Of a stretch of DNA of 37,689 bases, positions 1 through 37,689 are shown one piece after another. The notes under the pieces are model-generated. The model searched no databases. It saw nothing but the letters and a program-made list of their open reading frames with translations, and had not been told where the DNA came from. Made by a program: the position numbers and the translations under genes. The DNA comes from Phycisphaerae bacterium (GTDB taxonomy: Bacteria; Planctomycetota; Phycisphaerae; Phycisphaerales; SM1A02). The stretch's first letter is position 1, and every line of letters starts with the position of its first letter. The stretch spans positions 37,417 through 75,105 of the forward strand of contig NZFX01000074.1 of NCBI GenBank assembly GCA_002689385.1, given 5' to 3'.

Positions 1-395
1 GAAACTGCAACTTCTGCCACTTTTTGGATCCAATCGGAAGGTAATCCTCCAGCAGACCCTTGATACGCCAGCGTTGCGCTTACAAAACGGTCAGCAACCA
101 CGAGCTCCCCCCGAGCGAGGGCAGGAACGATTTCTTGCTCGACTAACTGAGCCCTGCTTGACATATATAGAAGCATCTCACATTGGATGGTCATGCATTC
201 ATTTGCGGGGTCAAGTAATACTTGGCGTATCTGCTCGCCAATCGGCGTACCGCCCGGTTCTCGAACTTCCTTGACCGTCACGCCATGCCCACGGCTCCAT
301 TGCATAAATCGCCGCATCTGGGTTGATTTTCCAGAACCGTCCGGACCATCAAAAACTATAAATTTACCCGCAAGAGCAGATGCAATTTCGTTCAT
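1..395 (-). CDS. tmk: Thymidylate kinase, 5' part (cut by window edge)
   Basis: Phosphorylates dTMP to dTDP for DNA synthesis in the cytoplasm. I translated the minus strand from the ATG at 395. The N-terminus begins MNEIASALAGKFIVFDG and carries the P-loop GPDGSGKST at about residues 17-25, the thymidylate-kinase REPGGTPIGEQIR segment at about 46-58, and the DRF motif (ADRFVSATLAYQG) at about 101-113. These are the P-loop, DRX and TMP-binding signatures of the family. About 131 residues are visible and the rest lies beyond base 1. A GTG lies nine bases upstream in frame, but the ATG is the better start. The gene diverges from the membrane-protein gene at 456, leaving 60 bp for both promoters. 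Confidence 0.9.
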   Translation of the reverse strand, partial: MNEIASALAGKFIVFDGPDGSGKSTQMRRFMQWSRGHGVTVKEVREPGGTPIGEQIRQVLLDPANECMTIQCEMLLYMSSRAQLVEQEIVPALARGELVVADRFVSATLAYQGSAGGLPSDWIQKVAEVAV

Positions 396-455
396 GTGTG
401 GCACTATCGTGCAATGCGCCACTCTTTGCAAGGGGTGATAGGTACCATGTGATAA

Positions 456-902
456 ATGCTTGTCAAACTTCACCAAGATGGACAAAAAACAGACCACTTT
501 ACGGTGCCATTTGATGAACGCCCGTCTAAAGTTCGACTCGAACAAAGCGAAGAGGAGCTCGTCCTTGATTGGAATTCGACTGTCGACGACTCTGGAAATC
601 TTAAAGCTTGCATCGTGTGCACGGGCGAGCTTTTTCGCGAAAACACGTTCCCGCAGATTACGGGATTCGTCATCGTCCTTGCGTTTGCCGGTGGTGTTGC
701 AGGTCTTCTGGGTTTAGTTACAACATGGCCGATGCTTATTGCCATGGTCGTCCTGCTTCTTATCGATGTCACGATTTTAGTTTTACGTTTTACTCGACTT
801 GTTTGTTACAAGTGTGGAACACGATACTGCAAATTACCCATCGCCCCCTACCATCAAAAATGGGATCCTGATCGATCTGAACAGGTGCAACGTTCTCGCT
901 AA
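456..902 (+). CDS. Two-TM membrane protein with split CxxC motifs
   Basis: Unknown function, 148 aa. A soluble N-terminus of about 65 residues carries CIVC at 52-55. Two hydrophobic helices follow (about 68-90 and 91-111), separated by only a short turn. Just after them comes CYKCGTRYC at 117-125. Two CxxC pairs on either side of a membrane hairpin could join into one zinc ribbon on the cytoplasmic face; that is inference from spacing. The gene sits 16 bp upstream of the DUF481 gene, so the two may be co-transcribed. I do not recognise a named family. Confidence 0.7.
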   Translation: MLVKLHQDGQKTDHFTVPFDERPSKVRLEQSEEELVLDWNSTVDDSGNLKACIVCTGELFRENTFPQITGFVIVLAFAGGVAGLLGLVTTWPMLIAMVVLLLIDVTILVLRFTRLVCYKCGTRYCKLPIAPYHQKWDPDRSEQVQRSR

Positions 903-918
903 TGGGTAAAGTACCCAA

Positions 919-1851
919 ATGGCTACAAAACTACTCTTGGGCTTCATTCTTTTTTTACTTGTCACTTCCACTGCAATTGGTGACATTATTGTGTTATCAA
1001 CCGGTGAACAACTCACCGTAACGGTTCTCGAACAGAATGAAAACAACACAAAAGTACACCATGCAATTCTTGGGGACTTTACCGTCGATGCTGATGAAAT
1101 AGTTTCTGTGGAATATGACGAGGATTCAGAAAACCTACCTAGTCTTGTCAGCGAAGAACCGCCTGTACCCAATACCAATGAGCCCGCACCGTGGAACCAA
1201 GCCATAAACGTAGCACTTGGATTACAAAACGGACAAAAAGATTCTACAAACATTTTTACGTCTTACCAAGCAGACAGAACTATCGACGAGCACAAAGTTG
1301 CTGTTGACATCAGTTATCGAGTGGCAGAGAGTGATGGGGCACGGACTGAAAATCGTTTTTCGAGCAAGTGGGGGAATACGTGGTTTCAGTCTGACAGCAA
1401 GTGGGACGTATTTACAAACCTTCAATTCGATTGGTCTGAATTTCAGTCTTGGGACAAGCGAATCATTGGTGATATCGGTGTGGGTTACGAATTGATAAAC
1501 ACACTTGAAGGTGATGAAACATTTACGCTTACAATTAGCGTTGGTAGTGGTTTTAGAAAAGAGTTCAATTCAAGCAATGAAAGTATCATCCCTGAAGGAT
1601 TGTTTGGTACAAAAGCGCAATGGAATATTTCAAATAAACAAAAACTGTCTGCAGAAACAATTTGGTACCCAGACTATGCTGACTTTGAAAACTATAGGCT
1701 TGTCACCAAAGCAATATGGAATATACAACTTGACGCAGTAGAAAACTTACAGTTTTCCGTTGGATTGTTGCATGAATACGATTCTGTTGTAGATGCGGGT
1801 GTTGAAAAAACAAATTTGCGCATCACTGCAGGAATAAAATACGCTTTTTGA
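919..1851 (+). CDS. DUF481 family outer-membrane beta-barrel protein
   Basis: 310 aa with a signal peptide (residues 1-21, MATKLLLGFILFLLVTSTAIGD). Residues about 22-70 form a small beta-rich domain (DIIVLSTGEQLTVTVLEQ). After a Pro/Glu-rich linker comes a DUF481-type barrel made of alternating strands such as DVFTNLQFDWSEFQSWDKR, ending in ITAGIKYAF with the C-terminal Phe used for outer-membrane insertion. Proteins of this family (YdiY-like, salt-induced) have no firmly known function. The stop codon abuts the stop of the convergent UbiB-family gene with no bases between and no visible terminator. Confidence 0.75.
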   Translation: MATKLLLGFILFLLVTSTAIGDIIVLSTGEQLTVTVLEQNENNTKVHHAILGDFTVDADEIVSVEYDEDSENLPSLVSEEPPVPNTNEPAPWNQAINVALGLQNGQKDSTNIFTSYQADRTIDEHKVAVDISYRVAESDGARTENRFSSKWGNTWFQSDSKWDVFTNLQFDWSEFQSWDKRIIGDIGVGYELINTLEGDETFTLTISVGSGFRKEFNSSNESIIPEGLFGTKAQWNISNKQKLSAETIWYPDYADFENYRLVTKAIWNIQLDAVENLQFSVGLLHEYDSVVDAGVEKTNLRITAGIKYAF

Positions 1852-3504
1852 TTATCTTCCAGCACGCCAATGTTGGATGATTCTCCAAACACCAAGTGTG
1901 CCTGCAAAAATATACCCTACCAGGCCAAGTGCCGAACGAATGTCAATCGAATCCGTACGGTTTGCAAGCACCATAATCGATGAACCCACAATAAGTGCGG
2001 ATATTACAAGCGCCCAACTTACATTTCTTGAAGACCTGTCAATTGCATCAGTCATGTGCTCGACTGATTCTACATCAATATTCAAACGAACTTTGTTGCG
2101 CCGTATCCTATCGAGTATTCTTGTTGCGTCATCTGGCAAACGTTCGGCAAGTTGCGCCCAAAGCAGAGCGGATGTTTCGCTTCTGTTTTTTATCGCAGAA
2201 AAACCGTATTGCGATTTAACGAGTTTTTCAATCGTCGGTTTTGCATAATCCACAAGATTAAAATCAGGAGACATTGCTTTGCCGACACCTTCAATCGTAA
2301 TCAGTGCTTTGATCATCAAAATTAAATCGCCGGGGCACTTCACGCTATGTTTCCGAAGCCCCTCAAGAAATGCTGTCAACATACTTCCCATGTCAATATC
2401 GCCAAGCGGGCCTTCAGTAAAGCGCTCAACAAAATCACGAAGATCTTTACGAAGCTCTCGTTCATTAATGTCATCAAGGGTAATGTCGCCAAGCCGTAAA
2501 AAAGCACTCGTTACGTTATCTAGGTTTTTTTCAGAAACACCATACAGCAACATCGCTAAATCTTTTCGCATAGATTCTTCAACGCGGCCAGTCATTCCAC
2601 AATCGATAAAACAGAGTTTTTCATCTTCAAGGACAAAAATGTTTCCTGGGTGCGGGTCCGCGTGGAAGAAACCAATTTCAAGTGTTTGCCGAACAACTGC
2701 GTGCGCACCATTTGCGACAATTCGGTCGCGTTGTTCTTGTGTGTAATTTTGTTTTTCCCATTTTGTTAACTCTGCGCCATTGACCTCTTCAATCGCAAGA
2801 ATTCGCTTCGTTGAACATTCAGGATACACTTCTGGAAATGTCGCTGTTTCATCCGCTGTCATCGCCTTAAGCATTTTTGTACTGTCTGCTTCATGCCGCA
2901 GATCTAGTTCATTGTCGAGAGCTTCTGCAAAAGTATCAATCACTTCCCTTGGATCAAATCCGAGTTTTGCACCATGACTATTCAATAAGGAAGCCACCAC
3001 TTCAAGGACTTCTAGATCAGACCGAACCGTCTTCTCGATATTTGGGCGCAATATTTTTAAAACAATGTTGTTGCCATCTATCGAGACTGCTCTGTGCACC
3101 TGTGCCATCGACCCGTCGCCGATAGGAGTCTCTTCAATGGAAGAAAACAGAGAATCTAGTTCCGATCCGTATTCTCTCTCGATTTCTTTTTTAATTTCAA
3201 CCCACGGCACAACTGGGCAACTGTCTTGCAGGTTTGCTAGTTCTTCGGACCACGACGGTGGCACAAGATCAGGGCGCATGCTGAGAACTTGGCCAAGTTT
3301 CATAAATGTAGGGCCTAATGCTTCAAGGGCCAGCCGAAACCGCACTGGCGCTGGCTTCTGGTCTACTTCATGAGCTTTATTAAATTTACCAAGAAAAGTG
3401 CCTAATTTTGTGTCCCGAATTATCTCACCGAAGCCGAACTTTGCGGCGACAGAGACAATTTCTTTCATTCTTGGAAGGTTTCTTATTAGCTTTGATGTTG
3501 GCAT
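1852..3504 (-). CDS. ABC1/UbiB/AarF-family atypical kinase-like protein
   Basis: 550 aa from the ATG at 3504. The longer reading frame would need a TTG at 3531, which is less likely. The family acts in quinone biosynthesis or lipid homeostasis at the membrane. Visible motifs: KxGQ (KLGQ, 69-72), nucleotide loop GDGSMAQVH (129-137), VLK lysine (K150), the ELDLRHEA ExD segment (about 199-206), HADPHPGN (281-288) and the DFG equivalent IDCG (D301). Two hydrophobic helices near the C-terminus (VSWALVISALIVGSSIMVL and the following stretch) should anchor it. The usual Ala-rich loop (AAAS) of this family is replaced by GDGS; see findings. The gene stands alone, convergent with the DUF481 gene. Confidence 0.85.
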   Translation of the reverse strand: MPTSKLIRNLPRMKEIVSVAAKFGFGEIIRDTKLGTFLGKFNKAHEVDQKPAPVRFRLALEALGPTFMKLGQVLSMRPDLVPPSWSEELANLQDSCPVVPWVEIKKEIEREYGSELDSLFSSIEETPIGDGSMAQVHRAVSIDGNNIVLKILRPNIEKTVRSDLEVLEVVASLLNSHGAKLGFDPREVIDTFAEALDNELDLRHEADSTKMLKAMTADETATFPEVYPECSTKRILAIEEVNGAELTKWEKQNYTQEQRDRIVANGAHAVVRQTLEIGFFHADPHPGNIFVLEDEKLCFIDCGMTGRVEESMRKDLAMLLYGVSEKNLDNVTSAFLRLGDITLDDINERELRKDLRDFVERFTEGPLGDIDMGSMLTAFLEGLRKHSVKCPGDLILMIKALITIEGVGKAMSPDFNLVDYAKPTIEKLVKSQYGFSAIKNRSETSALLWAQLAERLPDDATRILDRIRRNKVRLNIDVESVEHMTDAIDRSSRNVSWALVISALIVGSSIMVLANRTDSIDIRSALGLVGYIFAGTLGVWRIIQHWRAGR

Positions 3505-3557
3505 AGGACTGAATAATACCACTTTATGCAAAAATATTAAAAAAATTTACGTTTTCG

Positions 3558-3587
3558 TTGACCATTTTCGTTTGGGGTGCATAGTAG
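3558..3587 (+). promoter_or_regulatory. Putative sigma70-type promoter for the 74-aa ORF
   Basis: A -35-like TTGACC at 3558-3563 and a -10-like TAGTAG at 3582-3587 are spaced by 18 bp. The predicted transcription start (about 3594) falls on the ATG at 3593, so the transcript would be leaderless or nearly so if this promoter is real. Confidence 0.4.
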
Positions 3588-3592
3588 TAAGT

Positions 3593-3817
3593 ATGAAACA
3601 CGATTCTCAAAACGAAAGACTTCAAAGACTATTGTCTCAAAAGAAGCATAAAGTTGCTGTCCGCAGTGCAAACGCACCAGCAGCTTGTTTTATGGCTTCA
3701 CTACGTTGTTGTGCGCATGGGGAATGGAAACTCGCGGCAAAGTATCTAACATCCACGATGAACCTTATTTGGACAACCATCGTACATCCCAAAGAGGGAG
3801 CAAATCGGAAAAACTGA
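3593..3817 (+). CDS. Small basic hypothetical protein, 74 aa
   Basis: Starts MKHDSQNERLQRLLSQKKHK and ends HPKEGANRKN. It is basic, with a helical, charged N-terminus and a Cys pair (RCC, about 38-40). The ATG at 3593 was chosen because the longer frame upstream (from 3398) would run into the UbiB gene's coding sequence on the other strand. A strong intrinsic terminator follows 26 bp after the stop, and a possible promoter lies directly upstream, so this is probably a monocistronic unit of about 280 nt. No family recognised; it could also be an RNA gene with an incidental ORF. Confidence 0.45.
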   Translation: MKHDSQNERLQRLLSQKKHKVAVRSANAPAACFMASLRCCAHGEWKLAAKYLTSTMNLIWTTIVHPKEGANRKN

Positions 3818-3842
3818 GTAACTACTCAAACCAAACACCGAC

Positions 3843-3875
3843 AAGCCCCGCCTAGCCAAGGACGGGGCTTTTTTT
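3843..3875 (+). terminator. Rho-independent terminator
   Basis: Perfect 8-bp stem AAGCCCCG (3843-3850) with CGGGGCTT (3863-3870), 12-nt loop, followed by a run of T to 3875. It ends the 74-aa ORF's transcript and lies 16 bp before the next ATG. Confidence 0.9.
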
Positions 3876-3891
3876 AAGAACTTTACCAACC

Positions 3892-4527
3892 ATGAATTCA
3901 CCACTACACAACCAAAACGAATCAAACAAATGGAACGAATTTGAGCCTTCATTGGCATCGATGTTCAACCCGTTGAGAATCAAATTGTCAACTACCGCCG
4001 ATGGATGGTGTGTCGATATCTCCTCACTCACTCCTTGCGATGCCATGGTGGCGCTCGCTCGAGAAGATTTGCTGGAAGATTCGACCATCCTCTGTGGCGA
4101 TGGTGCAACCAAATGGGTTGCTTGTGTTCGTGGTCCGGTCGAATCGGGTGACGCGAAAGCAATTGTTCGAGAAGTTTCCACTTCTGCATCACCCCTCTGT
4201 GCTGATTTCCGAATGCAGTCGGTTGTAATAACAAGCAATAACACCGGTGTCTCTGCACACGTTCGTGAATATGATGAGGCACTTTTTCTTGCTTCGGTTG
4301 CACTAGCTCGACACATGAGTGATTTGCTAGGAAAACAGGTGCAAGAGCCAGACCTCGGAGTTATGGATGCAATGCTGCATAAAACAGGCACCCTTTCTAT
4401 CAAACTAATCGAATCTGAAGTATTTGCTTCCTTTGTCGATGTTGGCGTCTCAACATCGGACAGCAATGAACCAGCAGACAGTTCCATGATCTATGACATT
4501 TACTCAGATTCATGGCACTGTGAATAA
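3892..4527 (+). CDS. Hypothetical protein, 211 aa
   Basis: Not recognised. Soluble and acidic overall, with no signal peptide or membrane segment. Recognisable stretches are GWCVDISSLTPCDAMVALA (38-56) and DEALFLASVALARHMSDLLG (about 127-146). The plus strand was chosen over an antisense frame of the same length because it is bounded by a terminator on each side (3843-3875 and 4581-4615) and begins with ATG just after the first. It therefore looks like a single-gene transcription unit, although no clear promoter or Shine-Dalgarno sequence is visible in the 16 bp between terminator and start. Confidence 0.6.
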   Translation: MNSPLHNQNESNKWNEFEPSLASMFNPLRIKLSTTADGWCVDISSLTPCDAMVALAREDLLEDSTILCGDGATKWVACVRGPVESGDAKAIVREVSTSASPLCADFRMQSVVITSNNTGVSAHVREYDEALFLASVALARHMSDLLGKQVQEPDLGVMDAMLHKTGTLSIKLIESEVFASFVDVGVSTSDSNEPADSSMIYDIYSDSWHCE

Positions 4528-4580
4528 GCTCTCCTTTCGCGCATGGCTGCGTTAGCTGTGCGCAATCCTCCTCCTTGGTA

Positions 4581-4615
4581 AATCAGGGTCGGCTAAAACC
4601 GACCCTGATTTTTTT
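4581..4615 (+). terminator. Rho-independent terminator
   Basis: Perfect 12-bp stem AATCAGGGTCGG (4581-4592) with CCGACCCTGATT (4599-4610), 6-nt loop CTAAAA, then a T run. It lies 53 bp after the stop of the 211-aa gene. Confidence 0.95.
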
Positions 4616-4643
4616 GTCAAAACAAATTATTTCTGCAGTGGTG

Positions 4644-4666
4644 TCAGACCCCTGGGTTCAGACCCC
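4644..4666 (+). repeat. Tandem TCAGACCCC words (REP-like)
   Basis: TCAGACCCC occurs at 4644-4652 and again at 4658-4666, 14 bp apart. A related TCAGACCTC occurs at 15790-15798. Such words resemble pieces of REP-type elements, but this is only a resemblance. Confidence 0.35.
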
Positions 4667-4682
4667 CTCTTATACTGCGGAC

Positions 4683-5423
4683 GTGCAATTAGTAACACAC
4701 AATCAAAGCGATAATGGGGTTCTGCATATTTCGCTTCATGATGCAAAAAAACGAAATGCATTAGGTACCGAGATGTTTGATGCTCTAGACATTGCAATCA
4801 ACGCAGTGAATGGTAAAACTCGGTGCGTTTTGCTTTGTGGGGAGGGTCCTGCTTTTTGTGGTGGGTTTGACATGAAAGCATGCGTTGATAACCTCGAAAT
4901 TTTAGAAACGTACATCTTGCGTCTAAGCAAACTCATACGTTCATTAAGAAGGTTAGCCATGCCCGTTGTCGTCTGTGCCCATGGCGCCGCAATTGCAGGT
5001 GGGTGCGCACTTCTGACAGGATGCGATTTTGTGGTTGGGTCACTTGACAGTAAGTATGGATACCCAGTGCATCGCATTGGCATTTCACCTGCTGTCACGA
5101 TCCCGACTCTTTTTCAAAAACTCGGCGAGGGGCCTGCTCGAGCACTCGCTCTTGGTGGTGAGATTATCGATGGAGAAAAAGCACTCAATATTGGATTGCT
5201 TACACACCTCGAAGAATCCACAAATTGCGCACGAGCAAAAGCACAAGAACTTGCCGACTCTCTTGCTGCAAAACCGCCCATCGCACTTCAAACAACAAAA
5301 CAATGGCTGAACGAACTTGACGGTTCACTTGACGATGAATTTTTTGATGCGCCGGCAAAACACTCTGCCTCTTCGCTTGGTGAAGAAACAAAAACCCTTC
5401 TCAACAACCTGTGGAAAAAATGA
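4683..5423 (+). CDS. Enoyl-CoA hydratase/isomerase-fold protein, catalytic Glu residues missing
   Basis: 246 aa from the GTG at 4683. The open frame reaches back to 4575, but that start lies inside the preceding terminator, so a downstream start is required; GTG 4683 aligns well with the start of the paralogue at 27527. Crotonase-fold marks are KKRNALGTEMFDAL (22-35), oxyanion-hole CGGFDMK (59-65) and HGAAIAGGCALLTGCDF (100-116). In classical hydratases two glutamates act at GGxE and at the PE motif; here these are Ala109 and Val129 (KYGYPVHRIGISPAV). The C-terminal TTKQWLNELDGSLDDE matches the paralogue. It could use a different reaction of the superfamily or be non-catalytic. It is not in an obvious operon. 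Confidence 0.8.
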   Translation: MQLVTHNQSDNGVLHISLHDAKKRNALGTEMFDALDIAINAVNGKTRCVLLCGEGPAFCGGFDMKACVDNLEILETYILRLSKLIRSLRRLAMPVVVCAHGAAIAGGCALLTGCDFVVGSLDSKYGYPVHRIGISPAVTIPTLFQKLGEGPARALALGGEIIDGEKALNIGLLTHLEESTNCARAKAQELADSLAAKPPIALQTTKQWLNELDGSLDDEFFDAPAKHSASSLGEETKTLLNNLWKK

Positions 5424-5487
5424 GTTACTTACACTTAGCCCAGTTGCCAACAATATACAAAATATCTGCAACGTCAAGTAAATTTGT

Positions 5488-5504
5488 TGATAACATTAAT
5501 CAAT
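5488..5504. promoter_or_regulatory. Possible operator: TTGATAACATTAATCAA dyad
   Basis: A near-perfect inverted repeat (6 of 7 positions per half, 3-bp centre) lies 55 bp upstream of the ArsM-like gene. ArsR/SmtB-type repressors bind short AT-rich dyads like this, but no such regulator gene is in the window. The assignment is a guess. Confidence 0.3.
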
Positions 5505-5559
5505 CACTTGCTATTAGAACTGTTTTTCATCCTTTAGATACATCAAAATAGAGATACTT

Positions 5560-6372
5560 ATGGACAAACAACAAGCAGAATCCGCTTGCAACGACCGTTA
5601 CTCACCAGCCGCAACAAAGGTAGAACCCGCGCTTTGCTGTCCAGTCGATTACGACGCTAAGTGGCTTAAGGCAATTCCACAAGAAGTTATAGATTGTGAC
5701 TACGGTTGTGGAGACCCCAGCAAATATGTACGCGGAGGGGAAACGGTTTTAGATCTAGGTTCAGGAGCAGGAAAAATTTGTTTTATCGCAAGCCAAGTTG
5801 TTGGGGAATCAGGCAAAGTCATCGGCGTCGATATGAATAAATCCATGCTGGAAGTTGCGAATCGATTTGCTCCTGTTGTGGCAGAAAAAATCGGTTTTTC
5901 AAACGTTGAGTTTCACAAAGGAAACATTGTCAACATGCAGGGCATTGTTGACGACGACACCATTGATGTTGTTGTTTCTAATTGTGTTTTGAATCTTGTT
6001 TCAAATCACGAAAAGTCTGACCTATTCAAAGAACTGTACCGAGTGACTGCACCAGGCGGGCGGGCAGTTATATCAGACATCGTTGCAGATGTTGATGTGC
6101 CCAAAGAAATGCAAGAAGATGAGCACCTGTGGAGCGGGTGCATTTCAGGCGCAATGAAAGACGATGGATTTGTACAGGCATTCGCGGATGCAGGTTTTGA
6201 AGAAATAACCGTTGTAAAACACGAAGCAGAACCTTGGCAAACCGTCAACGGTATTGCGTTTCGTTCAATGACTGTTGTGGCGTGCAAGGTCGATGCAGAT
6301 GGCAACACAGATTCTGGTCCGATGCCTGACCAAGACGAGGAGCGTTGCTGTTCGGGATCCGATTGTTGTTAA
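5560..6372 (+). CDS. arsM: ArsM-like SAM-dependent methyltransferase (arsenite)
   Basis: 270 aa. The family transfers methyl groups from S-adenosylmethionine to As(III) in the cytoplasm. The SAM motif VLDLGSGAGK is at 63-72 and the acidic loop GVDMNKSML at 89-97. The three cysteines that bind As(III) in ArsM proteins have clear counterparts: C50 (DYGCGDP), C142 (SNCVLNL) and C194 (SGCISGA). There is also a CC pair at 26-27 and a C-terminal tail RCCSGSDCC (262-270), both plausible extra arsenic or metal ligands. No arsR, arsB or arsC neighbours it. The start ATG follows GAGATACTT with only a weak ribosome-binding site. A dyad at 5488-5504 might be its operator. Confidence 0.75.
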   Translation: MDKQQAESACNDRYSPAATKVEPALCCPVDYDAKWLKAIPQEVIDCDYGCGDPSKYVRGGETVLDLGSGAGKICFIASQVVGESGKVIGVDMNKSMLEVANRFAPVVAEKIGFSNVEFHKGNIVNMQGIVDDDTIDVVVSNCVLNLVSNHEKSDLFKELYRVTAPGGRAVISDIVADVDVPKEMQEDEHLWSGCISGAMKDDGFVQAFADAGFEEITVVKHEAEPWQTVNGIAFRSMTVVACKVDADGNTDSGPMPDQDEERCCSGSDCC

Positions 6373-6512
6373 TCGATAGGACTGTTACTTTTTAATTGCT
6401 CTGTTCTGATTCATTGCAACATTCAATTGTGGAGTAGTTGCCCCGCCTGGACAAGCCACTGTCATTTAGCGCCGCCTAGGCCATACTGCACATCAATTTG
6501 ATGTTGCGATAG

Positions 6513-6760
6513 TTAACTGCCATCAATGCCAACCCGCTTTGTACCAACTACATCACCAACATGCACTGTAACCTTTGCACCTATTGCAAATACGTTCGGT
6601 GGAGATTGTTCAGGTGCACCGTGTCCCACGTTGCATCGATAACGGGCCCAACAATTTCATGCCACTTCAACACAACGCTGCTCACGATACAGGCAAGCAA
6701 AAGTACGACCGAAATGTACCCGAATAACTGATAGTGGATTAAGTTTTCGTTTTGCCGCAT
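6513..6760 (-). pseudogene. Small one-TM protein gene, apparently frameshifted
   Basis: From the ATG at 6760 a 59-aa frame runs to a TAG at 6581. It starts MRQNENLIHYQLFGY, then has one membrane helix (ISVVLLLACIVSSVVL). A second minus-strand frame that overlaps its end reads APEQSPPNVFAIGAK, then VTVHVGDVVGTKRVGIDGS to a TAA at 6513-6515. The second piece looks like protein but lacks a start of its own. A single-base change would join the two into a protein of about 80 aa. It could be a decayed gene, a sequencing error, or a genuine 59-aa protein with a chance tail. It lies downstream of thiC in the same direction. Confidence 0.4.
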
Positions 6761-6761
6761 G

Positions 6762-6793
6762 TGCTAAGGTGAACTTATGCACACACCTTAGCA
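6762..6793. repeat. Perfect 10-bp inverted repeat downstream of thiC
   Basis: TGCTAAGGTG (6762-6771) pairs with CACCTTAGCA (6784-6793) around a 12-nt loop. It begins 43 bp after the thiC stop and just upstream of the small ORF at 6760. There is no T run on either side, so it is not a canonical intrinsic terminator; it could stabilise an mRNA 3' end or be a protein-binding site. Confidence 0.6.
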
Positions 6794-6835
6794 TTAGCAA
6801 AAACCCACCACAACATGAGGCCTATTGGTCTTTAT

Positions 6836-8599
6836 TTAGTTGATTGATGCATCCTGCATTGATTTAGCGGTATCTGAATCGGCCATGTCGCTATGACACG
6901 AGGCCTTGCCCTGCGTTGTCATTGCCACATTGCCCTTCACTTTTGAAGCTAGCTTATGCACTTCTTCAGGGGTAAGCACGCCGCGGTGTTCAAGAATTTC
7001 TTTTTGTTCGATGGTAAGCGCAGCGGATATCTTCGGTTTATCCCATGCATAGTTTTCATCTTTACCTGAAGCAAACTCCTGAATTTCTTTACTAATTCGA
7101 ACGCTGCACCAATCATGACCACACATTGCACAGAAATCGGTATCAACATCCATATCCTCATCGTGCATAGCGCGAGCAAAGTCGGGATCAAAACTTAAAT
7201 CAAAATGCTTTTGCCAATTTAATGCTGCACGTGCTTTTGTAAGCTCGTCATCGTTGTTGCGACTTCCCGGAATTCCAAGTGCGATGTCGGCGCTGTGCGC
7301 AGAAATTTTGTACGCGACACACCCCTGTTTTACATCATCTTTCTTTGGCAAACCAAGATGTTCTTTCGGCGTGACATAACAAAGCATCGATGCGCCGTGG
7401 TACGCCGCTGCAGTTGCACCAATGCAACTTGTAATGTGATCGTAACCTGGGAACATATCTGTCACTAACGGCCCAAGTACATAGAACGGTGCGCCATGAC
7501 AAAGCGACCGTTGCAACTTCATGTTGTATTCAATTTGATCAAACGAAACATGACCCGGGCCTTCAACCATAACCTGCACGCCCTTTGCCCACGCGCGCTC
7601 GGTCAATTCACCAAGTACTTCTAGTTCGCGAATCTGTGCTTCGTCAGTTGCGTCCGCAAGACCACCCGGTCGTAATCCATCGCCTAATGAAAACGAAACA
7701 TCATATTGTCGCATCAAATCACAAATATCATCAAAGCAATCGTACATTGGGTTTTGCTTATTGTGGTGAATCATCCACTTTGCAAGAAGTGAACCGCCGC
7801 GTGAAACTATGCCAATCAACCTGTCTTTAATATATGGAATGTGTTCATGAAGAACGCCCGCGTGAATCGTAAAATAATCCACGCCTTGCTTGGCTTGATT
7901 TTCAAGTTCATCCATAATCATTGTCGGTGTTAAATCTTCAATCTTTTTATCGATGATCATTGAATAAATCGGAACTGTCCCAATCGGCGCTGTTGACCCT
8001 TGGATAATCGCTTGGCGACACGCGTTTAAATCTCCGCCTGTTGATAAGTCCATCACTGTGTCAGCGCCCCACTTCAATGACCATTGCAATTTTTCCAGTT
8101 CTTCTTCGATACCAGAAGAGACCGGCGATGCGCCCATGTTTGCGTTCACCTTCGTCAACGAAGCACGACCAATTGCCATTGGGTCCAAATCCATCGCAAG
8201 GTGAACAATGTTTGCTGGAATGATGAGGCGTCCAGAAGCAACTTCATCTCGAATTTGTTCTGCAGTAAGGTGCCGTTCGCGCTGGGCGACTCGTGTCATT
8301 TCAGGAGTAATTATGCCGACGCGTGCATGTTCAAGTTGTGTTATGGGTGAAAATGTGTTGCTTTCTGGAGTTCCGGGGGATCCTGGTGCGGGAGCAAAAT
8401 CCCACGCGGTTTTATCCGAAGGAGTTGGCATTCCGGGAGTATCTGGTGAACTAAAAGTCGTCGGACCGCCGATGTTTGATTGAAGCGCAAAGCTTCCTGG
8501 CGCTGTGCCTTGCTTGTCTGCGGATGGATTGTCCGCGCCGTGCATGGGCATAATGTGTTCTTGAAGTCCGACTTTTATGTTTGTATCTTTCATCCCCAT
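6836..8599 (-). CDS. thiC: Phosphomethylpyrimidine synthase ThiC
   Basis: 587 aa. A radical-SAM enzyme that rearranges aminoimidazole ribotide into the hydroxymethylpyrimidine phosphate of thiamine. The radical [4Fe-4S] cluster motif CxxCxxxxC is at C490, C493 and C498 (CAMCGHDWC). Other core signatures are VNANMGASP (151-159), [11 protein letters not shown] (180-190), [16 protein letters not shown] (304-319) and VMVEGPGHV (343-351). Residues about 20-85 are a Pro/Gly/Ser-rich, poorly conserved stretch. An in-frame ATG at 8593 is an alternative start. It diverges from the lipoprotein gene with only 32 bp between starts, and I could not find a TPP riboswitch on its 5' side. Confidence 0.97.
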
Positions 8600-8631
8600 A
8601 TTCTACCTTCGCTACAATCCATAATGACCCT

Positions 8632-9387
8632 ATGAAAAAAATATGTTTCATCGCAATACTCGCCCTCGCTGGATGTCAATCACAGCACATTGTCCACTTT
8701 GCCAACGCCAACCTTGCCACGCAAGGGCCTGTAGAAATCAACGTTGAATCGTTCCGTGGAAATATCAGTATTATTGCTGACCCTACCGTAGCAGGCACGG
8801 TGGTTACAGCAAAACAAGTCGAAGAACACGCAAATGGTCTACCAACTGCAGAACCAAAAATGCAGTGCACGACTAAAATCGAAATGGGTGACAACGGGCA
8901 AATTGTGCATGTTGTCGCAACTAGCAGTAATGATGTATTGCAGCTAGTACATGCTGATATTGTTGTCCGATCAAATCTTATTCATGATGTTTATGTGACG
9001 ACCACAAAAGGCGATGTCACTCTACTTGGTGTTTCAGGAGCCATCACCGTGCACACCAACGATGGTGATGTCCGCTTGGTCACACCTCGGGTGATTAATC
9101 AAGATGTAACAATTGAAAACCGTCGCGGGAATATTGTTTATCGCGTTCGGGGCGAATCCTCTGGGATGATTGATGCTCAGGCAATAAATGGTGACGCTTC
9201 CCTTGACGTGCGTCATGGAGAAGCAACTATTCTTCCTGGTTCAACAGGAGACCACCTAGTGGCAAAAGTTAATGGGGGCATAAACAACATCAACATGCGC
9301 ACGGTGGACGGAAACATACACATCGCTGTCGTTGCCGATCCCATTGGAAGCGAACCCCTCTTTGGCACGGATTGGATTTCTTGGTAA
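8632..9387 (+). CDS. Lipoprotein with adhesin-like beta-solenoid (DUF4097-like)
   Basis: 251 aa from the ATG at 8632; the frame open to 8581 overlaps thiC and is not used. The N-terminus MKKICFIAILALAGC is a lipoprotein signal with lipobox LAGC (Cys15), so the protein should be anchored in the membrane on the periplasmic side. The rest is short beta repeats of the type TTTKGDVTLLGVSGAITVHT, NDGDVRLV, NRRGNIVYRV, VDGNIHIAV, as in DUF4097 putative-adhesin domains. Function unknown. A TACAAT -10-like box at 8613-8618 lies in the short divergent spacer. rlmE follows after 6 bp. Confidence 0.7.
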   Translation: MKKICFIAILALAGCQSQHIVHFANANLATQGPVEINVESFRGNISIIADPTVAGTVVTAKQVEEHANGLPTAEPKMQCTTKIEMGDNGQIVHVVATSSNDVLQLVHADIVVRSNLIHDVYVTTTKGDVTLLGVSGAITVHTNDGDVRLVTPRVINQDVTIENRRGNIVYRVRGESSGMIDAQAINGDASLDVRHGEATILPGSTGDHLVAKVNGGINNINMRTVDGNIHIAVVADPIGSEPLFGTDWISW

Positions 9388-9393
9388 CGCCGT

Positions 9394-10053
9394 ATGTCTG
9401 CACAACGAGAATTACACGATTTCTTTTTTAAAGAAGCGAAGCGCAAGGGCTATCGTAGCCGCGCGGCATATAAATTGTCTGAAATCGCTGACAAACGAAA
9501 CGTTTTACAGAAAGGTGACGTTGTGTTGGATTTGGGCGCCGCGCCTGGAAGTTGGTTGCAGGTTGTCTCGGAACGAATCGGCGAACACGGCAAGGTTGTT
9601 GGTGTGGATCTAAAGGAAATCGAAGAGGGGTTGCCCTTCAACGTCGTTACGATACAGGAAGATGTCACACTTTTAACAACCGAAGTTCTTTCCTCTATTT
9701 TAGGGAGCAACTTCCGTGGTTTCGATTCCATCCTCAGTGACATGGCGCCAAGCACAACGGGTACAAAAACTGTTGACCACCACGGTTCGGTTAATCTTTG
9801 CCATACTGCACTCGATTTGTCTGCGAAGTTGTTAAAGCCGCATGGTAATCTCGTGATGAAAGTGCTCGAAGGCGAAGCATATCCAGAGCTTTTAAAACGT
9901 AGCGCAAACTGTTTTGAATCGGCAAAAGGGTATAAGCCAAAAGCTTCGCGAGCCATTTCCACCGAAATGTTTATAGTCTGCCTCGACCGCAACGAAGACA
10001 TGCCCAAGCCGCTTAAGCCTGCACCTGCTCCCCCCACCACTGGATGGAATTAA
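9394..10053 (+). CDS. rlmE: 23S rRNA 2'-O-methyltransferase RlmE (FtsJ/RrmJ)
   Basis: 219 aa. Methylates the 2'-OH of a uridine in the 23S rRNA A-loop (U2552 in E. coli numbering). The K-D-K-E catalytic tetrad is visible: K27 (SRAAYKL), D116 (LSDMAPS), K156 (VMKVLEG) and E191 (STEMFIV). The SAM motif LDLGAAPGSW is at 45-54. The C-terminal tail is a short Pro-rich stretch (about 204-216). It follows the lipoprotein gene by 6 bp and may be co-transcribed with it. Confidence 0.95.
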   Translation: MSAQRELHDFFFKEAKRKGYRSRAAYKLSEIADKRNVLQKGDVVLDLGAAPGSWLQVVSERIGEHGKVVGVDLKEIEEGLPFNVVTIQEDVTLLTTEVLSSILGSNFRGFDSILSDMAPSTTGTKTVDHHGSVNLCHTALDLSAKLLKPHGNLVMKVLEGEAYPELLKRSANCFESAKGYKPKASRAISTEMFIVCLDRNEDMPKPLKPAPAPPTTGWN

Positions 10054-10069
10054 TCTACCCGCGGTAGAT
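10053..10069. repeat. 7-bp inverted repeat at the rlmE stop
   Basis: ATCTACC and GGTAGAT flank CGC, starting within the TAA stop. No T run follows, so it is only a weak hairpin at the mRNA end. Confidence 0.45.
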
Positions 10070-10147
10070 AAACGAAAGCAAAAACTACGTCGTACTCGTC
10101 GTTGATATATTTTTTGTGCTTGGCACACGCTATTACTTGAGTAGCTT

Positions 10148-10219
10148 CCCTGAGTTTTAAAGGGGTGTTGAAGCTGTGCGGCGCTGTGATTAAGGGCAAA
10201 CTTAACTCGGGGGTTTTTT
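10148..10219 (+). ncRNA. Possible small structured RNA or long-stem terminator
   Basis: CCCTGAGTT (10148-10156) pairs with AACTCGGGG (10204-10212; one G-U pair) and six T follow (10214-10219). About 47 nt of GC-mixed sequence lies between the arms, with a further AAG/CTT pairing next to the stem. This is too long a loop for a plain terminator, so a terminator-ended small RNA is possible, though simple termination of rlmE is also possible. I do not recognise an RNA family and no convincing promoter is visible. Confidence 0.4.
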
Positions 10220-10301
10220 AAAAACTTCAAAAACGTGCTACGCTTTGTATGGAAAAAGAGGAAGCGCGATCGGGGTTATGTCATACTCGACAATGTGTGC
10301 A

Positions 10302-11225
10302 TCACCAACCACGTTCTTTTTCATACGCTTCTCGTTTTTTGCGGATGCGATCCTGACGGCCCTCTTGATCACCTTCATACTTCAATGACCACTCACTATC
10401 TGATGCAAACTCCAAAAGAGCACGTCCAAATGAGGTTAGAATCCAAATCCACGGAAACATAAGTGCAACTCCAAAGAACCAATAAAGTGCTGGTGGAATA
10501 CTATCGCCTTGGTCAATTGAAATTCGTTTCCACGGAGCAATAAACACAATCAGCCCAATAGACAAGATTGCAAATGCTGTAACGTTGCATTTCTTCGCGG
10601 AAAAATCTAGCCCAAGGCGCAGTGCAAGGTCATGCAACCAAAACGCCAACCCCGCCAAACCTAAGCCCCCTACTGCGTGAATATAAAAAGGCACGTCGCA
10701 CTGTTTGATGTTCCCGCCGAATGTTACGTCTTCGGCTGGCAAGTAAAAAACAAACCACACCACATACCCAATTGCCCAGCACCACTGCGAAAACGGAATC
10801 CATTTTCGTATCAATCGGTAGATTGGTGGCATCGCATTATCTACACTCGCCGGCATCATGCCGACAACAACAGTTGGCCATAACAACGACATGCCAAACA
10901 GAGCAACGCGGTAGAGCGGAATTGAAATTATTGCAAACATCACCAAAAACTGCAAAAAGCCGAGACCAAAAACAAACAAGGCCGCAATACGCATCCAATA
11001 TTTGGCTCGCAAGCGAATGTCTGGGACTACTTCAAGACCCTTGACGGCAACGTTTGCGTCAATCATTTTAAGAAATTTACTTGATGGTTTTTCTAGTACA
11101 TCAACACTAGACGAAGATGTCGCTGAACCTCTTGACTCGCCGCACTCCGGACAAAGGGCGCTCAATGCAAGACCTTGCAAGTCATATCCGCAATGTGAAC
11201 ATATAATCGGCTCTTCAGTTTGCAT
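10302..11225 (-). CDS. Zinc-ribbon multi-pass membrane protein
   Basis: 307 aa from the ATG at 11225. Longer in-frame starts run back through the remnant gene upstream and are not favoured. The N-terminus carries a zinc ribbon: CSHCGYDLQG (about 9-18) and CPECGE (about 25-30), a type frequent in planctomycete membrane proteins. A Ser-rich linker and a soluble segment follow, then roughly six hydrophobic helices (for example IAALFVFGLGFLQFLVMFAI and FAILSIGLIVFIAPW). It ends in a basic, charged tail (RQDRIRKKREAYEKERGW). Function unknown. It is the last gene of the purL-purQ direction. Confidence 0.65.
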   Translation of the reverse strand: MQTEEPIICSHCGYDLQGLALSALCPECGESRGSATSSSSVDVLEKPSSKFLKMIDANVAVKGLEVVPDIRLRAKYWMRIAALFVFGLGFLQFLVMFAIISIPLYRVALFGMSLLWPTVVVGMMPASVDNAMPPIYRLIRKWIPFSQWCWAIGYVVWFVFYLPAEDVTFGGNIKQCDVPFYIHAVGGLGLAGLAFWLHDLALRLGLDFSAKKCNVTAFAILSIGLIVFIAPWKRISIDQGDSIPPALYWFFGVALMFPWIWILTSFGRALLEFASDSEWSLKYEGDQEGRQDRIRKKREAYEKERGW

Positions 11226-11397
11226 CCATGTACAACCGTGCGTGATTTTTTGGCGTGCCCGCAATTCCCCAGTGGTGTCGTGATGCATGCGCCACGTGGA
11301 CCATTGTTTCGTCTTGTTCTGCTGTTCGTTGTTTGTTATCAAGTAACGACCAAGTTTGGTTAAACAAATCAACTGCAGGTTGATGGTGATCTGTCAT
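11215..11397 (-). pseudogene. Truncated remnant of a conserved small protein (60 aa)
   Basis: The ATG at 11397 overlaps the purQ stop as ATGA, a coupled-start arrangement. The product reads FNQTWSLLDNKQRTAEQDE, then MVHVAHASRHHWGIAGTPKN, then stops shortly after (HARLYMDAN). I recall a conserved bacterial family of about 130-160 aa with the pattern WxLLDxPxRTxxEDxxMxHAAHASRxHWxxxGTPxNxARGEW, so this appears to be the N-terminal part only, with the remainder gone. Its end overlaps the zinc-ribbon gene by 11 bp. That memory of the family is the only basis for calling it truncated. Confidence 0.5.
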
Positions 11398-12218
11398 ACT
11401 GATTGTTCAACACGGTTTTGTGTTTTGTTTTTTGTAACATGTTGCACTGCATTTTTAAACATTTGCAAACCGAGTGGATCGCCCTGTTGTTCTTCGTTTG
11501 ACAGCCGTGTCCATGTTGGATGTTGGGTCCATCGGAGGAAGCGTTCTGGGTGTGGCATCAAACCCAACACCAAACCGCTTGCGTCGCAAATGCCCATAAC
11601 ATCGCCAACCGAGCCATTTGGGTTATTGTTTGCACCGTATCTGCACGCAACTCGTCCACTACTTTCAATGTCTTGCATGACTGCGTGGTTCGCAGGCACA
11701 AACCTGCCCTCGCCATGAGCGATTGGGATTAAGGAAGTTGCAGGTGTAGAATTTATATTTTTTGTCCAGATGCACCGTGTGTTTGTTGGCACTTGAAACT
11801 GCACCCACTTGTCAATAAAACGGGCTGATTCATTTTGAGCAAGTGCGACCGTTGGAGCTGGAGCAGAGCCACACCAATCACCGCCTGGGAGTGGCCCTGG
11901 CAATAACCCTAACTGCACCGCTATTTGAAAACCATTGCAGGGTGCAATCATAGGGACCCCGCGACGAAGCGCTTCAATAAATTTCGGGTACAACGTTTTG
12001 CGCATCAGGTTTGCCATGATGCGACCAGCTGCAATAGAATCGCCGTAACTGAACCCGCCTGGCAATCCAATCAAATCTGCTTCATCAATAATGGCTGGGT
12101 TTTCTAAAAGCTCGTTTATGTGTACTGACCAGGGCGTTGCTCCAGCGAGCGCAAAACCTTCTGCAAGTTCAAGGTCGCAATTAATTCCTGGCGCTGTAAT
12201 GACGAGTGCTTTTGCCAT
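11394..12218 (-). CDS. purQ: Phosphoribosylformylglycinamidine synthase subunit PurQ
   Basis: 274 aa. The glutamine amidotransferase partner of PurL; it releases ammonia for the fourth step of purine synthesis. Class I amidotransferase triad: Cys94 (APCNGFQ), His223 and Glu225 (LMPHPER). LPGGFSYGDSIAAGRI (52-67) is typical of PurQ. It is longer than Bacillus PurQ (about 227 aa), with a C-terminal extension past residue 230. It starts one base after the purL stop, so the two are translated together. Confidence 0.95.
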   Translation of the reverse strand: MAKALVITAPGINCDLELAEGFALAGATPWSVHINELLENPAIIDEADLIGLPGGFSYGDSIAAGRIMANLMRKTLYPKFIEALRRGVPMIAPCNGFQIAVQLGLLPGPLPGGDWCGSAPAPTVALAQNESARFIDKWVQFQVPTNTRCIWTKNINSTPATSLIPIAHGEGRFVPANHAVMQDIESSGRVACRYGANNNPNGSVGDVMGICDASGLVLGLMPHPERFLRWTQHPTWTRLSNEEQQGDPLGLQMFKNAVQHVTKNKTQNRVEQSV

Positions 12219-12219
12219 G

Positions 12220-15081
12220 TTAAATCACCATACCTGTCATCCAACCGCGACATAAATCTTCAAGTAGCCAAGAAGCGTCACCGAAGGTCATTTTATTCGA
12301 GTCATTAAACGCACCAATGATTTCGCACGGAATACCTGCAAAGTGTTGCTCCACTTGCGCACGTTTGTCTGGGTGAATTTCTAGTAAGTAACGTGATGGA
12401 GTTTCAGAAAAACAAAGCGATTCATCAAATCGCAAGTCTAGGCCAAGTTCACCACCAAACGCCATCTCTGCCGCAGAAACTAATACGCCACCTTCGCTGC
12501 AATCGTGTGCCGAAGTTACAAGCCCTGAGTTGATTGCTTCAAAGACACGTGTTGCGTTGCGCGGGCCGTCTGTTAATGAAACTGTGGGTAACTCCTGATC
12601 ACATTCTGTGTTTGGGTCAACAAGTAAAACATGGGAACCGCCCATTGCTGAATTCGTCTCACCAACCAAAACCAATAAGTTGCCGGCGGCTTTCGCATCC
12701 ATTGTGACACAGGTTGCAATATCATCCACTATGCCAAAACCAGAAATTAACATCGTTGGTGGTATGTAAATTGTTTCGCCAGATTCAGTCGTGAACTGGT
12801 TGTTCAGCGAATCTTTACCTGAGATAAAGGGTGTGCCGTACGCTTTTGCTGCGTCGTAACAACCGTGTGAACAACGAACAAGCCGGCCCAAACTCTCTTC
12901 ATCTTTCACACCAGGCCAACAGTAATTATCAAGTATTGCAATGGTTGATGGGTCGCCACCAACACACACAATATTGCGAACACACTCGTCAATAGCCGCC
13001 GTTGCAATGACATACGGGTCATCTGCTAGGGCCGTTGCTAATCCGTTTCCGATTGCAAGCCCCTTTGTTGAACCACGAACCGGCGTAATGACCGCTGCGT
13101 CAGATGGTGCACTCCCCGAAGGACCTACAAATGGTCTGATGACGCTTCTGCCTTGCACTTCATGATCGTACTGTTGCACAATGGACTGTTTGGATGCAAT
13201 ATTTGGGTGCGCGAGAAGTTTTGGCAACATTGTTTGCACGTCTATTAAATTTGTGCCTGATTTTTTTAGTTCTGGTTTGTTCCAACGCGCAACTCTCGTT
13301 GCACCATGCCAGCCATCATGCAAGAAGTGCATGTCAATTTTACCAACAGTTTCGCCAGCGTATTGAAGAATAAGTTCTTTTCCGGGGGTACCAAACTCAC
13401 CAAGGTCGCATAGTTCTGCGTCGTGCCTGTCGCATATTTCCTGGATTGCTTTGACATTTTCTGGGGGCACGGACAAGACCATTCGTTCTTGCGCTTCGCT
13501 AATCCAAATTTCAGAAGGAGTCAAACCCTTATATTTAAGGGGCGCGTTTTCAAGATAAACCGTCGCGCCGATTTTTTCGCCCATTTCGCCAACTGCGCTA
13601 GAAAAACCTCCAGCGCCGCAATCGGTAATTGCACTAAAGAGGCAACCCGCCTTATGGTCGCGTGCTTCGAGAATTGCGTCGAGCGCTTTCTTCTCGGTAA
13701 TTGGATTTCCGATTTGAACCGCGTGTGAAAATTCGTCTGCATGTGTGTCTGTTAGTTCGGCAGAGGAAAATGTTGCGCCGTGAATTCCATCGCGGCCAGT
13801 TTGGCCACCGATAACGATTATTCGGTCGCCCTGCGCTGCATCGCCTTCGATGCGATCGATTGGCATGACGCCAACACAACCGCAGTAGACCAAGGGATTC
13901 CCTGCGTAATTGTTGTCAAAAGAAACACCGCCGTTTACCGTTGGAATGCCCATGCGATTTCCATAGTCACGCACCCCGCGAACAACTTCACCAAGCACAC
14001 GCCTTGATGGCAAGCAGCCTTCAGGGGGTTCATTGTCAAAATGTGCTACACAGAACGTGTCCGTTGCTGCAATTGGTCGAGCGGCTAAGCCTGTACCCAT
14101 GATGTCGCGGATGCAACCACCGATACCTGTTGCCGCCCCGCCGTACGGCTCAAGCGCAGATGGATGATTGTGTGTTTCAACTTTAAAACAAACTGCGTGC
14201 TTATCATCAAACTTTACGATGCCTGCGTTGTCAACAAACACGCTCAAACACCAGTCGACTGATTCTTCCATCAACTCAAATGTTGCTGCTGCAACTGTTG
14301 CTTTTAGCAAGTTGTGTATTGTAACTGTGCCGTCTTCGTGTTCTTCGTGGTGGGGACGATTCGTTGCGTTTGGGCCTTCATACCGAATGGTTGCCTTTAA
14401 TGTTTTATGTACGCAGTGCTCTGACCACGTTTGCGCAAGTGTTTCAAGTTCAATCTCGCGTGGCTCACGACCAATTGTTTTGTAGTGCTCCTGAATGCCT
14501 TGCATTTCCTCGAGATCAAGGAACAAATGGGAATCACGTGACATCGTTTCGAGCTGGCTGTCCGAAAGAGTACTAATCGGAATTTCTGGCACGTGCATGT
14601 CTTGCGCGTGCCCATACTTAAACTCTTTTGGATGGTACGGCGACGTGTGAACTTCATGCACGACGGTGTTTGCAAAACAACGTTTTGCAAGCTCACTTGC
14701 TTCGTCACATGTGGCGCCTTGAAAATCAAAACGGCGGCCTGTTTGTACTTGTACTTTTGTCCCGAGCAATCGTTCAATTGCACGCTCTACAGCTTGTGCT
14801 TCTGGGTCCATCACGCCGGGTTGCGGGTGCACTTCAATCATCGAATCAGCACGAAGATCGGCCGAACCTATGTGAGCACATTCGGTGACTGGATTGCACA
14901 GCAATTCAGTTGCAATCTTAGAAACAGACTCGCTATCCAGCTTGCCTTGGACAAGGTATATCGATGTGGTTTCTATTGCTTTTGGTGAAAACCCCAACTG
15001 CTTCGCTTGGTGTAAAGCAGCACGCCCGCCAGTGTCTACTATTCCGGGCGCGGGAGTTACTTCAATACGAAACACTGTCAT
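12220..15081 (-). CDS. purL: Phosphoribosylformylglycinamidine synthase PurL with N-terminal PurS-like domains
   Basis: 953 aa. Makes formylglycinamidine ribotide from FGAR using ATP and ammonia from PurQ. Small-type PurL is about 740 aa and needs a separate PurS. Here about 170 residues precede the catalytic part. They contain two PurS-like units: FRIEVTPAPGIVDTGG (4-19) and MIEVHPQPGVMDPEAQAVER (81-100). PurL signatures follow: TWSEHCVHKT (218-227), VETHNHPSALEPYGGAATGI (301-320), and in the second half PVRGSTKGLAIGNG, ISGKDSLNNQF and SAHDCSEGGVL. A fused PurS explains why no purS gene is seen. The gene diverges from rnhA. Confidence 0.95.
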   Translation of the reverse strand: MTVFRIEVTPAPGIVDTGGRAALHQAKQLGFSPKAIETTSIYLVQGKLDSESVSKIATELLCNPVTECAHIGSADLRADSMIEVHPQPGVMDPEAQAVERAIERLLGTKVQVQTGRRFDFQGATCDEASELAKRCFANTVVHEVHTSPYHPKEFKYGHAQDMHVPEIPISTLSDSQLETMSRDSHLFLDLEEMQGIQEHYKTIGREPREIELETLAQTWSEHCVHKTLKATIRYEGPNATNRPHHEEHEDGTVTIHNLLKATVAAATFELMEESVDWCLSVFVDNAGIVKFDDKHAVCFKVETHNHPSALEPYGGAATGIGGCIRDIMGTGLAARPIAATDTFCVAHFDNEPPEGCLPSRRVLGEVVRGVRDYGNRMGIPTVNGGVSFDNNYAGNPLVYCGCVGVMPIDRIEGDAAQGDRIIVIGGQTGRDGIHGATFSSAELTDTHADEFSHAVQIGNPITEKKALDAILEARDHKAGCLFSAITDCGAGGFSSAVGEMGEKIGATVYLENAPLKYKGLTPSEIWISEAQERMVLSVPPENVKAIQEICDRHDAELCDLGEFGTPGKELILQYAGETVGKIDMHFLHDGWHGATRVARWNKPELKKSGTNLIDVQTMLPKLLAHPNIASKQSIVQQYDHEVQGRSVIRPFVGPSGSAPSDAAVITPVRGSTKGLAIGNGLATALADDPYVIATAAIDECVRNIVCVGGDPSTIAILDNYCWPGVKDEESLGRLVRCSHGCYDAAKAYGTPFISGKDSLNNQFTTESGETIYIPPTMLISGFGIVDDIATCVTMDAKAAGNLLVLVGETNSAMGGSHVLLVDPNTECDQELPTVSLTDGPRNATRVFEAINSGLVTSAHDCSEGGVLVSAAEMAFGGELGLDLRFDESLCFSETPSRYLLEIHPDKRAQVEQHFAGIPCEIIGAFNDSNKMTFGDASWLLEDLCRGWMTGMVI

Positions 15082-15128
15082 AATATGTGTAGGGTATCAG
15101 AGGTGGAACGGACGATAATGTGTTTAGT

Positions 15129-15578
15129 ATGTCGAATCTTCCAACTTTTCTCCTGTTCACCGACGGCGCGTGTTTGGGTAATCCAGGGCCCGGTGGTTGG
15201 GCGTATATTTTACGTGACTGCGATGGAAACGAGGTCGTCGGCAGTGGAAGCCAACATGATACGACGAACCAAAAAATGGAAGTAACCGCCGTGCTTCGTG
15301 CGCTCGAATCTCTTACCCAAGCGTCAGCCGTAGAGATTCACTCGGACAGCCAATATGTAACCAAGGGTTTAATGGAGTGGATGGATGGGTGGATCAAAAA
15401 GGGTTGGATAAATGCTGCAAAGAAACCCGTCGCAAACCAAGATTTATGGAAGCCCCTTGCAGAGTTACGCCAGAAGCACACAATCACCACTAACTGGGTA
15501 AAGGGACACGCTGGGCACCCTGAAAATGAGCGTTGCGATACGATTGCTTCTGCTGAGGCAGAAAAACTCTCGCAATAA
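15129..15578 (+). CDS. rnhA: Ribonuclease HI
   Basis: 149 aa from the ATG at 15129; a GTG at 15120 in frame is the alternative start. Degrades the RNA strand of RNA-DNA hybrids. The four carboxylates are present: D12 (FTDGACLGNPGPGGW), E51 (NQKMEVTAVLRALE), D73 (HSDSQYV) and D137 (ERCDTIA). The handle-region WIKKGWINAAKKPVANQDLW and the loop WVKGHAGHPENE with its His are also intact. It ends before a 356-bp non-coding stretch. Confidence 0.97.
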   Translation: MSNLPTFLLFTDGACLGNPGPGGWAYILRDCDGNEVVGSGSQHDTTNQKMEVTAVLRALESLTQASAVEIHSDSQYVTKGLMEWMDGWIKKGWINAAKKPVANQDLWKPLAELRQKHTITTNWVKGHAGHPENERCDTIASAEAEKLSQ

Positions 15579-15657
15579 TACTTGGGAAGTACTACGATTG
15601 AGCAATGAAATATCTCGGCAACCTTCTTTCGCTCGTCACCCTCTTGGTAATTTTTTT

Positions 15658-15688
15658 CTTTTTTAAAGTGACTGCCACTTTAAAAAAG
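15658..15688. repeat. Perfect 13-bp palindromic hairpin (REP-like)
   Basis: CTTTTTTAAAGTG (15658-15670), loop ACTGC, CACTTTAAAAAAG (15676-15688). Pairing can extend outward by a G-U pair and further A-T pairs to about 15652-15694. It has no T run after the stem on either strand, so it is not a normal terminator. Confidence 0.8.
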
Positions 15689-15855
15689 GAAAAATCATTA
15701 TGTGAAACCGTGATTAGAACACTTTTATCGGGGTTTACGCCCTGTAAAGAGAGACTTCCCTTTGTTTGGAAACTATTTCGGGAGGGGAGTCAGACCTCCT
15801 TTGCATGAACCGATGTATTATCGGACTGTGAATGGTGTGTGGAATCTCTTTAGGG

Positions 15856-15883
15856 TTGAAGGAATTCTCAATAATGGTATGAT
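15856..15883 (+). promoter_or_regulatory. Predicted sigma70-type promoter of rpsL-rpsG
   Basis: TTGAAG (15856-15861) and TATGAT (15878-15883) with a 16-bp spacer. The expected start, near 15890, gives a leader of about 45 nt before rpsL. Confidence 0.65.
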
Positions 15884-15890
15884 GCGTGGC

Positions 15891-15908
15891 TCGCCTGACG
15901 GAAGGCGA
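15891..15908 (+). promoter_or_regulatory. 5'-leader hairpin of rpsL
   Basis: TCGCCT (15891-15896) pairs with AGGCGA (15903-15908) around GACGGA. It sits at the predicted 5' end of the transcript, 26 bp before the rpsL start. Confidence 0.5.
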
Positions 15909-15934
15909 ACCAACCCAAGATCTCGGAACTACTT

Positions 15935-16306
15935 ATGCCAACAATCAACCAACTCGTACGAAAACCAAGAAAGACCCCAACGGTCAAGTCCAAGGTTCGC
16001 GACCTTGAAGCAAGCCCACAAAAACGTGGTGTCTGTTTGCAAGTTCGTACTGTAACTCCTAAGAAGCCGAACTCCGCGCTTCGTAAAGTTGCTCGAGTTC
16101 GTTTATCAAACGGTAAGGAAATCACAGCGTACATCGGTGGTGAGGGCCACAACCTCCAAGAGCACTCCATTGTGCTTGTTCGTGGAGGTCGTGTTCGTGA
16201 CCTTCCTGGCGTTCGTTACCACGTTGTTCGCGGCGCACTTGACACCTTAGGTGTTGATGCACGTAAACAAGGACGATCTAAGTACGGAACTAAAAAGGGT
16301 AAATAA
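15935..16306 (+). CDS. rpsL: 30S ribosomal protein S12
   Basis: 123 aa, the normal length. Decoding-centre protein. The conserved loops [16 protein letters not shown] (about 42-57) and [21 protein letters not shown] (about 74-94) are intact; substitutions in these loops cause streptomycin resistance in other bacteria, and the usual KPNS and RVRDLPGV residues are present here. First gene of a short operon with rpsG. Confidence 0.98.
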
Positions 16307-16315
16307 AAATTAGTA

Positions 16316-16410
16316 AGCACACATGTGTGTGCTAAGCAAGTAATCACACTCCCTGGCTATAGACGTTTCTATAACCCGCAGTGTGGTGAACAAGGTCACA
16401 ACTCCGTGAC
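16316..16410 (+). promoter_or_regulatory. Folded S12-S7 intercistronic region (possible S7 binding site)
   Basis: Three hairpins in the 127-nt spacer. AGCACACA/TGTGTGCT with a 2-nt loop spans 16316-16333. A compound hairpin has outer stem CACACT/AGTGTG (16345-16350 with 16380-16385) and inner stem GGCTATAGA/TCTATAACC (16355-16376, one mismatch, loop CGTT). GTCAC/GTGAC spans 16395-16410. In E. coli, ribosomal protein S7 binds the S12-S7 spacer to repress its own translation; the position here suggests the same role, but that is inference. Confidence 0.5.
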
Positions 16411-16433
16411 AGATGAGCTGAAAGGAAAAAGCT

Positions 16434-16934
16434 ATGGCTGGACGAATCACAAAATCAGAAGAACAACTTAAACCGGATCCAAAGTTTGGTGATAAGGTTC
16501 TTTCTAAATTCATTAACTGTTTCATGAAAGATGGCAAAAAAGCTGTCGCCCAACGAGTTATGTACGACGCACTCGAACGACTTGAAGCAAAACTCAAAAA
16601 AGAAAAAAACTCAGACGATGACGCTCCTAAAAATGCAATGGACGTCTTCCATAAAGCTCTTGAAAACGTACGACCAAATGTTGAAGTTCGTTCAAAACGT
16701 GTTGGTGGTGCAAACTACCAAGTACCAATGCCGGTGAACGCTCGTCGTCGCCAAAGTTTGACATTCCGCTGGATTATCACTGCCTGCCGTGCTGAAAAAG
16801 GCAAGCCGTTCGCACAATGCCTCGCTAAAGAGCTCTGGGATGCATCCAGGGGTGAAGGCAAAGCAGTGAATACACGCGAACAAACGCACCGCATGGCTGA
16901 AGCGAACAAAGCATTTTCGCACTTCGCGTTCTAA
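16434..16934 (+). CDS. rpsG: 30S ribosomal protein S7
   Basis: 166 aa. Primary 16S rRNA-binding protein of the 30S head. Core motifs: GDKVLSKFINCFMKDGKKAVAQ (about 19-40), RVGGANYQVP (about 88-97) and the C-terminal NTREQTHRMAEANKAFSHFAF. There is an insertion of about ten charged residues (KLKKEKNSDDDAPKN) after the first helices, compared with E. coli S7. A ribosome-binding site AAAGGA lies 8 nt before the ATG. The usual fusA and tuf genes do not follow. Confidence 0.98.
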   Translation: MAGRITKSEEQLKPDPKFGDKVLSKFINCFMKDGKKAVAQRVMYDALERLEAKLKKEKNSDDDAPKNAMDVFHKALENVRPNVEVRSKRVGGANYQVPMPVNARRRQSLTFRWIITACRAEKGKPFAQCLAKELWDASRGEGKAVNTREQTHRMAEANKAFSHFAF

Positions 16935-16962
16935 ATAATCCTTCACCTGGACAATTGAACAA

Positions 16963-18003
16963 ATGGCTATTTTTGACCGCTATCACCGACAACGACTCGT
17001 CGATGGTATCGGTGATGATGGACAACTCGCAATTGCAAACGCAACGGTTGCTATCGTTGGAGTCGGAGCGCTGGGTTGCGCGTCTGCCTCAATGCTTGCA
17101 CGTGCAGGAGTTGGTCGTATTATTCTCATAGACCGCGATATCGTTGAAAAAACAAACCTGCAACGGCAGATATTGTTTACCGAAGAGGACGCGGCAAACC
17201 AAGAACCCAAAGCAATAGCCGCAGCAGCTCGACTTGCAAAAATTAATAGCACCATACAGATAACCGCGCACGTTGAAGACCTTACTTCAAGAAACATCAA
17301 ACACCTTCTCGAGGGCGTTGATGTAATTGTTGATGGGCTCGACAATTTTACTACGCGATATCTTCTAAACGACTTCGCTGTGCAACAGAACAAACCGTTT
17401 ATGTTTGCAGGTGTCCTCGCAAGTCAAGGAAATGTGATGACCGTTCTACCAGAGTCAACGCCCTGTCTACGGTGTCTATTTCCAGAACCACCGCCTGCAA
17501 GTTCGCAAGACACTTGCGACACCGCTGGCGTGCTTGCTCCCGCTATCGGCATCGCATCGTCATGCCAGTGCATGGATGTGGTTAAACATATCACAGGCAA
17601 TAAACATAAAATTTCAAGAACGTTGCTCACGTTTGATTTATGGAACTCGATCAGCAGCCGACTCGAAACTGGTAACCCTGTGGACAACTGTATCTGTTGT
17701 CAACAGCGTAGCTTTGCGTTTCTTGAAACCCAAACTGTTGAGCCAGTCGCACTTTGTGGACGACTTGCTGTTTCATTACCAGCGATTGAACCGTTCGATT
17801 TACAAAGCACCTCGGCTAAACTACAAGAACACGGCACGTTTACCTGCACCGACACCATGATCAAGGGCGAGTTTAATGAAGAACGCGCAACAGATGGAAG
17901 CGCAATTCGGCTTCTTTGTTTTCACAATGGACGCGCCATTATTCACGGAACAGACGATATTCGCCGCGCCAAAGCTATTTTTGAAAGATATGTTGGTAAT
18001 TAA
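16963..18003 (+). CDS. ThiF/MoeB-family adenylyltransferase
   Basis: 346 aa. E1-like enzyme that adenylates the C-terminal Gly of a ubiquitin-like sulfur carrier (ThiS or MoaD). Nucleotide loop GVGALG (33-38), DRDIVEKTNLQRQ (57-69), D126 (DGLDNF), zinc ligands C168/C171 (CLRC) and C243/C246 (CICC), and the conserved Cys185 (TCDTAG). The last 90 residues (VALCGRLAVSLPAI ... GRAIIHGTDDI) match the C-terminal domain seen in ThiF-type proteins; there is no rhodanese domain. Together with thiC in the window, a thiamine role is likelier than molybdopterin, but no ThiS or MoaD gene is adjacent. It starts 28 bp after rpsG. Confidence 0.85.
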   Translation: MAIFDRYHRQRLVDGIGDDGQLAIANATVAIVGVGALGCASASMLARAGVGRIILIDRDIVEKTNLQRQILFTEEDAANQEPKAIAAAARLAKINSTIQITAHVEDLTSRNIKHLLEGVDVIVDGLDNFTTRYLLNDFAVQQNKPFMFAGVLASQGNVMTVLPESTPCLRCLFPEPPPASSQDTCDTAGVLAPAIGIASSCQCMDVVKHITGNKHKISRTLLTFDLWNSISSRLETGNPVDNCICCQQRSFAFLETQTVEPVALCGRLAVSLPAIEPFDLQSTSAKLQEHGTFTCTDTMIKGEFNEERATDGSAIRLLCFHNGRAIIHGTDDIRRAKAIFERYVGN

Positions 18004-18033
18004 CGAGTAAAAAACTATACTGAGCACTCTCTC

Positions 18034-18912
18034 ATGGAAAATCAACCAATTATTGAAACAAAACCAATGAACCTCCCAACGTGCGTGGATGGTCCTGTCA
18101 CGCTGCGAACACTTCGAAGGTGGTCAAACGCAAATGCCAAGTGGGCAATGTTGACGTGCTACGACGCAACAACTGCAAGATGGATGGCGGAAGCAGGGCT
18201 TCCAGCAATGCTTGTTGGTGACACGGCCGCTGAAATGATTCTTGGATACGAAAGCACCATACACGCACCGCTTGATTTTCTTATTACTTTGACCGCTGCT
18301 GTAAAACGCGGTGCACCAAATGTATTTGTCATGGGTGACATGCCCTTTTTAAGTTACCAAGTAGACGAAGCATCTGCTATCCAAAACGCTGGCAGATTTT
18401 TAACTGAAGGCGCAGCGGATGCTGTCAAGCTTGAAGTTGATGGAAAGTGGGTCGATCGATTTGCTGCTATTTGCAACGCCGGCATTGCAGCAGTTGCACA
18501 CCTTGGTTCACGACCACAGCAAGCAAAACAAACCGGCGGATACACTACTGCTGGCCGAAACGCGGAGGCTGCACAAGCAATTGTTGAAGATGCGATTGTT
18601 ATGGAACAAGCAGGCGCCTCCATGCTCTTACTTGAAGCCGTTCCTGAAGAAGTTTCGCGAGCAGTTGTTAAAGCCACAACTATTCCAGTGATTGGTTGCG
18701 GCGCAGGAACAAGTTGCCATGGACAGGTCGTTGTCATGCAAGACCTTGCAGGTCTAACAAAATGGCAGCCATCGTTTGCGAAACCAACTGCGAATGTAGG
18801 CAATGAAATTTCATCAGTTGCAAAAACATGGATGAACAACGTACACGCAAGCGCTCTTGGTAAACACCCTTATGCTATGCGTGATGGTGAATCAGAAAAG
18901 TTTCAATCGTAA
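18034..18912 (+). CDS. panB: 3-methyl-2-oxobutanoate hydroxymethyltransferase PanB
   Basis: 292 aa. Adds a hydroxymethyl group to 2-oxoisovalerate to make ketopantoate, the first committed step of pantothenate and CoA synthesis. MLTCYDATTARWMAEAGLPA (39-58), the Mg-binding VGDTAAEM (about 61-68), HLGSRPQQAK (HLG motif), the catalytic Glu region MLLLEAVPEEV and the closing IGCGAGTSCHGQVVVMQDL are present. It is somewhat divergent: VGDTAAEM replaces the usual VGDSLGM. Its 3' end overlaps the convergent ABC ATPase gene by 10 bp. Confidence 0.93.
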   Translation: MENQPIIETKPMNLPTCVDGPVTLRTLRRWSNANAKWAMLTCYDATTARWMAEAGLPAMLVGDTAAEMILGYESTIHAPLDFLITLTAAVKRGAPNVFVMGDMPFLSYQVDEASAIQNAGRFLTEGAADAVKLEVDGKWVDRFAAICNAGIAAVAHLGSRPQQAKQTGGYTTAGRNAEAAQAIVEDAIVMEQAGASMLLLEAVPEEVSRAVVKATTIPVIGCGAGTSCHGQVVVMQDLAGLTKWQPSFAKPTANVGNEISSVAKTWMNNVHASALGKHPYAMRDGESEKFQS

Positions 18913-19676
18913 GCTGACGCAATTAATTCCCTGGTTATTTGATGTTCCGGGTTTTGAATGAGTGATTTTGTTTCGCCTCGCTCAATAATTTTTCCAGAAT
19001 CCATGACCAACACTTCATCGCAAAATTGGTTCACGACAGCTAAGTCATGCGTAATGAACAACATTGTTAAGCCGAGCTCGTCACGAAGTTGCGATAAAAG
19101 TTTCATAATTTTATTTTGCACTGTTACATCAAGGGCTGATGTTGGTTCGTCACACACGAGTAACTCTGGCTTTAAGGAAATCGCACGTGCAATTGCTATT
19201 CGTTGTTTTTGACCACCAGAAAACTCATGCGGAAATCTATCGGCATCTTCTGGTTCTAAACCAACTTGAACCAATAATTCTTTAGCTCTCAATTCCAACT
19301 CATTACCCTTTGCCCTGCCGTGCACAAGAAGGGGCTCGGATATAATTTTTCCAACTCGCATGTATTCGTTAAGCGAACCGCCTGGATCCTGAAAAACCAT
19401 CTGCATTCGAGGTCGAATGTTGCGAAGATCGTTTTTGCTCAAAAGTGATACATCAGTACCATCAAAAAATATTTGCCCGCTTTCGAGTGGAACGAGCTGC
19501 ATCACCGCTCGTGCCATTGTCGATTTCCCCGAGCCGCTTTCGCCAACCACTCCAAGTGTAGTGCCTTTGGGAAGCACAAAAGAAACCGTATCAACCGCTG
19601 TAAGAACGTCTTTGCCATTTGAAAAAGAAACTTTTACGCCCTGAAGTTCAAGAAGTGGTTGATTGCTGTCCATCAT
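18903..19676 (-). CDS. Peptide-type ABC transporter ATP-binding protein (orphan)
   Basis: 257 aa from the ATG at 19676 (ATGATG); a frame open to 19703 would leave only 9 bp to thyA. Walker A GESGSGKST, Q-loop MVFQDPGGSLNEYMRV, signature FSGGQKQRIAIARA, Walker B LLVCDEPTSALD and switch His (ITHD) are complete. The FQDP...SLNP-like segment is typical of the DppF/OppF oligopeptide group, but the long C-terminal extension of that group is missing. No permease or binding-protein gene neighbours it, so the partner must lie elsewhere. Confidence 0.88.
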   Translation of the reverse strand: MMDSNQPLLELQGVKVSFSNGKDVLTAVDTVSFVLPKGTTLGVVGESGSGKSTMARAVMQLVPLESGQIFFDGTDVSLLSKNDLRNIRPRMQMVFQDPGGSLNEYMRVGKIISEPLLVHGRAKGNELELRAKELLVQVGLEPEDADRFPHEFSGGQKQRIAIARAISLKPELLVCDEPTSALDVTVQNKIMKLLSQLRDELGLTMLFITHDLAVVNQFCDEVLVMDSGKIIERGETKSLIQNPEHQITRELIASAYD

Positions 19677-19712
19677 TTGCTTTGAGTATGGTATCTTCGA
19701 CAACTAGTACCC

Positions 19713-20507
19713 ATGAAACAATATCTTGAATTACTTGAATATGTCCTCAATCACGGGGTTGTGAAGGAAGACCGCACAGGAACCGGAACGAGAAGCGTTT
19801 TTGGTTGGCAGATGCGTTTTGATCTAAACGAGGGCTTTCCGCTTGTTACGACCAAAAAAATCCATACGCGTTCTATTTTCCATGAACTTCTTTGGTTTTT
19901 AAGGGGTGAAACAAACATCGCCTACCTAAAAGAAAACGGTGTATCCATTTGGGATGAATGGGCGGATGAAAATGGTGAACTCGGGCCTGTCTACGGCTCG
20001 CAGTGGCGCTCTTGGAAGACAGCTGATGGCCGAACCGTGGACCAGATAACAAATCTTATTGATGGGATTAAAAACAACCCAGATTCTAGGCGACACATTG
20101 TGAGCGCTTGGAACGTCGGCGAAGTGGACCAGATGGCTTTGCCGCCCTGTCACACCATGTTCCAGCTGTATGTTGCAGACAACAAACTTTCGTGCCAACT
20201 CTATCAACGCTCAGCAGATATTTTTCTCGGTGTTCCATTTAACATTGCTTCGTACGCATTGCTTACGATGATGATTGCTCAGACCACCGGATTAGAACTT
20301 GGCGATTTTGTGCATACGTTTGGTGATGCGCACTTGTACTCAAATCACATCGAGCAAACAAATGAACAACTTAAAAGAGACGTGCGTCCGTTGCCAAAGG
20401 TAACACTAAACCCTGCGATAACTTCTGTGTTTGATTTTACCTATGACGACATTACGTTGACTGGGTATGAACCACACCCGCACATAAAAGCTCCCGTAGC
20501 TGTGTAA
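19713..20507 (+). CDS. thyA: Thymidylate synthase ThyA
   Basis: 264 aa, the same length as E. coli ThyA. Methylates dUMP to dTMP with methylenetetrahydrofolate. Arg21 (DRTGTGT), catalytic Cys146 (LPPCHTMFQ), and [20 protein letters not shown] are all conserved. It is followed after 4 nt by folA, which recycles the dihydrofolate that ThyA produces. The classic folate-dependent pathway is therefore used here rather than ThyX. Confidence 0.98.
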
Positions 20508-20511
20508 CAAT

Positions 20512-20991
20512 ATGGAAATTGTTGTCGCAATAACTGAAAACTTTGTCATCGGCGCGAATGGCGACATGCCCTGGCATTTACCAGCAGACTTGTGTCACTT
20601 TAAAGCAATCACCTCTAATGGCGCGATTGTTATGGGAAGACGAACGTGGGACTCAATTGGAAGACCGTTGCCAAACCGAATAAACATTGTTCTTAGTCGG
20701 CAAAAAGATTTAATGATAGAAGGCGCGACAGTCGTGCATTCGCTCGATGAGGCGATTCGAGCTGCAGAAGGCAAACGTCTTTTTATCATTGGCGGGGGTG
20801 AAATTTATTCGCAAGCTTTACCTCTTGCGACAACCATGCATATCACTCGAATTCATACCACTGTTGAAGGCGATACGTTTTTTCCAACATTTGATGGGAA
20901 CGAATGGGAACTGGCTGAGGCAACTCACTGGATTGCTGACGAAAAGAACTGCCACGACCTAACCTTTGAATTGTGGCGTAATAAGCAATAA
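20512..20991 (+). CDS. folA: Dihydrofolate reductase
   Basis: 159 aa, the same length as E. coli DHFR. Reduces dihydrofolate to tetrahydrofolate with NADPH. Catalytic Asp26 (LPADLCHFK), the Met20-loop equivalent GANGDMPWHLP, the NADPH-binding VMGRRTWDSIGRPLP and FIIGGGEIYSQAL are present. Coupled to thyA by a 4-nt gap. Confidence 0.97.
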   Translation: MEIVVAITENFVIGANGDMPWHLPADLCHFKAITSNGAIVMGRRTWDSIGRPLPNRINIVLSRQKDLMIEGATVVHSLDEAIRAAEGKRLFIIGGGEIYSQALPLATTMHITRIHTTVEGDTFFPTFDGNEWELAEATHWIADEKNCHDLTFELWRNKQ

Positions 20992-21042
20992 CACCGCCTT
21001 CTGGCTTACATCGCCCCATCCTGCCGATATTGCATAAGCAAG

Positions 21043-21279
21043 ATGGCAATCCCTCAACCAAAACTTTCAACGTTGCATTGTTGCCCATACATTGAAGATG
21101 GGCACTCCGCTTGTTCAAGTCACTTTACGCTCGGTCGACTTGACCAAGCGTGCAGTGTTTGCTTCGGTTCGTTTAAATCATGCTCGATGTACCGGCAACT
21201 AGCTGGTGTAACTTTTAACACCTCTTTAGATATGACTGTCAATGGCCAAGCCGTCGAACTACGACCAACAGGTTCGTGA
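21043..21279 (+). CDS. Small Cys-rich protein (putative metal-binding), 78 aa
   Basis: Six cysteines in a short span: C13, C14, C24, C37, C40 and C47, in the segments HCCPYIEDGHSAC, then LGRLDQACSVCFGSF, then KSCSMYRQLAG. The pattern CP....C......L......C.x..C resembles small Cys-rich proteins I have seen in planctomycete genomes, suggesting a zinc or iron-sulfur site; no function is known. It lies 51 bp after folA and its end overlaps the recombinase gene by 38 bp, which argues for translational coupling. Confidence 0.55.
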   Translation: MAIPQPKLSTLHCCPYIEDGHSACSSHFTLGRLDQACSVCFGSFKSCSMYRQLAGVTFNTSLDMTVNGQAVELRPTGS

Positions 21280-22159
21280 TTTTTTTGGGTACCTTCGTGT
21301 TGAGGCGGGCTTATCGCCATTGACGCTCGACGCCTATCGACGTGACCTTGAATTATTGCGCGATAGATTAACTGCAGAAAGAATTGTTTGTTGTAGCGAT
21401 GTAACGCCAAAACATCTTGCTGCGCACGTTCGGTATTTACATAAAGACAGAGGATTACAAGCTTCAAGTGTTGCAAGGCATCTTTCGACCATGCGGATGT
21501 TGTTTCGCTATTTGCAGGCATCAAACAAAATAGATTCTGACCCCGCACGATTGTTAGAAACACCAACTCGGTGGAAACGCTTGCCAGATGTTTTGTCTCC
21601 AAAGAAAATGAAACAACTCATAGACGCGGCGAATCCTTCGTACGGAAGGTTGTGGCAACGCGATCGCGCGCTTGTTGAACTCATGTATGCTGGCGGAATG
21701 CGCGCGAGCGAAGTGGCGGGAATTAAGCCGGACGATTTTAAAGAAACACTTGCTGTTGTGATGGTAACGGGCAAGGGGAATAAACAGCGGCTCGTCCCAA
21801 TTGGCAAACCTGCCATCGCAGCTATTCAACAGTACACCGCGGAACTTCGCCCGAAACTTTTGCGCTTTGATGATGGGCGAGACATGGGACATTTGCTTCT
21901 TTCAAACACGGGTCGCCCACTTGAGCGGGTATCTATTTGGCAAATCATTCGCAAACTGGCGAAGAATGCTGACCTTGGAAAAGTGCATCCGCATACGCTT
22001 CGACACAGCTTTGCAACGCACATGCTTTCTGGTGGTGCCGACCTTCGCGTTGTTCAAGAACTTCTTGGACATAGCGATATTGGAACTACTCAAATTTACA
22101 CACACATCGACCGCTCCCAACTTAAATCCGTCGTCGCCAAATACCACCCCAGGCCATAG
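21242..22159 (+). CDS. Tyrosine recombinase XerC/XerD
   Basis: 305 aa. Resolves chromosome dimers at dif together with FtsK. SAM-like core-binding domain about 8-95, catalytic domain about 115-300. All active-site residues are present: R154 (GGMRASE), K178 (TGKGNKQ), H251 and R254 (HTLRHSFATH), H277 (LLGHSDI) and nucleophile Y286 (TQIYTHID). Length and motifs fit a housekeeping XerD more than a phage integrase. Whether it is XerC or XerD needs phylogeny. Its stop is followed by a copy of the 50-bp repeat. Confidence 0.93.
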   Translation: MAKPSNYDQQVRDFFGYLRVEAGLSPLTLDAYRRDLELLRDRLTAERIVCCSDVTPKHLAAHVRYLHKDRGLQASSVARHLSTMRMLFRYLQASNKIDSDPARLLETPTRWKRLPDVLSPKKMKQLIDAANPSYGRLWQRDRALVELMYAGGMRASEVAGIKPDDFKETLAVVMVTGKGNKQRLVPIGKPAIAAIQQYTAELRPKLLRFDDGRDMGHLLLSNTGRPLERVSIWQIIRKLAKNADLGKVHPHTLRHSFATHMLSGGADLRVVQELLGHSDIGTTQIYTHIDRSQLKSVVAKYHPRP

Positions 22160-22170
22160 TCCGCTAAAGC

Positions 22171-22220
22171 AGATTAATTCCCCAGAGACTATTTTTGACT
22201 CAAAAACGGTGTTTTTCGAA
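22171..22220 (+). repeat. 50-bp interspersed repeat, copy 1
   Basis: Identical at 40 of 50 positions, without gaps, to 28271-28320. It begins 12 nt after the recombinase stop. The most conserved parts are TTAATTCC-CAGAGAC and CAAAAA-GGTG-TTTTC. In this copy AAAAAC-GGT-GTTTTT can form a small hairpin. Confidence 0.75.
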
Positions 22221-22243
22221 CAAATTTATTCCTCAGCGGTTTT

Positions 22244-22271
22244 TTGAGATGCTCGATATGTCTCTTAGATA
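22244..22271 (+). promoter_or_regulatory. Possible promoter upstream of the secreted protein gene
   Basis: TTGAGA (22244-22249) and TAGATA (22266-22271) with a 16-bp spacer; the start would lie about 20 nt before the ATG at 22297. Confidence 0.35.
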
Positions 22272-22296
22272 TTTATTTGTTTGATAGAATGAATGC

Positions 22297-23268
22297 ATGA
22301 GCATTGGGTTAATATTGGTAGCGATAGTGAGTATTTCGGGAAGCGGAACAATGCAGCCAATATGCACGCAAGAAGATTTTCAGTTGTCAATTGGTAATTC
22401 AACTCAAGGAGATACCGCATTTATAGCCCAAGCTGTATTTGATGATTATCTTGAACAGCTCATCACCCTAGAGCAAGAATACTCACGCGAAGACGATATG
22501 GATACGCCCCCTGCAGGGGATCTAATGCAACAACTTAGCAAAGAGCAGGCTGGTGATGATTTGTTCGATACTTTGCTTTCTTCTCTGGCAGCACTCAACG
22601 AAGGTCCACAATGGAAAATCAGCATCGCCAATCTTCGAAGAACGGTGCTGCTTCGAGCTCGGGAAGCGAAGAATCCGTGGCAAGGCGTAGTTTGGTTGGA
22701 CATTTCAAACATGCCGGCAGATGCAGTGGTTCGGGTCGATTTATTTTTGCAAAACAATATAGACGAAGACCGCACAGACAGGTACTACGGCATCGCCATG
22801 CAAACATTGGGTGATAGTGAGAAATGCAGAACGTTTGAAAAACAAGCAATGCAACGTTGGGGTACATTTCTTAAACTCATAACTCCATACCTAAACGAAA
22901 AGATAATAGTTCATCTCTACCCACAAATCGACCGGGGCAAACATGTACACCGTGTAAAAGACTGGATAACAACGCATATCCAAGATGAAGACACCCTTGC
23001 AAGTGCTCGCCAACAGTTTAAACTTTGGAACTCGTTGCATGAAAAATTAAACCAGACTATCGTTGAACTTGTCGTACGCGCTAGAAGTGAGTTAGGTTTC
23101 GACCCATGGTCGCGTGGCTGTGGTCAACCAGTTGGTTCTTTAGCGTACAAACTCAAAAATGAATTGTTACAAAAAAGTGCTGAAATCCAAGAGTTTAACA
23201 ACACAACCACCCACTTGATTTTACATCTTCTAACGCAAAAACAACGTCAACAGTTTGAAGAAGAATAA
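22297..23268 (+). CDS. Hypothetical secreted protein, 323 aa
   Basis: Not recognised. A short hydrophobic N-terminus (MSIGLILVAIVSISGSG) looks like a signal peptide. The rest is mostly helical and charged, with a beta-like central part (GVVWLDISNMPADAVVRVDL, 128-147) and a C-terminal helix rich in Gln and Glu. Cys residues occur at about 23, 177 and 267. Its 3' end overlaps the convergent dus gene by 22 bp. It stands alone between the recombinase and the dus operon. Confidence 0.6.
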   Translation: MSIGLILVAIVSISGSGTMQPICTQEDFQLSIGNSTQGDTAFIAQAVFDDYLEQLITLEQEYSREDDMDTPPAGDLMQQLSKEQAGDDLFDTLLSSLAALNEGPQWKISIANLRRTVLLRAREAKNPWQGVVWLDISNMPADAVVRVDLFLQNNIDEDRTDRYYGIAMQTLGDSEKCRTFEKQAMQRWGTFLKLITPYLNEKIIVHLYPQIDRGKHVHRVKDWITTHIQDEDTLASARQQFKLWNSLHEKLNQTIVELVVRARSELGFDPWSRGCGQPVGSLAYKLKNELLQKSAEIQEFNNTTTHLILHLLTQKQRQQFEEE

Positions 23269-24365
23269 AATTCTTCAATCACTGTTTTCCACTCTTCAAT
23301 TGACTGTGACTGAATAAACTGCTTACGCACGTTTTCCGATTCTGGATGGTACTTAGAAAACTGAATTCCAAATTTCCTCATTAGCCGGGAGCCCTTTTTT
23401 TCTCCGTGCAATTGTGTACATAGTGCGATATGGCCCAGCAATGCCGTACGTTGTTGCAAAACCGTTGGCGGCAACGGTGATTTTCCCGACATTAGGGCGC
23501 GCGCTTGATTAAATATCCAGGGATTACCAATACAACCACGCGCAATAGAAACTCCGTGCACACCCGTTTGTTCCATCATTCGAAAAATATCGGCGGCGCA
23601 CCAAATGTCACCACTTCCAAAAACAAGTGCATCTGGCCGGCGTGTTGTTAACTCTTTTAAGAATGACCAATCAGAAGGGCCAATATACCGTTGCTCGACC
23701 GTTCGTGAATGCACCGTTGCCCAACTGAAACCCGTTTCGTATGCGTGGTCAAAAACTGCATAAAAATTCTCTGACGACTCAACTGTGTCATCCCAACCAC
23801 GTCGAAGTTTTACGGTTACTGGGATATGTTCGGGTACAGATTCGCGAACTGCAGTCAACACTTCTTTCGCTTGACATGGTGCTGTTAAAAAATGCCCACC
23901 GCGATTTCGTCTACGTACTTTTTTAACTGGGCAAGCAAGGTTTACATCAATAACCTCATACCCCATTCCCGCAAGAATAAGTGCTCCCTTTGCCATCTCG
24001 TCTGGATTAGTTCCAATCACTTGCCCCGCTATTGGGTGGTCGTCCAAGCCGGCTGCTGTGTTCCCTTCGATTTCACCCGCCTCCTCTGCGAGTAAATCTG
24101 GATCTTCTTTTCTTCGACCTTTTCCGCCATTTATGAGTGTGCGATCAAGCAACGCTTCAGTGACACAAAATGGGCAGCCGTGCTGGCGTGCAATCAATCG
24201 CATGGCGCCATCGCTGTATCCGGCCAAGCCGGCTTGATAAAACGGAACATCAAACCCCTTAACAAGCGCTGGAATTCTTGGATCAATCAGAAGATTATTT
24301 GCAAACTCTGCAATGTCAGCATGTGACACATCGCTTAGTTGCGAAGGGTTCATATTGACCGACAT
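23247..24365 (-). CDS. tRNA-dihydrouridine synthase
   Basis: 372 aa. FMN enzyme that reduces uridines in the tRNA D-loop. TIM-barrel with QAGLAGYSDGAMR near the start of the barrel, DVNLACPVKKV (140-150; catalytic Cys145), VKLRRGWDD, the His motif VHSRTVEQRY, and GSGDIWCAADI then IARGCIGNPWIF for FMN phosphate. It is closest in pattern to DusB-type enzymes, but the subtype is not certain. Last gene of the minus-strand operon, 3 nt after the lipoprotein gene. Confidence 0.92.
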   Translation of the reverse strand: MSVNMNPSQLSDVSHADIAEFANNLLIDPRIPALVKGFDVPFYQAGLAGYSDGAMRLIARQHGCPFCVTEALLDRTLINGGKGRRKEDPDLLAEEAGEIEGNTAAGLDDHPIAGQVIGTNPDEMAKGALILAGMGYEVIDVNLACPVKKVRRRNRGGHFLTAPCQAKEVLTAVRESVPEHIPVTVKLRRGWDDTVESSENFYAVFDHAYETGFSWATVHSRTVEQRYIGPSDWSFLKELTTRRPDALVFGSGDIWCAADIFRMMEQTGVHGVSIARGCIGNPWIFNQARALMSGKSPLPPTVLQQRTALLGHIALCTQLHGEKKGSRLMRKFGIQFSKYHPESENVRKQFIQSQSIEEWKTVIEEFYSSSNC

Positions 24366-24368
24366 GTT

Positions 24369-24782
24369 TTAATCCTGTTGACCAATGACAATTAACCCCA
24401 CCAGAGGGTTGTCGTCTGAAATTTGCAACTCGGCAATGACTAATGGCGTTGGCTCGTCTGTTCTCCAGATGCCACCAGCATTAAACTGCTCTCCGAACGA
24501 ATCTCGAAGTGACCAAAGATTAACTCGCATTGTTTGACCAGCAAGAAGTGGCGCTAGTTTTGCTGAGTATCTTTGGTTCACCCAAAGTATTGCGGTGTTG
24601 TAATCATCTGCAGTGCTGTTGACTATTTTTACAAACTCTTCATCACGAATAACCTGGATTGGTACAGAGTTCGAAACATGCAGCCCCATCGGATATGGGA
24701 CAGAGGCAAGTTCCGGATTGCCTGATGGGTTTTGGCAAGCGAAAAGAAAAAGCGAGACTGTGCTAACGAGTAATAATTTCAT
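24369..24782 (-). CDS. Small lipoprotein, 137 aa
   Basis: Function unknown. MKLLLVSTVSLFLFAC is a lipoprotein signal with Cys16 as the lipidated residue. After a short linker comes a beta-rich domain (GLHVSNSVPIQVIRDEE, TMRVNLWSLRDSFGEQF, TPLVIAELQISDDNPLVGL). It sits 2 nt after trpS and 3 nt before dus, so it is clearly in the same operon, yet has no obvious link to tRNA. No named family recognised. Confidence 0.7.
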   Translation of the reverse strand: MKLLLVSTVSLFLFACQNPSGNPELASVPYPMGLHVSNSVPIQVIRDEEFVKIVNSTADDYNTAILWVNQRYSAKLAPLLAGQTMRVNLWSLRDSFGEQFNAGGIWRTDEPTPLVIAELQISDDNPLVGLIVIGQQD

Positions 24783-24784
24783 AG

Positions 24785-25852
24785 TTATTCTCCGAAGGAA
24801 ATCGATCGATTAAAGAATCCTAGTCCACATGCTTCTTTTGCCATGGCGAGAGTTTCTTCTGTTTTTACATTTGCTCTAGCGGTGCCGTCGCGAACAATAT
24901 CAATGATTGTGTCATCATCGCCCTCGTACTCTGCCCTTCGCTCTTGCATTGGTGTGAGTAACTCGCTGATTGATTCCGCTATCTCGACTTTAATATGCCC
25001 GTCGCCGATGTTATCGCCGCGAACATATTTGTCTTTTAGTTCTGCCGAACGCTCTTTGTCTTTAATAAAAATATCAACGTATTGCATCAGTGGGCTGTCT
25101 GGATCACCGGGGTCTGTCATTGATTGACGACCTGTATACAGTTGACCAAGTTTCTTTTTAACTTTTTTTGGAGTGTCAGTTATAAGAATCGCGTTGTTCA
25201 ATGACTTGCTCATTTTATTCACGCCGTCTGTTCCCATAAGTTTTCCAACCTTGCCTACATCTGCGCGGGGAATTGGAAATACGCCTTTTTCTTCCATGAT
25301 TGGATCGTCGTCTTCAACGTTGTCGTCAATGCCGCAATACAGTTTGTTAAACCGCCTTGCAACTTCGCGTGTAAGTTCAATGTGTGGCACTTGGTCCTCG
25401 CCAACTGGAACGGCATGCGCACGGAACGCGAGGATGTCCGCAGTTTGACCTACCGCATATAACGGAAAACCAAAACTGTAATTTTCCCCAAGGCCCTTCA
25501 CTTTTATTTCTTCTTTAAGGGTTGGGTTTCGCATCACACGATTAAACGGCAACAACATTGCAAACAAAAAAGTAAGTTCCGCAATTGCGGGAACTTCAGA
25601 CTGCAACGTGATTGCGGCTTTGCTTGGGTCAATTCCCATTGCCAAATAATCGCGAACAATTTCAAGCGTGTCTGCATGAATTTCATCTGGTGTGTCAGAA
25701 CGCGTTGTGTATGCGTGCATGTTTGCAAGCAAGAAATAACAATCATGCGTTTCTTGCAACTCGACTCGCCTCTGAACCGAACCAAAATAGTGACCAAGGT
25801 GCAACTGCCCAGTTGGGGTGTCGCCTGTAAGAATGACTTCGCGTGTGCTCAT
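24785..25852 (-). CDS. trpS: Tryptophanyl-tRNA synthetase
   Basis: 355 aa. Charges tRNA-Trp. Class Ic signatures: the HIGH equivalent TGQLHLGHYFGS (14-25) and KMSKS (213-217). PVGEDQVPHIELTREVARRF is the conserved tryptophan and ATP pocket region. The start overlaps the stop of the upstream CPBP gene as ATGA, so translation is coupled. Confidence 0.97.
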   Translation of the reverse strand: MSTREVILTGDTPTGQLHLGHYFGSVQRRVELQETHDCYFLLANMHAYTTRSDTPDEIHADTLEIVRDYLAMGIDPSKAAITLQSEVPAIAELTFLFAMLLPFNRVMRNPTLKEEIKVKGLGENYSFGFPLYAVGQTADILAFRAHAVPVGEDQVPHIELTREVARRFNKLYCGIDDNVEDDDPIMEEKGVFPIPRADVGKVGKLMGTDGVNKMSKSLNNAILITDTPKKVKKKLGQLYTGRQSMTDPGDPDSPLMQYVDIFIKDKERSAELKDKYVRGDNIGDGHIKVEIAESISELLTPMQERRAEYEGDDDTIIDIVRDGTARANVKTEETLAMAKEACGLGFFNRSISFGE

Positions 25853-26691
25853 ATCTTCGTACTGTAAACAAATGCGATATTCATTGCGTTAAAAATTATG
25901 TGAATGAGTACCGGAGCAAGCACGCCGCCGCTTTTTACTCGTGCCCAACAGAGTCCAACAGAGAGGATAAAGAGCCCAATGATTGCCGATGGTTGCGCTG
26001 CTCCGATGTGCATAATGGCAAAAAGTGCACTTGTTGCATACATTGCTCGCCAGACCGACTTCCCACCAAATACCGCGACAAATGTTGGCAAAAGAAGACC
26101 GCGGTACATCACTTCTTCAAAAATACCTGCCCCAATAGTCACGCAGACAATCACAACCCATGTTGCAGAAGACCAGGGTGTGTGAACAATTTGCTCGAGC
26201 GTCTTATGCCCAATATCTGTTGGTGATTCAAGCCCAAGCCTAGCAAAAAGGATATGAGCAAGCCCCGCAACTGCAAGGGTTAGGGGCACAAACACCATGA
26301 ACGCGATGACAGAAACGGGCAAAATGTGTCTAGAGCTGCATTTTCTGCGAAATTTCGCATACAGCAATACGACTGGAATTTGTGCCGCCATCGATGAGCC
26401 AATCATCCACGCAGTGCCAACAATCGTGCTTTGTTGCTCTGGTACGTGATTAAACCCCCACCAGCCACCTATGCCAGCAAGGATAAACATGGCACCGCAG
26501 AGCAAAATTGCCATAGTTGGAGTGATGGCTGGATCAAGATACCCACGGTGCGGAAGGTTTGCGTGTCCAGACTTTACGAACCAAACTCCGATAGCCATGG
26601 AGAAGAGTGTTAGAAGTAGGGTTACTAAATCAATGGAAGGCACTTCCACAAACTGAGCTTCTTCGCTACCCTTGGCAATTGATGAACACAT
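25849..26691 (-). CDS. CPBP family intramembrane metalloprotease (CAAX-like)
   Basis: 280 aa from the ATG at 26691. The open frame reaches 27000 but that part is antisense to trpC. Multi-pass membrane protein with the ABI/CPBP motifs: EEVMYRG (E202, E203, R207), FAIMH (H238) and HIIFN (H274, N278). These Glu and His residues coordinate the metal in the Rce1-type family. Its role in bacteria is usually unknown. It is first in a minus-strand operon with trpS, a lipoprotein and dus. Its start codon overlaps the trpC start codon (shared CATG at 26689-26692). Confidence 0.85.
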   Translation of the reverse strand: MCSSIAKGSEEAQFVEVPSIDLVTLLLTLFSMAIGVWFVKSGHANLPHRGYLDPAITPTMAILLCGAMFILAGIGGWWGFNHVPEQQSTIVGTAWMIGSSMAAQIPVVLLYAKFRRKCSSRHILPVSVIAFMVFVPLTLAVAGLAHILFARLGLESPTDIGHKTLEQIVHTPWSSATWVVIVCVTIGAGIFEEVMYRGLLLPTFVAVFGGKSVWRAMYATSALFAIMHIGAAQPSAIIGLFILSVGLCWARVKSGGVLAPVLIHIIFNAMNIAFVYSTKI

Positions 26692-27508
26692 GACGATTAC
26701 ACTAAGCGATATTACAAAATACAAACGCGACGAAGTTGCGGCTCTTTGTAAAGAGAAGCCCGTCGAGGAAGTACGCGCCTTGGCAGAATCTGCTGATAAA
26801 CCGCGTAACTTTTTTGGTGCGGTGGTTAACGGGCACACCAAGCGAAGTACAAGTGTAATCGCCGAGGTAAAATACAAGAGTCCCTCAGCTGGAATCATAC
26901 GAGAAGATTTTGATCCTGTTGCCATTGCTAAAGCGTACGAGAAGGCGGGGGCTGCCGCCATCTCTTGTTTGACAGATACGCATTTTTTTGGAGGAAACAT
27001 TGATTTTATTCCTCAAATTCGCAGCGCGGTGGGCTTACCTGTCCTGCGGAAGGATTTTGTCGTTGATGCATATCAAATTTGGGAGGCTCGAGCTGCTGGT
27101 GCGGATGCCCTCTTGCTCATTTCTGAAGTGCTCTCTGAGGGGCAGTTGGTCGACTATATGATTCTTGCCCAGGAGCTTGAGATGACAACGCTTGTCGAAG
27201 CGCACGATATGGGAAATTTGTTAAAAATACAGCAATATGTGGGTTTTCCGCATGCAGGGTATTGTTTGCTCGGAATTAACAATCGTAATCTTGAAACGAT
27301 GAAAACGGATATCAAACACACGGTTCGGATGGTTGATGTCATTGATGACACATCGACCGTTGTGAGCGAATCTGGAATTACTGCACCCGAAGACCTTGAT
27401 ACATTGCGGTCACACGGTGTTCATATCGTGCTTGTTGGTGAATCGCTCATGAGAGAGTCTGACCCAGGAGAGGCACTGGCTAAACTGATCCGCATGAATC
27501 CATCGTAA
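26690..27508 (+). CDS. trpC: Indole-3-glycerol phosphate synthase TrpC
   Basis: 272 aa from the ATG at 26690; a TTG at 26672 is the only longer start. Closes the indole ring in tryptophan synthesis. TIM-barrel with the family motifs IAEVKYKSPSAG (57-68, catalytic Glu and Lys), CLTDTHFFGG (93-102), VLRKDFVVDAYQI (118-130), TLVEAHD, LGINNRNLETMKTD, VVSESGI and VLVGESLMR. No other trp genes are adjacent, although trpS is divergent upstream. Confidence 0.96.
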   Translation: MTITLSDITKYKRDEVAALCKEKPVEEVRALAESADKPRNFFGAVVNGHTKRSTSVIAEVKYKSPSAGIIREDFDPVAIAKAYEKAGAAAISCLTDTHFFGGNIDFIPQIRSAVGLPVLRKDFVVDAYQIWEARAAGADALLLISEVLSEGQLVDYMILAQELEMTTLVEAHDMGNLLKIQQYVGFPHAGYCLLGINNRNLETMKTDIKHTVRMVDVIDDTSTVVSESGITAPEDLDTLRSHGVHIVLVGESLMRESDPGEALAKLIRMNPS

Positions 27509-27526
27509 AAAAGTTAGGGTATACAC

Positions 27527-28264
27527 ATGATTCAAATTACAGAACAACAAAACATTGTCACAGTTACGCTCGACCGAGCAAAAAAACATAACGCCCTTTC
27601 AGCTGAATTAATTGATGCGCTGCATAATGGACTCGATGAAATAGAACAACACAAGGACATGCGGTGCATGGTACTCGCGGGCAACGGTCGTTCATTTTGT
27701 GCAGGAATGGATCTAAAGGGTGTTATTGATGACCCCCAAGCAATGGGAGCAATGTTACAAGGACTCGCAAGGGTTTCTCGGCGGATTCGTAATCTTCCGG
27801 TACCCACGATTGCTCGTATTCAGGGCGCCGCTGTTGGGGGTGGTTGTGGCCTAATGGTTGTGTGTGATTTTGCGTTTACGCATCCTGAGTCGAAGGTTGG
27901 ATATCCAGAAGTTGACCTTGGTGTTTGCCCCGCTGTTGTGGCGCCGTGGCTCATTAAAAAACTTGGTGCTGGAAAAGCTCGAGCCATGTTGCTTGCTGGT
28001 GGGACAATGAGCGGAGAACAGGGCTTTAAAGCTGGTTTAGCAACACATTTGTGTGAATTGGAAGACTTACCCACTGCGGTCACTGATTTTGCTGAAAATC
28101 TCGCCAAGGGCGGTAAAAATGCGCTCGCCACGACAAAACGATGGCTAAATGAGCTTGACGGCTCTTTAAACGACGATATTTTACAAAAAGGCGCCGATTT
28201 ATCTGCCAAAATCATTGCTGGCGATGAGGCCCAGGCCCGCTTAGGTCCTCTGTACGCAAAGTAG
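27527..28264 (+). CDS. Enoyl-CoA hydratase/isomerase, methylglutaconyl-CoA hydratase (LiuC)-like
   Basis: 245 aa. Crotonase-fold enzyme with KKHNALSAELIDAL (19-32), FCAGMDLKG oxyanion hole (57-65), GAAVGGGCGLMVVCDF (100-115). The first catalytic Glu position is Gly108, while the second, Glu128 (VGYPEVDLGVCPAVVAP), is present. This pattern, and the CPAVVAP segment, resemble LiuC/AtuE-type methylglutaconyl-CoA hydratases of leucine and isoprenoid breakdown; the match is from memory. It is a paralogue of the gene at 4683. It follows trpC by 18 bp. Confidence 0.8.
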   Translation: MIQITEQQNIVTVTLDRAKKHNALSAELIDALHNGLDEIEQHKDMRCMVLAGNGRSFCAGMDLKGVIDDPQAMGAMLQGLARVSRRIRNLPVPTIARIQGAAVGGGCGLMVVCDFAFTHPESKVGYPEVDLGVCPAVVAPWLIKKLGAGKARAMLLAGGTMSGEQGFKAGLATHLCELEDLPTAVTDFAENLAKGGKNALATTKRWLNELDGSLNDDILQKGADLSAKIIAGDEAQARLGPLYAK

Positions 28265-28270
28265 CGATTT

Positions 28271-28320
28271 AAATTAATTCCTCAGAGACGATTATTGGGC
28301 CAAAAAGGGTGGTTTTCTAA
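28271..28320 (+). repeat. 50-bp interspersed repeat, copy 2
   Basis: 40 of 50 positions identical to 22171-22220. It starts 6 nt after the stop of the LiuC-like gene. The first 30 bp are the best conserved. Confidence 0.75.
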
Positions 28321-28396
28321 GCTCAGTGTCTTTTATCTGCGCGTTTTAGGAGCTGGGCTCGGTAAGTGAGAATTCCCGTTGTGGTCAAGAATCGGG

Positions 28397-28423
28397 TACA
28401 ATGAGGGGCGCGGTAAACCGCGC
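28397..28423 (+). promoter_or_regulatory. -10-like box and leader hairpin of the branched-chain operon
   Basis: TACAAT at 28397-28402 is followed at the expected start point by a GC-rich hairpin, GCGCGGT (28408-28414) with ACCGCGC (28417-28423). No good -35 box is visible 16-18 bp upstream. The leader to the ATG at 28461 would be about 50 nt. Confidence 0.4.
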
Positions 28424-28460
28424 GAAACAGCATAAAAATGGGGATATACAGAAAGATTTC

Positions 28461-29339
28461 ATGGCAACATCCACCCAACAAAACACTCTAAAGATTGAAG
28501 TAAGTAACGCTGGAATAGCGACGCTTTGGCTCGACAGCGGCGACCGCCCCGTTGTTGTCCTCGACCGAGCACTCATCCAACGTTTACATACTGCGCTTGA
28601 TGAGATTGACCAACTCGACGGAGTATTCGGTCTTGTACTTCGCAGTGATTGCGAGCGAGTTTTTGTCGCGGGTGCTGACCTTGCTGAAATTGATTCACTC
28701 GACGATCCGGGACTACATGCGTACCTTGCTTTTGGTACGACTGTCTTTGGCAGAATTGCTTCCCTCCCCTTCCCAACAGTCGCCTGTATAAATGGCGCAA
28801 CCCTTGGCGGTGGTCTTGAAGTCGCCATGCATTGCGACGGTCTCGTGGCCTCAAAAGTTACAAGCAAAGGGAAACCCTATCCAATCGGTTTACCTGAAGC
28901 TGGGCTTGGAATTTGCCCCGGCTGGGGTGGATCGCAAATGCTCCCTGCTCGGATTGATCCCGCAACTGCCATATGTGCAACGGCAACAGGCTCACCGTTT
29001 ATGAGTTCTGCTGTGCCAAGTGGTCTCATAGACGTTCTTGTCGAAACACCAGATGACTTAACAACCGCTTGCGAAACGTGGCTAGAGGGACAGTCCGCCT
29101 CAAGCGATACCCCAAAAGCGATTACCCCCCAAGAGTGTGATGTGTACTCTGATGCACTGAAAAAAGCTAGAAATGAAACTGAACGTACTGAAGCAGCAAC
29201 GAGTGTATTCCTTGCTGTTGAAACAGGCACCCGCACAGGTTGGTCCGCAGCGGTTGCCGTTGAACAATGTGAATTGGTGAGGCTCCGAAACACACCTGTC
29301 GCTCAAGAAAAACTCGATGCATTTTTGTCTAAAGGATAA
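28461..29339 (+). CDS. Enoyl-CoA hydratase/isomerase family protein (FadB-like hydratase)
   Basis: 292 aa from the ATG at 28461; the frame open to 28401 runs through the leader hairpin. Crotonase fold with oxyanion hole FVAGADLAE (68-76), NGATLGGGLEVAMHCD (111-126; catalytic Glu120) and GLPEAGLGICPGWGGSQMLP (143-162; catalytic Glu146). Both glutamates are present, unlike the paralogue at 4683. The region past 220 differs from classic short hydratases. First gene of the long plus-strand catabolic operon, 7 nt before the acyl-CoA dehydrogenase. Confidence 0.85.
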   Translation: MATSTQQNTLKIEVSNAGIATLWLDSGDRPVVVLDRALIQRLHTALDEIDQLDGVFGLVLRSDCERVFVAGADLAEIDSLDDPGLHAYLAFGTTVFGRIASLPFPTVACINGATLGGGLEVAMHCDGLVASKVTSKGKPYPIGLPEAGLGICPGWGGSQMLPARIDPATAICATATGSPFMSSAVPSGLIDVLVETPDDLTTACETWLEGQSASSDTPKAITPQECDVYSDALKKARNETERTEAATSVFLAVETGTRTGWSAAVAVEQCELVRLRNTPVAQEKLDAFLSKG

Positions 29340-29346
29340 ACAAAAA

Positions 29347-31293
29347 ATGAGTAAACCAGACCTTACTAGCCAACTAAAGAACGTTTCCAAAAAAGACATC
29401 AAGCAAATCAAAGATGCTGAGGAAATGCTTGGACCAGAACCAGAAACAATGGGCTTCATTAAGAATATTTTCTGGGGAAACTTCCGCGAAAATATGGTGT
29501 TCCCGTATCCTGAAGAACCAACAGAAGAACGTGCGCGCTGCGACGAAATGCTCAAGGAACTTGACACATACTTCCGCACTGAACACCCTACCGTTGAAAT
29601 TGACCAGAACCAAGAGATACCAAACTGGGTGATTAGGCGTTACTTCGAAATGGGCGTGTTTGGCATGATCGTCCCAAAGAAATATGGTGGGCAAGGTTTT
29701 GGCGTAACGAGTTACAACCGCGTGCTTGAACGCATTGGTCGCTCTTGCGGCTCTTCTGCGGTTATGGCTTCAGCACACCTTTCGATTGGTTGCAACGCGG
29801 TTACCTTGTTTGGCACCGAAGAGCAAAAACAATATTGGCTTCCAAAAATTGCGAACGAAGCGCTCAGCGCTTTTTGTTTATCTGAACCAGATGTTGGTTG
29901 CGATGCGCAAGGCCAACATACTACTTGTGAACTTAGCGAATGTGGTAAGTACTACATTATCAACGGTGAAAAGAAATGGGCTACTTCGGCTGCGCAGTCT
30001 TGCATGTTCACCGTGATGGCAAAATACAAAATGACCGATCCGAAAACTGGAGAAACAAAAGATAAGTTTAACGCTATTATTGTTTCGCCTGACATGAAGG
30101 GTGTTGACATATTCAGTCGAAACCGTTCGAAGTGTGGTATCCGTGGAACATGGCAAGGTCGTGTTCGATTTACAAATGTAAAGGTTCCACGCGAAAATCT
30201 ATTGCACAAGGAAGGCAAGGGAATTGTCCTTGCACTGACATGCCTGAATTGGGGACGTTGCACACTTGCAGCTGGCATGGTTGGAGCGGGAGCGTCTGCA
30301 TACGAACAAGCGATTAAGTGGGCGCAATACCGATATCAATTCGACCGACCAATCGGCGAGTTTGAGTTAACAAGAGAACGGCTTGCTCGTATGGGTGCGT
30401 TCGTTTGGGCAATGGATGCGATGCTCTACGTAACAACTGGTATGGTTGACCGTAACGACGAAGACATCATGCTTGAAACCGCTGTTTGCAAGGTCTTCTG
30501 TTCTGAATACGGATTCCGTTGCACGAATGAGGCGATGCAAGTCATGGGCGGCGAAGGATACATGACTGAAAACGAAGTCGAACGGCTCTGGAGAGATTCG
30601 CGAATCAATCCAATTGTTGAAGGCGCTAACGAAGTCATGCACAACTTTGTCTTTGGGTATGGCTCTAAACAACTTGGCGAGTTCATGCTTGGTGTAAAAG
30701 CAAATCCAGTTAAAAACATTGGCGCTGCAATGAAAATCGCCATGGAGTTATTCCTTGGTGTACGGCGCTCTGCTCCAAAAGTCACAATGGCAGATTCGTC
30801 ACTTGATGTTCACGCGCGCACGCTCTCAAATCACATCCGTGAATTCTCGCATCAAGTAAAACTAATGTTCAAAGAAAAAGAAGAAGCGTTAATTACAAAC
30901 CAAACAACGCAATATCGACTAAGTTGGATTTCGATTTGGATTCACGCCATGGCATGCTCTATCTCGAAGATGGATAAAACGGTTCGAAGTGATGCGGATG
31001 CAAAACAAGTTGACCACGATAAAGCGATGCTTGATTACATCATGGACTACGGCACATATAAAATTAATGGTTGGCTTCGTGGCCTTCGGGAAAATCCTGA
31101 CGGCGCTATGTTAAAGGCTAGCGAAAAGGCTTGGGAGTTTGGTGAAACACTTCCAAACAGCGATTATTACATTCCAGAAAGCACGCCTGACAAAGATGCG
31201 CACGGTGCCGGCAAGGTGAATAACCAGGACGGGATTCAGCAATTTAGCGGTGGGTCACTATTCATCGAACAAGCGAAAACTGCAACACACTAA
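29347..31293 (+). CDS. Acyl-CoA dehydrogenase, long (VLCAD/ACAD9-like) type
   Basis: 648 aa from the ATG at 29347. FAD enzyme that introduces the alpha-beta double bond into acyl-CoA. Acyl-CoA dehydrogenase motifs: FGMIVPKKYGGQGFG (105-119), CLSEPDVGCDAQG (177-189), ING.KKWATSA, FDRPIGEFEL and VMGGEGYM. The catalytic Glu is probably E425 (RINPIVEGANEV). An extra C-terminal helical domain of about 200 residues after position 450 is as in very-long-chain enzymes. The N-terminal helix (KNVSKKDIKQIKDAEEMLG) is unusual. The substrate cannot be told from the sequence; the neighbours suggest branched-chain acyl-CoA. Confidence 0.93.
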   Translation: MSKPDLTSQLKNVSKKDIKQIKDAEEMLGPEPETMGFIKNIFWGNFRENMVFPYPEEPTEERARCDEMLKELDTYFRTEHPTVEIDQNQEIPNWVIRRYFEMGVFGMIVPKKYGGQGFGVTSYNRVLERIGRSCGSSAVMASAHLSIGCNAVTLFGTEEQKQYWLPKIANEALSAFCLSEPDVGCDAQGQHTTCELSECGKYYIINGEKKWATSAAQSCMFTVMAKYKMTDPKTGETKDKFNAIIVSPDMKGVDIFSRNRSKCGIRGTWQGRVRFTNVKVPRENLLHKEGKGIVLALTCLNWGRCTLAAGMVGAGASAYEQAIKWAQYRYQFDRPIGEFELTRERLARMGAFVWAMDAMLYVTTGMVDRNDEDIMLETAVCKVFCSEYGFRCTNEAMQVMGGEGYMTENEVERLWRDSRINPIVEGANEVMHNFVFGYGSKQLGEFMLGVKANPVKNIGAAMKIAMELFLGVRRSAPKVTMADSSLDVHARTLSNHIREFSHQVKLMFKEKEEALITNQTTQYRLSWISIWIHAMACSISKMDKTVRSDADAKQVDHDKAMLDYIMDYGTYKINGWLRGLRENPDGAMLKASEKAWEFGETLPNSDYYIPESTPDKDAHGAGKVNNQDGIQQFSGGSLFIEQAKTATH

Positions 31294-31314
31294 TTCATTT
31301 ACGATATACACAAC

Positions 31315-32391
31315 ATGCAAGAAACTGATTCCATTTTTGAACAAATCGTTGACCGAGGTCACGAGCAACTTTGCTTCCACCACGATCCTGAAACAGGGTT
31401 GAAAGCAATTATTGCAATACACTCTACTGCTCTTGGTAATGCGCTCGGTGGTACACGCCGTTGGTATTACGAATCCGAAGCAGACGCTGTCTACGACGTA
31501 TTGCGTTTATCCAAAGGGATGACATACAAGGCGGCGGTTTCTGGTTTGCCAATGGGTGGGGCAAAAAGTGTCATCATGCTTCCACACCGTGAGCAGCCAA
31601 GAACTGAAGCGGAAGCCCGCGCGATGGGCAGATTCGTGGACACCTTCAACGGCGCATACATTGCCGCTGAAGATGTTGGTGTTGACATCGAATTTATTGA
31701 TTGGATGGCTTCCGAAACAAACCACGTTATGGGCGGCGAGACTGTGTCTCGAGGCGGTGACCCTTCACCGTGGACAGCCATGGGTACCTTTCACGGCATG
31801 CGCGCAAGCTTGTTGCATGCTGGCAAGGGTGATGATTTCTCAGGTATTACTGTTGCAATGCAAGGCGTTGGACACGTTGGACAAAACCTATGCCGGCTTC
31901 TCACAGAAGCAGGCGCAAAAGTAATTGTCGCCGACATCAATAAGAAAAGCGTCGACCATGTTGTTGAAACCTATGGGTGTACTGCCGTGCACGATGCTGA
32001 CATCCTGACTCAAGAATGCGACATCCTTGCGCCTTGTGCACTTGGTAACGTAATAGATGGCTCGATGGTGCAAAGTTTACGATGCCAAATTCTATGTGGT
32101 GCATCCAATAACATCCTTGGTGATCCGGAAGAAGATGCAGTTGCATTAAAAACCGCTGGCATTGTCTATGCACCAGATTTTGTTGTGAACGCTGGCGGAC
32201 TTATTCACCTTGCGGGCATGCACCTGGGCATGATCGACGCTACACTTCAAACGAAAAACGACGAGATATTTGAAACGTCTTTGCAAATTTTGCAACGCGG
32301 TGAAGCGGCGAGTTCAACCTACGCTGCTGCAGTCGAAATTGCAGAGCAACGAATTTCTGGCGCGAAGGAGACAGGTATACATGCCGGTTAA
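31315..32391 (+). CDS. Leucine dehydrogenase (Glu/Leu/Phe/Val dehydrogenase family)
   Basis: 358 aa. NAD-dependent oxidative deamination of branched-chain L-amino acids to 2-oxo acids. Substrate and catalytic lysines K72 (GMTYKAAVSG) and K84 (LPMGGAKSVI), catalytic Asp120 (AAEDVGVD), and nucleotide-binding GVGHVGQNL. The oligomerisation region and the NAGGLIHLAGMH motif near the C-terminus are intact. Its product feeds the E1 enzyme encoded next. The 3' end overlaps the E1 alpha start by 11 bp. Confidence 0.92.
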   Translation: MQETDSIFEQIVDRGHEQLCFHHDPETGLKAIIAIHSTALGNALGGTRRWYYESEADAVYDVLRLSKGMTYKAAVSGLPMGGAKSVIMLPHREQPRTEAEARAMGRFVDTFNGAYIAAEDVGVDIEFIDWMASETNHVMGGETVSRGGDPSPWTAMGTFHGMRASLLHAGKGDDFSGITVAMQGVGHVGQNLCRLLTEAGAKVIVADINKKSVDHVVETYGCTAVHDADILTQECDILAPCALGNVIDGSMVQSLRCQILCGASNNILGDPEEDAVALKTAGIVYAPDFVVNAGGLIHLAGMHLGMIDATLQTKNDEIFETSLQILQRGEAASSTYAAAVEIAEQRISGAKETGIHAG

Positions 32392-33502
32392 AACTATTTT
32401 TGAAACAAAGATTGAACACGTTTCGATCCTTGATGAGCACGGCAGTTTCGATGCAGATCTTGGCGCCGGACTAATTCCAGACGAAGATGTTGTAGCAATG
32501 TACAAACACATGATGGTTTGTCGCCACCTCGATGAGATTGCATTTAAGTTGCAACGATCTGGTCGCATGGGCACATACCCCGAAAACCGTGGTCAAGAAG
32601 TTCCACCACTTGCGGCGGCGTACGTATTGCAAGAAAAAGATTGGATGGTGACTTGTTACCGAGAAAACGCGGGACTTTTTTGGCGCGGTCTTCCAATGGA
32701 GAAAATTTTGTTGCACTGGATGGGCGATGAACGTGGAAACCACATTGACAATTGTAATGTCACTCCACCTGCCATTGCAATTGGCTCGCAAATGCTGCAC
32801 GCTACTGGCCTTGCCTGGTCAAGCAAGTATAAAAAAGATGGCGCGATTGCTTGCACCTTCTTTGGCGATGGTGCAACAAGTGAAGGCGACTTCCATGAAG
32901 CTGCAAACTTTGCTGCAAACCTTGATTTGCCGGTTGTGTTTGTTTGCCAAAACAACGGATGGGCTATTTCAACACCAACAAAACTTGAGTGTTCTGCGCC
33001 AACCGTTGCTCAGCGTGGTATTGCCTATGGCATGGATTGCGTACAAGTGGACGGCAACGATATATTTGCAATGGTTAAAGTTGTTCGTGACGCTGTCAAG
33101 AACGCTCGGGATAACAACCGACCAACATTTATTGAAGCGCTTACCTACCGACTTGGTGATCACACGACTGCGGATGATGCACGTCGGTATCGCGATGCTG
33201 ACGAATTAGCAATGTGGGAAAAGCGTGACCCAATGATTCGGTTACGAAAATACCTTGAAGACAAAGACCTTTGGTCATCGGCGCAAGAAGAAGAGCAACT
33301 CGCTGAAGCTTCAAAAATTGTTACTACTGTTGTTAAAAACGCTGAAGAAATTGAAGCACCAACATCAAACGACTTCTTTGACTGTATGTATACCGACCTT
33401 TCGCCGCAACTGCAGTTGCAACGAGACACAATGCGCACAAGCAGTCTTGGTCAAGACCCGTCACAAGTTACGATTCAACCTAAAGAAGGCGCGGTGCAAT
33501 AA
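32381..33502 (+). CDS. 2-oxo acid dehydrogenase E1 alpha subunit (branched-chain type likely)
   Basis: 373 aa from the ATG at 32381; AAGGAG 11 nt upstream supports this start over the longer frame. Thiamine-diphosphate enzyme that decarboxylates 2-oxo acids and transfers the acyl group to E2. The thiamine-diphosphate motif GDGATSEGDFHEA...CQNN and the R...GRMGTYPENRGQE segment fit the two-subunit E1 class. E1 alpha proteins of PDH and BCKDH look alike; the adjacent leucine dehydrogenase and acyl-CoA enzymes favour branched-chain substrates. The phosphorylation-loop-like segment YRLGDHTTADDARRYR is present. Confidence 0.9.
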   Translation: MPVKTIFETKIEHVSILDEHGSFDADLGAGLIPDEDVVAMYKHMMVCRHLDEIAFKLQRSGRMGTYPENRGQEVPPLAAAYVLQEKDWMVTCYRENAGLFWRGLPMEKILLHWMGDERGNHIDNCNVTPPAIAIGSQMLHATGLAWSSKYKKDGAIACTFFGDGATSEGDFHEAANFAANLDLPVVFVCQNNGWAISTPTKLECSAPTVAQRGIAYGMDCVQVDGNDIFAMVKVVRDAVKNARDNNRPTFIEALTYRLGDHTTADDARRYRDADELAMWEKRDPMIRLRKYLEDKDLWSSAQEEEQLAEASKIVTTVVKNAEEIEAPTSNDFFDCMYTDLSPQLQLQRDTMRTSSLGQDPSQVTIQPKEGAVQ

Positions 33503-34470
33503 TGGCAAATCTCACACTCGTTCAAGCTATAAACCTCGCGCTCATCCAAGAAATGGAAAAAGACAGCCGTGTACTCCTGCTCGGTGAAGACATCGGTCTC
33601 AATGGTGGTGTATTTAGAGCAACCGAAGGGTTGTTTCAAAGATTTGGCGGAGACCGAGTTGTTGACGCACCGCTTGCTGAGTCTGGAATAATGGGAACGG
33701 CAATTGGCTTAGCAATGGGTGGACTTCGCCCAATTCCAGAAATTCAATTTGAGGGCTTCATGGGTCCTGCGTTTGACCAACTGACAAATCAAGCAGCGCG
33801 TTTTAACACACGGACCCGTGGTGGTATCACTTGCCCGTTAACACTTCGTGTTCCCGTTGGCGGTGGCATTCACGCTCCAGAACTGCATAGCGATAGCCCA
33901 GAAGCAATTTATACACACACGCCTGGCCTAAAAATTGTGATGCCTTCATCGCCTTACGATGCAAAGGGTTTGTTGATCAGCGCTATTCGCGATCCAAACC
34001 CAGTTATATTCTTCGAGCCAAAACGAATTTATAGAGCGTTCCGAGAAGAAGTTCCAGAAGATGAATACATGGTTCCTATTGGCGAAGCTCGAACTGTTTG
34101 TGAGGGCGAAGAACTCACAATAGTTTCATGGGGAGCAACAGTCGTGCAGTGTATGAATGCCATCGAAAAATCGGGGAAGTCAATTGAGCTTATTGACCTT
34201 CGTACTATTTCGCCAATTGATATGGACACGGTTTCAAAATCAGTAAACAAAACAGGCCGTTGCGTTGTTGTACACGAAGCGCCTAAGACCTGTGGACTCG
34301 GCGCAGAAATTGCAGCCGGAGTTATGGAACACTGCTTCTTACATCTTGAAGCGCCTGTGCAACGTGTATGTGGTTTCGATACCATCATGCCGTACTATAA
34401 ACTTGAACTTGACTATCTTCCTGATGAACAGCGCATCAGCAAGGCAATTACCGAAACTCTCGCGTACTAA
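33502..34470 (+). CDS. 2-oxo acid dehydrogenase E1 beta subunit
   Basis: 322 aa. Partner of the preceding E1 alpha; its ATG overlaps the previous stop by one base (TAATG). Transketolase-like pyrimidine-binding domain with LLLGEDIGLNGGVFRATEGL (25-44), DAPLAESGIMGTAIGLAMGG, and LRVPVGGGIHAPELHSDSPE, then the C-terminal domain (ELTIVSWGATV, RCVVVHEAPKTCGLGAEIAA). All conserved for E1 beta of PDH/BCKDH. Confidence 0.92.
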   Translation: MANLTLVQAINLALIQEMEKDSRVLLLGEDIGLNGGVFRATEGLFQRFGGDRVVDAPLAESGIMGTAIGLAMGGLRPIPEIQFEGFMGPAFDQLTNQAARFNTRTRGGITCPLTLRVPVGGGIHAPELHSDSPEAIYTHTPGLKIVMPSSPYDAKGLLISAIRDPNPVIFFEPKRIYRAFREEVPEDEYMVPIGEARTVCEGEELTIVSWGATVVQCMNAIEKSGKSIELIDLRTISPIDMDTVSKSVNKTGRCVVVHEAPKTCGLGAEIAAGVMEHCFLHLEAPVQRVCGFDTIMPYYKLELDYLPDEQRISKAITETLAY

Positions 34471-34475
34471 TTATT

Positions 34476-35801
34476 ATGGCTACAAAACAACCAGCAGATC
34501 AATCGCACTTTATTCTTCCCGACCTTGGTGAAGGCGTGCACGAAGCAGAACTCATCAAATGGTGTGTTTCAGTGGGTGACACTGTGCAAGAACACCAAAC
34601 GATTGCAGAGATGGAAACCGACAAGGCGCTTGTTGAAGTGCCTAGTCCGTGGGCAGGTGTCATTCAATCATTGAATGGAGCTGAGGGAGACATTATCCTT
34701 GTTGGCAGTATTCTTGTGAACTACAACATCGCGAACGAGTCGGCGAGTGATGCTCCTGTTACTGACGACACTCCGCCAGACACTGGTTGTGTTGTTGGCG
34801 CTGTTGACGATAGCATGAGCGTACCTGCAAGTTTTGCGAGAACATCTTCGCCTGCTGCGGAAGAAGTTACCAATGTAAAAGCATCGGCGACCCCTGCTGT
34901 TCGAAAAATTGCTCGCGATAAGAATATTGACATTAACACTGTTACGCCAACTGGGCGTGGTGGACGTGTGACAGCATCTGATATCGAATCACATGGTGCA
35001 CAAACAATTGTTACTCAAGTAGTACAACCAACTGCTGCACCTATTGCCGCTGTTGTTGAGCAGGTTCCCACCGAAGAACTTGCTACGCGAGTAAGCGTTC
35101 CACAAGAGGGTGTTTCAGAACGAATTCCTTTCAGAGGTATTCGTCGAAAAATTGCAGAAGCAATGACTAACAGTTTGCAGAAAGCTGCGCACTTTCAAGT
35201 TATTGACGAAGCTGATGTAACGCTGCTTGATAAAAAGCGCAAAGCACTGAGTGAGCTTATGGGTCGCAAACTCAGTTTACTTCCGTTCCTTATGTCTGCT
35301 GTGACTAAAGCGCTCAAAAAACACCCGAGCATGAACTCAACCGTGGATGACTTTGTCGAAGAGATTTTACTTCATTCAAATGTGCACCTTGGGTGCGCGG
35401 TTGACACTGACAATGGGCTTATGGTTCCAGTTATCAAAAACGCTGATAAACTCAGTCCAATTCAGCTTGCTGATGAAACTGTGCGCCTTGCAAAGGCATG
35501 TCGTGACCGGTCAATCCCTCGCGAAGAATTATCTGGTGGAACTTTTACAATCTCAAATGTTGGAAGTTATGGCGGCATGTTCGCTACTCCAATTATCAAC
35601 TACCCCGAAGTTGGCATCCTTGCCGTTGGCCGCTCAAAAGAACGTGTGCTTACAAAAGATGGTGCATTTTATGCCGGGCTTGTTTTGCCACTAAGTTTAA
35701 GTTGCAACCACTGCGTTGTAGATGGCGCAGAAGGCGCGCGGTTCTTACGTACAGTGTGCGAATTACTCGAAAACCCTGAAAATTTGATCCCCTCCATATG
35801 A
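34476..35801 (+). CDS. 2-oxo acid dehydrogenase E2 (dihydrolipoyl acyltransferase)
   Basis: 441 aa. Core of the complex; carries the lipoyl arm and makes acyl-CoA. One lipoyl domain (about 10-87) with lipoylated K50 (EMETDKALVEV), an Ala/Pro/Val-rich linker, an E3-binding domain (about 138-172, TPAVRKIARDKNIDI...TGRGGRVTASDI), a second linker, and a catalytic domain from about 215. The His and Asp of the acyltransferase are H412 and D416 (NHCVVDG). An E3-binding domain but no E3 gene in the window means the E3 is encoded elsewhere. Confidence 0.93.
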   Translation: MATKQPADQSHFILPDLGEGVHEAELIKWCVSVGDTVQEHQTIAEMETDKALVEVPSPWAGVIQSLNGAEGDIILVGSILVNYNIANESASDAPVTDDTPPDTGCVVGAVDDSMSVPASFARTSSPAAEEVTNVKASATPAVRKIARDKNIDINTVTPTGRGGRVTASDIESHGAQTIVTQVVQPTAAPIAAVVEQVPTEELATRVSVPQEGVSERIPFRGIRRKIAEAMTNSLQKAAHFQVIDEADVTLLDKKRKALSELMGRKLSLLPFLMSAVTKALKKHPSMNSTVDDFVEEILLHSNVHLGCAVDTDNGLMVPVIKNADKLSPIQLADETVRLAKACRDRSIPREELSGGTFTISNVGSYGGMFATPIINYPEVGILAVGRSKERVLTKDGAFYAGLVLPLSLSCNHCVVDGAEGARFLRTVCELLENPENLIPSI

Positions 35802-37138
35802 GTACCGCACAAATGACAACTGCTTCCGCCGAATTACTCGCAAAAATTGAAAACAAAACTGCTTGTATTGGCATTGTTGGCATGGGATACGTTGGTCTTC
35901 CTCTTGCCGTTGCTGTCTTTGACGCTGGATACGAAGTTCTGGGCTTTGACGTTGACCCAAACAAAATAGAGTGTTTAAATAACGGCACCCCATACCTCAA
36001 GCACCTTGGCGATGACTTTTCAAAAGAGCTCGCTGCGGCAGATAGGTTTTCCGCAACGGACAATCCAGAAGCGCTAAAAGATGCTGACATTGTTTTGCTC
36101 TGCGTCCCAACGCCACTTGGTACGCACAACGAACCCGATCTTACCTACGTGCTTGAAAGCACACAGGCCGTTGCGGATGTTCTTCGCAAGGGACAACTTG
36201 TGGTTCTTGAATCAACAACCTATCCAGGAACAACCCGCGACGAGATGCTCCCGATTCTTGAAGCGAGTGGATTAACGCATGGCGAAGATTTCTTCGTTGC
36301 GTACAGCCCAGAACGAGAAGATCCGGGTCGCAAATCTGAATCAACCCAAACTATTCCAAAACTTGTTGGCGGGCTCGATGATGTAAGTGGAGAGATTGCC
36401 TATTCGTTTTACAGCAGAGTCATTCAACACGCACACTTGGTCAGTTCAGCAGAAGTTGCCGAATCTGCAAAACTTCTTGAAAATATTTACCGGTCCGTCA
36501 ACATCGCACTTGTCAATGAGATGAAACTCATCTTGGAAAAACTCGACGTAGACATTTGGGAAGTTGTCGCAGCCGCAGCAACAAAGCCATTTGGGTTCCA
36601 GGCGTTTTATCCTGGTCCTGGTCTGGGCGGCCACTGTATTCCAATTGATCCTTTTTACTTAACGTGGAAAGCAAAAGAGGTTGGTATGCCAACTCGATTT
36701 ATTGAGCTTGCTGGTGAGGTAAATCAGAAAATGCCGGGCATCGTCGTTGATAGAGTTGCATCTGCACTCAACGACGACAAAAAATCCCTACGTGGGGCAA
36801 CTGTGCTCGTTGTCGGGGTTGCCTATAAACCAGACGTTGATGATATTCGAGAAACGCCTGCAGTATTTATTATTGAAGACCTCATTGAACGCGGCGCTTG
36901 TGTTTCGTATCACGACCCACATGTACAAGATTTTCCAAAAATGCGTGGACACGATGTAAACCTATCGTCCATCTCTCTTGATTCAAATACTCTTAGTGGT
37001 TTTGATGCGGTACTCATTGTTACTGACCACTCCTGCATTGATTGGGATGCCATCGCACTTAATGCTTCGCTTGTCATCGACACTAGAAATGCACTTGCGG
37101 GCTGCAACGATATTCGCGCTCGACTTGTCAAGGCATGA
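35798..37138 (+). CDS. wbpA: Nucleotide-sugar dehydrogenase, UDP-GlcNAc 6-dehydrogenase (WbpA)-like
   Basis: 446 aa. Oxidises a UDP-sugar C6 hydroxyl to the uronic acid in two NAD-dependent steps. N-terminal NAD motif GIVGMGYVGLPLA (25-37), CVPTPLGTHNEPDL (102-115), YSPEREDPG (169-177) and catalytic Cys280 (GLGGHCIPIDPF). The CVPTPL...EPDL and YSPEREDPG segments match the WbpA group more than UDP-glucose dehydrogenase. Its ATG overlaps the E2 stop by 4 bp (ATGA), which is odd because it has no obvious link to amino acid catabolism. Confidence 0.87.
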   Translation: MSTAQMTTASAELLAKIENKTACIGIVGMGYVGLPLAVAVFDAGYEVLGFDVDPNKIECLNNGTPYLKHLGDDFSKELAAADRFSATDNPEALKDADIVLLCVPTPLGTHNEPDLTYVLESTQAVADVLRKGQLVVLESTTYPGTTRDEMLPILEASGLTHGEDFFVAYSPEREDPGRKSESTQTIPKLVGGLDDVSGEIAYSFYSRVIQHAHLVSSAEVAESAKLLENIYRSVNIALVNEMKLILEKLDVDIWEVVAAAATKPFGFQAFYPGPGLGGHCIPIDPFYLTWKAKEVGMPTRFIELAGEVNQKMPGIVVDRVASALNDDKKSLRGATVLVVGVAYKPDVDDIRETPAVFIIEDLIERGACVSYHDPHVQDFPKMRGHDVNLSSISLDSNTLSGFDAVLIVTDHSCIDWDAIALNASLVIDTRNALAGCNDIRARLVKA

Positions 37139-37689
37139 CTTGGAATTGGACGCTTCTGGACGCGGGTAGATTCGCCCTAGATGGCGGGAGCATGTTTGGG
37201 GTTGTTCCAAAGGCGCTTTGGTCAAGGTTAGTAGAGCCAGACGAAAAAAACAGAATTCCAGAAGCGTGCAACTGCGTTCTTCTTGAAAAAGACGGTGAGC
37301 ATGTTCTCATCGAAACTGGGTACGGCGATGGCTGGAACGACAAAGAAGTCGACATGTTCGCTATGAACGGCACCACCATTCTGGACGTCCTCAACGAACA
37401 CTCAGTTAACCCAGACTCTATCGGTACTGTTATTTTATCGCATCTCCACTTTGACCATGCAGCGGGCATTATGTTATTGCCAAATGCAAAAGTCATTGTG
37501 CAAAAACAAGAATGGGAAGATGCAAACAACAATAGATCTACGATGAGCAAAACCTATTTGCCTCGTGTTTTAGACTCTATTGGGAGGCGCCTTGAACTTG
37601 TGAATGGCGATAGTACCGTTTGCGATGATATCCAGCTCACCCAAAGAATTGGACATACGTGGGGATTACAGTCTGTTGAGTTTAACGAT
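37135..37689 (+). CDS. Metallo-beta-lactamase-fold hydrolase, 5' part (cut by window edge)
   Basis: Begins at the ATG overlapping the preceding stop (ATGA) and runs off the window. The metal motif SHLHFDHAAG (H103, H105, D107, H108) is complete and follows the usual VLIETGYGDGW beta strand. The next metal His should be at about GHTWG near the window end. The family includes glyoxalase-II-like, lactonase and phosphonate enzymes; the specific function cannot be told. Last visible gene of the operon. Confidence 0.85.
   Translation, partial: MTWNWTLLDAGRFALDGGSMFGVVPKALWSRLVEPDEKNRIPEACNCVLLEKDGEHVLIETGYGDGWNDKEVDMFAMNGTTILDVLNEHSVNPDSIGTVILSHLHFDHAAGIMLLPNAKVIVQKQEWEDANNNRSTMSKTYLPRVLDSIGRRLELVNGDSTVCDDIQLTQRIGHTWGLQSVEFND

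Follow-up and report, generated by a model that had tools for sequence, protein, structure and literature searches.

REPINs, as described in part of PMC3116915, are built with conserved inverted ends and with a middle that is constrained in its length and in its hairpin capacity, and REPIN singlets are read as remnants in parts of PMC3116915 and PMC8049555. A related arrangement is that of the TIRYT (TIRtrons), which the portion of PMC3733652 drawn on here describes as RAYT-like transposases with flanking repeats that have no relation to the GTAG REPs; according to the same portion, TIR repeats form moderately abundant families, many of them present as dimers or clusters, and the ends of GTAG REPs can provide the stop codon (TAG) of a gene.

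The repeats described in this study are most probably decayed members of a REP/REPIN-type (or TIR/TIRYT-type) mobile repeat family, whose transposase has been lost or was left unassembled. In common with REPINs and their RAYT transposases, a short unit lies between genes in inverted pairs, the pairs that were folded form hairpins as single-stranded DNA (ssDNA), and a Y1/RAYT-type gene lies beside one copy in the genome of a sister species (G008). Further, the elements of this sister genome resemble REPINs in that their ends are constant, while their middle varies in sequence at a fixed length. Unlike REPINs, no GTAG tag was seen and extra internal units occur in the G008 elements; unlike the REPIN and RAYT combination, the transposase was not found in the repeats' own genome (G000).

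In the window, by which we mean the whole analyzed stretch of 37,689 nucleotides, self-comparison showed positions 22171-22220 and 28271-28320 to be identical at 40 of 50 bases without gaps, exactly as the initial annotation had placed them, and ranked them as the top-scoring direct 50-base pair. The features concerned are the following:

21242..22159, + strand: XerC/D-type tyrosine recombinase gene preceding copy 1, given as context
22171..22220, + strand: repeat copy 1, core at 22173-22189, ATTAATTCCCCAGAGAC
22224..22240, + strand: possible decayed direct core copy with 4 mismatches, at offset 51 relative to copy 1; weak alone
22260..22276, - strand: possible decayed inverted core copy, 4 mismatches, offset 87; weak alone
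27527..28264, + strand: enoyl-CoA hydratase/isomerase gene preceding copy 2, given as context
28271..28320, + strand: repeat copy 2, core at 28273-28289, ATTAATTCCTCAGAGAC, exact consensus

As the two open reading frames end at 22159 and 28264, the gap from stop codon to repeat is 11 and 6 bases, respectively, in agreement with the distance of 6-12 nt given earlier. In 40 windows generated by a first-order Markov model, the highest-scoring pair reached only 31-34 of 50, and under an independent-base model the expected number of pairs with at least 40 of 50 was 4.5e-7. Chance as the origin of the pair was ruled out by the Markov windows together with the genomic copy counts; the annotation had named a lack of further copies and a chance level of identity as the outcomes that would speak against its proposal, and neither occurred. 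Copy 1 is possibly a decayed cluster in its own right, composed of the forward core at 22173, the direct copy at 22224 and the inverted copy at 22260. Since 9 sites with exactly 4 mismatches were seen against ~3 expected by chance in 137.6 kb examined, a lone site of this kind is weak evidence.

With up to two mismatches, the core ATTAATTCCYCAGAGAC was located at 43 sites in the 1.94-Mb genome of the window's species (an assembly of 87 contigs, 97.9% complete and with 2.8% contamination), and the reversed control gave none. In the stack of 43 copies, the left edge was sharp and the 17-base core was followed by a T tract, with weak similarity beyond it; the left flank of the core was almost unconserved, and the sharply conserved part of the 50-base match comprised the first ~17-25 bases only. 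In the 137.6 kb examined with a simple ORF caller, 49 of 50 sites (up to three mismatches) were intergenic, despite a coding fraction of 81%. The 43 sites stood in tandem (18), convergent (12) and divergent (10) gene contexts, the remaining three, which fall within a predicted gene or at the end of a contig, being left out of the orientation and stop-codon counts. Adjacent cores no more than 200 nt apart formed 9 pairs against ~1-1.8 expected, and 9 inverted, 10 direct and 3 everted pairs were counted when a partner with up to four mismatches was allowed.

These intergenic arrays of short units in both orientations are reminiscent of GTAG REPs and BIMEs. The unit differs from those in its sequence, and inspection of the family consensus showed no tetranucleotide tag such as GTAG and no palindrome or stem-loop inside a single unit; therefore, it is not a classical GTAG REP. 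None of the papers listed in a search for GGGGTCAGACCCC-like strings appeared relevant from its title or abstract, and the exact 10-mer CTCAGAGACG, with 13 matches in its own genome and 2 in the reversed control, was too short to be informative. The clustered units were not better conserved than the singlets, with mean mismatches of 1.15 for 27 clustered units and 0.75 for 16 singlets (p 0.13), unlike the REPINs in the part of PMC3116915 that reports doublets to be the better conserved. This result is evidence against a REPIN population that is still active; a population no longer copied would fit it.

The family is almost confined to the window's species. The core pattern was present in 8 of 181 genomes of the taxonomic family (43 sites in the own genome, 2 in G008 and one each in six more) and absent from 173; among the 12 other genomes of the same genus, with up to two mismatches, 11 had none and the twelfth had two. 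The looser unit pattern TCCTCWGAGACNTTTT with one mismatch gave 28 matches in the own genome, 84 in G008, 3 in G006 and one each in G009 and G004, and was absent from the other 8 of 13 same-genus genomes. As its reversed controls gave 1-2 matches in five genomes without a match (and 0 in G000 and G008), the single matches mean little. The kinship with G008 extends beyond the core, since the flank GATTTTTGGGCTAAAA of the G008 units is common to both genomes; copy 2 has GATTATTGGGCCAAAA at the place of GATTTTTGGGCTAAAA, and its core is followed by GATTATTGGGCCAAAAAG, which is similar to the G008 unit flank. When 14 distinct 20-base G008 flanks were scored with a matrix from the own genome, separately from the core and in a register set by eye beforehand, they averaged 12.3 bits against -5.8 for shuffles, and none of 2000 shuffles reached this value.

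The 84 matches in the whole G008 genome (~1.9 Mb) fell into 30 clusters. An inverted pair at an offset of exactly 81, which corresponds to 95 bp from core to core, was present in 18 of the 30 clusters, which comprised 57 of the 84 matches; this count is free of any choice by offset, as it was taken from all matches. For the comparison of the elements themselves, 18 distinct elements (16 at offset 81) were used, from stretches picked partly for showing that offset, and letter by letter the 16 were 99% identical in their left ends, 93% in their right ends and 50% in a 28-base middle. The core-to-core length was exactly 95 bp despite this variable middle. The hairpin ends are CCTCTGAGAC and CCTCAGAGAC, and internal cores lie at offsets of 21 and 51, or in mirror image at 30 and 60. 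This architecture resembles the REPIN design set out in the consulted part of PMC3116915.

Folding as ssDNA gave z-scores of -11.9 and -6.3 for the two inverted pairs folded from the own genome (contigs C38 and C9, respectively), and of -7.5 and -5.4 for two G008 elements. The stretches of the two window copies showed no fold (z -1.1 and +1.5), and on this account the window copies alone are neither hairpins nor intrinsic terminators.

One of the G008 elements adjoins a transposase gene:

G008:C232:689-785: G008 element just upstream of the transposase gene; the transposase match starts at 838

The product of this gene matched Pfam Y1_Tnp with 51 bits and the NCBIfam model REP_Tyr_transpos (REP-associated tyrosine transposase) with 66.8 bits, below the cut-off of 80. 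By eye, the protein carries a PNHWH motif and a Tyr within NYLAMNP, which we take to be the catalytic residues. As ~30 clusters are spread over 1.9 Mb, an element beside this gene is possible by chance, and no element was seen in the 250 bases that follow the gene. A TIR/TIRYT gene is RAYT-like, with HUH and Tyr, and has inverted repeats on its flanks; at G008:C232, the repeat was seen on the upstream side only.

Y1_Tnp genes were found in 4 of 13 genomes of the genus, 10 genes in all. G000 is not among these genomes; it had no Y1_Tnp match, and the G008 transposase protein gave no match in it at E values up to 1. A transposase gene lying among repeats could have escaped the assembly, as it is in 87 contigs. 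Because the own genome shows no such transposase, we infer the cognate enzyme from the sister species. An 11-mer repeated at least three times occurred in the flanks of 9 of 10 Y1 genes as compared with 32 of 373 control ORFs (p 7e-9), the flanks being 500 nt per side of the matched part (276 for one gene only) and the controls being ORFs of at least 180 aa. Since these controls were drawn partly from contigs chosen for carrying such repeats, the test is conservative.

A transposase search in 400 genomes of the order gave a match in 53, and among 24 inspected transposase loci (10 of the same genus and 14 others) the exact CCTCWGAGAC core was found only at G008:C232. The flanks GGGGACAG and GGGGTCAG of some relatives fit the GGGGWSAS motif that part of PMC3733652 gives for TIR repeats. 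The CCTCWGAGAC unit does not fit this motif, and unlike the TIR systems its own genome has the repeat with the transposase not found.

We also considered whether the transposase-flank repeats dominate the sampled DNA of each transposase-bearing genome, and after the vicinity of the genes was masked this held for G011 only. In the G006 and G007 samples, the flank repeats disappeared from the top k-mers once the transposase vicinity was masked, so abundance elsewhere is not shown for every flank repeat; repeats of the G006 and G007 flank kinds do occur, in both genomes, in the intergenic region at the hydratase gene. As the large G008 sample consisted of contigs already known to carry the repeat, and 20 kb chosen beforehand had no such repeat, the G008 evidence is restricted to the whole-genome match list. 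A separate observation concerns AACTCACCCCCGGTGAGTT, which is repeated in the sampled G011 DNA and flanks a Y1 gene in G008:C131, with no copy in the other 152 kb of G008 sampled. Since this repeat recurs in G011 and its Y1 gene is in G008, the distributions of repeat and transposase are not coincident.

In the proposed mechanism, the living form would be that of G008, in which copies of a short unit bound a ~95-bp element at both ends in inverted orientation. Such an element is predicted to fold to a hairpin as ssDNA and would presumably be copied by a Y1 transposase (HUH/tyrosine, IS200-like, RAYT-type) whose gene adjoins one of the copies. The ~43 units of the window's genome would be remnants, some of them single and others in pairs or small clusters, at irregular spacing. 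We infer that the transposase moves the element, and the window's species presumably once had such an enzyme. The suggestion of a mobile miniature element, one of three in the initial annotation, is accordingly the one that gained support, from the many intergenic copies, the inverted pairs and the near restriction to one species, as well as from the sister species, where a homologous element of REPIN-like form adjoins a gene for a Y1 transposase.

Inverted terminal repeats around a variable inside are also what the ends of a conventional DDE insertion sequence, or its MITEs, would show. However, no cores facing each other (F..R) at 0.7-3 kb were seen by eye among the 43 sites, the G008 relative adjoins a gene of the Y1 class, and the G008 elements contain internal units of ~30 bp, which are unusual for MITEs. 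We therefore regard a DDE origin as very unlikely.

The position behind genes raises the question of whether the units act as transcription terminators or as 3'-end RNA elements for the preceding genes, both of which had been suggested earlier. Sites in the sense orientation that start within 15 nt after a stop codon numbered 8 of 40 against a null of 2.0, a count reached in 0 of 2000 randomizations, although the eight include both window copies that raised the question. The strong hairpins of the two inverted pairs could likewise be read in this sense. Against it, neither window copy folds, 10 of the 40 scorable copies lie in divergent regions, and the core is missing from 11 of 12 other same-genus genomes, though most of them have both genes. 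Further, a promoter/terminator scan detected no terminator-like site (GC-rich hairpin plus T run) at either window copy, and no Rfam family reached its gathering score in the window. The idea of a 3'-end RNA element or a conserved terminator thus lost ground, and we consider it even less likely than a DDE origin. What stands of the link to stop codons is the excess just behind them in the sense orientation, with most copies situated elsewhere.

In three of the 40 copies (C34:55118, C51:5568 and C66:30762 of G000), the repeat itself gives the TAA stop of the upstream gene. A unit end that can serve as a stop codon is thus a trait common to this family and the GTAG REPs, although the codon is TAG in the latter, as far as the part of PMC3733652 treats it. 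Paired geometry, with the outer end toward the nearer gene, was tried as a cause of the orientation preference and failed (23 of 40).

Binding by a chromosomal protein, or use as a DNA-uptake signal, could account for the sharply conserved 17-base core with its almost unconserved left flank and for the G008 offsets of 21, 51 and 81 near whole helical turns, but this is the least likely reading, because the ~43 copies are clustered, nearly all intergenic and almost absent from the sister species, and known uptake signals are far denser and present in genes too.

We also compared the two intergenic regions with their orthologues. The relatives of the hydratase (45 loci) belong mainly to MAGs of Phycisphaerae and other Planctomycetota, with a few others. 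Other repeats occupy the two regions in the relatives: G008 has GGAGTCTGACCCC, G006 has GGGGACAGTCCCC and CACAGAGGT types, G011 has AACTCACCCCCGGTGAG, and G010 and G007 have GGGTCTGAC types. Several of these match the repeats flanking Y1 genes. We also observed, after the recombinase gene in G006:C76, CCTCAGAGG/CACAGAGGT units in an array; they resemble the present core, to which CCTCAGAGG may or may not be akin. In G005:C96, near a contig end, a GCGTATATT-type repeat follows the hydratase gene and apparently extends it.

Repeat-dense regions made up 8 of 23 orthologous regions and 2 of 65 background regions (p 2e-4), in a comparison that is post hoc and has a small background. The count of 23 drops the xerC region of G002, where the contig ends after 4 bases, has no hydratase region for G011, in which the orthologue was not found, and takes in both hydratase paralogues of G005 as well as regions cut by contig ends; two regions below 60 nt and one above 400 nt are included, although the background covers 60-400 nt. 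The number of bases after the recombinase gene was 140 in G000, 69 in G009, 68 in G001, 161 in G004 and 257 in G008, and after the hydratase gene 199 in G000, 162 in both G009 and G001, and 198 in G004. The notion that short orthologous regions are empty sites was dropped, because the regions of G009 and G001 are shorter whereas those of G004 and further genomes are not. Neither an insertion event nor an exact empty site was demonstrated in the orthologous regions, and the lengths are not decisive.

Speculatively, different species of this genus might fill the same intergenic slots anew with unrelated repeats linked to transposases, with an orphan unit kept in the window's species, partly at the 3' ends of genes, after loss of the transposase; such "dialects" would be swapped where they are needed or tolerated, and a host function is conceivable. 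We hold this scenario to be doubtful.

The present data add a transposase-linked repeat family to the marine Phycisphaerales; no earlier description of such a family in this group was seen among the papers listed in a literature search that covered few subscription journals. The worn repeats of G000, where the transposase was not found, and the regular ones of the transposase-bearing G008 offer a natural comparison for the fate of REPINs after RAYT loss. In addition, elements of constant length with variable middles make the REPIN length constraint examinable outside Pseudomonas.

Two further matches were observed within the window. A second direct pair, with 38 of 50 bases identical at 5295 and 28133, lies within or close to two enoyl-CoA hydratase paralogues with 39% protein identity and probably reflects no more than that paralogy. 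In addition, the sequence at position 15645 has an inverted match of 38 of 50 bases elsewhere in the window.
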